A stretch of DNA of 51,655 bases from Chthoniobacteraceae bacterium (GTDB taxonomy: Bacteria > Verrucomicrobiota > Verrucomicrobiia > Chthoniobacterales > Chthoniobacteraceae), in the NCBI GenBank assembly GCA_947471505.1, contig CANIWM010000040.1, forward strand, positions 1-51,655. The letters are read 5' to 3'. Both the position numbers and the translations under genes were made by a program. This document shows, in pieces, positions 1 to 51,655 of this stretch (the first letter of the stretch is position 1; every line of letters starts with the position of its first letter). The notes under the pieces were generated by a model, which was not told where the DNA came from, did not search any database, and saw only the letters and a list, made by a program, of their open reading frames with translations.

Positions 1-89
1 CGCTTGGTCAGGTCCGGCGGCAGGATTTTGCCCACCACTGCGGCCTCACCCAATAGGTGAACGTTTTTCGCGCTCGTTTCGTCGTGCAT
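1..89 (-). CDS. Partial CDS, 5' end of an unrecognised protein
   Basis: Reading leftwards from an ATG at 89-87, an open frame runs off the window edge and starts MHDETSAKNVHLLGEAAVVG, then continues with a KILPP stretch. About 29 codons are visible. Amino acid composition and the hydrophobic pattern look protein-like. A GAGAG lies just upstream and could be a weak ribosome binding site. I do not recognise the family. A competing ATG at about 117-115 opens a different frame that closes after 23 codons, so the start is not certain. Its promoter would lie in 90-284, where I see nothing else clear. Confidence 0.45.
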   Translation of the reverse strand, partial: MHDETSAKNVHLLGEAAVVGKILPPDLTK

Positions 90-284
90 CTCTCTGTTGT
101 TGCACGACTTCCGCCATTTTCACATCCGGCTAACTGCTTTATTTAGGGTAATAGGCGAGGGCATCCTCCGCACCCATAAAGACTGCCTTCTACAGCTTCG
201 TGCGTCCCGCATCGCTGACCTACGCCAGCGGTGATCCTGCGTCCCTTTCTTGCTCGGTGATTGTGCCTTCCATCCGTCTTCGGC

Positions 285-557
285 GGATGTCCGTTTGCCT
301 AAAGAGGACGTCCGCCAACGACGAGGGGATGTCCGCGAGCCACGAGAGGACGTCCGCCAGCCACGAGAGGACGTCCGCCAGCCACGGGGGGACGTCCGCC
401 AGCCACGGGGGGACGTCCGCCAGCGACGGGGGGACGTCCGCCAGCGACGAGGGGACGTCCGCCAGTCACGAGAGGACGTCCGGTGGCCCCAAGAGGATGT
501 CCGCCAGCGACGGGAGGATGTCCGCTTGCCTCACGAGGATGTCCGCTTGCCTCAAGC
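285..557 (+). repeat. Tandem array, 13 units of 21 bp with GGACGTCC core
   Basis: Thirteen consecutive 21-bp units start at 285, 306, 327 and so on to 537, without a single spacing error. Each begins GGACGTCCG or GGATGTCCG, so most units carry the perfect 8-bp palindrome GGACGTCC. The rest of the unit is typically CCAGCCACGAGA with G/A and C/G variation, and the outer units are most diverged. Because 21 is a multiple of 3, several frames stay open through the array, which makes spurious ORFs. A small palindrome (CATCCG..CGGATG) abuts the left end. The array ends 112 bp before the FN3-type gene at 670. The intervening bases 558-669 are A-rich. The rest of the gene-free interval 90-669 shows no other feature. 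Confidence 0.9.
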
Positions 558-669
558 GGAGTGAGAAATCCCGCGCAAACCACACGGAGCGAGCGATTTA
601 CACACAATTGTCCGAATTTGATAGAAACCATAAAACAAACCGAAAAACACACAAACAACACATAAAACC

Positions 670-1371
670 ATGGCAAAGCTAAAATGGGGGATGCCGCTGA
701 AATGGAATCAGAAAGGCCTCCTCTGGAATGGCGATGTCCCAATTAAACCACACAAAATGAACCAAGTAGTCCTCAAACTCGACGAACTCACCGAAACTGA
801 ACTCATCGCAGAAGCCCGCCGCATCGCCCAAGGCCTCCTCGATAACGCCGTCGCCTTCACCGGCGCCGAGCCCCCGGCCGCCGACATCACCGCGGCTGCC
901 GACGCGCTTGAAAGCAGCATCTCCCAGCGGGATCAACTCAAGCAGCAAGCCGAAGCCGGCACGCTGAACGCCAAAAATCTCAACGCCGCACTACGCGCCA
1001 CGCTCACCGAAGTGGCCACTTGCGACGTCGTCAAAGCGCTCGCCCCCGAAGACTGCACGCTCGTCTTCGACCTCAAAGACGCACCCACCGCCACCACCAG
1101 CATGCCGAAAGTCATCACCGTCACCGTCACCTTTGGCGACGGGACGACCGAGCTCGACATCATGTGGGCCCCCGTGCCCAAAGCCCGCGCGTTCGAGATC
1201 CAATACAAAACCGCCAACGGAGCCTGGACGCCCGCCAAAACCACCACCCGCTCCAGCACCACCGTCGAAGGCCTGCCCGCCGGAGTGCTCGTGCAAATCC
1301 GCATCCGCGCCATCGGCCCCAACGAAATCACCGGCGAATGGAGCGACCCGATCGAACACCTCGTTCCTTAA
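670..1371 (+). CDS. Helical-bundle plus fibronectin type III protein, function unknown
   Basis: This 233-residue protein has no signal peptide. Residues about 35-115 are helical (motif LTETELIAEARRIAQGL, then an Ala-rich stretch). Residues about 140-233 form a fibronectin type III-like domain, with TTELDIMWAPVPKARAFEIQY, a VEGLPAGVLVQIRIRAIG strand pair and the terminal GEWSDPIEHL typical of FN3 ends. This helix-then-FN3 layout is, to my knowledge, a recurrent family of unknown role in Verrucomicrobia and Bacteroidetes. The ATG has no Shine-Dalgarno and is preceded by an A-rich leader. The gene stands alone behind the 21-bp array and is followed by a strong hairpin terminator about 190 bp downstream. 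A second gene at 22697-23689 has the same overall arrangement. The function is not inferred. Confidence 0.85.
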   Translation: MAKLKWGMPLKWNQKGLLWNGDVPIKPHKMNQVVLKLDELTETELIAEARRIAQGLLDNAVAFTGAEPPAADITAAADALESSISQRDQLKQQAEAGTLNAKNLNAALRATLTEVATCDVVKALAPEDCTLVFDLKDAPTATTSMPKVITVTVTFGDGTTELDIMWAPVPKARAFEIQYKTANGAWTPAKTTTRSSTTVEGLPAGVLVQIRIRAIGPNEITGEWSDPIEHLVP

Positions 1372-1390
1372 ACCCGAACGCCGCTTTTTC

Positions 1391-1516
1391 GTCCGCAGAT
1401 TACGCAGATTGCGCAGATGTTGTGGGCCGTGCGCCATTCGCGGACGGGACAAAACCGTGCGCAGACACCTGGGCTCGCAGTTCCATAAATCTGCGGAATC
1501 TGCGGAATCTGCGGAC
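1391..1516. repeat. Inverted repeat with arms of triplicated CGCAGATTN
   Basis: The left arm (1391-1418) and right arm (1489-1516) are 28 bp each and complementary apart from two mismatches. Each arm is made of three tandem 9-mers of the form CGCAGATTN. The arms enclose about 70 bp. It lies between the FN3-type gene and its putative terminator and is probably a small non-autonomous repeat. The CGCAGATT-type repeat is, as I recall, common between genes in many bacterial genomes. No coding function is seen. Confidence 0.75.
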
Positions 1517-1563
1517 AACAATCGCGGCGGTCGGGATAAACCAAACCCACCATCAAAGAAACC

Positions 1564-1593
1564 AAAGCCCCACCCGCGAAAGGGTGGGGCTTT
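1564..1593 (+). terminator. Rho-independent terminator
   Basis: A perfect 12-bp stem (AAAGCCCCACCC / GGGTGGGGCTTT) closes a GCGAA-type loop and is followed by TTTTT. It is the first terminator after the FN3-type gene ending at 1371. Confidence 0.8.
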
Positions 1594-1638
1594 TTCGTGG
1601 GTGTGATTAAAAGTGGAATAAGCGATGGAGTCGCAATG

Positions 1639-1726
1639 GTAGCGGGGCCGTCTCGGCCCCGAGCGCCAAAGGCGCTTGCGTAGAGCGCCACTGCGGGTCG
1701 TGCCGGGGCCGGGACGGCCCCGCTAC
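1639..1726. repeat. Inverted pair of GTAG-headed REP palindromes
   Basis: The left copy begins GTAGCGGGGCCGTCTCGGCC at 1639 and is itself a hairpin (GGGGCCG / CGGCCCC). The right copy, 1704-1726, is its reverse complement with one mismatch. A GTAG or GGAG tetranucleotide followed by a palindrome, arranged as an inverted pair, is the hallmark of REP/BIME elements mobilised by RAYT (TnpA-REP) transposases. No RAYT gene lies in this window. The rest of the gene-free stretch 1372-1961 holds the repeat at 1391, the terminator at 1564 and the attC-like site at 1861. Confidence 0.7.
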
Positions 1727-1860
1727 TTTCGCGTCTTGGCTCGGCGAGGGCTCGACGAGCCCGTGGATCATGTTCAGCGAAAATATCCCGCCCGCCGCCG
1801 AGGAACCCACAATCTCGTTGCACGATTCCGCCATTTGCGCCTAAAGCAACACGCATGAAC

Positions 1861-1949
1861 GCCCGAACACGTAATGGTCCAACAAATCTGTCGCCTATAA
1901 AGGGGCTCGCTGTATTCCAACAGATTTGTTCGCGATCCAGTCGTTAGGC
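1861..1949 (+). other. attC-like recombination site (candidate)
   Basis: The segment begins GCCCGAAC (1861-1868) and ends GTTAGGC (1943-1949), which fits the integron R' consensus GTTRRRY. Between them an 11-bp perfect inverted repeat (AACAAATCTGT at 1881-1891, ACAGATTTGTT at 1920-1930) can fold. The outer arms pair imperfectly. The left box has one extra base against RYYYAAC, so this is a candidate. A small gene starts 12 bp after the GTTAGGC box and a second similar hairpin follows that gene, as in a gene cassette. Confidence 0.4.
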
Positions 1950-1961
1950 CACATTCGCGCC

Positions 1962-2330
1962 ATGCCACCAGTCACCCAGCAGTTCGATGCAGAGACAGTG
2001 ATGCGAGTTCATCGCGCCACAGGACTCGGACCTTTGCAGACTCGCGACCACCTCTCGAAGTTGTCGGAGCACCATCGCCGTCAGTTGCTCACGGCGATTG
2101 AGCAGCAGAGTGGACCGACTTATCACGACCCAATAGAGGATGACCCATCAGTCGCGCCACTGTTCGCGCAGGTGCGTCAGGAGGTCGAGACACTCGTTGA
2201 GGCAGAGAGCGGACTTCGGCTTGGCCGCTGTCATCGCATCTGGCATCTCACTCAGCGCACGTTGCGCGAGCGACACGGCATCGAGTGGCTCACTCCTGCG
2301 CAGTTGAATCCGGGAGTGGCATTTGATTGA
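1962..2330 (+). CDS. Small conserved-looking hypothetical protein, possible cassette gene
   Basis: A 122-residue soluble protein starts MPPVTQQFDAETVMRVHRAT. I chose the ATG at 1962 rather than 1926 because the upstream residues are encoded by the attC-like hairpin and are not protein-like. The segment VMRVHRATGLGPLQTRDHL resembles the helix-turn pattern of the ribosomal L7/L12 C-terminal fold seen in small regulatory-like proteins, but that is only a resemblance. The C-terminal part is charged and helical (LTQRTLRERHGIEWLTPAQL). There is no signal peptide, no membrane segment and no Shine-Dalgarno. It sits alone between two attC-like hairpins, which suggests acquisition as a mobile gene cassette. 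I do not recognise a function. Confidence 0.6.
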   Translation: MPPVTQQFDAETVMRVHRATGLGPLQTRDHLSKLSEHHRRQLLTAIEQQSGPTYHDPIEDDPSVAPLFAQVRQEVETLVEAESGLRLGRCHRIWHLTQRTLRERHGIEWLTPAQLNPGVAFD

Positions 2331-2343
2331 GTATGACCATGTG

Positions 2344-2398
2344 GCCTAAACTTTTCTGATGGCATCCGCGCGAAGCCGCGGTGTCATCACGGTTGAAC
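2344..2398 (+). other. Second attC-like hairpin (candidate)
   Basis: Fourteen bases after the stop of the small gene the sequence GCCTAAAC opens a 55-bp segment. It contains a hairpin (GATGGCATCCGCG paired with CCGCGGTGTCATC) and closes with GTTGAAC at 2392-2398, a match to GTTRRRY. The left box again deviates from RYYYAAC by one base. Position and polarity are those expected of the attC that travels with a cassette gene. Confidence 0.35.
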
Positions 2399-2593
2399 CG
2401 GTCCGGTTATTCAGTGGGGTGGTGAGAGGCGGTGGGCGCTAGGTCGCTTGTTTTCGGGGGCGGCGTCCGTCCTGTAAATTGCTTTTGCCCGTCGTGTCCC
2501 GGCGGTGCGTTTTCGGCTTTGGGTGCGCTGGCTTTTTGCGCCGCTTGGTCGGTTTGGGTGGTTTGATTGGCGAGTCAGCGCAGGCCTCAGGGT

Positions 2594-3571
2594 CTATTCG
2601 GAATGCGCGGGAGGGACGGGCGGCGGGACGCTGGGCGGGAGCGATGCGGCTTCGATGGTCGCGGAAGTCAGCCCGAGCCTTGCCCGAAGCAGGTCGTCGA
2701 TGAGCACGGCGCGGCTGTTGGGCGTGATGCCCGGGCCGAACTTGCGCACATAGCCTTTCGTAATCTCCGCGCCAAAGAACAGGATGCAGGCGGAGAAGTA
2801 AACCCAGGCAAGCACGAGCACCACGGACCCGGCCGCGCCGAAGCTGGATGCGAGGCTGCTGGTGGCGAGGTAGTAGCCGATGGCAAATTTGCCGACGGTG
2901 AAAAGGAGGGAGGTGGTCACCGCTCCCAGCCAGACATCGCGCCAGCGCAGCAGCACGTTGGGGAGCAGTTTGAAGATCATCGCAAATAGTCCCGTAACGA
3001 CCGCGAGTGAGATGACAAAATCCCACGCTTTCCAGACGGCGGGAGGGAACTGAAAGTGGCCGCTCATGTAAGAGCCAAACGCCGTAAGCAGGACGCTGAT
3101 GATGAGCGACACGAGCAGGAGAAAGCCGATGGCGAGCACGATCGAGAACGATAGAAAACGATCGTGGAGGAGCGTGAAGAACGGCCGGCCTGGTTTTACG
3201 ACGACGCCCCAGATGGTGTTCAGCGCGTCCTTCAACTCGGCGAAGACCGTGGAAGCGCCGAAGAGCAGCAGCGCCGTGCTGATGACGGAAGCGAGCACAC
3301 CGGTCGTTTTCTGCGCCGCGCTCGATTTCACCGCCGCCTGAATGGCTTCGCCCGCGTTCTTGCCGGCCAGATGGGCAATTTGCTGCGAGAGCTGCCCGCG
3401 CGCCGCATCTTCGCCGAAGACGAGCCCGGCCATCGCGATCACGATGACGAGTAGCGGCGCGAGCGAAAAGATGGCGTAATACGCGAGGGAGGAGCTGAGG
3501 CGCATCGCGCCGTCATCCACCCAATCGGACGCGGCGTCTTTTAAGATCGGGAGCAGATGACGCGGATGCAT
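2594..3571 (-). CDS. YihY/RbnA (UPF0761) family inner-membrane protein
   Basis: This 325-residue protein carries the YihY signature SSSLAYYAIFSLAPLLVIVIAM near the N-terminus. Some six membrane segments follow, including the SVVLVLAWVYFSACILFFGAEITKGYVRKFG stretch that is characteristic of the family. E. coli YihY was once called ribonuclease BN, but that activity belongs to another protein, so the function is unknown. The start is MHPRHLLP at 3571. The frame is open 61 codons further upstream, but that extension is Arg-rich and overlaps the next gene in antisense-like composition. The C-terminus ends in a Pro-rich tail. It is probably co-transcribed with the small membrane protein gene 29 bp upstream. 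Confidence 0.85.
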   Translation of the reverse strand: MHPRHLLPILKDAASDWVDDGAMRLSSSLAYYAIFSLAPLLVIVIAMAGLVFGEDAARGQLSQQIAHLAGKNAGEAIQAAVKSSAAQKTTGVLASVISTALLLFGASTVFAELKDALNTIWGVVVKPGRPFFTLLHDRFLSFSIVLAIGFLLLVSLIISVLLTAFGSYMSGHFQFPPAVWKAWDFVISLAVVTGLFAMIFKLLPNVLLRWRDVWLGAVTTSLLFTVGKFAIGYYLATSSLASSFGAAGSVVLVLAWVYFSACILFFGAEITKGYVRKFGPGITPNSRAVLIDDLLRARLGLTSATIEAASLPPSVPPPVPPAHSE

Positions 3572-3600
3572 GAATCGCGCACGGACGCTCTCATTTGGGC

Positions 3601-3807
3601 TCAAAGTTCGTCGTTGTCCCGGACGACTGTGACGTCGCCGTTTTGGCGATTGGTCCGCGAGCGACTTGCGGCGGTGATCATTCCGACTCCCAGCAGGATC
3701 ATGGAGCCGATCGTGACCCATAGCCGGGGTGCTCCGAGCTCGATGGCCGCCCAAGCGAGGCCGCCGATTAGAATTAGAAAGCCGAGGATGTAAGCGAAGA
3801 ATCTCAT
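3601..3807 (-). CDS. Small two-span membrane protein
   Basis: This 68-residue protein starts MRFFAYILGFLILIGGLAWA and has two hydrophobic helices (about residues 3-21 and 28-47), followed by a charged tail with RTNRQNGDVTVVRDNDEL. The ATG at 3807 is preferred because the open frame upstream has no membrane-protein character. It lies 29 bp upstream of the YihY-family gene in the same orientation, so an operon is likely. The family is not named. It resembles the DUF3185-type two-helix proteins in size and layout only. Confidence 0.65.
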   Translation of the reverse strand: MRFFAYILGFLILIGGLAWAAIELGAPRLWVTIGSMILLGVGMITAASRSRTNRQNGDVTVVRDNDEL

Positions 3808-3969
3808 AGAAGGATGTGGGAATCTATCGCGATGGCCGGGCAATTTGGTCGTATCCACGAGAGTGCTTCGCCGGCCAACGCATCCATTTGGCAGGAGTGT
3901 GCGCCGGGGAAGAAGAATTCGGCTCTCCGAGACAGCCACTGAGGCTGCCAGCCTCGAATAGTCTATCCT

Positions 3970-4167
3970 ATGGGAGACAATTCACCGAAGAACCAACACA
4001 AGCTCGACGAGCAAAAGCACGAAAAGCACATCAAGAACGACCACGAGAAACTCGAAAATGCCGTTCACCAGCATCACCCGGATCGCCCTTCCACGCCCGA
4101 GGAGATTCTCGCATTGAAGAAACAGGAGGAAGAAGCGGACGCCGCCAGCGCCAGCCCGGCGGAGTGA
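3970..4167 (+). CDS. Small, highly charged hypothetical protein
   Basis: A 65-residue, very hydrophilic protein begins MGDNSPKNQHKLDEQKHEKH and is rich in Lys, Glu, His and Asn. A coiled-coil-like middle is followed by an Ala/Ser tail. Short proteins with this NxPKNQHK-type start are, as I recall, common orphan genes in Verrucomicrobia. There is no signal peptide. A short palindrome (GAGGCT GCC AGCCTC at 3942-3956) lies just upstream. Function unknown. Confidence 0.6.
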   Translation: MGDNSPKNQHKLDEQKHEKHIKNDHEKLENAVHQHHPDRPSTPEEILALKKQEEEADAASASPAE

Positions 4168-4335
4168 TCTCGATACCGTACAATACGCTGAAACACCCCA
4201 AACTGAACAGTTACCACTTCCGTTTCGGCACAGCGAATAAAGTGAATGCCAGCATTAGCAGTGGGCGAGGAGGAGATTGAGAGCGCTGTGCACACTGCGA
4301 CGGCGAAGCACAATGCATTTTCCTCGCAACCACCG

Positions 4336-4366
4336 AGTTGACGCCCCGCAGGACTTCGGGCACTTT
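4336..4366 (+). repeat. Left direct repeat flanking the toxin-antitoxin module
   Basis: This 31-bp sequence begins AGTTGACGCCCC and ends TTCGGGCACTTT. A copy with the same two 12-bp ends and a variable middle lies at 5034-5065. The pair brackets the antitoxin and toxin genes. The left copy ends 7 bp before the antitoxin ATG, so it may also contribute the promoter region. Confidence 0.75.
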
Positions 4367-4372
4367 CGACAC

Positions 4373-4573
4373 ATGAGCACACTCGCTGAAATTGAAACCG
4401 TGGTGGATTCGCTGCCTGTTGAGGAACAGCAGGAATTGATGCTTTATCTTGCCACGAGGTTACACGCGGCGGGTGGAGCTTTGCCGCCGCCTCGCGATAT
4501 TCCGAAGGAGCAAATGGACCAGTGGATCGCGGATGATGAGGCGGGCTATCGGAAGTTTCTCGCTGGGGCGTGA
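4373..4573 (+). CDS. Type II antitoxin-like small protein
   Basis: This 66-residue protein reads MSTLAEIETVVDSLPVEEQQ and continues with LMLYLATRLHAAG, then DIPKEQMDQWIADDEAGYRKFLAG. The first half resembles the N-terminal helix-rich domain of small antitoxins that precede PIN toxins. The acidic C-terminal part is of the type that wraps the toxin. The stop overlaps the GTG start of the downstream PIN frame by 4 bp (GTGA), the usual layout of antitoxin-toxin pairs. The frame opens further upstream, but the MSTLAEIE start excludes codons that fall in the direct repeat. The antitoxin frame is intact while the toxin frame is interrupted. Confidence 0.7.
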   Translation: MSTLAEIETVVDSLPVEEQQELMLYLATRLHAAGGALPPPRDIPKEQMDQWIADDEAGYRKFLAGA

Positions 4574-4995
4574 AGTTATTTCTCGATACCAGTGTGCTGC
4601 TTGCCGCAAGTGGTTCGCAGACGGGTGCTTAGTGGGCGATTTTTGAAATGGCTGCTGCGCACGGGTGAAGATTGCTGGCGAGCCCGTGGGTCATCGGGGA
4701 GGTTACGCGGAATTTACTGAAATTCCCTGCTGCCGTGACTTCCGAATGGCTGCGGCTGCGCCCGCAACTGGTGGTCGTGGATGATGTGGTGAGTTTGGGC
4801 CGTGTGTTGGTGTTTCCGGTGAGCAAGGATCGCCCGGTCCTGCTCACGGCATTGGCCTCTGCGAATATCCTCATCACACTGGACCGTGCAGATTTTATAG
4901 GGGCACTTGGTTCGCAGTGCTATGGGATGCCGATTTTGCTGCCCTACGATTTTCTTGCGACGGAGCGTGCTGCGGGGCGATTGCCGAAGAGGTAG
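4570..4995 (+). pseudogene. PIN-domain (VapC-type) toxin, interrupted by two stops
   Basis: Read from GTG at 4570 the frame gives KLFLDTSVLLAASGS, the usual start of a PIN ribonuclease with its first catalytic Asp. It continues to WVIGEVTRNLLK, ILITLDRADFIG and the end GRLPKR at 4995, about 141 residues, a normal VapC length. Two in-frame stops break it: TAG at 4630-4632 and TGA at 4666-4668. No frameshift is needed and the rest of the frame is well conserved. The simplest reading is recent inactivation by two point mutations, the TGA plausibly from a Trp codon. Reinitiation at TTG 4672 would give a fragment lacking the first catalytic Asp. Confidence 0.8.
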
Positions 4996-5033
4996 GCGAA
5001 GAACTCGCGTTCTCTTTGCCGCCCAAACCAGTA

Positions 5034-5065
5034 AGTTGACGCCCCACATGGCTTTCGGGCACTTT
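5034..5065 (+). repeat. Right direct repeat flanking the toxin-antitoxin module
   Basis: This 32-bp copy matches the repeat at 4336-4366, with identical 12-bp ends AGTTGACGCCCC and TTCGGGCACTTT and a different middle. It starts 38 bp after the toxin stop codon. The two copies define a cassette-like unit of about 700 bp. Confidence 0.75.
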
Positions 5066-5079
5066 TCCTAAAAAGAAGA

Positions 5080-5107
5080 GCGGGAGTGAGCTTTCGCCCA
5101 CTCCCGC
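5080..5107 (-). terminator. Terminator after rplK
   Basis: A 9-bp GC-rich stem (GCGGGAGTG / CACTCCCGC) is followed on the minus strand by CTTCTTTTT. It lies 45 bp past the rplK stop and is the likely end of the tuf-secE-nusG-rplK transcript. Confidence 0.65.
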
Positions 5108-5151
5108 CCAGCAAAACACAGAAACGGGTTACTCGCCCGCAACCATATAAC

Positions 5152-5577
5152 TCAAAGTTCGATTTCCACGCCCATCTGACGGCAGGTGCCAGCGATGATC
5201 TTCATCGCGGCTTCTTCGTTACGGGCGTTGAGGTCAGGCATCTTGGCCTTGGCAATTTCGAGAAGCTGTTTCTTGGTGAGCTTGCCGACTTTCGTCTTGT
5301 TGGGCTCTTTGCTTCCGCTGGCGATTTTGAGCGCCTTTTTGATCATCGAGGACGATGGCGGTTGCTTCGTGATGAAGGTAAAGCTCTTGTCTTTATAGAC
5401 GGTGATGACGACCGGGAGGATGTCACCCGTTTGCTTCGACGTGCGAGCGTTGAACTCTTTGCAGAAGGCCATGATGTTCACGCCTTGTTGACCGAGTGCC
5501 GGACCGACGGGCGGTGCGGGGTTTGCTTGTCCAGCGGGGATTTGGAGTTTGATGGATCCTACGATTTCTTTTGCCAT
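5152..5577 (-). CDS. rplK: 50S ribosomal protein L11
   Basis: The 141 residues match bacterial L11 along the full length. Near the N-terminus are [20 protein letters not shown] and [13 protein letters not shown]. The C-terminal rRNA-binding domain has [16 protein letters not shown]-like spacing (here [22 protein letters not shown]). L11 binds 23S rRNA helices 43/44 at the GTPase-associated centre, where EF-Tu and EF-G act. It is the last gene visible of the tuf-tRNA-Trp-secE-nusG-rplK block. The L1, L10 and L7/L12 genes that usually follow are not present downstream, so the block is truncated relative to the common order. Confidence 0.97.
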
Positions 5578-5648
5578 GATTTAGATTGGTTTTTTGTTGG
5601 GCGTGGGAGGCTCCGCGCCCGGTTTTGTTGTTAGTGCGTAAATTGGGT

Positions 5649-6218
5649 TCAGACGTTGCGTTCGACCTGCCAGTATTCGAGGTCCACAGGCGTTTCGCGC
5701 CCGAAGATGCTGACGCTGACGCGGAGTTTGCCGCGCTCGGGGTCGATTTCTTCCACGACGCCGGTCTGGCTCTGGAAGGGGCCGTCGGCGACTTTGACGA
5801 TCTCGCCCACGGTGAATTCCATCTTTGGGCGGGCTTTCTCATCCGTCGCACGGACTTGGGCGAGAAGGTCTTCGACTTCCTTTTCCCGCATCGGGATCGG
5901 ACGATCTTTGGTGCCTGCAAAGCCGAGTACGCCTTGGGTCTCTTTGATGAAATACCACGTCTTTTCGACGAGTTGCTTGTTGTCATCGAACAACCACATG
6001 TTGACGATGAGGTAGCCGGGGAAAAATTTGCGGGTCGTTTCCGTCTTCTTGCCACGACGCACTTCCGAGACGCGCTCGGTTGGGTTGACTACTTCAAAGA
6101 TGTAATCGCCCATCTCGTCGGTCTTGATGCGCTTGTTGACGCTATCACACACCTTATTCTCCTGCCCGGAGAGGACATGGACGACGTACCACTGTTTGCG
6201 TTTTTGTTCTTCGGTCAT
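5649..6218 (-). CDS. nusG: Transcription termination/antitermination factor NusG
   Basis: The 189-residue protein has the N-terminal NGN domain beginning with KQWYVVHVLSGQENKV and including FFPGYLIVNM and GVLGFAGTKDRPIPM. The C-terminal KOW domain follows, with FTVGEIVKVADGPFQSQTGVVEEID. NusG couples RNA polymerase to Rho and the ribosome. The ATG at 6218 overlaps the secE stop as ATGA, so I chose it over the open extension MDFQRAPTP. This places nusG in translational coupling with secE. The NGN domain has a short insertion around KTETTRKFFPGY, within normal variation. Confidence 0.96.
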   Translation of the reverse strand: MTEEQKRKQWYVVHVLSGQENKVCDSVNKRIKTDEMGDYIFEVVNPTERVSEVRRGKKTETTRKFFPGYLIVNMWLFDDNKQLVEKTWYFIKETQGVLGFAGTKDRPIPMREKEVEDLLAQVRATDEKARPKMEFTVGEIVKVADGPFQSQTGVVEEIDPERGKLRVSVSIFGRETPVDLEYWQVERNV

Positions 6219-6532
6219 TGGAGTTGGTGCCCTTTGAAAATCCACGAGGTGATTCCGAGCAGGCCGAGGTCAATCGTGGACACACAGGCTCCCAGGAGAA
6301 TCATTGCGATGATGACCACGAGCGTGGAATCGATCAGCTCTTTATACTTGGCGGCGAAGGTCTTCTCCTTCGGGTCCCAAGGCCATGTTGCTTTTTGCAG
6401 CTCGGTCATCACGTCGCGCATGTACGTCCCGATTCGGGCACGATGAACGAATGCGGCGATCAGTGCGATGGCTAGTGCAAGCCATACGATGATTCCGAAG
6501 ACGAGGCTTCCGGCTACTTTTAGAAAGTCCAT
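6215..6532 (-). CDS. secE: Preprotein translocase subunit SecE
   Basis: The 105-residue protein has an extra N-terminal membrane helix (about residues 4-28). The conserved SecE core follows: an amphipathic helix MRDVMTELQKATWPWDPK and a membrane helix near VVIIAMILLGACVSTIDLG. SecE clamps SecY in the Sec translocon. The motif with KATWP matches the family's W-P signature. Single-span SecE is usual in most bacteria, so the additional helix is worth noting, though E. coli SecE also has more than one. The stop overlaps nusG by 4 bp. The tRNA-Trp gene lies 21 bp upstream. Confidence 0.9.
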   Translation of the reverse strand: MDFLKVAGSLVFGIIVWLALAIALIAAFVHRARIGTYMRDVMTELQKATWPWDPKEKTFAAKYKELIDSTLVVIIAMILLGACVSTIDLGLLGITSWIFKGHQLQ

Positions 6533-6553
6533 GGTTATTTAGTTTATGAAAAC

Positions 6554-6629
6554 TGGCACGGGAGGAGGGACTCGAACCCCCAACAGGCGGTTTTGGAGAC
6601 CGCTACTCTACCAATTGAGTTACTCCCGT
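6554..6629 (-). tRNA. trnW: tRNA-Trp (anticodon CCA)
   Basis: On the minus strand the 76 bases start ACGGGAGTAACTCAATTGGT and fold as a cloverleaf. The 7-bp acceptor stem is ACGGGAG/CTCCCGT, the anticodon stem GCGGT/ACCGC holds loop CTCCAAA, and the T loop is GTTCGAGTC. Discriminator G and the CCA tail are encoded (6554-6557). The position between tuf and secE is the classical one for tRNA-Trp. Confidence 0.97.
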
Positions 6630-6702
6630 ATCGTTGTTTTTAGCCGAAAGCGCGGGGCGAAGAAATCCTCCGCCCCGCGCGTAATTCGGCAAATGGTTTT
6701 AC

Positions 6703-7899
6703 TTAGGCGACGATGTCCGTGACGCGGCCTGCACCGACGGTGCGGCCACCTTCACGAATCGCGAAGCGCATGGTTTTTTCCATGGCGACGCCGCTGATGA
6801 GCTCGATGTCAACGCTGACGTTGTCGCCGGGCATCACCATCTCGACTCCCGTTGGCAGAGTGACCGAACCGGTCACGTCCGTCGTGCGGAAGTAGAATTG
6901 CGGGCGATAGTTGTTGAAGAATGGTGTGTGGCGTCCGCCTTCGTCCTTCGAGAGAACGTAGATTTCTGCTTTGAACTTCTTGTGCGGCTTCACGGAGCCG
7001 GGCTTGGCCAAAACTTGGCCGCGCTCCACGTCGGTCTTCTTGATGCCACGGAGGAGGACGCCGACGTTTTCGCCAGCGCGTGCTTCGTCGAGAAGCTTGC
7101 GGAACATTTCGATGTCGGTGACGGTCGTCTTGACGGTGTCACGGAGACCGATGATTTCGACTTCTTCCATCTTCTTGAGGATGCCGCGTTCGACACGACC
7201 GGTGACGACTGTGCCGCGACCTTCGATGTTGAACACGTCTTCGAGAGGCATGAGGAAAGGCTGGTCGATCGGGCGCTCAGGAAGCGGGATGAAGGAATCA
7301 AGCGCGTCCATGAGGTTGCTGATGCACTTGGCATCCGCGTGGTTTGCGTCGCCGCAAGCCAGTGCTTTGGAAGCCGAGCCTTGCACGATTGGCGTATCGT
7401 CACCGGGGAAGTCGTACTTCGTGAGAAGGTCACGGATTTCCATTTCGATGAGCTCGAGAAGGTCCGCATCGGCGAGGTCAACCTTGTTCAGGAAGACGAC
7501 GACCTTTGGCACACCGACTTGGCGAGCAAGGAGAACGTGCTCCTTGGTCTGTGGCATCGGGCCATCGGAAGCGGAGACGACGAGGATTGCTCCGTCCATC
7601 TGCGCTGCGCCGGTGATCATGTTTTTCACGTAATCGGCATGTCCGGGGCAGTCAACGTGTGCGTAGTGGCGGTTCGCCGTGCTGTATTCGACGTGCGAGA
7701 CTGCGATGGTGACGGTCTTTGTGTCGTCACGGACGGTGCCGCCTTTGGTGATGTCTGCGTAGCTGATTGGGTTCGCGAGTCCTTTGAGGGACTGGACGTG
7801 AACGATTGCTGCGGTGGTGGTGGATTTCCCGTGGTCAACGTGGCCGATGGTGCCGACGTTCACATGGGGCTTCTCGCGTTTGAATGCTTCCTTGGCCAT
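6703..7899 (-). CDS. tuf: Elongation factor Tu, with divergent switch I
   Basis: The 398-residue protein is clearly EF-Tu: [17 protein letters not shown] (G1, residues 10-26), [20 protein letters not shown] (G3 with the catalytic His), NKVDL (G4), and domains 2-3 ending [14 protein letters not shown]. It delivers aminoacyl-tRNA to the ribosome. Two spots differ from most bacterial EF-Tu. G1 continues GKSTTTAAI instead of GKTTLTAAI. The switch I motif ARGITINT is replaced by [13 protein letters not shown], keeping the Thr that contacts Mg/GTP but losing the preceding Arg-Gly. I recall similar changes in other Verrucomicrobia. It is first in the block with tRNA-Trp, secE and nusG. No hairpin of note is seen in 7930-8090 upstream. 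Confidence 0.97.
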
Positions 7900-8096
7900 G
7901 GTGTGTGTGTTTTGTGTTGTTTAAGTTAAATTAGTGAGCCGTCACAGGAAACAAAACCCCCGCCCCGCGACGAAAGCCGTCGCAGCGGCAGGGATGTTAT
8001 TGTTTCCAAAGTGCCGGAAATAGGGCGCGGAAACTATCAACCAGCGCCCTTCTGTCAAAACGAATTTTCTCTTTTTTTTGAATTGGCGTCCGCACT

Positions 8097-9062
8097 CTAT
8101 TTTCCTGCGGTCAACTTGAGCACGTAAGCGCCATTGGCATCCGCGTAAGCGGTCCAGACAGCGTGCGTCTGCGGGTCCACGGCCAATGTCTTCGCGCCGT
8201 TGCCAGTCTTCACATCGCCGAGCGCCGTCGCGCCCGCATCGGTGATTTGCACGACCGAGATGACGCCCGTGCTGCTCGCGCAATAGACGCGCCGCAGTTC
8301 TGGATCAAATGCGATCTGGTCCACGCCCGGTGCGATCTTCGCACTTGCGGTCACGGCTCCCGTCTTCGCGTCGAGGACGGCGAGTTCGCCGTTGGTGCCC
8401 GAGATAAAGAGCCGGTTTGTTTTTGCCTCCATCGCCAGCCCGTGCGGCTTGGTTGCAGGCTTCGTGGGCCACGATGCGGTGACGGTATTCGTGCCGGGGG
8501 AGATAACGGCTACGGTGTCGTTCGACTTGATGTTTTGGAAGATGCGGTCGCTCGCTGCATCGTAAATCACGTATTCTGGGCCTTCGGCAATCGCGACGGT
8601 CCCGACGACTTTGCCCGCTTTTGGGTCCACGACCCAGACCTCTTTTTCATCATCGTGACCGACATAGACGTGCCCGTTTTTAGCGTCAAAAGTCAGCGCA
8701 TCCGCAGGGCCGGAAAGCGCGACTTCACTCGTCACGGCGAGCGTCTCGCGGTCCACGATGGCGAGCTTCTTTTGCTTGCTCACGCTCACGTAGTATTTGC
8801 CGCCAGCCTCATCCACAGCCACTCCCTGAGCGGCTCCAGTGGGCACGCTCTTGATGAGTTTGCCGTCAGCGAGGTCCACAACATCGAGCGAGCCATTGCC
8901 GGTGTGGTCGGCGAGCAAGCGGTGCTTGGATGCGTCTATCTCCAGAAAGTCAAAGCCGCCCTTTGTCCCCGGCAGCAAGACCGGTTGCCCCGGCGATAGT
9001 GGAGCTTCGGCAAATGCAGAAGCAGTGACGACGAGGAGGCTGAGAGCGGTATGGAGTTGCAT
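8097..9062 (-). CDS. Secreted YncE-like beta-propeller protein
   Basis: The 321-residue protein starts with a signal peptide (MQLHTALSLLVVTASAFAEA, cleavage likely after AFA). About seven blades of the YVTN/YncE type follow, each with the pattern of a residue pair such as GHVYVGHDDEKEVWVVDPKAGKVVG or NRLFISGTNGELAVLDAKTGAV. Such propellers act outside the cytoplasm, binding DNA, ligands or proteins, and the specific role cannot be read from sequence. There is no catalytic motif or heme site. It stands alone between tuf and the reverse transcriptase gene, both in the same orientation but with gaps. Confidence 0.85.
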   Translation of the reverse strand: MQLHTALSLLVVTASAFAEAPLSPGQPVLLPGTKGGFDFLEIDASKHRLLADHTGNGSLDVVDLADGKLIKSVPTGAAQGVAVDEAGGKYYVSVSKQKKLAIVDRETLAVTSEVALSGPADALTFDAKNGHVYVGHDDEKEVWVVDPKAGKVVGTVAIAEGPEYVIYDAASDRIFQNIKSNDTVAVISPGTNTVTASWPTKPATKPHGLAMEAKTNRLFISGTNGELAVLDAKTGAVTASAKIAPGVDQIAFDPELRRVYCASSTGVISVVQITDAGATALGDVKTGNGAKTLAVDPQTHAVWTAYADANGAYVLKLTAGK

Positions 9063-9133
9063 AGAAGCTCAGGCTCATAAGCCAACATCCCGTGAGATGA
9101 AAAGAGCGCATTTGCTTAATAAACGAGGCGTAA

Positions 9134-10423
9134 TTACAAGCCCCACTCAACGCCCTCAAACAGCGCCCGCAACTTCGCGCCGGTCGCCGGATGCACATGC
9201 GCGGCGTGCGCGATACAGCCGAGGAGATGGGCGCGAAAATCGGCGTGCCCTGCGCGGTTCTGCGACTCGGGGCCGTGGCGCTGGCAGTTGGTGAGGATTG
9301 CCTTCAACCGGTCGCGCTCTCGCCGAGGCAGCGCGGCATGCTCATTCAGCACCAGCCCCACGGCCCGCTGCGAAACGCCCGATGGCATGATGCGCGTCTT
9401 CCGGTGCGCGGCGGTGAAGCCTTCCTCCAAAAGAATCGCCCCCACCAAAACCTCGCACCTCCGCACATCCCGGCGGAACTCCTCACCGCCGCTGAACAGC
9501 ATATCGTCCGCATATCGCGTGTATCGCGCGGCAAATTTCGCAGCCAGCCCGGAAAGACGCGCATCCACCGTGAACGCACACAGATTTGCCAGCGCCGGAG
9601 AAGTCGGCGCGCCCTGCGGCAAATGGCGCTCGCGCAAGCGACTGCGCATGGCCCAGCCTTCCTCGCCGGGAATTCCCGCGCGAACCGCAGCGGGCGTGAT
9701 CGCCGTGCAAAAATTGGCCAAAAAACTCGCCACCGACTCCGGGAAACCCGCCGTCAAAAACACGCGCAACACCCGCCCGCGCCGGATCGTCGGGAAGAAA
9801 TCCTGCACATCCATCCGCAGCACACATCGCTGCCCCGTATGCGGCTTCGCAAAGCTCACAATCCCCCGCCCTTTCACAAAACCATGCGCCGCATCGTGCG
9901 CCGGGATACGCTCCAAAATCCCCTCCAAAATCCGCCGCTGCACCGCCTTCAAAACCGGCAGCGGCGCCTCGATCAAACGCGGCAATTTCCCCCGCCGCGC
10001 AATCCACCGGTAGCGATAATGCCCGCACTCCTCATCCCCACGCCACGGCGCAGACAGCCATTGCAGCGTATCGCCGCCGATGCCGAGCCACTCGCAAAGC
10101 TCCGGCACACTCGTGATGGCGGGCACCTCCCATCGCTCCGGCGCACCGAGCGCGGGCACCATCCTCGGCGATACTTGCACCTCCGCCAGCCATGTAAAAT
10201 GAGCATGAAACGCCGCCGAACCCTCCAGCAAAGCAGCCACCTCTCGCACCCGAGGTCGCCGCCCTTCCCCCAGCACTCGCACCAGCCTGCGAGCCAGAGC
10301 GGCCAGCTTTTTCGTCCCCCGCCCGCCGCGCAATCGCCGCAGCGCTTCCTCCACTGCGGCTAAAGTGAACGGGCCACCGACGAGCACCTTGGCGGCAGTC
10401 ATGGCGAGCGAGATGGGTTTCAT
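9134..10423 (-). CDS. Retron-clade reverse transcriptase
   Basis: This 429-residue protein has an N-terminal helical region of about 110 residues and then reverse transcriptase motifs in order. Fingers: RRGKLPRLIEAPLPVLKAVQRR. Region X-like: AAHGFVKGRGIVSFAKPH. Palm: VLRMDVQDFFPTI at about residue 200, then LPQGAPTSPALANLCAF. Catalytic core: YTRYADDMLFSG (YADD about 303-306). End: RAVGLVLN followed by RERDRLKAIL. The arrangement matches retron and retron-like RTs, in which the last motif is usually VTG (here AVG) and NAxxH is usual (here FAKPH). No group II intron maturase or DNA endonuclease domain is seen. The leader 10428-10670 folds into hairpins and may hold the msr-msd RNA. No accessory effector gene is adjacent. 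Confidence 0.85.
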   Translation of the reverse strand: MKPISLAMTAAKVLVGGPFTLAAVEEALRRLRGGRGTKKLAALARRLVRVLGEGRRPRVREVAALLEGSAAFHAHFTWLAEVQVSPRMVPALGAPERWEVPAITSVPELCEWLGIGGDTLQWLSAPWRGDEECGHYRYRWIARRGKLPRLIEAPLPVLKAVQRRILEGILERIPAHDAAHGFVKGRGIVSFAKPHTGQRCVLRMDVQDFFPTIRRGRVLRVFLTAGFPESVASFLANFCTAITPAAVRAGIPGEEGWAMRSRLRERHLPQGAPTSPALANLCAFTVDARLSGLAAKFAARYTRYADDMLFSGGEEFRRDVRRCEVLVGAILLEEGFTAAHRKTRIMPSGVSQRAVGLVLNEHAALPRRERDRLKAILTNCQRHGPESQNRAGHADFRAHLLGCIAHAAHVHPATGAKLRALFEGVEWGL

Positions 10424-10427
10424 TTTT

Positions 10428-10670
10428 AAGATGGCGAAAAAAGTGCCGTGCCCCGGCGAAGCTCGTCCAGCGTGGAGCTATTTGCGGCTTGCCGCAACGC
10501 ACTCCTCGCGGCGGATTGGTCAATGCAGGAATCCCCCGGGGTAACCCCGAAGAGATGAAGCCAAGCGCGCGAACGCACCCGTCTCACCAGCCCGGAGCAC
10601 AGCGCCGCAAACACAGACATCGCGGCCCGCAGAGTCGAGCAGATTTTCAGTGACGAACCTGCGCCGCTAA
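10428..10670 (-). ncRNA. Candidate structured leader or retron-type RNA upstream of the RT
   Basis: The roughly 245 bases between the DJ-1 gene and the RT start form consecutive hairpins. One is CGGGGTTACCCCG at 10537-10549, one is the perfect TTGCGGC/GCCGCAA stem at 10482-10497, and one is AGCTC/GAGCT at 10460-10479. On the minus strand the segment opens with TTAGCG (10670-10665), which resembles the start of known msr regions that carry the branching guanosine. The expected long a1/a2 pairing is weak: ATGGC at 10675-10671 can pair with GCCAT just before the RT start. Alternatively an ORF of up to 101 codons ends 2 bp before the RT ATG. Confidence 0.3.
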
Positions 10671-10684
10671 AGCCATATCGACGC

Positions 10685-11275
10685 ATGACCCAACCGCTCA
10701 ACAAAGTCCTCATCATCATCGGCGACGCCACGGAGACTGTGGATACGCTGTATCCGTTCTACCGGCTGATCGAGGCCGGCTTCCAGCCCGTCGTCGCCGC
10801 ACCGGAGAAGCGTCGCTACCAGATGGTGCTGCACGAGGTGAAGCCGGGATGGACCATCACCAAGGAATGGGAAGGCTACAGCATCGAGGCAGAGATTGCG
10901 TTTAAAGACATCGTCCCAGCGGAATACGCGGGCATTTTCTTCAGCGGCGGGCGAGCGCCAGAATACATCCGCGAGGACGAGGCACTGCTGCGGATGACAC
11001 GGTGGTTTTGGGAAAATGAACGACCGATGGCCAGCGTGTGCCACGGCGTAGAAATCCCCGCCCGCGCTGGAATCGTGCAGGGTCTGCGCATGGCGACGGT
11101 GGCAAAATGCAAGTTCGACTTGGAAATCTGCGGAGGCATCTACGTGAACGAGCCGTGCGTGATCGACCGCCACATGGTCAGCGGACGGACCTACCACGAC
11201 AGCGGGCATTTTATCGGGCCGTGGATCAAGATGCTGGAGGCAGCGCGGGCGGCAACTATCGGCATGAAATTTTAA
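10685..11275 (+). CDS. DJ-1/PfpI superfamily protein
   Basis: The 196-residue protein has the Rossmann-like start KVLIIIGDATETVDTLYPFY, the FFSGGRAPEYIRED segment and the nucleophile elbow MASVCHGVEIPA with the reactive Cys at about residue 118. These place it in the DJ-1/PfpI (class I glutamine amidotransferase-like) group that includes glyoxalase III, protease-like and chaperone members. The His next to the Cys is present. It lacks a signal peptide. It is divergent from the RT gene, with ATG at 10685 about 260 bp from the RT start. The precise activity is not predictable. Confidence 0.85.
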   Translation: MTQPLNKVLIIIGDATETVDTLYPFYRLIEAGFQPVVAAPEKRRYQMVLHEVKPGWTITKEWEGYSIEAEIAFKDIVPAEYAGIFFSGGRAPEYIREDEALLRMTRWFWENERPMASVCHGVEIPARAGIVQGLRMATVAKCKFDLEICGGIYVNEPCVIDRHMVSGRTYHDSGHFIGPWIKMLEAARAATIGMKF

Positions 11276-11323
11276 TGAAATAGGGCTTGGCGAAAGAGTG
11301 CTGCTTTGTATCCTGAGCAGCCT

Positions 11324-11509
11324 ATGAACATCACAAAACTCATCCTCGCAGGCGTCATCGCCCTCGTCTCCGCAACCTCGTATGCAGAAACCTGCTGCGA
11401 GAAAGCAAAAGCCGCTGGCAAAGACTGTGCACATCCTTGCTGCGTAAAAGCCAAGGCTGACGGCAAAACCTGTGAGAAGTGCAACCCACCAGCACCGAAG
11501 AAGGAATAG
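11324..11509 (+). CDS. Small secreted Cys-rich protein
   Basis: A 61-residue precursor starts MNITKLILAGVIALVSATSY, a good signal peptide with cleavage probably after SYA. The mature 40 residues hold seven Cys in a partly repeated pattern: TCCEKAKAAGKDCAHPC, then CVKAKADGKTCEKC. Two CCxKAKAxGKxC blocks are visible. Lys-rich, Cys-rich periplasmic peptides of this type could bind metal or form disulfide clusters, but this is inference. It follows the DJ-1 gene by 48 bp in the same direction and may be co-transcribed. A strong terminator follows. The first ATG in frame (11306) would spoil the signal peptide. Confidence 0.75.
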   Translation: MNITKLILAGVIALVSATSYAETCCEKAKAAGKDCAHPCCVKAKADGKTCEKCNPPAPKKE

Positions 11510-11531
11510 TCCTCTTCCGCTAGTATTCACG

Positions 11532-11565
11532 AACAGGCTGGCCTCGGAATGGAGGCCAGCCTGTT
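11532..11565 (+). terminator. Terminator after the Cys-rich protein gene
   Basis: A perfect 13-bp stem (AACAGGCTGGCCT / AGGCCAGCCTGTT) with loop CGGAATGG is followed by TGTTTTTG. It closes the DJ-1/Cys-rich transcript 23 bp after the stop. Confidence 0.85.
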
Positions 11566-11606
11566 TGTTTTTGTACGGGTGACGCGTTGCGAAAATACGC
11601 AAAAAA

Positions 11607-11634
11607 CCCCGGACTCCTTTGCAGGAATCCGGGG
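11607..11634 (-). terminator. Terminator after rplT
   Basis: A stem CCCCGGACTCC / GGAATCCGGGG (one mismatch) is followed on the minus strand by a T-rich tract (TTTTTTGCG). It lies 26 bp past the rplT stop. Confidence 0.8.
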
Positions 11635-11659
11635 CTTTCAGAATTGTTGTGGCGGCTGT

Positions 11660-12049
11660 TTAGGCGACCTTGGTGAGTGTGACGCCTTTTTTCCCCTGTA
11701 GGGCGGTCAAGGCTTTGGCGACCAGCGATTTGAACGCGGCCTCGTCATGGATGGCGAGGTCGGCGAGCACTTTGCGGTCGAGCAGGATTCCGGCGGCTTT
11801 GAGGCCCTCGCGGAAGCGGCTAAAGGTGAGTCCGTTGGCGCGGGCAGCAGCGTTGATACGCTGATTCCAGAGTTTCCCGAACATGCGCTTCCGGGTTTTC
11901 CGGTCGCGGTAGGCCCAATACTGGGCTTTCATGATGGCGTTCTTCGCGTAGCGGAAGAGTTTGCTGCGGCGTCCGCGGAAACCTCTGGCCTTATCGACCA
12001 TACGTTTGCGGCGCTCGCGTGAAGCGGGAGCGTTAGTAGCTCGTGGCAT
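11660..12049 (-). CDS. rplT: 50S ribosomal protein L20
   Basis: The 129 residues match bacterial L20 (MPRATNAPASRERRKRMVDK, RGFRGRRSKLFRYAKNAIMK, then WNQRINAAARANGLTFSRF). L20 is an early 23S rRNA assembly protein and in many bacteria represses its own operon by binding mRNA. It is preceded by rpmI with an unusually long 123-bp spacer that can fold. The C-terminus is about ten residues longer than in E. coli (GKKGVTLTKVA). Confidence is high. Confidence 0.96.
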   Translation of the reverse strand: MPRATNAPASRERRKRMVDKARGFRGRRSKLFRYAKNAIMKAQYWAYRDRKTRKRMFGKLWNQRINAAARANGLTFSRFREGLKAAGILLDRKVLADLAIHDEAAFKSLVAKALTALQGKKGVTLTKVA

Positions 12050-12097
12050 TGTTTATTGTATGTTTGTTTCTTTCGGCAGGCTGTTTGTTTAGTGGAT

Positions 12098-12157
12098 GGA
12101 ACGGATGACCTCGTCTGCCGATTAGCTCCCCTTTATTAGAGAGCAGGGCTCCGTTCC
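12098..12157 (-). promoter_or_regulatory. Structured spacer between rpmI and rplT, possible L20 operator
   Basis: The spacer is closed by a perfect 8-bp pair, GGAACGGA (12157-12150 on the minus strand) with TCCGTTCC (12105-12098). The 44 bases inside hold further short complementary runs. L20 autoregulates through structured mRNA in several bacteria, and this position directly before rplT would suit such control. That is inference from place and fold. Confidence 0.4.
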
Positions 12158-12172
12158 TGTGCGCTCTTTCGC

Positions 12173-12382
12173 TTACGCGAAAGGCAGGCATTCCTTGATA
12201 CGCGGCAGCATGGTCTTGTGGACCTGGGCTACCTTGCCGAGTTTGCGCTTACGCTTCGAGCTTTTGCTCGACGCGAGATGGCGCAAACCTGGCTTGCGGC
12301 GTAGGATTTTACCTGTGGCGGTCACTTTGAACCGCCGCGCGACTGATTTTTTCGTCTTGCGACGTGCTATGCTTCTAGGCAT
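12173..12382 (-). CDS. rpmI: 50S ribosomal protein L35
   Basis: From the ATG at 12382 the protein is 69 residues, MPRSIARRKTKKSVARRFKV followed by TATGKILRRKPGLRHLASSKSSKRKRKL, which matches L35 (usually 64-66 residues). The frame remains open to a TTG at 12436, but the added 18 residues are not L35-like, so I chose the ATG. infC, which encodes IF3 and normally heads the infC-rpmI-rplT operon, is absent. The gene upstream is a helicase that reads in the same direction, and no IF3-like frame exists here. Confidence 0.93.
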   Translation of the reverse strand: MPRSIARRKTKKSVARRFKVTATGKILRRKPGLRHLASSKSSKRKRKLGKVAQVHKTMLPRIKECLPFA

Positions 12383-12466
12383 CGGGCGGCGGACAGTAGG
12401 GATCGGAACTGAATTGGCAACTGTTTTTCGGGGCAAAATTCGCGCTTTTTCAAAATGACGGCTTTC

Positions 12467-15400
12467 CTACCGCAGCAACTCCTCGATTTCGCCCATGCTG
12501 AGGCCGTCCATGATGGGCTCTTCGCTCTCGATTGCAGCGGCGGTGGCGGCGCGCTTCTTCGCTTGAAGGGCGAGGATTTTTTCCTCCACGGTGTCGCGGG
12601 CGATGAGCTTGTAGCTGGTCACCACTTTGCGCTGGCCGATGCGGTGCGCGCGGTCGGTGGCTTGCGCTTCCACAGCGGGATTCCACCACGGGTCGAAATG
12701 GATGACGGTATCGGCGGCGGTGAGGTTCAGCCCGGTGCCGCCTGCTTTCAGGCTGATGAGGAAAACGGGCGCGGTGCCGTTTTGGAAACGTGCGACTTCT
12801 GCGCCTCGATCTTTCGTCGAGCCGTCGAGGTAGCAGTATTCGATTTCCTGCGCCGCCAGTCGCTCGCGGATGCCGGTGAGCATGGCGACGAATTGGCTGA
12901 ACACGAGCACGCGGTTTCCGCCATCGATCGCCGAGGAGAGCAGCTCGGTGAGCAACTCCAGCTTGGCGCTGGCGTCCTCGGCGGACGGCGGATTTTCCAT
13001 ACCAAGAAGCCGCGCATCGCACGCGGCTTGGCGGAGGCGGAGGAGCGCGGTGAGCATGAGCATCCGGGCTTTCCCTGCGTTTTTCTCGGCAGCGAGATCG
13101 GCGAGTTTCGTGCGCGTGGCGGCGGCGAGGGCGGTGTAGATTCCGCGCTGCGTCGGGGTGAGTTCGCAGTAGGCGACTTGCTCGATTTTTTCCGGCAGGT
13201 CGGCAGCGGCGGTCTTCTTCGTCCGGCGGAGCATGAAGGGCTGGATGCGGCGGCGGAGGCGCGCGGCTTCGGGGCCGGCGGGGTCCGTCTGCATGGGGCG
13301 CTCGGTGCGCTCGCGGAAGTCTTCGCGCGTGCCGAGATAGCCGGGCATGAGGAAGTGCATGAGCGACCAAATATCGCGCACGCTGTTCTCCATCGGCGTG
13401 CCGGTGAGCACGAAGCGGTGCCGCGCCCGTAGTGCTGTGGCGGACTGCGCGTTTTGGCTGTCGGGGTTTTTGATGTGCTGCGCCTCGTCGAGCAGCGCGG
13501 CGGCAAACTCGATGCCGCGATACTTGTCCACGTCGCGCCGGAGCAGCGGGTAGCTGGTGATGACGAGGTCCGCCGCAGCGATGCCTGCGAAGTCGCGCCG
13601 CCCGCCTTCGAGCGCGTGGACGCGCAGCTCGGGCGTCCAGCGCGCGGCTTCGGCCTGCCAGTTAAAAATGAGCGACGAGGGGCAGACGATGATGCTCGGC
13701 CCGGTGCCGCGCAGGGTGCGGAGAAAGGCGAGAGCTTGCAGTGTTTTGCCGAGGCCCATCTCGTCGGCGAGGATGCCCGCGAGTCCGTTTTGCGAGAGGA
13801 AGTGCAGCCACGCGACGCCGTGTTTCTGGTAAGGGCGCAGGATGCCTTCCAGCGTGCCGAGCGGCACGGGCTTTAGAGTTTCGAGGTTGCGCGTGGCCGT
13901 GGCCCATTGCCGCCAAGTCCCCTGCCCTGCTACGTTCACGCCGTTTTCGCTGGCGAAAAGATCGAGCGTCCCGGCCTGCTTGCGGTCCAGCCGATACGTG
14001 CCGGGCGTGAGCTGTCGCGGCGCGCTGTCGCGGAGGACGTGCTCGAACTCATCGAGCAACGCGCCGTCGAACACCGCAATTTTGCCGCCCTTTTTCACAA
14101 AGCTCTGCCCGCCTTGCAGCAGCCGCGCGATGTCTGCGCCGGAGAATCGTTCGCCGCTCGGGCTGGCGAGTTCGTAGCGGAGGTCGAACCATTGCTCGCC
14201 GCTGGAGATTACCTCCACGCGCGGCGACACGCGCTCTACGTCGCGGGTGACGTGCTCAAATCGCTCGCCGATGGTGACGCTCCACTCGCGCTGAAGCCTC
14301 GGCAAATGGCTGGCGAAAAATCCGAGAATGCCCCGCTCGCCCCGCAGCACGAACTCCCCCTGCGCGCTCGGCCCGGTGAAGCCGCAGACATTCAGCCGTG
14401 CGACGGCGCTTTGCTCCGCAGCGCGATTGCGGGCGAACTTCGCCAGCGCCTCGCCGGTCGCATCCAGCGTCACTTTCCGCTCGCCGTAAATCGCATCCAG
14501 CCGCGCCGTGAGGTGATTCAGCGAGCCCTCGATAAACACGGCGAAGCGCGCCTCCGGCACGACGACCGCCTCCGCAGCCACATCGCCTTCCACGTCAAAA
14601 AACTGCGCCAGCATCGGCAGCTCCCGAGCGAGAAATCCCTCCGCCGCATCCGCCGGAATCGTCAGCGCGCCTTGCAGCAGCCGCAGATACGGCGCGGGCA
14701 AACCGGGCGCGACGGCGGTGAAAGTTGCGCCGTCCAGCGTCCACGCCGCCGTCGCACCGAGCAGCAGCGGCGGAGCCTCCACCGCGAGCACGAGCCCGCC
14801 GCTTTCCCGCCTCACGCGCAATGCCAGACGCGGCGCATCGTCCTTCACCTGCACCGCAGTCGCCCGCCCAAACGTCACACGCGGATGCCCCACGAGCACA
14901 CGCAGCAGCTCGGCAAATTCGTTGCGCCGCAGCGTGAGCATCGCCAGCGGCTTCCCCATCACCGCCAGCAAGCGCGGCCCCAGCGCGAAGTCCGCCGCAT
15001 CCACGCGATACGTGCGCTGCGGATCGAGCGTAGAAAACGGACGCCCTTGCGCCTCCACCACGCACATCACCGCATCCTTCTCCCAAGCCGCCGCGAAGTT
15101 TGGCGGTAATATAATAGCGAGCGCGCACGGCTCACCTTCCGTCTCCGAAAACATCGCCGCTTTCGGCGCAGCCACGACTACGGTGGGCGCAGCGACGACC
15201 TTCGGCGGAGCCAGCACCGCCAGCCCCACAGCGAGCGAGTGCGCGCAGATACGCCCCCAGCGCCGCGACTCCATACAGGTGCAGATATTTTCGATGTCCG
15301 TCTTCGATTTAATCCGCAGCCCCGAGCGAAACTCCGTCTCCGCGCCGCGCACAAATCCGGCGAGTTCCGGCGGCTCATAGCGCGCATCCCGCACCCGCTC

Positions 15401-15481
15401 CGCAGCCAAAATCGCACGCGCCTCTTTCATCGCCTGCCAGCCTCCGGCATCGGCGAGCAGCTTATCGGAAAGCGGGAGCAT
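12467..15481 (-). CDS. SWIM zinc finger Snf2/SWI2 family helicase
   Basis: The 1004-residue protein has a SWIM zinc-binding motif near the N-terminus (ICTCM..CAH; Cys67, Cys69, Cys79, His81) and a long middle region without clear motifs. The Snf2 ATPase follows: ILADEMGLGKTLQALAFL (motif I, about residue 574), LLDEAQHIKN (motif II, about 665), LTGTPMENS (III), VLVFSQF, then LISLKAGGTGLNLTAADTVI and TDRAHRIGQ (VI, about 947). Members of this bacterial family are putative ATP-driven DNA translocases of unknown role. The ATG at 15481 overlaps the lgt stop as TGATG, so the genes are coupled. An in-frame TTG lies one codon upstream. The reading frame is uninterrupted. Confidence 0.93.
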   Translation of the reverse strand: MLPLSDKLLADAGGWQAMKEARAILAAERVRDARYEPPELAGFVRGAETEFRSGLRIKSKTDIENICTCMESRRWGRICAHSLAVGLAVLAPPKVVAAPTVVVAAPKAAMFSETEGEPCALAIILPPNFAAAWEKDAVMCVVEAQGRPFSTLDPQRTYRVDAADFALGPRLLAVMGKPLAMLTLRRNEFAELLRVLVGHPRVTFGRATAVQVKDDAPRLALRVRRESGGLVLAVEAPPLLLGATAAWTLDGATFTAVAPGLPAPYLRLLQGALTIPADAAEGFLARELPMLAQFFDVEGDVAAEAVVVPEARFAVFIEGSLNHLTARLDAIYGERKVTLDATGEALAKFARNRAAEQSAVARLNVCGFTGPSAQGEFVLRGERGILGFFASHLPRLQREWSVTIGERFEHVTRDVERVSPRVEVISSGEQWFDLRYELASPSGERFSGADIARLLQGGQSFVKKGGKIAVFDGALLDEFEHVLRDSAPRQLTPGTYRLDRKQAGTLDLFASENGVNVAGQGTWRQWATATRNLETLKPVPLGTLEGILRPYQKHGVAWLHFLSQNGLAGILADEMGLGKTLQALAFLRTLRGTGPSIIVCPSSLIFNWQAEAARWTPELRVHALEGGRRDFAGIAAADLVITSYPLLRRDVDKYRGIEFAAALLDEAQHIKNPDSQNAQSATALRARHRFVLTGTPMENSVRDIWSLMHFLMPGYLGTREDFRERTERPMQTDPAGPEAARLRRRIQPFMLRRTKKTAAADLPEKIEQVAYCELTPTQRGIYTALAAATRTKLADLAAEKNAGKARMLMLTALLRLRQAACDARLLGMENPPSAEDASAKLELLTELLSSAIDGGNRVLVFSQFVAMLTGIRERLAAQEIEYCYLDGSTKDRGAEVARFQNGTAPVFLISLKAGGTGLNLTAADTVIHFDPWWNPAVEAQATDRAHRIGQRKVVTSYKLIARDTVEEKILALQAKKRAATAAAIESEEPIMDGLSMGEIEELLR

Positions 15482-16389
15482 CAACGCTGATCTGCCTTTT
15501 CATACTGCCGCGCACGGAGGCCCGCGACGAGGAAGGCGATGCCGATGCCGAAGAAGTACAGGGAGAGCGTCTGCCCGGCGGAGAGGCTGCCCATTTTCCA
15601 CGCGGGGTCGGGGACGCGGTAGATTTCGCCGAGGATGCGGAGTGCGGCGTAGAGGATAAAGAAGAGCCCGGTGAGCACGCCGCGCGGCATCCGAAACCGG
15701 GTGCGGAGTGTGTAGAGGATGGCGAAGAGGACGACGCCTTCGAGGAAGGCTTCGTAGAGCTGGGAGGGGTGGCGGGCGGGGAGCACGTCGGCGATGCGCT
15801 GGGCGAGTGCGGGGTCGTGGCGGGCGGCTTCGATGATGGCGCTGGGGTCGCCGCCGCCGAGGGCTTCCATGGCGTCGGAGTTTTCGTGGAGTTCAGACGC
15901 GAATTTTACGCCCCACGGTTTGTCGGTGATGTGGCCGTAGAGTTCGCCGTTCCAGAAGTTCGCGCAGCGGACGAGGAAGAGACCCATCGGCGCGGTGACG
16001 CAGAGGGAGTCGCCGATGCTCGTCCACGAGACGCGCCAGAGCCGCGAGAGGATGAAGGTGACGAGGACGATGCCGTAGATGCCGCCGTGGCTGGCCATGC
16101 CGCCGTTTTGCACCTCAAACATCCACCACGGGCTCTCGTGCGTTTGGTAGCGCCCATACCACAGAATCCAGCCGAGTCGCCCGCCGAGGAGGACGCCGAA
16201 GAGCCCGGTGTAAGTGATGAAGTCGGCGACTTTTTCCGGCGCGAGGTCGGTGTATCCACGCTGGGCGAGCTTCTTGTAGAGCCAGTGAACGAGGAGCGCG
16301 GAGACGACGTAGGAGAGCCCATACCAGCGCGGCCCGTAGCTGCCGATGCGAAAGACGAAGGGATCGAAGTTATTGAGAAATGCGAGCAT
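15481..16389 (-). CDS. lgt: Prolipoprotein diacylglyceryl transferase
   Basis: The 302-residue membrane protein shows the Lgt pattern: GLFGVLLGGRLGWILWYGRY, GGMASHGGIYG with the essential His, and the signature FLVRCANFWNGELYGHITDKPWGVKF with its Arg and Asn. RHPSQLYEAFLEG is seen near the C-terminus. Lgt transfers diacylglycerol from phosphatidylglycerol to the lipobox Cys. There is an extra stretch of about 25 residues (ELHENSDAMEALGGGDPSAI) between the signature and RHPSQ, of a length seen in some Verrucomicrobia/Planctomycetes members. The stop overlaps the helicase start, and the PilT-like gene lies about 55 bp further along the same strand (ending at 16444). Confidence 0.95.
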   Translation of the reverse strand: MLAFLNNFDPFVFRIGSYGPRWYGLSYVVSALLVHWLYKKLAQRGYTDLAPEKVADFITYTGLFGVLLGGRLGWILWYGRYQTHESPWWMFEVQNGGMASHGGIYGIVLVTFILSRLWRVSWTSIGDSLCVTAPMGLFLVRCANFWNGELYGHITDKPWGVKFASELHENSDAMEALGGGDPSAIIEAARHDPALAQRIADVLPARHPSQLYEAFLEGVVLFAILYTLRTRFRMPRGVLTGLFFILYAALRILGEIYRVPDPAWKMGSLSAGQTLSLYFFGIGIAFLVAGLRARQYEKADQR

Positions 16390-16443
16390 GAGAGCGCTGC
16401 TGTGTATCGCTCAACGCTCAAGCATCAACTCTCAACTCCCACT

Positions 16444-18081
16444 CTATTGCTTGAGCTTGAGCCCGCCGAGCGATGCGGGCTCGGGATGCGCGGCGCCGGA
16501 TCGGGCGACTAGCCCCGCGGTCTCGCGAGCCTCCGGTCCGGAGCCCGGCGAGGGGGTGACGGGCTCGGGCTTCGGCGCCTCGCCGTGCTCGCCGCGCAGT
16601 TTGAAGCCGTCCGTCGTCGTCTTGTCGCGGCCTGTGCGTTTGAGGATGCTGTCGATCATTTGGCGCATCCGATTTTTGCTCACGGAGAGGAGCATCGCGG
16701 TCTCCTCGGTGATGAGGTCTTTTTCAAACGCTTCGCAAAGACTTTGCTCGAACGTACACCAGCCTTCCTGTCGCGAATGGGCGATGATGTCGTTGTAAGT
16801 GCGGTTCTCGTTTTCTCCGAGCTGGATGGCTTCGCGGGAGCGCAGGTTGCTGCCCATGATCTCGGGCACCATCAGCCGCCCGCCGCCGATCTTCGGCGCG
16901 AGTCGCTGGCTGCACACCCAGCGCAGGGTCTCGGCGAGGCGCTCGCGCACTTGGCTTTCTTCCTCTTTTGAAAACATGCCGAGCACGCGATTGATCGCTT
17001 GCCCCGCGCTGATGGTGTGGAGCGTGGAATAGACGACGTGGCCCGTCTCCGCCGCAGTGAGCGCGATCTCCATCGTCTCACGGTCGCGGATTTCACCGAC
17101 GAGGATGACCTTGGGCGCTTGGCGCAGCGCGGCGCGGAGGCCCATGGAGAAGGTGGAGAAGTCCTTGCCCATCTCGCGCTGGCAAAAGGTGGCGCTCTTG
17201 TGCGGGTGGAGAAACTCGACGGGGTCTTCGAGCGTGACGATGTGGGCGCTCATCGTCTCATTCATCTCGTTCAGCATCGCGGCGAGTGTGGTCGTCTTGC
17301 CCGAGCCCGTTGCGCCGGTGACGAAGACAAGGCCGGTCTTTTCCTTGATGATCTGCTGGAAGACGGGCGGCAATTTGAGGTCCGCCATGCTGGGGATTTT
17401 CGTGTTCAGCTTGCGCAGCACCATCGCGAAGGAGGCCTTCTGCTTGAAGATGTTCACGCGAAACCGCGCGAGCCCTTCGACAGAATACGAGCAGTCGCAG
17501 GAGCCGGTGTTTTTCAAATCATCGAGCAATCGCTGCGAGGTGCCGACGATGGTGCGAGCAAGCCCTTCCGTGTGCTGCGGCTGGAACCCGGCGCTGAATT
17601 GCGTGCCGTCCACGGGGATGAGCTTGCCGAAATTCTCCACCTGCGGCGGACGCCCGACGACGAAGAACAAGTCGCTCACGCCCTCACCGAGCGAGAGCAT
17701 TTTGCGAAGCAGATCATCAATGGGCAGCGGGTGCGAATTGAAAACAGGCCCAGCCGCACCGATGCCACTGGTCGATACAGTCACCGCCGCAACATGCGCC
17801 GGAGTTGGAGCGTGGACGGGGGGCGCAGCATGCAACGGCGCATGCACAGGCGCAGGCGCAACTCGTGGTGCAGCCACTGGAATATCCAACGGAATGTCCG
17901 CTGGAGCGGGTTCGTCAATCTCCGGCAGCTCTTCGATCGCTCCGAAATCCAACGCAATCTCTGGCCCTCGTTGAGCACTTGGCGCTGTCGGCGCGAGGTG
18001 CCCGCTCATCGTGAGAGGGCGTGGAGGAACGCCCGTGGCGGTGGAAGGTTTGATACGACCTGATTCATCATAGAGCGGCAT
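16444..18081 (-). CDS. PilT-like type IV pilus retraction ATPase, extended N-terminus
   Basis: The 545-residue protein has an N-terminal Pro/Ala-rich low-complexity region of about 115 residues. A PilT core follows: DDLLRKMLSLGEGVSDLFFV, the Walker A GATGSGKTTTLAAML, the Asp box around IVTLEDPVEFLHPHKSATFCQ, Walker B with ILVGEIRDRETMEIALTAAETGHVV, and the His box VYSTLHTISAGQAINRV. The C-terminal AIRNLIRE motif of PilT is not obvious, and the C-terminal 55 residues are Pro/Glu-rich. PilT hexamers disassemble type IV pili, but no pilus genes lie beside it. The ATG at 18081 is chosen over a TTG four codons upstream. Confidence 0.85.
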   Translation of the reverse strand: MPLYDESGRIKPSTATGVPPRPLTMSGHLAPTAPSAQRGPEIALDFGAIEELPEIDEPAPADIPLDIPVAAPRVAPAPVHAPLHAAPPVHAPTPAHVAAVTVSTSGIGAAGPVFNSHPLPIDDLLRKMLSLGEGVSDLFFVVGRPPQVENFGKLIPVDGTQFSAGFQPQHTEGLARTIVGTSQRLLDDLKNTGSCDCSYSVEGLARFRVNIFKQKASFAMVLRKLNTKIPSMADLKLPPVFQQIIKEKTGLVFVTGATGSGKTTTLAAMLNEMNETMSAHIVTLEDPVEFLHPHKSATFCQREMGKDFSTFSMGLRAALRQAPKVILVGEIRDRETMEIALTAAETGHVVYSTLHTISAGQAINRVLGMFSKEEESQVRERLAETLRWVCSQRLAPKIGGGRLMVPEIMGSNLRSREAIQLGENENRTYNDIIAHSRQEGWCTFEQSLCEAFEKDLITEETAMLLSVSKNRMRQMIDSILKRTGRDKTTTDGFKLRGEHGEAPKPEPVTPSPGSGPEARETAGLVARSGAAHPEPASLGGLKLKQ

Positions 18082-18167
18082 AGTAAGCTGCAAACAGAGG
18101 CAGCTTTCATACCAGTGAGCCCAAATTGATTCTTGTCACAGGCGGCCCCCATGCCTCCTCTCCCGCC

Positions 18168-19577
18168 ATGATCCGCATCCTGTTTTTCCTTCTCGCCTGC
18201 CTACTCCCCCTCCGCGCCGAACTCGCGGGACGGCGGCCCAATATCATTTTCATCCTCACCGACGACCAAGGCTACGGCGACCTCTCGGTACATGGAAACC
18301 CCATCCTGAAGACGCCGAACCTCGATCACCTTCATGGCGAAAGTGTGCGGTTCACGGATTTCCACGTCTCTCCGACTTGCGCGCCGACTCGCTCGGCGCT
18401 GCTCACGGGGCGGCACGAGTTTCGCAACGGCATCACCCACACCATCCACGAGCGCGAACGCCTCACGCCCGATGCCGTGACGCTGGCGCAAGTGCTCAAG
18501 GGCGCGGGCTACGCGACGGGGATCTTCGGCAAGTGGCATCTCGGCGACGAGCCCGCCTACTGGCCCAGCGCGCGAGGGTTCGACGAGATGTTCATCCACG
18601 GCGCAGGCGGCATCGGCCAGACGTTCCCCGGCACCTGCGGCGATGCGCCGGGCAACACGTATTTCGATCCGGCGATTTTGCACAACGGGACTTTTGAAAA
18701 GACCCACGGCTTCTGCACGGACGTGTTCTTCGAGCAGGCGACAAAATGGATCGCCGCCACGAAAGGCAAGCAGCCCTTCTACGCCCACATCTCCACGAAC
18801 GCGCCCCACGCGCCCTACACCGCGAAGCCCGAAGATGCGGCGCGCTACGAAGGGCTCGTAGATAAACCGACAGCGGGCTTCTTCGGGATGATTCACAACA
18901 TCGACGAGAACGTGGGCCGCCTCGTCGCGAAGCTCTCGGAGTGGGGCATCGAGCGCGATACGCTCGTCATTTTCATGAACGACAACGGCACAGCCCAAGG
19001 CAGCAAAGTCTTCAACGCCGGGATGCGTGGCGCGAAGGTGACACCGTGGCTGGGCGGCACGCGGGCGTGTTCGTTCTGGCGCTGGCCGGGCACGCTGACT
19101 GCCGGAGACCGCCCGCAACTCACCGCGCACATTGATTTCTTCCCTACGCTCGCAGAGCTCGCCGCCGCAAAGCCCGACACGAAAGTGAGCGCGCAAGTGG
19201 AAGGCCGCAGTCTCCTCCCGCTGCTGGAAAAAGCCGACGCCGCATGGCCAGAGCGCACGCTCTTTACCCACTCGGGGCGTTGGGCTGCTGGTGCCGCGCC
19301 GAGCACGGGGAAATACGTGAACTGCTCCGTGCGCACCCCGCGCTGGCATCTCGTGAACCTCGGGCCGAAATGGCAGCTCTTCGACGTGCAGGCCGACTAC
19401 GGCGAGCAGACAAACGTCGCCGACGCGCAGCCGCAAGTCGTCGCCGAGATGTCCGCCGCATACGAGAAATGGTGGGACAGCGTGCAGCCGCAACTCGTGA
19501 ACGAAAACGCGCCCGTGCCCGCCGTGAACCCATTCAAAGCACTTTACTGGAAGCAATTCGGCGGCGGGCCGAAATAG
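18168..19577 (+). CDS. Secreted formylglycine-dependent sulfatase
   Basis: The 469-residue precursor has a signal peptide (MIRILFFLLACLLPLRAELA). The sulfatase fold follows: NIIFILTDDQGYGDLS with the metal-binding Asp pair, then PTCAPTRSALLTGRHEFRNG, where CAPTR is the CxPxR motif whose Cys is converted to formylglycine. GIFGKWHLGD, PFYAHISTNAPHAPY and the metal site VIFMNDNGTAQG are also seen. It would cleave sulfate esters from an organic substrate, often a sulfated polysaccharide in this phylum, but the substrate cannot be read. The start ATG 18168 gives a proper signal peptide. The gene is convergent with the prepilin-like gene, 2 bp away. Confidence 0.92.
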   Translation: MIRILFFLLACLLPLRAELAGRRPNIIFILTDDQGYGDLSVHGNPILKTPNLDHLHGESVRFTDFHVSPTCAPTRSALLTGRHEFRNGITHTIHERERLTPDAVTLAQVLKGAGYATGIFGKWHLGDEPAYWPSARGFDEMFIHGAGGIGQTFPGTCGDAPGNTYFDPAILHNGTFEKTHGFCTDVFFEQATKWIAATKGKQPFYAHISTNAPHAPYTAKPEDAARYEGLVDKPTAGFFGMIHNIDENVGRLVAKLSEWGIERDTLVIFMNDNGTAQGSKVFNAGMRGAKVTPWLGGTRACSFWRWPGTLTAGDRPQLTAHIDFFPTLAELAAAKPDTKVSAQVEGRSLLPLLEKADAAWPERTLFTHSGRWAAGAAPSTGKYVNCSVRTPRWHLVNLGPKWQLFDVQADYGEQTNVADAQPQVVAEMSAAYEKWWDSVQPQLVNENAPVPAVNPFKALYWKQFGGGPK

Positions 19578-19579
19578 AT

Positions 19580-20443
19580 CTAGTCCTCCAGCTTCCGGCG
19601 AGGGTTCCAGTATCCGTTCTCCACTTCCGGCCCGACCCAGCCGAGCGAGTTTTTGCCCTCATCGCCGCCGTAGTAATTTTTGCCGCTGCCGAGCCGCTTG
19701 GGCAGTTCCGGCGAGGCGTGGCCATCGCACCAGACGACGTTCGCTTTGCCCCCGTGGCGAAAGTGGACGCTCGGCGAGAGGGGCCCGGCGAGCCTGCCAT
19801 TGGGCGCGACCCATTGATATGGCTCGGCGTAGGGATACTCCTGCACGCCGTCCTCTCGGGCCAGCGCCGTGTCGGCAAACATCAGCGTCCGCTCCGGGCG
19901 CGGGATGTTGTTCATATTCTCGCCCTCCCATTTATTGCGCGGCGTGCCACCGATATAAATGGCGTTGTAGCCGTAGCCGCCGGAGCCGTTTTCAAAGCTC
20001 TCTTTGCCGGAGAGGAACTGCTGGAAAGTCGGGCATTCCTTCACCCGCCCATCGCGCCCGAGATACGGAGCGAGCGGCCCTTGCGTGGCGTCGAACTTCT
20101 CGCTCACGCTGCTCCGTGAGCCGTGCCAGCGCACTTTGTTGCTCTTCTCCTGCGCGTAACAGTACTGCCCGTTGTGCTCGCCCGCATAACGTCCGTTCGC
20201 CTCAGCGAGAGAGCGCAGATTGCCGAGACACTTCGCCGCGCCCGCCGACTCGCGCGCACTTTTCACGGCGCTGAAAATGAGCGCGGCCACGATAGAGATG
20301 ATCGCGATGACCACGAGCAGTTCGACCAACGTGAACGCAGCGCCGTTGCTGCGACGCCCTCGTCGCAGTAAGTGCCTGCGACGCCCCGTCGCACAGGGGG
20401 GACAACGGCGACGAGGCGTCGCAGCTACGTCCCGCGCCTTCAT
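19580..20443 (-). CDS. Prepilin-like protein with type IV methylation motif
   Basis: The 287-residue protein has FTLVELLVVIAIISIVAALI, the class III prepilin signature with the conserved Glu at +5. The globular domain that follows is of the verrucomicrobial/planctomycete type, ending with HFRHGGKANVVWCDGHASP (the H-x9-DG motif). The residue before the cleaved Phe is Ala rather than Gly. The leader is unusually long (about 35 residues) and Arg-rich, because a REP-like palindrome lies in the coding sequence at 20345-20427. The start overlaps the PEP-CTERM gene's stop as ATGA, which supports MKARDV as the true start and places the gene third in a cobalamin riboswitch operon. Confidence 0.85.
   Translation of the reverse strand: MKARDVAATPRRRCPPCATGRRRHLLRRGRRSNGAAFTLVELLVVIAIISIVAALIFSAVKSARESAGAAKCLGNLRSLAEANGRYAGEHNGQYCYAQEKSNKVRWHGSRSSVSEKFDATQGPLAPYLGRDGRVKECPTFQQFLSGKESFENGSGGYGYNAIYIGGTPRNKWEGENMNNIPRPERTLMFADTALAREDGVQEYPYAEPYQWVAPNGRLAGPLSPSVHFRHGGKANVVWCDGHASPELPKRLGSGKNYYGGDEGKNSLGWVGPEVENGYWNPRRKLED
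20345..20427. repeat. REP-like palindrome cluster inside the prepilin leader
   Basis: Three short hairpins of the type GCGACG-N-CGTCGC follow one another (at about 20350-20366, 20375-20391 and 20403-20423). The outer two are inverted. On the minus strand the right one starts GTAGCTGCGACGCCTCGTCG, a GTAG-headed REP. The cluster is translated as an Arg-rich stretch (RRRCPPCATGRRRHLLRRGR) ahead of the prepilin signature. Confidence 0.7.
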
Positions 20444-21240
20444 CTCCGGCGTCTCCGGCACAGCGCACCGAAGCCCGCCAGCAAAAGCCCGGCGCTCCCC
20501 GGCTCCGGCACCGCTTGGTGGATCACGCCGACTGCATCCAGATCAAAACCACCCGTCTCGAAGAACGTCGGCCACGGGTCGTTGATGATGCGGTTTTGCG
20601 AATCTCGCGTCGCATACGCCGGGTCGATGCTGCCGACAACATCCACGATGCGGACATGCGTGACGGCATTGACGTTCAGCCCCGCCGCCCCGCTCAGTTC
20701 GCCGAGGTCAAACGGCGTGCCGAAACCCGAGCGATACTTGCCCGCGAGGTTGTGGAGATTCGTCGGGTCGAGCAGCGAGAAGCTCCCCACTTGCGTCGCC
20801 GTCTGCGTTTGCGACAGCGCGCCGAAGCGGAAAAACGTCGAGCCGTCCGAGCTGACTTCGACGAACCCCAGCTCCAGAAAGCTGTCGCTCAACCCATTCT
20901 CAAACACCGCAAAGTCCGCGCCCGCGCCGTTCGTGATCGGCTTCGAGAAGGTGAGCGTGATCGAGCCGCCGTCGCCCAAACTGAGCACGGGCAAATTGTC
21001 CGCCACCGCATCGGATTGCCCGAGCACATCGAACGTCGTGCCCCAAGTCACATCGCCGCCATCCGGGTCCGTGATGTCCACAGGGCCGCGATCCAACTGC
21101 GACACGCCCGTCGCCCAGCCCTCGAAAATCCCCGAGTTATACGGGATCGCAGTCGAGCCGACTTGCCCCGCTGCGGGCGCGTAAGGCCCAGCAAACGCAG
21201 ACGCCGAACACGCGACGGACGCCAGCAGGAAAACCCTCAC
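20440..21240 (-). CDS. PEP-CTERM surface protein of the B12-locus type
   Basis: The 266-residue protein has a signal peptide (MRVFLLASVACSASAFAG) and a soluble beta-rich body. It ends with the PEP-CTERM signal VPEPGSAGLLLAGFGALC plus RRRRR, which directs exosortase cleavage and surface anchoring. The body contains SLGDGGSITLTFSKPITNGA, DFAVFENGL, FVEVSSDGSTFFRFGAL, THVRIVDVVGSIDP and GGFDLDAVGVIH. I recall very similar strings in surface proteins encoded next to BtuG in Bacteroidetes B12-uptake loci. This is a recalled resemblance, not a search result. GTG at 21240 overlaps the previous gene's stop (GTGA), and its own stop overlaps the next gene (ATGA). It lies downstream of a cobalamin riboswitch. 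Confidence 0.88.
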   Translation of the reverse strand: MRVFLLASVACSASAFAGPYAPAAGQVGSTAIPYNSGIFEGWATGVSQLDRGPVDITDPDGGDVTWGTTFDVLGQSDAVADNLPVLSLGDGGSITLTFSKPITNGAGADFAVFENGLSDSFLELGFVEVSSDGSTFFRFGALSQTQTATQVGSFSLLDPTNLHNLAGKYRSGFGTPFDLGELSGAAGLNVNAVTHVRIVDVVGSIDPAYATRDSQNRIINDPWPTFFETGGFDLDAVGVIHQAVPEPGSAGLLLAGFGALCRRRRR

Positions 21241-22175
21241 CCTTTCCGCCTCCGTGCGCCGAGCATCACCACCGCGAGCCCCAGCAATCCAGCCGTCGTC
21301 GGCTCCGGCACGACGCGGAAGATCGCGCTGCGATCTAATAGACTATAGTTCGTGACCGCCACGAACAGCCCCTCCGAATCCGACGCCATATTTCCAATCG
21401 TATTCGCGCTCGTCGCAATCGTGCTGCCCGTCCCCGGCGTGATGAAGTCCTGCACCGTGATTTGCGAAAAGTCCGAGCGGGCGAAAAAGCCGGGCTGTCC
21501 TTCCAGCGACTCGAAATACGCATTTCCGCTGTTCGCCTCATAAAGGTGCCCCGCATCCAGCGAGAGCCCGCCTGCATTCAGCTCCGCCGCCGTGTAGCGA
21601 TAGAGCCCCTTCGGCGCACTCGCGCGGCCATAAAAGAGCGATGTGCCGCCAAAGACGAGCGGCCCGGAGAAGTCCGATGAAGTCAGCACCGTTGTCGTCA
21701 CCCCCGTGGTCAAATCGAGCTTCATGATTTGATTTCCCGCGTATCCCGGATTCGCGGAGACCCAGCCGAAGCCGCCAGAAAAATCAATATCGTACGCCTT
21801 TTCGACGGTTCCCAAAGTCGAGACGGCACTCGTCCCAAGATCGAAGGTCCGCAGCGTATTTGCGGACGACTCTCCAAAGTAAAGTTTTCCGCCAAACTCC
21901 TTCACAAAGGAGCCGTAAGCGGACGTCCCGTAATCGAAAAGCACCGTCGGCGTCGCATAGCCGTCGAGCGCGCTGCGTCGCAAGAGCTGCGTGGACGCCG
22001 CACCGCGCTGGAGCAAGTAGTAGAGCGAGGTGCCCTCCACCTCGACCCCGGTGATGGATTGGCCCAAGTCAGTGCGGAATAGCTCCGTAGTCGGCAAGCC
22101 CGAGGTGAGCGATTGCGCGAAAGTTGGGACGATGGTGAATGCGAGCGCGAAGCCCGCGACGATGGTTTTTTTCAT
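21237..22175 (-). CDS. PEP-CTERM propeller-like surface protein under a cobalamin riboswitch
   Basis: The 312-residue protein has a signal peptide (MKKTIVAGFALAFTIVPTFA) and a body of repeated beta segments of about 40-50 residues (for example LYYLLQRGAASTQLLRRSAL and NQIMKLDLTTGVTTTVLTSS) that suggest a beta-propeller. It ends VPEPTTAGLLGLAVVMLGAR followed by RKG, a PEP-CTERM anchor. BtuG, a surface-exposed propeller of Bacteroides, captures cobalamin with very high affinity. The combination here of a propeller with a B12 riboswitch suggests an analogous, exosortase-anchored role, but that is inference. It is the first gene of a three-gene operon, with about 155 bp between the riboswitch and its ATG. 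Confidence 0.85.
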   Translation of the reverse strand: MKKTIVAGFALAFTIVPTFAQSLTSGLPTTELFRTDLGQSITGVEVEGTSLYYLLQRGAASTQLLRRSALDGYATPTVLFDYGTSAYGSFVKEFGGKLYFGESSANTLRTFDLGTSAVSTLGTVEKAYDIDFSGGFGWVSANPGYAGNQIMKLDLTTGVTTTVLTSSDFSGPLVFGGTSLFYGRASAPKGLYRYTAAELNAGGLSLDAGHLYEANSGNAYFESLEGQPGFFARSDFSQITVQDFITPGTGSTIATSANTIGNMASDSEGLFVAVTNYSLLDRSAIFRVVPEPTTAGLLGLAVVMLGARRRKG

Positions 22176-22330
22176 GTGTCGGTTGTTGTTGTCTATCGGT
22201 TGTTGGTTAGTTCACGAGAGACCCCAGACCACACGCCATGAAGGCAATGCGATGTTGAAAATCCCCCACTCTTCGTGATTGCGACGAAGTTTTCCCATCG
22301 CCCTGCGCAATGACGCGCACGACGACGAGT

Positions 22331-22521
22331 GAGACACCTCCGGGGAAATGTTCTGGCTTATGGCTTCCGGCACCCGTTCGTAGTCAAACGAGCGCACACC
22401 TTCTCCCCGCCTTCACCTCTGCCGAAGCAGAGATTGGCTGCCCTTGCGGGCCGGGAAGTCGTCACCAATTACAGCAGCGCGACTGCCTCCGAATGACACG
22501 GAGTTCCTTCACACCGGACGT
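22331..22521 (-). promoter_or_regulatory. Cobalamin (B12) riboswitch
   Basis: Read on the minus strand, the core matches the cobalamin aptamer: GGAA then CTCCGTGTCATTCGGAG, and GCAGTCGCGCTGCTGTAA, equivalent to the GGGAA / CCGGTG..TCCGG / GCTGTCGCGCAGCTGTAA pattern (22507-22469). Downstream are a GCAA tetraloop stem (22451-22440), a UUCG tetraloop stem (22432-22417), and the 3' box AAGCCAGAACATTTCC (about 22359-22344), equivalent to AGCCAGGAGACCTGCC. It ends with the P1 strand near CCGGAGG. It precedes the PEP-CTERM operon by 155 bp, the expected place for an expression platform. Adenosyl- or methylcobalamin would normally repress such an operon. I see nothing else in 22176-22330. Confidence 0.9.
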
Positions 22522-22644
22522 GATCTATATTTATTTCGCAAAGAACTGCCCGGATAAAAGCGGGCGACCCTCCACGTCACAAGGAGTTTTTCCCAAAGCT
22601 CCCGCCGCCGACGCCCCACCACCTCCCCCGCCGCCCGAAAACAC

Positions 22645-22682
22645 AAAAAGCCGGGAGCCCAGCACTGGACTCCCGGCTTTTT
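22645..22682 (-). terminator. Terminator after the second FN3-type gene
   Basis: A perfect stem AAAAAGCCGGGAG / CTCCCGGCTTTTT with a short interior is flanked by A and T runs and can act on either strand. It sits 15 bp past the stop of the minus-strand gene ending at 22697. Confidence 0.85.
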
Positions 22683-22696
22683 GGAAAAGCGGCGCG

Positions 22697-23689
22697 CTAC
22701 CCCGTCACCGCGATCCGATTCCCCGGCGAGCCCTCATCCGTCCCATCGTAACCCACCACCCACACCTCGTAGCCCACACCCGCATCCAGCGGACCGAGTT
22801 GCGTATAGTTCACCGTCGTCGAGACCGACACCCCGCACAGCTCCACCGGCCCCGCCGGAGTCGCCCCCACCGCCACCTTCTGCCGATAGCACCGCAGCGA
22901 ATTTGCATTCGTCGGCATCGTCGCGATCGTCAGCGTCTTCGCCGCCGCATCCAGCGTCGCATTCGCCGGAGCATCCGGCACCGTCCCGCTGCTCGCCTCG
23001 CCCGGCATCCGCTTGGGTTGCAGCCCGATGCGCTTGAGCTCCAGCGTCCGCTCGCCGTCGTCGCTCGCCGAAATGTAGAAACCACGAATCCGCGCGATTG
23101 CATCCTCCGCCGCCTCCGTCGCAGCCGCCACCGCGGCCACCGCCTGCTGCCGCGTTCCACCCGTCGCCAGCGATTGATGCGCATGCAACGTCGCGTAATG
23201 CCCCGCGATAAAATCCAGCAACGGCTGCGGATACACCCACGCTGGATTATCCACCGGGGCCGCCGCCGCGATCGGTGCCAGCCGGCCCAGCTCCTCCTTC
23301 CGCGCATCGTCAAACTCCCCGATCACCCCGCTCGTGAACCCATAGCGCTCGTGCAGTTGCAGCCGCTTCGCATCCGAAATATGCGGCGGATCCCCCGCCA
23401 TCGCCACCGGGACAAACTCCGGCAGCAACCCATCGATAAAACTCTTCCCCGCCCGATGCCCCTTTTCCAAAGTCTCCAGGCACGCACGGCAAATCGCGCT
23501 CGCCCCCGCCCGGTCGCCCTCCGCCAGACTCGCCGCCCCGAGCGCCGCAGCCAGTGCCGATTTTCGCGAGTGCATCAGATTAAAAAGCGTCGTGTTCAGT
23601 AAGAACGGATCGCCCGCCGAGCGGGTGGCCTGAACGCTGGCGACCAGTTCCAGTTTTTCGAGTGCTTCGAGTGCGCGTTGATTGCTCAT
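22697..23689 (-). CDS. Helical plus FN3-like protein, second copy of the array-linked type
   Basis: The 330-residue protein has no signal peptide. Residues about 1-210 are helical and Ala-rich with conserved-looking blocks (FNLMHSRKSALAAALGAAS, SAICRACLETLEKGH). The last 110 residues form a fibronectin type III-like domain (LDAAAKTLTIATMPTNANSL, then QLGPLDAGVGYEVWVVGYDG and a terminal GSPGNRIAVTG). I do not recognise the helical part. It resembles the protein at 670-1371 only in layout. The start ATG 23689 has no Shine-Dalgarno. As at 670, the upstream region carries a 21-bp-phased array (23840-24165) about 150 bp away, and a hairpin terminator follows the stop. Confidence 0.8.
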   Translation of the reverse strand: MSNQRALEALEKLELVASVQATRSAGDPFLLNTTLFNLMHSRKSALAAALGAASLAEGDRAGASAICRACLETLEKGHRAGKSFIDGLLPEFVPVAMAGDPPHISDAKRLQLHERYGFTSGVIGEFDDARKEELGRLAPIAAAAPVDNPAWVYPQPLLDFIAGHYATLHAHQSLATGGTRQQAVAAVAAATEAAEDAIARIRGFYISASDDGERTLELKRIGLQPKRMPGEASSGTVPDAPANATLDAAAKTLTIATMPTNANSLRCYRQKVAVGATPAGPVELCGVSVSTTVNYTQLGPLDAGVGYEVWVVGYDGTDEGSPGNRIAVTG

Positions 23690-23839
23690 AATTGTAGATG
23701 CCTAGTGGTTGTCTGTGGAGTTTTGTAGATGTGAGAAAAGCACCCGGCTACCGACCCAAAAGCGAGCAAGCTGCCGGATACGTGCGAAATTAAATCCCAC
23801 AACCCTGCCCGGCGCAAATAATAATTCCGTTACAATCGT

Positions 23840-24165
23840 CAGACCTCTGCCGCATCCCCCGAGACGTCCAGAATTTGACGTCACACCCATGCCAGCCGCC
23901 GCGCCACGTCCCAAATCGGCCATCAGACTCCTGACAGCCGCCGTGGCACGTCCCCAATCCGCCGTCAGACCTCTGTCCGCCGCTTGGACGACGTTCCCAA
24001 TCTCCCGTCAGACCTCTGCCGCCCGATTCTGCACGTCCCCTACTATCTGTCACACGTCTGACGCCCGATTTTGCACGTCCCAGCGGTCCCGGCAGACGTC
24101 TGCCAGCCAAAAAATGGACGTCCCGCAACCTCCGGCAGACGTCTGCCCGAACCTGTTGGACGTCA
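23840..24165 (-). repeat. 21-bp-phased array of alternating ACGT-centred palindromes
   Basis: Sixteen palindrome centres lie at 23844.5, 23865.5, 23886.5 and so on to 24161.5, each 21 bp apart except two 22-bp steps. Two motifs alternate: CAGACGTCTG (often CAGACCTCTG) and GACGTCC or CACGTCC, so the true repeat is about 42 bp and there are eight. The base composition between centres is varied, while the centres are conserved, suggesting selection on the sites rather than recent duplication. The array lies upstream of the FN3-type gene at 22697-23689. The rest of the gene-free stretch 23690-24396 holds only the inverted-repeat element at 24214-24373. Confidence 0.85.
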
Positions 24166-24213
24166 AAAATGAGCAAAAATAGACAGTTTTACGAGCGCAT
24201 GAGCAGATTGGAG

Positions 24214-24373
24214 GCGAAGCCCAAGGAGCGGCGACATTCCTGTCGCTGTCCTTCAAAGCGCGAAGCGCCCAACTATCGAGCACCGTGCAATCTCCGAGAG
24301 CCACGCGAAATCGATTGGACGCTTCGCGTTGTGGGGGGACAGCGACAGGAATGTCGCCGCTCCTTGGCTTCGC
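24214..24373. repeat. 160-bp inverted-repeat element with GGAG-headed REP ends
   Basis: The left arm (24214-24251) and right arm (24337-24373) are complementary over 38 bp apart from one missing base. Each arm includes GGAGCGGCGACATTCCTGTC, itself a hairpin (GCGACA TTCC TGTCGC). The inner sequence continues to pair (GCGCGAAGCGC with a GCTTCGCG strand), so the whole element can fold as a long hairpin. A GGAG head plus palindrome in inverted pairs fits a REP/BIME or a small MITE. It abuts the 3' end of the inactive restriction-modification gene. Confidence 0.75.
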
Positions 24374-24396
24374 ACTACAACATCACGCTGCCGCCC

Positions 24397-27300
24397 TTAC
24401 ACGCTTGCCTGGTAATGCGCGTCGAGCTGGGGGTGGAGGGCGAGGATGGCGGCGATTCGGCGGATGTGGTGGGTGAATTCCTGTGCTTCGTCGCCCGTGA
24501 GCGGGCGGCCGAGCAGGGCGCTTTCCCGGTAGCTGAGCCACTTTTTCAGCACTTGGTAGCCGCCCAGCGTATAGGCCCACACGGCGGCGGGCACGTCTTT
24601 CCAGCGGGTGGTTTCGTTGAGGTGGATGTCCACGAAGCCCTCGCCTCGCGTGCCGCTTTTGACCATGCCGGGGCCGGGCATGGTCACGCCGCCCTGCCCG
24701 GCGTAGCCCCAGCGGGCGACGATGGCGAGGTCGGGCGTTTTGCCTTTGGCGGTGAGTTCGCCGAGGCCGCGTAAATCGGCGCGGACTTTGAGGGACGTCA
24801 CGCCTTCTACGGGCGTCTCGGGGTCGAGCAGCGCGGCGAGCTGGCGGCCGAGGTCGGCACCGGCTTTCAAAATTTTTCCCGTCTTGGGCAGGGGCACGCG
24901 GGGCCAATCCTGCCGCAGGGCTCCGGCGTTTTCCTCGCGGTAAAGCGGCGCGTGCAGCACGGCGACGATGTGGAAGAAGAGATCCTCCGCCCCGCACTTC
25001 AAGCCCGCGAGATACTCCCGCGCAAAGTCGGTGAGATTCGGCTGCGGGCCGGACGGGTTTGAGTTGCCGCCGAGGTCGAAATCCATCTGCGTGGGCTCGC
25101 GGAGGATCGTGCTGTCGTCGTCCGGCTGGAGGTAGAGCGGGAAGTAGTTTGCACCGCGCTCGATCAAGTGGTGCGAGGGAAAACACGACATCACCATTGG
25201 TTCGGTAAATCCCTTTCGATTGTGGCGAACGACGGCGAGTAGCGGATTGCCGGGCGCGACATGATGGCGGAAGTCCTCCCGACGCTCTTCGACGAGCTTG
25301 GTTTCCCGGTGCCAGAAGAGCCACCGCACGTCGAAAGGCCGATAATGCAAACGGACGAACTCGCCGGATTCGAGTCCGCGCAGCAAAAGGTGCCTGCGCG
25401 TTTGCACAGCGTCGAAGCGTCCGGTCTTTCGCATCAGTGCCGGGAACCGCTTCGCGATCTCCCGTTCCGAAACATCCGGGTCAAATTACGCAGTCATGCG
25501 GTCAACAAGCGGCTTCCGGTCGATGCTCACGAGAACTTCGTCTCGATTCGTCAGGAATCCAAACGATGAGTATCGCAGAATGTCGGCGATGGTCGGCCAC
25601 TGCTTGTAATCGACCCGCACAGCGACTGGCACGAACGGCAAACCGAGCGGGAGGGCAGGCTTGAGCTTCTTGGGCTTCACCCGCTTGTCCAGCGACGCCT
25701 CCAGCTCCTCCCGCTTCTCCTTCCCCCACCAATGCCGGAAGCCGAGTTCGGCATTCGGCGTGTAGGTGTCGGCGATGGGCTTGCGCTTGGCGTTGTCGGG
25801 CCGTCTTTCCAGCAGGGCGATGGCGGTGCCGACTTGGATGCCTTCGCGGTTTTTCTCCGTGGAGAAGACGCTGGGGTCGGGCTGGCCGTCGGGGGTCTTT
25901 TTGCCGGTCTTGTATTTGTCGCCGTTCAGGCAGTCGATGGTGATGGAGTCGAAGACTTCCATGAAGCGCTCGCGCATCCCGGTGTGGGAGAGGCCGTCGA
26001 GCCACGAGTAGTTGGAGATGTAGCAGATGATGCCCTTGGCATCGGCGCGCGGCGGGCCGGGCTTGAGTTCATCCGTCTGCGGGACGCCTTCGGCGATGCG
26101 GCGCTCGGCCATGCGGAAGAAGCGGATGTAGAGATCGTTGAGCCCCTGTCCTTGGGGCTTGGGCGCTTCCTTGGTATCGCGGTAGGCCTCGCTGAGGTTG
26201 CGCTCTCCTCCACGGCCATGCCTGCGTAGCCGTCGTACGGAGGGTTGCCGAGAATGACGAGGATTTGCTCCTGCTGCTTTACATGGTCGGCGGCATCGCG
26301 CTCGGCGGCGAACTCGGAGAAGGGCAAGTCTTTGGGGGATTTGATGGGCACCCAACCGGTGAGGGCGTTGGTGAGGAAGACGCCGGCACGCTCGTCTTTT
26401 TCATGATCGAGCGGCGAGCCCCAGCGGGTGAGCATGAGGTCGATCTGGAGATGGGAGACGACGTAGGGCGCGGGCAGCAGCTCGAAGCCGTAGAGGCGGT
26501 GTTTGGCGACTTCTTTGATTTTGAGCCCGGCCTGGCTCTCGCCGTAGCCCTCGACGAGGCGGCGGCGGATAAGTTTGAGCGTCTCGACGAGGTAAGCGCC
26601 GGTGCCGCAGCAGGGATCGAGGACGATGACGCTGGGGTCAGCGAGGCCATCGGGGAGGCCGAAGTTTTCGCGCAGCGCCTTATCCACGCTGCCGACCATG
26701 TAGCGGACGATCTCGGGCGGAGTGTACCAGACGCCGAAGTCTTTGCGCAGCTCGGGGTCGAACTCGGCGAGGAAGGGCTCGTAGAAGTATTGCACGGCGT
26801 CGCCCATGTCGTAGCGGGCGAAGAATGCCTGCCGGTCCACGCGGGCGAGGCAGTCTTCCGTCCAGTCGAGCACTTCCTCCAAGTCGAGGGCGCGGACCTT
26901 TTTCGGATCGCCCGCGAGCTGGACGAAGAGCGTGCGAAGGATGGGCAGTCCGAGATATTGGGCGGAGAGCCGCCATTGGAAGCGGTCGGTGGTTTTGCTG
27001 TGCTCCTCGTGCCAGAGCACCCACGCGGAGAAGATGCCGTAGAAGAGCGTCTGGATAAGCGTGGACTGGAAGAAGTGGATGCCCTTTTCCCCCTCGAAGC
27101 GGACGCCGAGTGCGTTGCTGAGCGCGTTCTTCACCGGCTCCAGCGTGCCCATTGGGGCAATCTCGATGCGGGCGCGGGCTTCCCTCGCGTAGCTGGCGAG
27201 AAATGCGGCGAGGTCCTGCGGCGTAGCGATGCGCGCGGTGCTGAGCAGGGCGCGGCGGAGAAACTGCCAGATGCGCTCGTGCTCGGGGAGACTCGGATTG

Positions 27301-27773
27301 TTTCGGAGAGCGTGACTTTTGCCCCAAAACTCCTGCGCACTCGAAGCGATGCTGTAGCGCTCTCCGGCCACGGCTTTTCCCCCGCGCCACGACCAGAGGG
27401 CGAAGGAGCGGTAGTTGGTGAGGAGAATCTGGCCGTAGTGCTCCAGGTAGTTCCGCACTTGCGGGCTGCTCTCAAACGAGGAGAGGTCGGCATCGAGCGC
27501 CTTTACCTCGATGACGCCGCGCTCGGGCTTGAGCTGGAACAGGGCTGGGGAGTCGGCTCCGTGCTTTTTGAGTTCCTTGGCAGAGAAGAGGCCTCCATCC
27601 GGGATGCCCGCGCCGTTGTTGGACGGATGGATGACGGCGGTGATCTTCGGTTTGAGGGAGTCGCCGACGGCGTTGAGGAGCTTTGAGAGCGCCGGGTAGC
27701 CGCTGGTCTCCGGCACGCTGACGCCGGAGATGAGGTAAAGCTCGTGCAGGTATTCGACGACTGGATGCGACAT
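24397..27773 (-). pseudogene. Single-chain restriction-modification enzyme (N6-adenine methylase), broken
   Basis: Three fragments join into one protein of about 1125 residues, starting MSHPVVEYLHELYLISGVSV at 27773. An N-terminal PD-(D/E)xK nuclease is suggested by GIPDGGLF (residues 57-64) and GVIEVKALD (86-94). The methylase has DPCCGTGAYLVETL (about 386) and LGNPPYDGYAG (about 509). The C-terminal third is probably target recognition. Two lesions are visible. Near 26203-26211 one G of a GAG repeat is missing, so VEE..ERNLSEAYRDT is split between frames. A TAA at 25486-25488 replaces what is usually an aromatic codon in MTA-x-FDPDVSEREIAKRF. Adding the one base makes the length a multiple of three. 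No partner defence genes adjoin it. The family is Type IIG/ISP-like. Confidence 0.85.
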
Positions 27774-28432
27774 GGGCGGGAGGACACCGCGTTTTCCAAC
27801 CGGTGACAAGTTCTTAGCAAATGCGCCTCACCACTGATACGAAAACCGTGCGCGGCTCGGCGGGATGGAGTGGACGCATTTTCATCCGGAAAATTGTTTG
27901 ACCTCCCGGTGCTGTCGGGCGATTTCAAGACCATCGCCCGGTAGCTCCATCATCCAGTTTGCGAGTCTCTGTTTCGGGGCGGTGACAGTGCCTCGCGGTA
28001 TCCAAACACAACGACCATGAGTGACAACGACAGGCACCATTTCCAAAGCCGGACGGGCTGCGCAATCGGCACCGCTCGTTCATCCATCATGGGAGGCGCA
28101 ACTTTTTTCGATGAATCCGATTTGCAAAGCCGTGAGTAGCATGGTCAAGGCGGTTTGCATGGCATAGAGTCCGCCTGAAGCTCCCCTGCGCTGGTACGGG
28201 GGGAGGCTATAGGGCTCCTATTTCGGCGAGGGAGCGGCCAACCACGGACGCCGAACAAAGGGGCGGTGCAGAGGAGACTCTGCACCGCCTCTACGCTTTC
28301 CGCCATTCACGCCGTCCGGGGATGAACGGACTCCCCACTTGTAAATGAACCGTGCGCGGAACATGCGGGGCTCGGCGGGGTGTCGCCGAAGCCGTTGCGG
28401 ACGGGGGCCGTTCCATGCCACACTGCGCCGCG
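27774..28432. other. Gene-poor interval
   Basis: About 660 bp without a convincing gene. It holds a GTAG-headed REP palindrome at 28260-28294 (listed separately) and a 40-codon frame from ATG 28017 to TAG 28139 (MSDNDRHHFQSRTGCAIGTA at its start), which is too short and atypical to call. Promoters for the minus-strand restriction-modification gene and the plus-strand gene at 28433 must lie here but I cannot place them. Confidence 0.5.
28260..28294 (-). repeat. GTAG-headed REP palindrome
   Basis: On the minus strand the sequence begins GTAGAGGCGGTGCAGAGTCT and then returns through CTCTGCACCGCC, giving a 12-bp perfect stem (GGCGGTGCAGAG) with a short loop. The GTAG head followed by a palindrome matches the REP format of the other elements in this window. 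Confidence 0.65.
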
Positions 28433-28861
28433 ATGAACCCGAACGACGAACAAGACGACGCACCGAGAGAGATGATCAGCCATGAGGACTTCATGAGGAA
28501 GCTGAGGGAGGATCCCGAATTCGCAGCCGGGATGCGGCAGGTGCTGGAGGACTCGCTGGCATTGCCGGACAGTCCAGAGACTGAAGCGATGAAACAAGCC
28601 GCACGCACCGCTCTCAAATCTCACGTCGGGTTCGATGTGCTGGGCGTGATGGAGGAAAAAATGGAGACGCTCGTCCGGCGGCTCGCCGAGCTGAAGAATA
28701 ACCCGGATGCGGACGGATTGCGCGAGGTGAACGAGCAGATGGACGCTATCACCGATGAAGCGCTCGATTTGCCCGAGCCACATCGGACGGCAATCATGGC
28801 CGGGCTGACAGCCACTCAGTCCCAACTGCGGAAGATCACGGGAACGCTCGGGAGTGAGTAG
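28433..28861 (+). CDS. Hypothetical acidic helical protein
   Basis: The 142-residue cytoplasmic protein begins MNPNDEQDDAPREMISHEDF and is largely helical, with regular charge patterns such as MRKLREDPEFAAGMRQVLED and GVMEEKMETLVRRLAELKN. There is no signal peptide, membrane segment or recognised domain. The ATG at 28433 is preferred because the 27 codons upstream are Arg/Gly-rich and overlap low-complexity sequence. The opposite-strand ORF across the same bases (28307-28921) has the composition of a shadow. It is convergent with the cytochrome-WD40 gene, 64 bp away. Function unknown. Confidence 0.65.
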   Translation: MNPNDEQDDAPREMISHEDFMRKLREDPEFAAGMRQVLEDSLALPDSPETEAMKQAARTALKSHVGFDVLGVMEEKMETLVRRLAELKNNPDADGLREVNEQMDAITDEALDLPEPHRTAIMAGLTATQSQLRKITGTLGSE

Positions 28862-28925
28862 CCGTGAGCCTTGGACTGCGGCTCGCCCAGCGTCAGCTCC
28901 AGCCCTCGAAGTTCGTAGCACTCCT

Positions 28926-31607
28926 TCACTTCGCCACGCGAATGAGCACGGGCGGGGAGACTTGGCCGCCGTCTTCGGCGATTTTTAGAAAAAAGAGGCG
29001 CTCGCCGGGCTGGGTGATCGGGGCGGCGGTAATGACGAAGTCGCGCTCGGTTTGGCCTTCGACGATCATGAGGCCGTTCAGCCCGATGTTATCCACGAAG
29101 GTGCCGTAGGGGAGGTTGCGCCCGCAGTCGTCGGTGCCGAAGCTGACGCGGGCATTGAAGTCGTGGCGGACGACTTTGACGCGGGCGGTGATGGTCTCGC
29201 CGGGGTGGATCGTGAGCCCGGCGGGGGCGATGATTTCGGCGGTGACTTTCGCCTTTTCGCCGAGCTGGATGTCGCCGAGGTCGCCGAGCTGCTGGACGAT
29301 GTCGCCTGCGGTGGCGGTGATGGTGACGGCTTTGAACGCGTCCTTTGCCGGGGCGGCGGCATCGGGGGCGGCGTAGATTGCGCCGAGGGCGTTGCTTTGG
29401 CCGGGCTCTATTATAATGGGCGTGGTTGCGGTGAAGCCGGGCGGGAGGCCCGCGATGTCGATGCGCACGGGGCCGTCGAGCCCTTCGCTGCGCACGATGC
29501 CGATGGAAATTTCGCGTCCGCTGCCGGGGCTGATCTTCGGCGCTTTGCCGCCGACAATAGCGGTGAATGTGGGCTGCGGGGCGCGGAGGTTGAGTGTGTA
29601 ATGGTAGTCCTTTTCGCCGCCAAAGCCGCGCACGTCGGTGAGCCGCGCGATGTAGTCGCCGTCGCTCGGGGCGGTAAAGACGAGTAGCGAATCGGTGCCG
29701 CTGCGGCGGTTCGGTTCGTCGTCGTTTTCGTAGTGGATGCGGAAAATCGGGAGTCCGTTTGGCGGCGGCTGGCTGCCGGGCGGGAGGGCCGTCACGAGGT
29801 AGCAAAACTGGCCGAGCGCGTGGGCTTGCGGCGTGGTCTGGAAGTAGGTGTGGCGGTTGCCGACGCCGGGATAGACGCGGAAGCCGGAGTCCGGGCCGCG
29901 TGGGTAACGCCAGAGTTTCACGACTTCGCCGTTACAGAAAAGGAAGTCGTCTAGCTCCATCTCGCGCCAGTTCTGGAGACGGAAATCATCGGAGTCCATC
30001 GAGTCTTTTCCGCGAAAGGTGAGCCACGAGTCTTTGACGGATTGCAGGACGACTTGCTCAATGGGATGGCCGTCGGTGGTGAGGACCTCGATGCGGGAAT
30101 CGAGCTTCGATTTCGCGCTGGCGGCATCCACATCGAGGACGATCTGCTGGCCGGCGCTGGCGTGGAAACGGAAGCAATCCACATCGCCCGCTGCTCCCAA
30201 AGTGCCGGAGATTTTTGCGGGGAAAGGGAACGCGGCGATGGCTTGCGACGGGGCGTCGTTGGGCTCCGTCTCGTTCGTCTCCACGGCTGCGCTCGCTTTT
30301 ACCGCTGCGGCTGCGACGGGTTCCGCTTTGGTCACGGCTGGTTTCTGCGCCGGGATGGTGAGCCGCTCGGAAGTGCCGTCCATGCGGGCGACGAAGACGC
30401 TATCGCCATTCATTGCCAGCACAGGCGCGGCGGCGGATTGCACGGGCCACGAGTGGCGCTCGGTGAGCGCGGGGAGCGTCCACACTTTCAGAGTGCGATC
30501 CTCTGCGCTGGAGATGAGCATTTCCCCGTCTGCGGAAAGTGCCAGCCCGGTGACTGCGCTCTCGTGCGCAAAGCGGGCGACGAGCAGCGGATTGAGCGAG
30601 GGCTTTTCTCGCGAGATGAAGCGCCACAGGTGGATGCGCTTATCCGCGCCCGCCGAGACGATGTGCTGCCCATCGGGCGTGAAGAGCACGGCGGTTTGCT
30701 CGCCGAGCGGCTGGTTGAGCGTGTCGAGCCGTTCGCCGTCCGCGACACGCCAGAGCTTCACCGTGGAGTCCGCGCTGGCGGATGCAAGCACGGTGCCGTC
30801 TGGCGAAAAAGCGAGGTCGAAAATCGCGCCTTTGTGGATGTCTATCGCTCGGATGAGCTTCGCCGTGTGGCGGTCCCAAAGCCGGATGACGCGATCATAG
30901 CCCGCCGTGGCGACGATGGTGCCATCGGGCGAAAACTCTGCATCGTAAATGGTGTCGCGCGCCTCGCCGTATTCGCGGACGAACGTGCCATCCGCCACGC
31001 TCCAAAGCTGCGCCGACCCGCTGAGCCCCACGATGCCCGTCGCCACGAGCAGCCGCCCGCCGTCCGGCGAAAAATGCACCGCATTCACCTTACCCGGAAA
31101 CCCGCCAAGCCGCTTCAGCACAGCGCCGCCGGCCCCGCGAATCTCGACAGCCGCGCCCTGCGCGACGGCGAGCATTTTCCCATCGGGAGAGAAAGCCGCC
31201 GCCGAAATAGGCCGCTTACTTTTCGCCGACATGGCGAGCTTCGGCACCACGAGCGATTTGAAAAGCGACACATCATCCACCGGCCCCGGCGTACCCTTCG
31301 CGAGCCAGTCTTTCAGCACCGCCAGCTCTTGCGCGGGCAGTTGCGGCTCATCCTTCGGCGGCATCTTCGCCTTCGCCGTGCCGTCAATCGCGCGGAGAAA
31401 ATGCGTCCCCTTTTCCCCCGCCTTAAGCGGGTCGCCCTTCTCACCGCCCTTCCGCAGAGCCGCATAAGTCTCCATGCTGAACTCGCCCTCGCGGTCGGTA
31501 TCATTGTGGCACCCCGCGCAGTAAGTGCGGAGGATCGGCGCGATGTCGCGGTGGTAGTCCTGAGCGACGGCAGTGGCGGCGATGAGCGTGAGAAATAGAA
31601 TACGCAT
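28926..31607 (-). CDS. Secreted c-type cytochrome, WD40 and PPC-like protein
   Basis: The 893-residue protein has a signal peptide (MRILFLTLIAATAVAQ). A planctomycete-type cytochrome domain follows, with RTYCAGCHNDTDREGEF (CxxCH heme site at about residues 30-34) and MPPKDEPQLPAQELAVLKDWL. Then come about seven WD40 repeats (IVATAGYDRVIRLWDRHTAK, VLASASADSTVKLWRVADGE and others) to about residue 410. The C-terminal half has a PPC-like beta domain (GDVDCFRFHASAGQQIVLDV) and further Ig-like segments. It is exported and is presumably a scaffold or electron-carrying surface protein. It is the last gene of a three-gene operon, 8 bp after the DUF1549 gene. The substrate or partner is unknown. Confidence 0.88.
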   Translation of the reverse strand: MRILFLTLIAATAVAQDYHRDIAPILRTYCAGCHNDTDREGEFSMETYAALRKGGEKGDPLKAGEKGTHFLRAIDGTAKAKMPPKDEPQLPAQELAVLKDWLAKGTPGPVDDVSLFKSLVVPKLAMSAKSKRPISAAAFSPDGKMLAVAQGAAVEIRGAGGAVLKRLGGFPGKVNAVHFSPDGGRLLVATGIVGLSGSAQLWSVADGTFVREYGEARDTIYDAEFSPDGTIVATAGYDRVIRLWDRHTAKLIRAIDIHKGAIFDLAFSPDGTVLASASADSTVKLWRVADGERLDTLNQPLGEQTAVLFTPDGQHIVSAGADKRIHLWRFISREKPSLNPLLVARFAHESAVTGLALSADGEMLISSAEDRTLKVWTLPALTERHSWPVQSAAAPVLAMNGDSVFVARMDGTSERLTIPAQKPAVTKAEPVAAAAVKASAAVETNETEPNDAPSQAIAAFPFPAKISGTLGAAGDVDCFRFHASAGQQIVLDVDAASAKSKLDSRIEVLTTDGHPIEQVVLQSVKDSWLTFRGKDSMDSDDFRLQNWREMELDDFLFCNGEVVKLWRYPRGPDSGFRVYPGVGNRHTYFQTTPQAHALGQFCYLVTALPPGSQPPPNGLPIFRIHYENDDEPNRRSGTDSLLVFTAPSDGDYIARLTDVRGFGGEKDYHYTLNLRAPQPTFTAIVGGKAPKISPGSGREISIGIVRSEGLDGPVRIDIAGLPPGFTATTPIIIEPGQSNALGAIYAAPDAAAPAKDAFKAVTITATAGDIVQQLGDLGDIQLGEKAKVTAEIIAPAGLTIHPGETITARVKVVRHDFNARVSFGTDDCGRNLPYGTFVDNIGLNGLMIVEGQTERDFVITAAPITQPGERLFFLKIAEDGGQVSPPVLIRVAK

Positions 31608-31615
31608 AGGATTTA

Positions 31616-33823
31616 TCAGTGCTGGAAAAGGAACTCCCGGCTGGTGAGTAGCGACCAGAAGAGGTCTTCGAGGACTTTGCGCTTTTCGTCCGGAGGCGCG
31701 GCGGTGAGCATGGGGGCAAGGGCGTCTTTTTCCTTCGCGGCGGCGGGGCGGGATAGTGCTAAAAAATACGCTTCATCTACGAGCGCGGCGTCGCTCAGGT
31801 TTTGCGAAAGGAGTGCGGAGATGCGGCTGTCTTTGGCGGCGAGTTTGTCGTTCACGGTTTTGCCGTTCGCGAGGTGAAGGACTTGCACGAGGCTGGGCTG
31901 GCCGGAGCGTTCGCATTCGCAGGTGATGTCGCGTTGGTTGCGGCCAAATGTTTTGAGGAAGTAGCTCTTCACCGCGCTGTCGGCGAGCTGGAGGCTGCGC
32001 GTGCCGGGCTTGTAGGCATCGGTCTTCTCGGTCGATCCGTCGTTGAGCGCGATCTCGGTGTAGGTGTCGGGGATAGCGGTGATGTCGCTGATGGCGTCGC
32101 TCATCACTTCGGCCATGAGTCGACGGGGAAAGAAGCGGCTGTAGTGGCGTTTGTCCTCGGCGTTTTCCGGCAGGGATTGGCTGCTGCGGCGGTAGGCTTG
32201 CGAGGTCAGGATGGTCCGCATGAGTGAGCGGAGATCGTAGCGGTTTTCGCGCAGATTTGCGGCGAGGGCCGTGAGCAGTTGTTCGTTGCTGGCTGGGTTC
32301 GTCACGCGGAGGTCGTCCACGCTTTCTACGAGGCCGACGCCCATAAAGTTTGCCCATATGCGGTTCGCGATTGCGCGGGCGAAATACGGATTGCTCGGCG
32401 CGGTGAGCCACTCGGCGAGGACCGTGCGGCGGTCGCCCGTGGCGCTAGCGGGGATCGCCGGAGCGTCGAGCGGCGCGGGCGGTTGCGGCTTGCCGGTGCG
32501 CGGTTGGGTGAGGTCGCCGTCGGCCAGCGCGTAGAGCATCCGCACGCCGTCGCCGGAGCGTGCGTCGCCGCCCCAGCCTTTGGCGCGGACGCGAGCGAAG
32601 AGATTCGCGAAGCCATAGTATTGGTCGTTCGTCCATTTCTCCAGCGGGTGATTGTGGCACTTCGCGCAGCCGATGGAGAGGGAGAGAAACGCTTGGCTGA
32701 CGTTCTCCGCCATGCCTTCTGGGTCTTGATGCACGGCGAAGAAATTCGTCGCGCCATTTTCGATGGAAGAGCCCGTGGCGGTGACGACGCGGCGAGCGAG
32801 TTCATCCCACGGCGTGTTCTCCGCGACGCGCTGCCGAATCCACTCTGAGTAAGCCTTCACCGCTTGCGGGCGCAGCTTCGAGCCCGTGACGAGCAGCATG
32901 TCGGAAATCTTGTAAGTCCAAAAATCCACGAACTCAGGCCGCTGCATGAGCCGCTCCGCGAGGGCGCGGTATTTGTCCGACGCGGCGTCGGCGATAAAGG
33001 CGCGGGCTTCATCCGGCGTGGGTTGCCGCCCGATGGTGTCGAGAAAAGCGCGGCGCACAAACGTCGCATCGTCGGCAGCGGGCGAAGGCTTCAGCTTCAG
33101 CCGCTGGAGTTGCTCCAGCACCAGCTCGTCAATGAAGCCGCTCTTCGGCGCGTTCGCATACACTTCGGCGGGCACGTCGTTCGCCCAAGGCGCAGTCACG
33201 CGAGCGACGACGACGAGCGAGGAAAACCACGCAGTCACCGCGCCTTGTCCCGCGCCGAGGATGGTCACTTTCCCCTCCTGCGTCACCGTGGCGACCGTCT
33301 CATCGGCGGAGGTAAATTTCGCCCACCGCGTCACGTCGCGCTCGCTGCCGTCATTGTATTTTGCAGTCACCTTGAGCGTGAGCGCATCGCCGGGCTTGGC
33401 GGTGTTTTCCTCCGGCGAAACGGCGATATTCGCCAGCGTGGGCTCGTCCGATTTCAGCCCCGGCGCACCCGCTGCGATCCATGCGGCGAAGGTGCGATAG
33501 TCGTCGCTTTCCAGCGCGATACGTTTGCCGCCCTTGTGCTTGATGGCGGTCGTCGGCTTCGTGAGCAGCAAGCTCGCGCCCGGCTCCACGAGGTCCACGC
33601 GCCGCCCGCGAGATTCCTGCGTCATCGTCTGCCAATCAGCCTCGGGATTGTATCCAAACAGCGAAAGCCGAAACCCGCCCTTCCCCGCCAGCGCGCCGTG
33701 GCACCCGCCGGAGTTGCAGCCCGCCTTGCTCAGGATGGGCAGGATGTCATTGCGAAATGACGGCACATTTTCCGCGTGAATGGCGGTAAGAAACGCAAGG
33801 AGCGCAACCAATAGACGAGTCAT
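31616..33823 (-). CDS. DUF1549/DUF1553 protein with Big2 and heme-like motifs
   Basis: The 735-residue protein has a signal peptide (MTRLLVALLAFLTAIHAENV). An N-terminal segment carries KAGCNSGGCHGALAGKGGF. A Big2-like domain covers about residues 140-210 (LANIAVSPEENTAKPGDALT). DUF1549 follows, with FVRRAFLDTIGRQPTPDEAR and CAKCHNHPLEKWTNDQYYGF (CxxCH). DUF1553 covers about residues 460-735, with NRIWANFMGVGLVESVDDLR and ending LTSREFLFQH. These domains occur together in Planctomycetes and Verrucomicrobia and are exported. The biochemical role is unknown, but a redox function is suspected. It sits 9 bp from the DUF1501 gene upstream. Confidence 0.93.
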   Translation of the reverse strand: MTRLLVALLAFLTAIHAENVPSFRNDILPILSKAGCNSGGCHGALAGKGGFRLSLFGYNPEADWQTMTQESRGRRVDLVEPGASLLLTKPTTAIKHKGGKRIALESDDYRTFAAWIAAGAPGLKSDEPTLANIAVSPEENTAKPGDALTLKVTAKYNDGSERDVTRWAKFTSADETVATVTQEGKVTILGAGQGAVTAWFSSLVVVARVTAPWANDVPAEVYANAPKSGFIDELVLEQLQRLKLKPSPAADDATFVRRAFLDTIGRQPTPDEARAFIADAASDKYRALAERLMQRPEFVDFWTYKISDMLLVTGSKLRPQAVKAYSEWIRQRVAENTPWDELARRVVTATGSSIENGATNFFAVHQDPEGMAENVSQAFLSLSIGCAKCHNHPLEKWTNDQYYGFANLFARVRAKGWGGDARSGDGVRMLYALADGDLTQPRTGKPQPPAPLDAPAIPASATGDRRTVLAEWLTAPSNPYFARAIANRIWANFMGVGLVESVDDLRVTNPASNEQLLTALAANLRENRYDLRSLMRTILTSQAYRRSSQSLPENAEDKRHYSRFFPRRLMAEVMSDAISDITAIPDTYTEIALNDGSTEKTDAYKPGTRSLQLADSAVKSYFLKTFGRNQRDITCECERSGQPSLVQVLHLANGKTVNDKLAAKDSRISALLSQNLSDAALVDEAYFLALSRPAAAKEKDALAPMLTAAPPDEKRKVLEDLFWSLLTSREFLFQH

Positions 33824-33832
33824 AATCGTGAG

Positions 33833-35224
33833 CTACGCGAAGAGTTCCTTGATCGGATCCGTCCCCAAATCCGTGAGGTAAAACGGACGGTTACCGGGGC
33901 CGGGGAGGTGCGAGTGCGGGTCGAAGCCGAGGCTCTGGAATATCGTCGCCACGATGTCGCCAGGGCCGACGGGGCGCTCTGCCGGGAAGCCGCCGATGGG
34001 GTCGCTCTTGCCGATGACGCGCCCGCCTTTCACCCCGCCGCCCGCAAAGTAACAGGTGAAGCACTGCGGCCAATGGTCGCGCCCACCCGCCGGGTTCACC
34101 TTGGGCGTGCGGCCAAATTCGCTGAGGTTTGCCACGAGCGTGTCGCCGAGTAATCCGCGCTGGTCGAGGTCTTCGATGAGCGCGCTATAAGCCTGATCAT
34201 ACATCGGACAGACGATGTCTTTCATGCCCTCGATGCTCGTGAAGGGCTTGGAGCCGTGGATGTCCCAAGTGATTTCATCGAACACCGTGAGGAACGTATT
34301 GATGGTCACAAAGCGCACGCCGTTTTCCACGAGGCGACGCGCGAGCAGGCAGCATTGTCCGAAGCGGTTCATCCCGTAGCGTTCGCGGACGCGCACCGGC
34401 TCTTTAGTCAAATCGAACGCCGAGCGTGCCTGCTCGCTCGTCATCATGCGAAATGCGGCGTGGAAATTATCGTCCAGCAACCGCGCATCCTCGCTTTGCT
34501 CAAAGGCCGCCGTCGCGCCATCCACGATGTCGCGCATCGTCTTCCGGCGCTCCAGCCGTGCCGCGCCGATTTGGTCTGGCGGGAGTAAATCGGGCACTTT
34601 GAAATCCTTTAGCGAAGGGTCCGCCATCAACGAAAAAGGGTCGTGCGATTTGCCGAGGAAGCCTCCCGCTTGGCCATTCGGCAAGTTCCCGCCGCCACGT
34701 CCCATCACCTGCGGCAGAACGACGAACGGCGGCAAGTCCGTCTTGCGGCCCATAAGATACGACGCCACCGCGCCCGCATGCGGCGTGTGAATGCCGCCGG
34801 TAAAGCGACGCCCTGTTTGCATCATCTGCCAGCCCGCATCATGCACCGCCGCGCCATCGTGATGACACGAGCGCACGAGCGAAAACTTGTCCGCAATCTT
34901 CGCGTGCATCGGCAGCAACTCCGACAACTCAAACTCCGCCGACTTTGTGCGGATGGGCTTGAACGGACCGCGAATTTCCGATGGCGCATCCGGCTTCATG
35001 TCCCAAAGGTCGATGTGACTCGGCCCGCCGAGATTGAAGATCATGATGCACGAGCGGTTGTCGTGTCCCGGCTTGATGCGCTTTTCTTCCTTCGCTCGGA
35101 GATACTGCGGCAGCGAAAGCCCCGCAGCCGCGAGAGCGCCGATTTGCAAGAACTCACGGCGCGTCCGCCCCCCTCCGCAAAGGCGAGCGTGGTCATGGAG
35201 TGATGGAGCAAGGAAGTCGAACAT
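33833..35224 (-). CDS. DUF1501 protein with Tat-like signal
   Basis: The 463-residue protein starts MFDFLAPSLHDHARLCGGGR and continues with TRREFLQIGALAAAGLSL, which fits a twin-arginine export signal. The DUF1501 body shows CIMIFNLGGPSHIDLWDMKP, CHHDGAAVHDAGWQMMQTGR, and near the C-terminus LSEFGRTPKVNPAGGRDHWP with CFTCYFAGGGVKGGRVIG. The family has an alkaline-phosphatase/sulfatase-like fold (metal-dependent, as I recall). DUF1501 genes almost always accompany DUF1549/1553 genes, as here. ATG 35224 is preferred to the ATG six codons upstream because the Tat motif then sits at a usual distance. It is the first gene of the operon. Confidence 0.93.
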   Translation of the reverse strand: MFDFLAPSLHDHARLCGGGRTRREFLQIGALAAAGLSLPQYLRAKEEKRIKPGHDNRSCIMIFNLGGPSHIDLWDMKPDAPSEIRGPFKPIRTKSAEFELSELLPMHAKIADKFSLVRSCHHDGAAVHDAGWQMMQTGRRFTGGIHTPHAGAVASYLMGRKTDLPPFVVLPQVMGRGGGNLPNGQAGGFLGKSHDPFSLMADPSLKDFKVPDLLPPDQIGAARLERRKTMRDIVDGATAAFEQSEDARLLDDNFHAAFRMMTSEQARSAFDLTKEPVRVRERYGMNRFGQCCLLARRLVENGVRFVTINTFLTVFDEITWDIHGSKPFTSIEGMKDIVCPMYDQAYSALIEDLDQRGLLGDTLVANLSEFGRTPKVNPAGGRDHWPQCFTCYFAGGGVKGGRVIGKSDPIGGFPAERPVGPGDIVATIFQSLGFDPHSHLPGPGNRPFYLTDLGTDPIKELFA

Positions 35225-35334
35225 AGCGGCGAGATAACCCATTCAACCGCAAAACACTCGCGAAAATTCCGGCTAATAAATGCGCGCGAATGCGGCGTTG
35301 AAGACCCCGAGATTGCCGCTACCGTCCGCAGCTC

Positions 35335-36306
35335 ATGGACGCGGCAAAGCTGCAAAGCATACAGATTTCGGAAACGCAGCGGCGACGCTCGCATGGCGCA
35401 TTTTGGTGGATTCTCCTCCTCGTGCTCGGCGCAACGGGTAGCGCACTCTACGTGGCAAAACCTTGGGCCAAAGACTCACGTGCCATGGACAAAGCGGAGG
35501 CCACGCCTGCCGCCCAGGGCACGCAGCCCGCGCTCCCTGCCAAGCCGAAGCAGAATGCCAAACCCGGCGACGTCGTTCTCACCGTGAGCGGCTACATCGT
35601 CAATCGCGAGCGCATCGAAGTAAGCCCGCGCGTGATGAATCAGGTCCGCTGGATCGGCGTCAAAAAGGGCGACAGGGTGAAGAAAGACCAAGTCGTCGTG
35701 CAGCTCGACGATTCCGAGCAAAAGGCCCGAATCGCCGAAATCGAAGGCCAAATGGCCGTAGCCCGCGTCGCCATCGAGCGCGCCAAAGTCGGCTACGAGC
35801 GCGTGAAAAGACTGCGCGCCTCGCAAAACGAAACCGCCGAGCGCGAAGATGAAGCGCGCCTCGCAGTCGCCAGCGCCGAAGCCCAGCTCCAGCAACTCGA
35901 CGGCTCCCGCGCCACCGCGCAAGTGTTCCTCGATTGGACGGTGATCAAGTCGCCCATTGACGGTGTCGTTTTAGAAAAACTCGCTGACCCCGGCGAGCTC
36001 GTCACCCCGCAGAGCTTTGGCGGCGGCAAAGGACCGAGTACCGCCCTGCTCGCGCTGGCGGACCCGAACGATTTGCAGGTGGAGATCGACATCAATGAAA
36101 ACGACCTCCCAAAAATCGCGCTCAAACAACGCTGCCGTATCAGCCCCGAAGCGTATCTCGACAAAGTCTATCAAGGCTACGTCGCCGAAATCGCCCCCGA
36201 AGCGAACCGGCAAAAGGGAACACTACAAATCAAAGTGCAGATCGAAAACCCCGACCATTTCCTCACGCCGGAACTCAGCGCAAAGGTGGACTTCATCGCT
36301 CGGTGA
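35335..36306 (+). CDS. Membrane fusion (HlyD/RND-type) adaptor protein
   Basis: The 323-residue protein has an N-terminal membrane anchor (AFWWILLLVLGATGSALYV). Biotinyl-lipoyl-like and beta-barrel segments follow, with VSPRVMNQVRWIGVKKGDRV, VVQLDDSEQKARIAEIEGQM, a coiled-coil hairpin and IKSPIDGVVLEKLADPGELV, then ADPNDLQVEIDINENDLPKI. This is the periplasmic adaptor of ABC/RND-type efflux systems. Neither a permease/ATPase nor an outer membrane partner gene is adjacent, so it is an orphan here. It is divergent from the DUF1501 gene, with 110 bp between starts. The start ATG is the first in frame. It is followed by a bidirectional terminator. Confidence 0.88.
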   Translation: MDAAKLQSIQISETQRRRSHGAFWWILLLVLGATGSALYVAKPWAKDSRAMDKAEATPAAQGTQPALPAKPKQNAKPGDVVLTVSGYIVNRERIEVSPRVMNQVRWIGVKKGDRVKKDQVVVQLDDSEQKARIAEIEGQMAVARVAIERAKVGYERVKRLRASQNETAEREDEARLAVASAEAQLQQLDGSRATAQVFLDWTVIKSPIDGVVLEKLADPGELVTPQSFGGGKGPSTALLALADPNDLQVEIDINENDLPKIALKQRCRISPEAYLDKVYQGYVAEIAPEANRQKGTLQIKVQIENPDHFLTPELSAKVDFIAR

Positions 36307-36312
36307 CAGCAC

Positions 36313-36355
36313 AAAAAAACACCTCACCCACTTGCGTGGACGAGGTGTTTTTGAA
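36313..36355. terminator. Bidirectional terminator between the adaptor gene and tsf
   Basis: The stem AAACACCTC / GAGGTGTTT (extended by an interior ACCCAC..GTGG pairing) is flanked by an A-run on the left and TTTT on the right. It lies between convergent genes and can stop transcripts from both. Confidence 0.8.
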
Positions 36356-36372
36356 AATGAGAACCGCTGAGA

Positions 36373-37212
36373 CTACCCGACAATCTCTTCGCCGACTTGG
36401 AAGCGGGCGAAGCGTGTGATAGCGATGGTGTCGCCGAGATTTTTGCTCTTTTCGGCGACGAGTGCGGTGATGGTTTGGTCGGGGTTTTTCACGAAGCCTT
36501 GCTCCAGCAAGCAGGCCGTCGCGAAGAACTTGCCCATCATACCGTTGACGATGCCTTCGACTTGCTGCGGGGATTTGTCCTTGGGCGCTTTTTCGACGCA
36601 GATGGCGCGCTCGCGGTCAGCGAGTGCGACGGGGACTTCGTTGCGGTTGAGGCAGACGGGGCTGGCTGCGGCGATGTGGAGGGTCACGTCGCGGACGAAT
36701 TGCTTGAACTCTTCGCTGTCGGCGGTCTCGGCTTTGCCTGCGCTGACTTCGAGGAGCACGCCGATTTTTCCACCGAGGTGGATGTAGGAGGCGACGGCAC
36801 CGTTGCCAGTGACTTCAAAGCGGACGTTGCGGCGGATGAGGATGTTTTCGCCGATCTTTTGGATGGCTTCCACGCGGCGTGGTTCGAGGTCGGTCGCTGG
36901 ATTTTCAGCGAGTGTCTTGGCCCAGTCGGCGGTGGTGGCGAGGAAGGAGTCGTTCTTGGCGACGAAGTCCGTCTCACAGTTCACTTCGAGGAGGAGTCCG
37001 ACTTTTCCACCGGCGAGGATGGACTGTGCGATGACGCCTTGGTTGGCGGCGCGGTCGGCTTTCTTTGCGGCACCGGCGGCACCTTTCGCGCGAAGAAGGT
37101 CCACGGCAGCTTCGAGGTTGCCATTGGCTTCCACGAGGGCTTTGCGGCATTCCATCATGCCGGTGCCAGTTTTTTCACGGAGGAGGGCGACTTGTTTCGG
37201 ATCGATTGTCAT
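36373..37212 (-). CDS. tsf: Elongation factor Ts
   Basis: The 279-residue protein has the UBA-like N-terminus (VALLREKTGTGMMECRKALV, then GNLEAAVDLLRAKG) and the EF-Ts core (VNCETDFVAKNDSFLATTAD). The C-terminal dimerisation part continues with CLLEQGFVKNPDQTITALVA and ends TRFARFQVGEEIVG. It exchanges GDP for GTP on EF-Tu. It is downstream of rpsB, as is usual, separated by 117 bp containing an inverted repeat. Its partner EF-Tu in this window has an altered switch I region. Confidence 0.96.
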   Translation of the reverse strand: MTIDPKQVALLREKTGTGMMECRKALVEANGNLEAAVDLLRAKGAAGAAKKADRAANQGVIAQSILAGGKVGLLLEVNCETDFVAKNDSFLATTADWAKTLAENPATDLEPRRVEAIQKIGENILIRRNVRFEVTGNGAVASYIHLGGKIGVLLEVSAGKAETADSEEFKQFVRDVTLHIAAASPVCLNRNEVPVALADRERAICVEKAPKDKSPQQVEGIVNGMMGKFFATACLLEQGFVKNPDQTITALVAEKSKNLGDTIAITRFARFQVGEEIVG

Positions 37213-37267
37213 TGGTATTTAAGAGTGTGTTGGTGTGAGTCCTAGAGAGGTGTTGGCTGAAAATGCC

Positions 37268-37304
37268 GAAGGGTCGGGAGCCGCAAGACGGCTCTCAACC
37301 CTTC
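37268..37304 (-). promoter_or_regulatory. Hairpin in the rpsB-tsf spacer
   Basis: GAAGGGT and GGGAGCCG pair with CGGCTCTC and ACCCTTC around a short loop, giving a stem of about 15 bp with one bulge. It has no following T-run on the minus strand, so it looks more like an attenuator or RNA-processing hairpin than a full terminator. Confidence 0.45.
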
Positions 37305-37329
37305 AGCTAAATGATGAAGTCGTGGTGAG

Positions 37330-38055
37330 TTACTCGGCGACTGCCGCGAGGTCGGCTTCCGTCTTCTTGGCTCCCGAGGCATTGCTGCTCACGAGGGCGT
37401 CCACGAGTTTTTGGAGAATGATGCGGATGGCGCGGATGGCGTCGTCGTTTCCGGCAATCGGGTAATCAATGATGCTCGGATCGGCGTTCGTATCGACGAT
37501 GGCAACGATTGGGATATTGAGGCGACGAGCCTCGGCGACTGCGTTGAGTTCGCGGGTGCTGTCGATGATGATCATCGCGTCTGGGTTGCGCTCCATGTTG
37601 CGGATGCCTTCCAAGTTGCGGAGGAGCTTGGCTCCTTCGCGGCGGACTGCGGAGATTTCCTGATTACCCATCTTGGCGTAATTCGGGTCTTTCTCCATGT
37701 TCTCGATCCAGTTCAGGCGAGCGATGCTCTTGCGAACGGTCTTGAGGTTGGTGAGCGTCCCACCGAGCCAGCGTTGGTTGACGTAGAAATGGCCACAGGC
37801 GACGGCAGCTTCTTTCACGGCTTCTTGCGCCTGCTTTTTGCAGCCGACGAAGAGCACCTTGCCATTGCGGGCAGCAATGTTGGCGAGGAATTCGCAGGCT
37901 CCGTGGAGCTGCTTAACCGTCACCCCGAGGTTAATAATGTAAATCTGGTTCTTCTTTTCGAAGATATAGGGCTTCATTTTTGGGTTCCAGCGTTTGGTCT
38001 GGTGACCAAAGTGAACACCAGCTTCGAGAAGTTCCGTCATCAATTCAGTGGACAT
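37330..38055 (-). CDS. rpsB: 30S ribosomal protein S2
   Basis: The 241-residue protein starts MSTELMTELLEAGVHFGHQT and shows the S2 signatures FGHQTKRWNPKMKPYIF, KAIGNQEISAVRRE-type block (here YAKMGNQEISAVRREG) and PNAMIIIDSTRELNAVAEAR-like segment, with VDTNADPSIIDYPIAGNDDAI. S2 joins the 30S late and bridges head and platform. It heads an rpsB-tsf operon, the common arrangement. Confidence 0.97.
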   Translation of the reverse strand: MSTELMTELLEAGVHFGHQTKRWNPKMKPYIFEKKNQIYIINLGVTVKQLHGACEFLANIAARNGKVLFVGCKKQAQEAVKEAAVACGHFYVNQRWLGGTLTNLKTVRKSIARLNWIENMEKDPNYAKMGNQEISAVRREGAKLLRNLEGIRNMERNPDAMIIIDSTRELNAVAEARRLNIPIVAIVDTNADPSIIDYPIAGNDDAIRAIRIILQKLVDALVSSNASGAKKTEADLAAVAE

Positions 38056-38126
38056 GCGAGCGTATAAGTATTTGTAGAAAAAGGGCGCGCAACTTGGCCA
38101 CTCCGCCTTTCCTTGGCAAGAAATGT

Positions 38127-41100
38127 TTACTCTTTTTTCTCAGGGTGGTTTTTTACCTCCTCCCATAAAGCCACTGCAGCATCGCGCTCGGTGGTGACTC
38201 GGGCCGTAGAAAAAAAACGCTCCAACAGGTTTAGCGCGTCCGTTTTCCGCTCGGCAGAAAGGTGCGCGCTGACGGCTCTGCGGACGTATTCCCAGTTGGC
38301 AGGGCGTTTCCCCGCCGCCTGTATAATATAGGGCGCGGCGGCCCCGGTTTCGCCACGAGCGGTGCACCAATCGGCCTGAAGCATTGCCAATTCCGGCTCG
38401 GCGTCAGGAGCGCCGGACTGCTGGAGCGCCTCCATCGCAGCCGCGGCCGCCTTAAATTCGCCAGTCTTCCGCGCAAACGCCCGCACTCGCGAAAGGCTCA
38501 CGATGTCCATGCGCTGATCGTTCACTGGCGCGACGATCCCAGGATGAGCGGCGATGAATGCGAGCGCTTCCGCAGCACGTCCACTGTTTTCGTAGTGAGT
38601 GAAAAGGGCCACTTTCAACTCGTAAAAAAGCTCCGGCTTCACGCCGAGTCCTGCGGCGATGGACTCCCAGCGAGGCAAGTCTCCAGCGCGCGCAAGCACA
38701 TCAATGAGCGGCGCAAAATCCCGGAACGAAGGCTCTGAAAATGCACGCCGCAGCAGGATGTTCGCGGCCTCCGAATTGCCGGTCGCAGCCTGCACTTGCG
38801 CCATGCCAGCGAGTGCTGGGGCTTGCGAGGAAAGCGGTCGCTCCTTCAGCGCCATCTGGAAAAACCCCCGCGCACGCTCTGGCTCTCCGAGGCTCATCCA
38901 CAGACGCCCGAGCACATTCGAGTTACCGGTAAATGACGCGATCCACTCGTACTCGGTGAGCGCATTGCGCGCGGCTTCGCGGCGGCCCAGCGCATCGAGC
39001 AGCGCCACGTATTCCTCCAGCCCGGCGGACGCGGGAACGGTGAGTTCCATCGCACGTTTAGCCACGGGGACGGCGGCGGCAGTCTGACCGAGAATGTCCC
39101 GGAGCCGAACAAACGGGAACCGCGGCGACGTGGCGCGAACGAGAATCTCGCCGGTGATCTTCGCCGCCTGCTCAGGCTGATTTTCGAGCAGCGCGATCTT
39201 CGCCCCGAGTGCGGAACTGCGCGTGAGTTCCTCCGTCCACGCCGCGCCAGTGCCCAGCCTCGTGGCGTTCTGCTGGAAAAACTCGTAGTAGCGGTCCGCC
39301 AATTCCGGGCGCGATTCCGAGATCAACCGCATCCGCTCGCGCATCCGATTTACAAACTCCGCCGAGTGCCGTGCTCCCGGCAGCGCGAGCAGTTTTGCCC
39401 GCAGGGAAAATTGCGCGCGTGGGTCGGCGATTCGCGCGGCTTGCGAGATGAGCACGCTGCGCGCACCGGCGATGTCGCCTGCCAGCGCCATATCAAAAGC
39501 AAGCTCCCCAGCGGGCTCCACAGCCGTGATGCCGGAGAACTTCTCCAGCATCGCCACCGCTTCATCCGTGCGGCCTGTTCTGAATAGAAGAAGCGGGCCG
39601 CGAGGGTCTATGCCGCCGCCGCCGATTCGTAGCTCCAGCGCCTCTGCGACCTTGCCCTGCTGTTCCAGAAGAGCCGCCCGCTTTCCACGGGCGACGGCGG
39701 TGCCGCCATCCGTCACGAGCCGCATTTTATCCATCGCCTTCTCCGCCTCCGCGACCATCCCCCTGCGCAGGCAAATCTGCGCCTGCATACACAGCACATG
39801 GAAGTCATGCGATGCGTCCAGCACGCTCGTGAGAATGCGCAGCGCCTCATCCACAGCGCCGCGCTCCTCCAGCCGTGGCGCGAGCTCCAGCGCATACTGC
39901 CGGGACACAGAGTCCATCCCCGGAATATCGGTATAGCGGTCCTTCACACACTGCCGCCGCACGCGCTCCGCCGTCACCTCATCGCCCGCGCGTTGACAGG
40001 CATCGAGCAGTTCGCGCCGCACACGCGGGCTCTCACGGTCCAACTCCCACGCACGCAGGCAAACCTCCACCGCAGAAGGCCACGCTTGCAGCGTCCGCAG
40101 CGCCTCCGCGAGCGATAGGAACGGCTCATCGCGGTCTTCCGGGTCGGCCACGACTTTGCCTGATTGCGGATGCCCGCTCCGGAGAGAAAGGCGCGTGCGC
40201 TCTGCCAAAATCTCCCCGCGCTCCACCGGCCCGCCCATCGCATAGCGCAGCGCATCGAGCTGGTTTGCCGCAGCGTCACAGATGTCCTCCACGCCATCGC
40301 CGCGCGACCAAATCGCGCCATTGCGCGAGCCCTCCATGCGCTCTTTCACCGGCAGCCGATTTTTGAGCGTCATCAGTCCAGGGTCCGCGAGAGTCCGCGC
40401 CCACACAGCGGCGGCGAGGTCGGGCATGTCCCATTGCACGAACATATCCACCGCACCTGCCAGCCACAGAAGCTCGCGATGCGCAGCGTTCGAGCGGTCC
40501 TGCCCCAGCCCCGCCAACGGCTGACGGTCGAGGATGCGATGCAACTCCGCCACGGCATCATCGCGGCGACCCGCCTTTCGCAGCAGCATCGTGCGGCGAA
40601 ATTGCTCCTGCAAACCGTCGCCCTTCAGCGACGCCAGCTTCGTCTCGATAAAAGCCGCGCGCTCCGTAATCGGTAGCAAATCCACAAGGTCCGCCAGCGC
40701 AGCCAGCGACGGGGACTCAAACGAATCCGCCACCACCACGCTCGCCTGCTCCAGCAAGCGCCGACTCTCCGCGACCCGCCCGAGCGGAAGATTCCACCGC
40801 GCCATCTCGCGAAACATTCCAGCCTTATCCGCGCTCGACCGCTCCACAGCGCGCTCGCCGAGGCTCAGCGCAGGCTCAAATATCCGCTGCCGCCCAAGCT
40901 GGAAGCCGCTATACCACAAGCTCGCCATCGCCTGCGCGGGGAAAAGGCGCGCTGCCTCCGCCGCCGAAAAGTGCTCCCGCTTTTGCACATGCTCGGTGAA
41001 CGCCACCGCGAAAACAACACGCTGAACTCCATAGCGTCCCTCATCCTCCAGCCAGCGAGAGAGCCGCTCATACTGCCCCGATTCCAGCGCCATAGAAACG

Positions 41101-44100
41101 AACGCCTGCGCCAGCGAAAGGTCGCCTCCATTTGCCCGCTGCCGCTCCTCCACGAGGTCACACGCAGCCGCAGATTCGCCCGCGAAAAAGAGCCCCCACA
41201 CCGCTTCGTTCGGCGACACCTTCGCGCTTTCCGACCAGTCATTCCGCCACGTCTCCAGAGCCTTCCCGCCGATCCGTCGCACGGCCTCGCCAGCCCCGCG
41301 AATCGCCTGAAGCCGCCACTCCGCCTCCGGCGAAAGCCGCGCCACCGCCGCGCCGCTACGCCCCGGCATGAGCCCCCTCGCGATGCGCTCCGCAGGCTCA
41401 AGCCGCGAGGCACTCGGCGAGATCGCCCGCAGCTCGGCAGACATCCACGCATGGCGAATATCCGCCCGCCCGCTGCCCGAGAAAATCGCCTCCGCACCCA
41501 CGCTCCCACGCTCAAACGACACGCGCTCCGTCCACGGACTTTCGCCGGTCGCCGTGGGGAAAAGCGGGAGGTTTTCCAGCGGCTTCGAGCGCTTCAGCAC
41601 TTGCTCGAAGGCGTCCTTTGCCGCCGCAAAGTTCCCCGCCTGCGACTCCATCACGCCCAGCTCCACCGCCCCGCGCAAGTAGGCGGGCTCGATGACGGTG
41701 AGCTTGCGCAAAAGCGACATCGCCCGCGTAGCATCGCCCCACGCGAGGTGAAAATCTGCCGCCCGCCGCAGCACCTCCACATCACGCGGAAACTTCGCCG
41801 TCGCCCGGCCCCACGTCCGCTCTGCGCCGTCGAGTTCGCCCGTCTTTTCTTGGAGCGATGCGAGCTTCAGGAATCCATCCGGGCGGTCCTGATTCACCAC
41901 TCGCGTAAGCTGCTCTTGCAGCCGGATTGCCGTATCCAGCCGCCGCAGTTCCTCCGCCTCGCGGATCAGCTCCGGCAGCGCCTGCTCTTGATTCGGCGCG
42001 GAAAAGACCGCGTCCGCAAACAACTCAAACGCCGCCTTTTTCTCCCCGAGCAACTTCAGCACACGACCCAGCGACATCGCGGTAAAGTAGTCATCCGCCC
42101 GCACCTTGCGCCGCTCCTCCAGACGCTCACGCAACCACCGGAGTTGATTGTGCTGCTGCGCGTGCAAGAGCATCTCGTCGAAGCGCGCAAACTTCTCTTT
42201 TTCATCCGGCGTCTCATCCACCAGCCGCAGTAAAAGGTCCGACGCTTCCTCGTGTTTCGCCTGCCGTTGCAGCACGCGGAGGATGGACGCTGAGAACTCC
42301 CGCTTGCGCTGCGGCGGCGCGACGGTGTGGGCCTTCCGCCAAGTCGCCAGCGCCTCCACGAGCTTGCTCGCACGCTCCTGCGCATTCGCGAGGTCTGCCA
42401 GCGCGTCGGGGTTGCCGGGATTGCGCTGCGCCAGCTCGGCGAAAATGCGCTGCGCCTCGCGGGCATTGCCAGAGAGCCCTTCGAGCTGCGCAAGCTGGCG
42501 GAGGTAGCCGTCGCGCCCGGCAGGGTTCAGCTCCACTAGCTCGCGCAAGCGCAGACTCGCCGTGAGCAGGTCGCCATTCGTCGCCGCTTGGTTGGCCATG
42601 AACTCCAGCGGCTGCGGGTTCTTGGGCTCTGCCTCAGCGGCTTTCGTCGCGTAAGTCATCGCCTCGCCCTTGCCGCCGTTCCACGCCTTCCAACGCGCCA
42701 CGCGCAGCCAGCCCGCCGCCGTGCCCAGCTTCGTCGCGCGCGTCGTCAGCTCATTGATAAAGCCCGCCGTCTCCGCCACCGAGTGGTCCGGCTGGCGCGG
42801 CGCGAGGTCCGGGTCTTCATCCACCGCCAGCGCACGCGCACGGAACGAAGCGAACAATTTCTCATCCACCTCCAGCCGTTCCGCGTCCGATTTAGAAAGC
42901 TCCCACGCCCGCTCCAGCGGCGGACGCGCCTCGATTCCCCGGCCCAGACTCGTCAGCAATTCCCCCAGCATCACCGCGTAGTCGCGCACATCCGGCGCGA
43001 GCGTCGTCGCCTGCCGCACTTGGTCCGCAGCCGCGCTCAGCGACGTCTGCAGCTTCAGCGCCTGCGCGATTTGAAAGTGCGCCACCGCTCGCAAAGTGGG
43101 CGCATCCCCCGCCCTCACCAGCCGTCCCAGCGTCGCCAGCGCCTCCGATTCCCGTTTCTGCGCAAAGTAAAACGCTGCCAACGCCTGCACCGCCTCGGGC
43201 GTAGTCGCATCCGCTTTCAATGTCTCTTCCGCGAGGTCGAGCAGTCGGTTCTCTTGGTAAAACTCCAGCGCCTTCGCCCGCAGCGAGTCGTCCGTCTTAC
43301 GCGCACCAAGCAACGCCGCGATGCGCGCCCGCGCCGCCGCGCCGTCCTCCCGCTGGAGGTCCAGCCGCGCACGCTCGAACACCAAATCCGCATCACTCGG
43401 CTGCGCCGCGATGAGCTGGTCGAGCTGCGCCGCCGCGCCCTCCAGATTATCGAGCTGCCCCATCACCCGCGCCAGCCGTAGCCTGTATTCATGCGCCTTG
43501 GGAGCGAGAGCGGTCGCTTTCTCCAGCCACACCATCTGCGGCTGGAGCGAGCCTGTGCGCTCGTAATACTCCACCATCCGCAGCACCGCGCCGAGGTCGC
43601 GCGGATTCGTCTCCGCGTCTTTGCGCCACCGCTCCTCCAGCGCCGTCTCGATATGCTGACGCTGCGCAAGCCGGATCATCTGCCCATTCAGTTCTGTGCG
43701 TAGCCAATTCCCCGGCGCAGTCATCCCCGCCGCCTGCTCCAGCGCCAGCATCGCCTCCGCAGGCCGACCCGCAGAGGAATGCAGCTTCGCAGTCTGCGCC
43801 AGAGACGCCGCGCGCTCCGCCACCGGCCCATGCTCCGCGATGAACCGCAGGTGCCCGATGGCCTCATCGTAAAGCAGCCCCGCCGCGTAGCTGTCTGCCA
43901 GCCGACGCCGTAGCGCGAGGTCGTTCGGGCTCACCGCCACCGTCCGCTCCCAAGCCTTCGCAGCCGCCGCCGAATCGCCCGCCGCAGCCCACGCCGCGCC
44001 GAGCTGGAGTAGCGCATCGCCCAGCCGAGGGTCGTCATTTTTCAAAAGCGAACATGCCTTTTCCAAAGCCAGCGCAGCCTCGCGTGGACGAGTCCGCTCC

Positions 44101-44444
44101 GTCTCCAGCTTCGCCCGCGCAAGGTGCGGCAGCGGGCTCGCCGAATCCAGCTTCTCCGCGCGCGCAAACGCCGCCACCGCCTCATCCTCCTTGCCGCTTC
44201 GCCGCAGTAAATGGCCAAGCACCATCGCGCTCGCGAACGTCTTCCCTTCACGAAACTCCGCGATCAATTTCTCCGTCGAGCCCTCCTCCACAGCCGACTT
44301 CCACAGCCGCTCCACCGCGATTCCCTCCGCCGGGTTCGCCTCCAGCATCTGCTTGTAGCGTGCCGTGATGCGGGGATCGCTCACCTCCGCCCGCCCAACG
44401 GCAGACGCCAACGCAACCGCAATAAACACACGTCGAAAAAGCAT
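38127..44444 (-). CDS. Giant exported TPR protein (about 2105 residues)
   Basis: From ATG 44444 the protein begins MLFRRVFIAVALASAVGRAE, a signal peptide with cleavage probably after GRA. It is almost entirely made of helical TPR-like repeats of about 34 residues (for example LQLGAAWAAAGDSAAAAKAW, SLRLRELVELNPAGRDGYLR, and WYSGFQLGRQRIFEPALSLG). No enzymatic domain is evident in any part, and there is no C-terminal anchor. TPR superhelices assemble protein complexes. Exported examples of this length are unusual. One middle segment around residues 970-1030 (LPLFPTATGESPWTERVSFE) is less helical and may be a linker. An alternative GTG start lies six codons upstream. The neighbours (rpsB and rseP) do not suggest a role. 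Confidence 0.9.
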   Translation of the reverse strand: MLFRRVFIAVALASAVGRAEVSDPRITARYKQMLEANPAEGIAVERLWKSAVEEGSTEKLIAEFREGKTFASAMVLGHLLRRSGKEDEAVAAFARAEKLDSASPLPHLARAKLETERTRPREAALALEKACSLLKNDDPRLGDALLQLGAAWAAAGDSAAAAKAWERTVAVSPNDLALRRRLADSYAAGLLYDEAIGHLRFIAEHGPVAERAASLAQTAKLHSSAGRPAEAMLALEQAAGMTAPGNWLRTELNGQMIRLAQRQHIETALEERWRKDAETNPRDLGAVLRMVEYYERTGSLQPQMVWLEKATALAPKAHEYRLRLARVMGQLDNLEGAAAQLDQLIAAQPSDADLVFERARLDLQREDGAAARARIAALLGARKTDDSLRAKALEFYQENRLLDLAEETLKADATTPEAVQALAAFYFAQKRESEALATLGRLVRAGDAPTLRAVAHFQIAQALKLQTSLSAAADQVRQATTLAPDVRDYAVMLGELLTSLGRGIEARPPLERAWELSKSDAERLEVDEKLFASFRARALAVDEDPDLAPRQPDHSVAETAGFINELTTRATKLGTAAGWLRVARWKAWNGGKGEAMTYATKAAEAEPKNPQPLEFMANQAATNGDLLTASLRLRELVELNPAGRDGYLRQLAQLEGLSGNAREAQRIFAELAQRNPGNPDALADLANAQERASKLVEALATWRKAHTVAPPQRKREFSASILRVLQRQAKHEEASDLLLRLVDETPDEKEKFARFDEMLLHAQQHNQLRWLRERLEERRKVRADDYFTAMSLGRVLKLLGEKKAAFELFADAVFSAPNQEQALPELIREAEELRRLDTAIRLQEQLTRVVNQDRPDGFLKLASLQEKTGELDGAERTWGRATAKFPRDVEVLRRAADFHLAWGDATRAMSLLRKLTVIEPAYLRGAVELGVMESQAGNFAAAKDAFEQVLKRSKPLENLPLFPTATGESPWTERVSFERGSVGAEAIFSGSGRADIRHAWMSAELRAISPSASRLEPAERIARGLMPGRSGAAVARLSPEAEWRLQAIRGAGEAVRRIGGKALETWRNDWSESAKVSPNEAVWGLFFAGESAAACDLVEERQRANGGDLSLAQAFVSMALESGQYERLSRWLEDEGRYGVQRVVFAVAFTEHVQKREHFSAAEAARLFPAQAMASLWYSGFQLGRQRIFEPALSLGERAVERSSADKAGMFREMARWNLPLGRVAESRRLLEQASVVVADSFESPSLAALADLVDLLPITERAAFIETKLASLKGDGLQEQFRRTMLLRKAGRRDDAVAELHRILDRQPLAGLGQDRSNAAHRELLWLAGAVDMFVQWDMPDLAAAVWARTLADPGLMTLKNRLPVKERMEGSRNGAIWSRGDGVEDICDAAANQLDALRYAMGGPVERGEILAERTRLSLRSGHPQSGKVVADPEDRDEPFLSLAEALRTLQAWPSAVEVCLRAWELDRESPRVRRELLDACQRAGDEVTAERVRRQCVKDRYTDIPGMDSVSRQYALELAPRLEERGAVDEALRILTSVLDASHDFHVLCMQAQICLRRGMVAEAEKAMDKMRLVTDGGTAVARGKRAALLEQQGKVAEALELRIGGGGIDPRGPLLLFRTGRTDEAVAMLEKFSGITAVEPAGELAFDMALAGDIAGARSVLISQAARIADPRAQFSLRAKLLALPGARHSAEFVNRMRERMRLISESRPELADRYYEFFQQNATRLGTGAAWTEELTRSSALGAKIALLENQPEQAAKITGEILVRATSPRFPFVRLRDILGQTAAAVPVAKRAMELTVPASAGLEEYVALLDALGRREAARNALTEYEWIASFTGNSNVLGRLWMSLGEPERARGFFQMALKERPLSSQAPALAGMAQVQAATGNSEAANILLRRAFSEPSFRDFAPLIDVLARAGDLPRWESIAAGLGVKPELFYELKVALFTHYENSGRAAEALAFIAAHPGIVAPVNDQRMDIVSLSRVRAFARKTGEFKAAAAAMEALQQSGAPDAEPELAMLQADWCTARGETGAAAPYIIQAAGKRPANWEYVRRAVSAHLSAERKTDALNLLERFFSTARVTTERDAAVALWEEVKNHPEKKE

Positions 44445-44555
44445 CGCCGCAAACACTGCCACTCACCGCGTGAAAGGCAACAGCGCCGATGGAAGTAAGC
44501 GAGGCATCAAATACCAGGTGCATTCTTCGGCGAGTGCGCTAAAGACACCCGCTTC

Positions 44556-46238
44556 ATGCTTACTGTCATCAAGTTCATCGGCATCTTCTTGGAGGTGCTG
44601 CTGCTGTTTAACTTCGTCATCTTCTTCCACGAACTCGGCCATTTCCTCGCTGCGAAATGGCGCGGGCTCATCGTGGAGGAGTTCGCCATTTGGTTTGGCA
44701 AACCGATCTGGCGCAAGAAAATCGGCGGCGTCTGGTTTGCGCTCAACTCCATCCCGTTCGGCGGCTACGTGAAACTGCCACAGCTCGCAAATGGCGACGT
44801 GGAGGGCTCCTCGGAGTATCCAGCAGGCACCGTCCCCGTGGCGAAGCCGAAGGATAAAATCATCGTTGCCGCAGCGGGACCGCTGTTCTCTTTTCTCCTC
44901 GCGTGCATCTTCGCCGTGATTGTGTGGCAAATCGGCCGTCCCGTGGACGAAAGCTCGGGCACTACGACGATCGGCGAAGTGAAGTCGAACAGCCCAGCGG
45001 AAAAAGCGGGGCTTAAGGCCGGAGATCAAATTCTTTCCATCGACGGAATCCCAGTGAAACGCTTCATCGGACAGGGGAAGGACGCCATCATGTGGCGAAT
45101 TGTCCGCAGCGAAGGCGAAACGCTTCCCATCGTGGTTAAGCGGGGCGACCAGGAACTCACCTTCAATCCCACCCCCATCAAGCCCGAGAAAACGTATCTC
45201 ACGCGGACGAAGACCCGGGAAATAGGAATCTCTCCTGCGACTACTCCGCTCATTTCCAAGGTAGATCCAGGTAGCGTTGCGGCTGTGGCGGGCTTGAAAC
45301 CACACGATTTCATCACACATGCGAACGGCCAGAAGCTCTACACGCCGTTTGGAATCTCAGACTATCTCTCGAACAACCCCGTGGAGGAACTGAATCTGAC
45401 GGTGGAGCGGAAAACAAAAAATGGGATCGAGACGCTCGAATTGCCATTCAAACCGAAGCTCCCAAAGGTCGCCTTCCTTGAAATCGATAGCCCCGGAATG
45501 CGCGCAGGGCTGAAGGTGAACGATCGGATTGTGAGCGTGGATGGAAACGCGATGCGCTCGGCAAACGCGCTTTTGAAATACATAGTGAAGCGCAAGACTG
45601 AATCAACGAAGTTCATCGTTGAGCGCGATGGGAAAGCGCTTCCAGAAATCAGCGTAAAACCCGCAGAAGCAAAGCTGGAAGAAGGCGGAACTCGACCGCG
45701 TATCGGAGTGAGCTTTGATGACGACTTCGGCCTGACGTATGATCCCCACGGACGCGGCATCACGAGCCATCAAGGCCCTTGGGAGCAGGTGGCCCAGAGC
45801 TCAATGGCGATTGTGAATACGCTCGATGCTGTGACGAGCAGCAAGAGCGACATCAGCATTCAGCACCTCGGGGGACCGGTGATGATGATGCGCATCTATT
45901 ACCTACTGTTTGAGCAGGAGGACGGATGGAAGCTCGCGTTTTGGTTCTCCGTCATGCTGAACGTCAACCTCGCGCTCATGAACCTCCTTCCCATCCCGCC
46001 ACTCGACGGTAGCCACATCACTTTCGCCACGATCGCCGCCATCAAAGGTCGCCCAGAAGCCGCCGACGAACTCGCGAACAGCAAGCCCGTGCAGTGGTTT
46101 GTCACGGCTGGAACGCTCATGATTATGGGCTTCATGCTCTACGTGACGTTCTTCGATTTGCAGGACGTGTTCGGCGGGCGAAAATCCGATAAATTCCCAT
46201 ACGCGGACAAGGCTCAAGCTGAGGCCGCAACCAAGTAG
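44556..46238 (+). CDS. rseP: Site-2 protease RseP with three PDZ-like repeats
   Basis: The 560-residue membrane metalloprotease has HELGH at residues 25-29 (the zinc site). A membrane helix pair follows at about 110-130. PDZ-like units are centred on NSPAEKAGLKAGDQILSIDG, SVAAVAGLKPHDFITHANGQ and SPGMRAGLKVNDRIVSVDGN. The LDG zinc-ligand motif is NLLPIPPLDGSHITF, and a final helix follows. RseP cuts anti-sigma factors and signal-peptide remnants within the membrane. E. coli RseP has two PDZ domains, whereas this one shows three. It starts at ATG 44556, divergent from the giant TPR gene, and is followed 6 bp later by ispG, so the two are one operon. dxr, often next to rseP, is absent. Confidence 0.93.
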   Translation: MLTVIKFIGIFLEVLLLFNFVIFFHELGHFLAAKWRGLIVEEFAIWFGKPIWRKKIGGVWFALNSIPFGGYVKLPQLANGDVEGSSEYPAGTVPVAKPKDKIIVAAAGPLFSFLLACIFAVIVWQIGRPVDESSGTTTIGEVKSNSPAEKAGLKAGDQILSIDGIPVKRFIGQGKDAIMWRIVRSEGETLPIVVKRGDQELTFNPTPIKPEKTYLTRTKTREIGISPATTPLISKVDPGSVAAVAGLKPHDFITHANGQKLYTPFGISDYLSNNPVEELNLTVERKTKNGIETLELPFKPKLPKVAFLEIDSPGMRAGLKVNDRIVSVDGNAMRSANALLKYIVKRKTESTKFIVERDGKALPEISVKPAEAKLEEGGTRPRIGVSFDDDFGLTYDPHGRGITSHQGPWEQVAQSSMAIVNTLDAVTSSKSDISIQHLGGPVMMMRIYYLLFEQEDGWKLAFWFSVMLNVNLALMNLLPIPPLDGSHITFATIAAIKGRPEAADELANSKPVQWFVTAGTLMIMGFMLYVTFFDLQDVFGGRKSDKFPYADKAQAEAATK

Positions 46239-46244
46239 CGCACG

Positions 46245-47984
46245 ATGAACTTCTGCCCGTCGCTTTTCCACAGCCAGCGGAGAAAAACGCGCGTCGTCCG
46301 AGTCGGCGAAGTCGCCATCGGTGGCGACAATCCCATCCGCGTGCAGAGCATGATTACGTGCGACACGATGGATACGGCCGCATCCATACAGCAGACGCTC
46401 GACCTCTCCGCAGTCGGCTGCGAAATCGTCCGCATCACCGCGCCCACGGTAAAGGACGCGGCGAACCTCCAGCACATCGTCGCCGGGCTGCGGGCGCAGG
46501 GGTGCAACGTCCCCATCGTCGCCGATATTCACTTCAAACCCGACGCCGCGATGGAGGCGGCGAAGTGGGTGGAAAAAGTGCGCGTGAACCCCGGCAACTA
46601 CGCCGACTCGAAGAAGTTCGCGGTGAAAGAATACACCGATGCCGACTACGCCGCCGAGCTAGAGCGCATCCGCGAACGCTTCTCTCCGCTCGTTGCTTTC
46701 TGCAAAGAACACGGTCGCGCCATGCGCATCGGCACGAACCACGGCTCGCTCTCAGACCGCATCATGAACCGCTACGGCGACACCCCGCTCGGCATGGTGG
46801 AGAGCGCGCTGGAGTTTGCCCGCATCGCCCGGGAACTGGGCTACCACGACTTCGTCTTCTCGATGAAGGCGAGCAACCCGAAGGTGATGATTGAGGCGTA
46901 TCGGTTGCTCGTCGCGAGGCTGGCGGAAGAGGGTGACGATTGGAACTACCCCATCCACCTCGGCGTCACGGAAGCGGGCGACGGCGAGGACGGGCGCATC
47001 AAGTCCGCCATCGGCATCGGCTCGCTGCTGAGCGACGGCATCGGCGACACCATCCGCGTCTCGCTCACCGAGGACAGCGTGCATGAGATTCCTGTCGCGC
47101 AGGCGCTCGTAAAGTCCGTGCGCTACTCCACGGCGCGCATCGAAGCGCCGCAGCCCTTCGATCCCTTCACCTACAAGCGCCGCGAGACGACGCCACTCAC
47201 CGTCTGCTCGACGAAAGTAGGCGGCGAATCCGTCGTCGCCGTCGCCATCCGGCAGACCAAGTTTACCGCCATCGCGCACAAGCTCGACGCGCTCGGCGAC
47301 TTCAAGCCCGACTTCGTTTACGAAGACGCAGGCATCGCGGAAGTGGACCCACGCGACGATGCTGCCCTTGGTGCATTAAACAACGCGCCAGCCCGGCTCG
47401 TCAGCATCCCCGACGGCATAGACCTGCCGCCCATCGTCGCCTTCCGCCTACTCGCGGCGAGGCTCGCCGAGCGGCATTCCATTTTGCTGAAGGACACCTT
47501 CGCACCGTCGGAGAACCCCGAGCGGCCTTTCTTGGAGACGCTGCTGGAAAGCTCCGCCGCCATCGGCTCGCTGCTGTGCGACGGCATCGGCGACGGCATT
47601 TTGATCCAAGGCGAACACGCGCCCGGCCAATCGCTGCGGCTCGCCTTCAACATCCTTCAAGCAGCAGGCTCGCGCATCTTCAAGACGGACTACGTCGCTT
47701 GCCCGAGCTGCGGGCGCACGCTCTTTAATCTGCAAGAAACCACCGCCCGCATCCGCGCATCCACCGTCCATTTAAAAGGCGTGAAAATCGCCATCATGGG
47801 CTGCATCGTGAACGGCCCCGGCGAAATGGCCGACGCCGATTTCGGCTACGTCGGCGGCGCACCGGGGAAGATCAATCTCTACGTCGGCAAGAAGCCCGTG
47901 AAGTTCAACATCCCGCAAGACGAAGCCGTGGAGCGGCTCAAGGACTTGATCAAAGAGCACGGCAAGTGGGTGGAGCCTGCATAG
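46245..47984 (+). CDS. ispG: 4-hydroxy-3-methylbut-2-enyl diphosphate synthase, long (three-domain) type
   Basis: The 579-residue IspG (GcpE) catalyses the penultimate MEP-pathway step, reducing MEcPP to HMBPP. The TIM-barrel part begins RVGEVAIGGDNPIRVQSMIT and contains IVADIHFKPDAAMEAAKWVE and AMRIGTNHGSLSDRIMNRYG. The Fe-S part has CPSCGRTLF and MGCIVNGPGEMADADFGYVG, giving the three Cys and one Glu cluster ligands. Between them lies an additional domain of about 200 residues, as in plants, Chlamydiae and Bacteroidetes, against about 370 residues for E. coli IspG. It is co-transcribed with rseP. The first 13 residues are not conserved and the start could be an internal codon. Confidence 0.95.
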   Translation: MNFCPSLFHSQRRKTRVVRVGEVAIGGDNPIRVQSMITCDTMDTAASIQQTLDLSAVGCEIVRITAPTVKDAANLQHIVAGLRAQGCNVPIVADIHFKPDAAMEAAKWVEKVRVNPGNYADSKKFAVKEYTDADYAAELERIRERFSPLVAFCKEHGRAMRIGTNHGSLSDRIMNRYGDTPLGMVESALEFARIARELGYHDFVFSMKASNPKVMIEAYRLLVARLAEEGDDWNYPIHLGVTEAGDGEDGRIKSAIGIGSLLSDGIGDTIRVSLTEDSVHEIPVAQALVKSVRYSTARIEAPQPFDPFTYKRRETTPLTVCSTKVGGESVVAVAIRQTKFTAIAHKLDALGDFKPDFVYEDAGIAEVDPRDDAALGALNNAPARLVSIPDGIDLPPIVAFRLLAARLAERHSILLKDTFAPSENPERPFLETLLESSAAIGSLLCDGIGDGILIQGEHAPGQSLRLAFNILQAAGSRIFKTDYVACPSCGRTLFNLQETTARIRASTVHLKGVKIAIMGCIVNGPGEMADADFGYVGGAPGKINLYVGKKPVKFNIPQDEAVERLKDLIKEHGKWVEPA

Positions 47985-47996
47985 TTTCCGGCGAGT

Positions 47997-50531
47997 TCAG
48001 AGCGCCGCCGGAGTCCCGCCTGCGACCGGGCTCGCACGCCAAAAGGCTGGATTGCTCAAGGGATTTCCCACGGCTGGCTCAGTCTGCTCCAGCGAAGCGT
48101 TCGTGCCATCGGCAGCGGGCCATGGCGCAAAATCGTCGTAGGAAAAATCCAACACCGCCGCACCGGTGGCTGTTGAAAGAGTGATGCGTTCGCCGCTGTT
48201 TGAGAGGCTTCCGGAAAACTCACCGAGGACGCTTTCCGGAAGCACCGCCGGGTATCGCACGAGAAAAGCAGCACGATTTGCCACGAGCACCTTCGCCGCA
48301 CCGACTGGCAGCGTTCGCGACGCAGCAGGCAGTTGGGAAAAATCGAACGTCACGCCTTCCGTGAACCGAAGCGCCGAGAGGTCCACGGGCTTGTCGCTGA
48401 TGTTTGCGATTTCGATCCAATCAAAGACGCTCGCACCGATGAAACCTTGCGCGACCTCTTCTCCGGTCGGTGCCGCGGCACGATACATCAGCTCGGAAAC
48501 GGTCACATTTCCCGACGCTGCCGGTACTGCATCGACGATGTAAGTCGCCTGCGCAATCGGGCTCCAATGCCCGCCGCTTAATAGCCGGGCTTTGATCGTC
48601 TGCGTCGCGCCGATTCGTAGCGGACTGCGATAGAGCGCGCCTTGCGGCAGACCGTTCGCGCCACGAGGATCGCGCCCATCAGTGGTCACATAGATCCGCC
48701 CGCTTGCGAACCGCGTCCCCGCAGGCGGCGTTCCGTTATATCGGGCAATCGCAACGCTGGAATTCGCCCGGACCAATCCGCCCGCGCGCGAAATAACCGG
48801 CGGACGGAAAATGGTCCCGTTCACCGCATTTTGACGATCGATCCACGAGATGCGCGCCTCGACGAATCGAAGCATCGTCGAGACTTCCGACTGAAACGTT
48901 TTGCGGTTCGCAAAACCCGGCGCATTGGGCCACACATACTGGCCCAAAATCGGCCATTGGCGGAAATGACGCGCTGCCGGAGTCTGCACCGTATCCGGGG
49001 TAGAATTCGTCACCGACTCGCTGCGTCCGCCGAGCAAAATCTTTCGGATGCGCAGGATTTCATTGGTGAGATTCGCTCGTGAGAACACCCCGCGGCGCAA
49101 CTCCCAATAACGATCCCAATACGCGAGTTCGTAGGCGGGGTCCTCATGCAAGCGCGGATACCACAGGTAATCGTAGCCCTGCGTGTAGTACCAGCCGCGC
49201 GGATTTTCACCGGTGAGATAATCGGCATTACCGAGCGAAAGGTTGTAGTCCCAGAGCGGCAGCGCACGGATTTTTCGCCCCCGATCCTTCGTGAAATACG
49301 TGCTGAGCCGGTAGCCGTCGATTTGCTTCGTCATCTCCACGAACCATTGATTGTCGATAAACGTCAGCGGGTCGATGAACGCGGCGTAGCCCGTCTGCGG
49401 GTCGGCGAATTGATCCCCGAATAACGCATCCTCGAAGTCGCCGAGATGCCCTTCCAGATACGCGGCCTGCTCGACATTGATGTTCCCCGGCTCGACCACT
49501 TGCAGCGGCACGAATCCGACAGGCGTCGAAAAACTGTAATCGGGCGACGGTTTATCCTTCCGGAAAATGTAGCCACCCGTGATCGCGGCGGGGTCCGTAT
49601 CGGCAGGGCCCAGCGCGGCGATGTTCACGCGGTTTTTGTCGCGTTTGATCTTCTCCATCAGGACGTAAACGCCGCGATAATCCTCCATCCCGACCGGCGT
49701 ATTCGGGTCGCCGTTTACGAAGACTTCGCAAAACACCGTCCGCATCGCGCTCCCCTCGCCCCGGAGCGTCCGCATGAGCGAAAAGACGAGAAAGTTCCGC
49801 ATCAGCGTCTTGTCCGTGTACGGCGCGTAAAGCACCCAGTCGGAATCGGCAGGCATCCCGAGAAGCGACGCCTCCTTATCCGTCCCGCTTTCGCTCTGCG
49901 TCGCCCACGAGTACGAACGCTGGGGAAACCCCGCCGAAGTCTCACCGCGAATATGCATCGCACTCCGGCCCTGATAATCCGCCGCCCCGAGCACGCTCGC
50001 GACACCGCTTTCATCCGGACGCACCGTCACGGCGTAAGTGAACTGCGGGTTCCGGTCATTATCGATATCCGCGCCAAACCGCTCGATGACGACGATTGGA
50101 AGGTTCGAGGTGAACGGCTTCGCGGTCCGCGGGTCGTGCACCAGTGAATCATCGAGCCGGATAAAGTGGCGGCTTTTCACCGGTCCCGCTCCGCCTCCGG
50201 GCTCGAAAATCCGGGCGCGAACGACTGCCGAGCCCTCGATGGGCAAAGGGCTCGTCCACACGGGCGAATCAACGGATGGCTCCGAATTGTCGAGCGTGAA
50301 TCGGACGACTCCGCCGGGCGTTTGCGGCGCAAGAATATCGAGTTGCGTATCCCCGGCAATCAGCCCGCCTTCGCGAGAAAATCGCACCTCTTCCAAGACC
50401 GGCACCTGCGCGAAGCAACGGAGCGACGAGACAAAAAGGACACAGATGAAGAAGACATGACGCACGCCGCAACATTCACCGCAATTCGCGCGCCTGCGCG
50501 TAAAAAGTGTTTGGCGAACCAACTTTTTCAT
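47997..50531 (-). CDS. Secreted CotH-kinase-like protein with lamin-tail domain
   Basis: From ATG 50531 (GAGGTG lies just upstream), 844 residues begin MKKLVRQTLFTRRRANCGEC and then a hydrophobic export segment (FFICVLFVSSLRCFAQVP). An N-terminal chitobiase-like beta domain covers about residues 40-150 (RFTLDNSEPSVDSPVWTSPL). A CotH-like kinase fold follows, with GMPADSDWVLYAPYTDKTLM, DYRGVYVLMEKIKRDKNRV and PLWDYNLSLGNADYLTGEN. A second chitobiase-like segment (YVTTDGRDPRGANGLPQGAL) leads to a C-terminal lamin-tail domain (VFDWIEIANISDKPVDLSAL). CotH proteins phosphorylate secreted proteins, and here the target is unknown. The longer frame start (50600) would precede the Shine-Dalgarno. It is convergent with ispG, 12 bp away. 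Confidence 0.88.
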   Translation of the reverse strand: MKKLVRQTLFTRRRANCGECCGVRHVFFICVLFVSSLRCFAQVPVLEEVRFSREGGLIAGDTQLDILAPQTPGGVVRFTLDNSEPSVDSPVWTSPLPIEGSAVVRARIFEPGGGAGPVKSRHFIRLDDSLVHDPRTAKPFTSNLPIVVIERFGADIDNDRNPQFTYAVTVRPDESGVASVLGAADYQGRSAMHIRGETSAGFPQRSYSWATQSESGTDKEASLLGMPADSDWVLYAPYTDKTLMRNFLVFSLMRTLRGEGSAMRTVFCEVFVNGDPNTPVGMEDYRGVYVLMEKIKRDKNRVNIAALGPADTDPAAITGGYIFRKDKPSPDYSFSTPVGFVPLQVVEPGNINVEQAAYLEGHLGDFEDALFGDQFADPQTGYAAFIDPLTFIDNQWFVEMTKQIDGYRLSTYFTKDRGRKIRALPLWDYNLSLGNADYLTGENPRGWYYTQGYDYLWYPRLHEDPAYELAYWDRYWELRRGVFSRANLTNEILRIRKILLGGRSESVTNSTPDTVQTPAARHFRQWPILGQYVWPNAPGFANRKTFQSEVSTMLRFVEARISWIDRQNAVNGTIFRPPVISRAGGLVRANSSVAIARYNGTPPAGTRFASGRIYVTTDGRDPRGANGLPQGALYRSPLRIGATQTIKARLLSGGHWSPIAQATYIVDAVPAASGNVTVSELMYRAAAPTGEEVAQGFIGASVFDWIEIANISDKPVDLSALRFTEGVTFDFSQLPAASRTLPVGAAKVLVANRAAFLVRYPAVLPESVLGEFSGSLSNSGERITLSTATGAAVLDFSYDDFAPWPAADGTNASLEQTEPAVGNPLSNPAFWRASPVAGGTPAAL

Positions 50532-50583
50532 CCCGCCCACCTCGCGCACGTTCCTAATTTCAAAACCTGAACGACGCGAAACG

Positions 50584-50617
50584 AAAAGCCCCGCTCCCAT
50601 GACGAGAGCGGGGCTTT
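50584..50617 (-). terminator. Terminator after the gene at the right edge
   Basis: The 12-bp perfect stem AAAAGCCCCGCT / AGCGGGGCTTTT flanked by A/T runs lies 23 bp after the stop of the gene ending at 50641. It separates that gene from the CotH gene. Confidence 0.85.
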
Positions 50618-50640
50618 TGTGATTTACTGCTGGCTATCCG

Positions 50641-51655
50641 TTACGGCTGCGTCAGCTCGATGCGCCCGCCGAGCGTCGTGCCGGGGAAGAAGCCCCAGGC
50701 GCTGTTGCTCTTGGGTAGGTAGATGCCGCTTCCGGTTACCGTCCTTGGGTTGGCTGGTGTTTTGACCTTCGCTGTGAATGTCCCCTTCAACGGGAACGCT
50801 GTCCAGGCTGGCACTAGCGCGTTCACCGTCGGCTTCCCGGCGGTGATGGTCCGCGCGGTGGTGTTGCTGCTCGCTAGGTTGCCTCCGCTGATCGTGAGCG
50901 TCCCGGCCCCGGCTGGCAGCGCGGAGACTCCGGGAGCGAATACGCAGCCGTTAGCCGTGAGCGTGGTGCTCACTCCGCTTTGGTGGAGCCCTGCTGCGGG
51001 TTGCGCGGGTTTGATCCATGCGAGTTCACCGGTTACGTCCGTGGCTGCGAGGTTGGCCAGGTTGAACTCTCCTCCGATGTAGGCAGTGGGTGATGTGAGG
51101 CTCACTGCACTGTAGACAGTGAATGTTCCATTGTCGGCGAGGTCCGATTTAGCGGAGAGCGTCTTGCCGTCGGGCAGCGTCACGGTGAGCACGACGAAGC
51201 CGGTGTTGCGCACCGACACGCGGGCGATTCCGCCGCCGGGGTAGGCTGCGTCGATGCTGGCGAGTGCGACATTGTGAGTTTGCGCGGTGCCGGTAAGAGC
51301 GCTGCGGCGGAGTGAGCCGGTGAATGGGCCTCCGCTATGGGTAAGGGAGACGTTGAGCCGCCCAGCCGCATCGTTTTCAGTCACGGTGAGGTTTCCGAGC
51401 GTTGTGGGGACGGTCGCGGTTCCATTTGGCTCGGGCCGTAGGCTGAACGTCGATACGATCGATGTTGCTCCCACCCGCACCGAGGCGCTGAATGAACCTT
51501 TCGCATTCCGAGTGGCGCTCATGCGCCCGACGATTGCGCCGGTGCTATCGGTGAGTAGTCCGCTCCAACGATTGCGGGCTGTTTGCGGTGCTTGGGCGGT
51601 GACGACGACATCCGCCGTATCCGTGCTGATTCCATCGCTCACCGTGTAGTTGAAA
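50641..51655 (-). CDS. Partial CDS, C-terminal part of a large secreted beta-rich protein
   Basis: The open frame enters from the right edge with FNYTVSDGISTDTADVVV, a motif typical of repeated Ig-like or cadherin-like domains, and continues for 338 codons. The visible sequence is Ser/Thr/Gly-rich and beta-stranded with repeated segments (RNRWSGLLTDSTGAIVGRMS, GRLNVSLTHSGGPFTGSLRR). The end, GSGIYLPKSNSAWGFFPGTT followed by LGGRIELTQP, resembles the C-terminal sequence of verrucomicrobial large surface proteins that are translated in one long chain. I recall the YLPKSNxAWGFFPGTTxGGRI pattern from such proteins. No export or anchor motif is visible in this part. Confidence 0.8.
   Translation of the reverse strand, partial: FNYTVSDGISTDTADVVVTAQAPQTARNRWSGLLTDSTGAIVGRMSATRNAKGSFSASVRVGATSIVSTFSLRPEPNGTATVPTTLGNLTVTENDAAGRLNVSLTHSGGPFTGSLRRSALTGTAQTHNVALASIDAAYPGGGIARVSVRNTGFVVLTVTLPDGKTLSAKSDLADNGTFTVYSAVSLTSPTAYIGGEFNLANLAATDVTGELAWIKPAQPAAGLHQSGVSTTLTANGCVFAPGVSALPAGAGTLTISGGNLASSNTTARTITAGKPTVNALVPAWTAFPLKGTFTAKVKTPANPRTVTGSGIYLPKSNSAWGFFPGTTLGGRIELTQP

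Follow-up and report, generated by a model that had tools for sequence, protein, structure and literature searches.

Two cassettes of one design in the window

The window, that is, the whole stretch of 51,655 nucleotides that was analysed, contains two loci of one design, one at positions 22635–24190 on the minus strand and the other at 150–1598 on the plus strand. The first of these, the focal cassette, comprises an array, a leader, a gene and a probable terminator, and is delimited by a 1556-bp alignment to a second genome, G032 (G032:C72:2700–4255). The focal array (23836–24169, minus strand) lies 5′ of the gene and is made up of 16 alternating palindromes with a superperiod of 42 bp. It is joined to the start codon by a leader of about 146 bp (23690–23835, minus strand), where we infer the core promoter probably to lie. 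The gene itself (22697–23689, minus strand) is an open reading frame of 330 aa, assigned to family A. Its stop codon is followed, still inside the cassette, by an inverted repeat and then a T-run (22644–22683, minus strand); this hairpin is conserved in the G032 alignment and, judged from its sequence, is probably the terminator.

The initial annotation had described 16 palindrome centres at 21-bp steps with two 22-bp steps, and this description held, with 15 centres having at most two mismatches and the remaining one, at 23886.5, having four. Centres of the CAGACGTCTG type with 0–2 mismatches lie at 23844.5, 23928.5, 23970.5, 24013.5, 24055.5, 24097.5 and 24140.5, the degenerate centre at 23886.5 being of the same type, and centres of the GGACGTCC type, likewise with 0–2 mismatches, lie at 23865.5, 23907.5, 23949.5, 23992.5, 24034.5, 24076.5, 24119.5 and 24161.5. 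Steps of 22 bp occur only from 23970.5 to 23992.5 and from 24097.5 to 24119.5. The proposal that the spacing is no accident also stood up to shuffling: the best lag identity of the focal array (region 23690–24396) was 0.651, above the maximum of 0.476 (mean 0.405) reached in 1000 dinucleotide shuffles of the same region, so the spacing is not due to chance. Within the window's own genome assembly, G000, the perfect focal site is confined to the focal array, and two-mismatch sites outside it number 28, against 23 for a reversed control pattern, which gives no sign of a genome-wide regulon.

Several other features adjoin the focal cassette. Just upstream of the array, at 24213–24373, is a dispersed palindromic element with a 31-nt perfect inverted repeat, of which at least eight further copies are present in G000 and at least eight in G032. 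Type ISP restriction-modification domains (Type_ISP_C and an N6-methylase) are encoded in separate frames at 24397–27809 on the minus strand. The 3′ end of the cassette adjoins a cobalamin riboswitch (Rfam RF00174; 22326–22533, minus strand), which lies upstream of a PEP-CTERM gene at 21237–22175.

The second cassette (150–1598, plus strand) is defined by the extent that it has in common with G032:C110, in four pieces (150–245, 559–639, 657–1373 and 1537–1598). It carries an array of 13 units of 21 bp with a GGACGTCC core (277–549, plus strand), followed by a family B gene (670–1371, plus strand) for a protein of 233 aa with a helical part and an FN3 domain. A terminator-like hairpin, read from the sequence, lies at 1567–1590 on the plus strand, in a piece common with G032. 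The gene and the pieces up- and downstream of it are kept in G032:C110, while the array has undergone turnover. The lag identity of this array, near position 285, was 0.937, against a maximum of 0.484 in 1000 dinucleotide shuffles.

Recurrence of the array-plus-gene pairing

The combination of an array with a small solitary gene recurs many times among a group of bacteria from soil and water. An upstream region was counted as carrying an array when the best lag, among values near multiples of 21, gave an identity of at least 0.50 over 126 bp. By this measure 66 of 80 full-length family A or B genes, the window's two included, have an upstream array of the 21/42-bp type, compared with downstream arrays at 3 of 77 genes of the same kind; among the 72 genes readable on both sides, 59 have an upstream and 2 a downstream array. 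The background was 40 positives among 705 tiles of 900 bp, some of them overlapping, and by reading we assigned 31 of these 40 to cassette arrays and 9 to other sources, including the orphan array of G028:C30 described below.

These genes were gathered at increasing taxonomic distance. A protein search of the window's own genome found three family A and six family B places, the window's included, the last of the six (L009) being an FN3 stretch in an 879-codon frame. Among 40 genomes of the taxonomic family, family B occurs in 14 (66 places) and family A in 6 (19 places). Setting aside 21 partial genes and 4 with less than 300 bp upstream left 60 of these 85 places for the array test, and 53 were positive (family A, 10/11; family B, 43/49); partial genes with enough upstream DNA had an array in 6 of 15 cases. 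Across the order, 38 of 213 genomes gave matches, some solely through FN3 stretches of large proteins. Outside the family 24 genomes matched, and one locus taken from each of 18 of them yielded 12 full genes, 9 with an array. Of 387 genomes sampled from the phylum, 6 gave a match; two had been included before, and the remaining four provided 10 loci, of which 8 were full with enough upstream DNA and 4 of these 8 had an array.

A scan of named genomes returned 57 loci, from Spartobacteria, Chthoniobacteraceae, Verrucomicrobiaceae, Prosthecobacter, Opitutaceae, Methylacidimicrobium and subdivision 3, together with a few in MAGs labelled Acidobacteria, Proteobacteria, Klebsiella and Akkermansia, labels that we do not trust. 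After omission of fragments and genomes already used, 39 loci were tested and 37 had enough upstream DNA; an array was found at 29 of the 37, or at 27 of 34 once three loci that match ones already counted (two with an array) are removed. The initial annotation had predicted that further loci would pair such an array with an FN3-type gene, and these counts bear it out. It put the system forward as a candidate for a new one; our search of the open-access literature found no published description of such arrays.

Among the array-negative genes, several peak at lag 20–22 slightly under the threshold, and for one (L026) the array lies farther off, about 1.7 kb upstream. In G028 and G029 the end of a contig is close to many of the cassette genes, as would be expected if arrays interrupted short-read assembly, and the copy numbers are therefore probably too low. 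In G441, a genome of the same class but outside the order, an array with a 14-bp period (L172 2373–2635, G441:C49) lies about 6.4 kb from a 21-bp array. Many leaders end in an A/C-rich stretch, for example CAAACAACAAACC, before the ATG, and a Shine-Dalgarno sequence is not obvious there.

Period and unit sequence

In the 66 positives the best lag was 21 in 29 arrays, 42 in 26 and another value (22, 41, 44 or 62–64) in 11, a spectrum limited beforehand by a criterion that admits only lags near multiples of 21. All 10 family A positives have a best lag of 42. A 21-bp unit could in principle be translated as a 7-residue repeat, and some loci do have an open frame running through the array into the gene; however, steps of 20, 22, 41 and 43 bp break the frame in many arrays, and arrays of 22 and 44 bp exist. 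We rejected coding heptads on account of these frame-breaking steps and regard them as scarcely credible.

The unit sequences of most loci are unrelated and differ almost completely. For protein pairs below 40% identity, unit similarity was no higher than in column-permuted controls; for the six pairs at 70–80% identity, the mean unit similarity was 0.49 against a null value of 0.37. Half-site similarity followed protein relatedness weakly (Mantel r 0.08, p 0.03). The initial annotation had proposed that the period, the upstream position and an ACGT core recur together. The period and the position do recur, but the core is not supported as a common element, most other arrays, within this genome as well, having unrelated dyads. 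A single protein acting on both arrays of the window through a common ACGT core is therefore not suggested, since most other arrays lack it, and this candidate was dropped.

Dyad symmetry and conservation of the sites

Column permutation gave significant dyad symmetry for 34 of 56 arrays (53 chosen by score and three weaker ones added by hand) and none at that level for the other 22; the combined p of 3e-38 is overstated, because a few of the 56 are orthologous or paralogous pairs. The innermost pair of the dyad is asymmetric and the next pair symmetric. Within arrays, conservation was higher in the dyad columns than elsewhere for 20 of the 27 arrays compared (Wilcoxon p 0.003), the 27 being family B arrays with a dyad of at least four pairs, near-identical arrays omitted. 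Between the focal array and its G032 relative, the dyad columns are identical at 130 of 144 positions and the spacers at 153 of 190 (Fisher p 0.014), the corresponding figures for the leader and gene being 129/146 and 843/993. The claim that centres are conserved over diverged spacers is thereby borne out for this pair. In a pair of arrays on contigs C5 and C9 of G000, by comparison, the presumed dyad columns (81/96) and the rest (170/202) do not differ. Together with two orphan arrays of G028 described below, the 20 arrays and the focal comparison indicate selection on the array sites, as the initial annotation had argued.

Arrays seeded independently at each gene as neutral minisatellites would account for the fast turnover of units and for arrays at ordinary genes and within a coding frame. 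Such an origin would leave the constant 21-bp period, the 5′ position, the dyad symmetry and, in most tests, the slower change of the dyad without a cause, and we consider it very unlikely.

Inverted repeats could also act after transcription, the array serving as a repeat RNA in the manner of type III toxin-antitoxin loci. The order of array and gene is the same as in those loci, the units are locus-specific, and leader hairpins reach z below −2 in 11 of 42 cases. Double Watson-Crick changes in the arms, however, numbered 74 against 75.5 expected by shuffling in the 28 arrays whose consensus dyad is clear, although covariation could be missed in young arrays. Single changes in the same 28 arrays gave 176 G-T and 154 A-C cells, no clear excess, and both strands of 54 arrays folded equally (mean z −4.5 and −4.7). 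Neither window array had an Rfam match, and the proteins scanned had no toxin-family match in Pfam or PADLOC. The covariation, G-T and folding tests favour sites in DNA and weaken the RNA reading; with no covariation of the arms and equal folding of the strands, an array of RNA hairpins is distinctly unlikely.

Cassette proteins

The focal 330-aa protein had no Pfam match at E 0.01. The AlphaFold2 model of family A (pLDDT 78.1) consists of long helices and a C-terminal β-sandwich that is FN3-like, the Foldseek matches to domains of that type being weak (best E 1.2e-3). The model of family B (pLDDT 88.8) likewise combines helices with FN3, and its residues 141–233 matched FN3 domains with a VIA-align Z of about 13–14, in a comparison covering the FN3 part of the model only, and with a Foldseek E of 2e-6. 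The PF00041 score of family B was 21.8 bits, below the 25-bit cut-off. The models thus predict an FN3 fold at the C-terminus of family B, and a weak likeness to one in family A. PHROGs returned FN3-type tail-protein matches for the family B protein, and NCBIfam and PADLOC nothing above cut-off; apart from FN3-type matches, the cassette proteins scanned against Pfam, PHROGs, NCBIfam and PADLOC matched no known family. No recognised DNA-binding fold appeared in the predicted structures of either family, in a comparison mainly of the sandwich that barely covered the helical part.

The pI is below 7 in 54 of 67 cassette proteins, with medians of 6.1 and 5.1. A repeated aromatic-Asp/Asn motif near the N-terminus occurs in 18 of 54 family B genes, compared with 4.1 expected by shuffling. 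The dN/dS of the focal gene against its G032 copy is 0.27, and across seven pairs of cassette genes it ranges from 0.17 to 0.46; by these ratios the cassette genes are under purifying selection.

Relocation of the cassette

The focal unit behaves as a mobile one-gene cassette, recurring in essentially unrelated surroundings. The focal cassette is 85% identical to G032:C72:2700–4255 over 1556 bp without a gap, and when the window was compared by blastn with 12 kb of G032:C72, only a 52-bp stretch matched besides the cassette. That stretch (window 28331–28382) is 86.5% identical to G032:C72:2609–2660, which lies just outside the cassette in G032. Conversely, at a threshold of E 1e-10, 7 kb of the G032 locus has a single match in the window's genome, at 22635–24190. 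The family A paralogues on C100 and C77 of G000 behave in the same way, being 85% identical from about the start of the array to the stop codon with unrelated flanks. Fragments of family A genes at G000:C8:20493–20804 (L056) and G032:C28:43192–43425 (L048) are probably decayed cassettes common to both genomes.

A clean empty site was not obtained from the comparisons of C77 and C15 of G000 with G032. On C77, a 5.6-kb cassette-bearing segment replaces 0.1 kb of G032:C20, which is not a precise excision, and on C15 the DNA common with G032:C35 ends about 0.2 kb before the cassette, and only 825 unmatched bp of G032:C35 are left beyond it.

The array may alternatively be conceived as the mobility part of the cassette, where a recombinase encoded elsewhere would bind an end or target made up of many sites, with the gene as cargo. 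The focal pair (C40 and G032:C72) and the C100/C77 pair, each sharing about array start to gene end, agree with such a role, as do the orphan arrays and an array inside a presumed alaS-like gene. However, the array lies at one end only, and inspection of the aligned boundaries by eye showed neither terminal inverted repeats nor target duplications. Among the neighbours in 21 regions no recurring gene cluster reads as a recombinase, and a recombinase acting in trans should need one common site, whereas the units differ from locus to locus. We consider a role in mobility unlikely.

Neighbours, orphan arrays and the wider class

No constant partner gene accompanies the cassettes. Besides cassette genes, the commonest neighbour clusters in the 21 regions are sulfatases, in seven regions and at varying distance; every remaining cluster occurs in four or fewer, so that no non-cassette family exceeds 7 of 21.

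Arrays built of the unit of one G028 cassette (C26) also occur as orphans in the same genome, one of three units upstream of a sulfatase-like gene (G028:C30:56122–56180, L162) and one of seven units between convergent genes (G028:C80:16645–16745, L215). No family A or B gene was found in the DNA examined near either. Relative to the C26 cassette, the dyad is identical at 32 of 33 positions and the spacers at 17 of 30 in the C30 orphan, and at 68 of 77 and 38 of 70, respectively, in the C80 orphan, where the dyad window ranks first among 21 rotations. Retention of the dyad over diverged spacers is what would be expected of a factor acting in trans, and these sequence comparisons offer the clearest sign of a sequence-specific one.

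A census of an unselected 1.2 Mb of G000 identified 19 regions with lag 21, 42 or 63, and one dinucleotide shuffle of the same tiles gave none over threshold. At least two of the 19 are coding repeats by reading. Of 17 arrays inspected, nine precede small genes that we read as helical or FN3-like (one weakly), and seven of these nine genes were scanned, with no Pfam match; the other eight arrays lie beside or inside other genes. One pair, the C5 and C9 arrays (G000:C5:42042–42379, L308; G000:C9:19516–19822, L326), is 82% identical over 350 bp, yet different genes follow, namely a large ORF and a gene for a 237-aa protein starting MKKPYFPDALKDQ. Another array, a 42-bp dyad array (G000:C1:55454–55673; L281 15453–15672), is embedded in frame in an open frame of 1244 codons, which we take to be an alanyl-tRNA synthetase gene (alaS-like) and which presumably also holds a RAYT-type transposase in frame.

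With 8 of 17 census arrays at other genes, the gene is a much better guide to the presence of an array than the array is to the kind of gene. The census provides the chief evidence against a tight module of two parts, array and FN3 gene, which the initial annotation had put forward as its leading candidate for a new system: the pairing does recur, but arrays are not restricted to FN3 genes.

A predicted operator array

From these observations we infer, tentatively and at a confidence a little short of an even balance, that the arrays are cassette-specific, helically phased operators bound by a dimeric protein. In the predicted arrangement, the focal feature would control a mobile one-gene cassette from its 5′ side, and a sequence-specific protein with two-fold symmetry would recognise the palindrome of each 21-bp unit in the DNA. 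Since 21 bp correspond to two helical turns, bound dimers would align on one face of the DNA and could assemble cooperatively, and the assembled dimers would set the expression of the gene starting about 130 bp downstream. The site sequence would be private to each cassette and drift fast, while the period, symmetry and 5′ position are kept.

The binder may be the cassette's own helical-FN3 protein, in which case the cassette would regulate itself. Cassettes relocate with array, leader, gene and terminator alone and have no constant partner, which makes their own protein the simplest source of specificity; on this argument from parsimony, specificity possibly resides there. The acidic character of the proteins and the lack of a known DNA-binding fold in their models speak against it. 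A fuller version, in which mobile cassettes across the phylum encode small helical-FN3 proteins that each bind their own array, giving a genome dozens of mutually orthogonal and rapidly diversifying pairs with the orphan arrays as further targets, seems to us unlikely.

Further observations weigh against the operator reading. Close paralogues, at 70–80% identity, often carry quite different units, and half-sites track protein relatedness only loosely; the C80 orphan has convergent genes on its two sides, a position in which an operator would hardly be expected; 22 of 56 arrays are without significant symmetry, and the C5/C9 dyads have changed as fast as the rest; and 8 of the 17 inspected census arrays are beside or inside other genes.

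On any of these readings, a regular and constrained DNA architecture stands beside a large set of uncharacterised proteins across Verrucomicrobiota and some MAGs with other labels. Should each cassette's protein prove to read the array beside it, the cassettes would represent many unrelated pairs of palindrome and binder, of a new protein kind, with the evolution of specificity visible between close paralogues. If the array instead drives the movement or expression of FN3-type genes, it would define a new sort of gene cassette.

Comparison with known systems

Partition systems of the F-plasmid type contain ParA and ParB genes and use one site sequence per plasmid. The cassettes differ in that their FN3-type genes are solitary and almost every locus has a unit of its own, and ParA or ParB genes were found neither as a recurring neighbour in the 21 regions, by reading, nor among ten window proteins scanned. 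The array could nevertheless be imagined as a centromere or a set of iteron-like sites, nucleating a protein complex for segregation or replication of the cassette. The geometry is of the same kind as that of parS (sopC) in the type Ia system of the F plasmid, with its twelve 43-bp repeats and ten 16-bp inverted repeats (PMC6238139); both consist of tandem repeats with inverted repeats, bound there by ParB and here by prediction. The 43 bp of the F repeat are also near four helical turns. Against this stand the single-gene loci on genome contigs, the lack of a recurring ParA-, ParB- or Rep-like neighbour in the 21 regions, and a tblastn search in which one family B protein matched nothing in the plasmid collection; nor did it match anything in the phage collection. 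We judge such a function to be quite remote.

The iterons of plasmid origins are direct repeats of about 20–22 bp, mostly non-palindromic, that lie beside the Rep gene and are bound by the cognate protein encoded next door. The arrays resemble them in repeat length, about 20–22 bp, and in the adjacent gene, and no Rep-like match was found among the adjacent genes scanned.

In type III toxin-antitoxin loci the repeat RNA precedes the toxin gene, the repeats act as RNA, and the toxins are endoribonucleases of the ToxN/TenpN/CptN kind. No product of that kind was matched in Pfam or PADLOC, and the models consist of helices and FN3. ToxIN (PMC8860590) combines a locus-specific repeat array with a solitary gene. 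The cassettes differ from it in having no RNA signature and in the predicted helical-FN3 build of their proteins.

CRISPR spacers are unique, whereas here the whole 21/42-bp unit repeats, spacers included. Unlike REP/RAYT elements, the perfect focal site is found in one array of G000 rather than dispersed over the genome. In homotypic operator clusters a palindromic site is present more than once ahead of a promoter, usually as a few sites served by one regulator; the cassettes, by contrast, have about 7–19 strictly phased units and a site that differs at nearly each locus.
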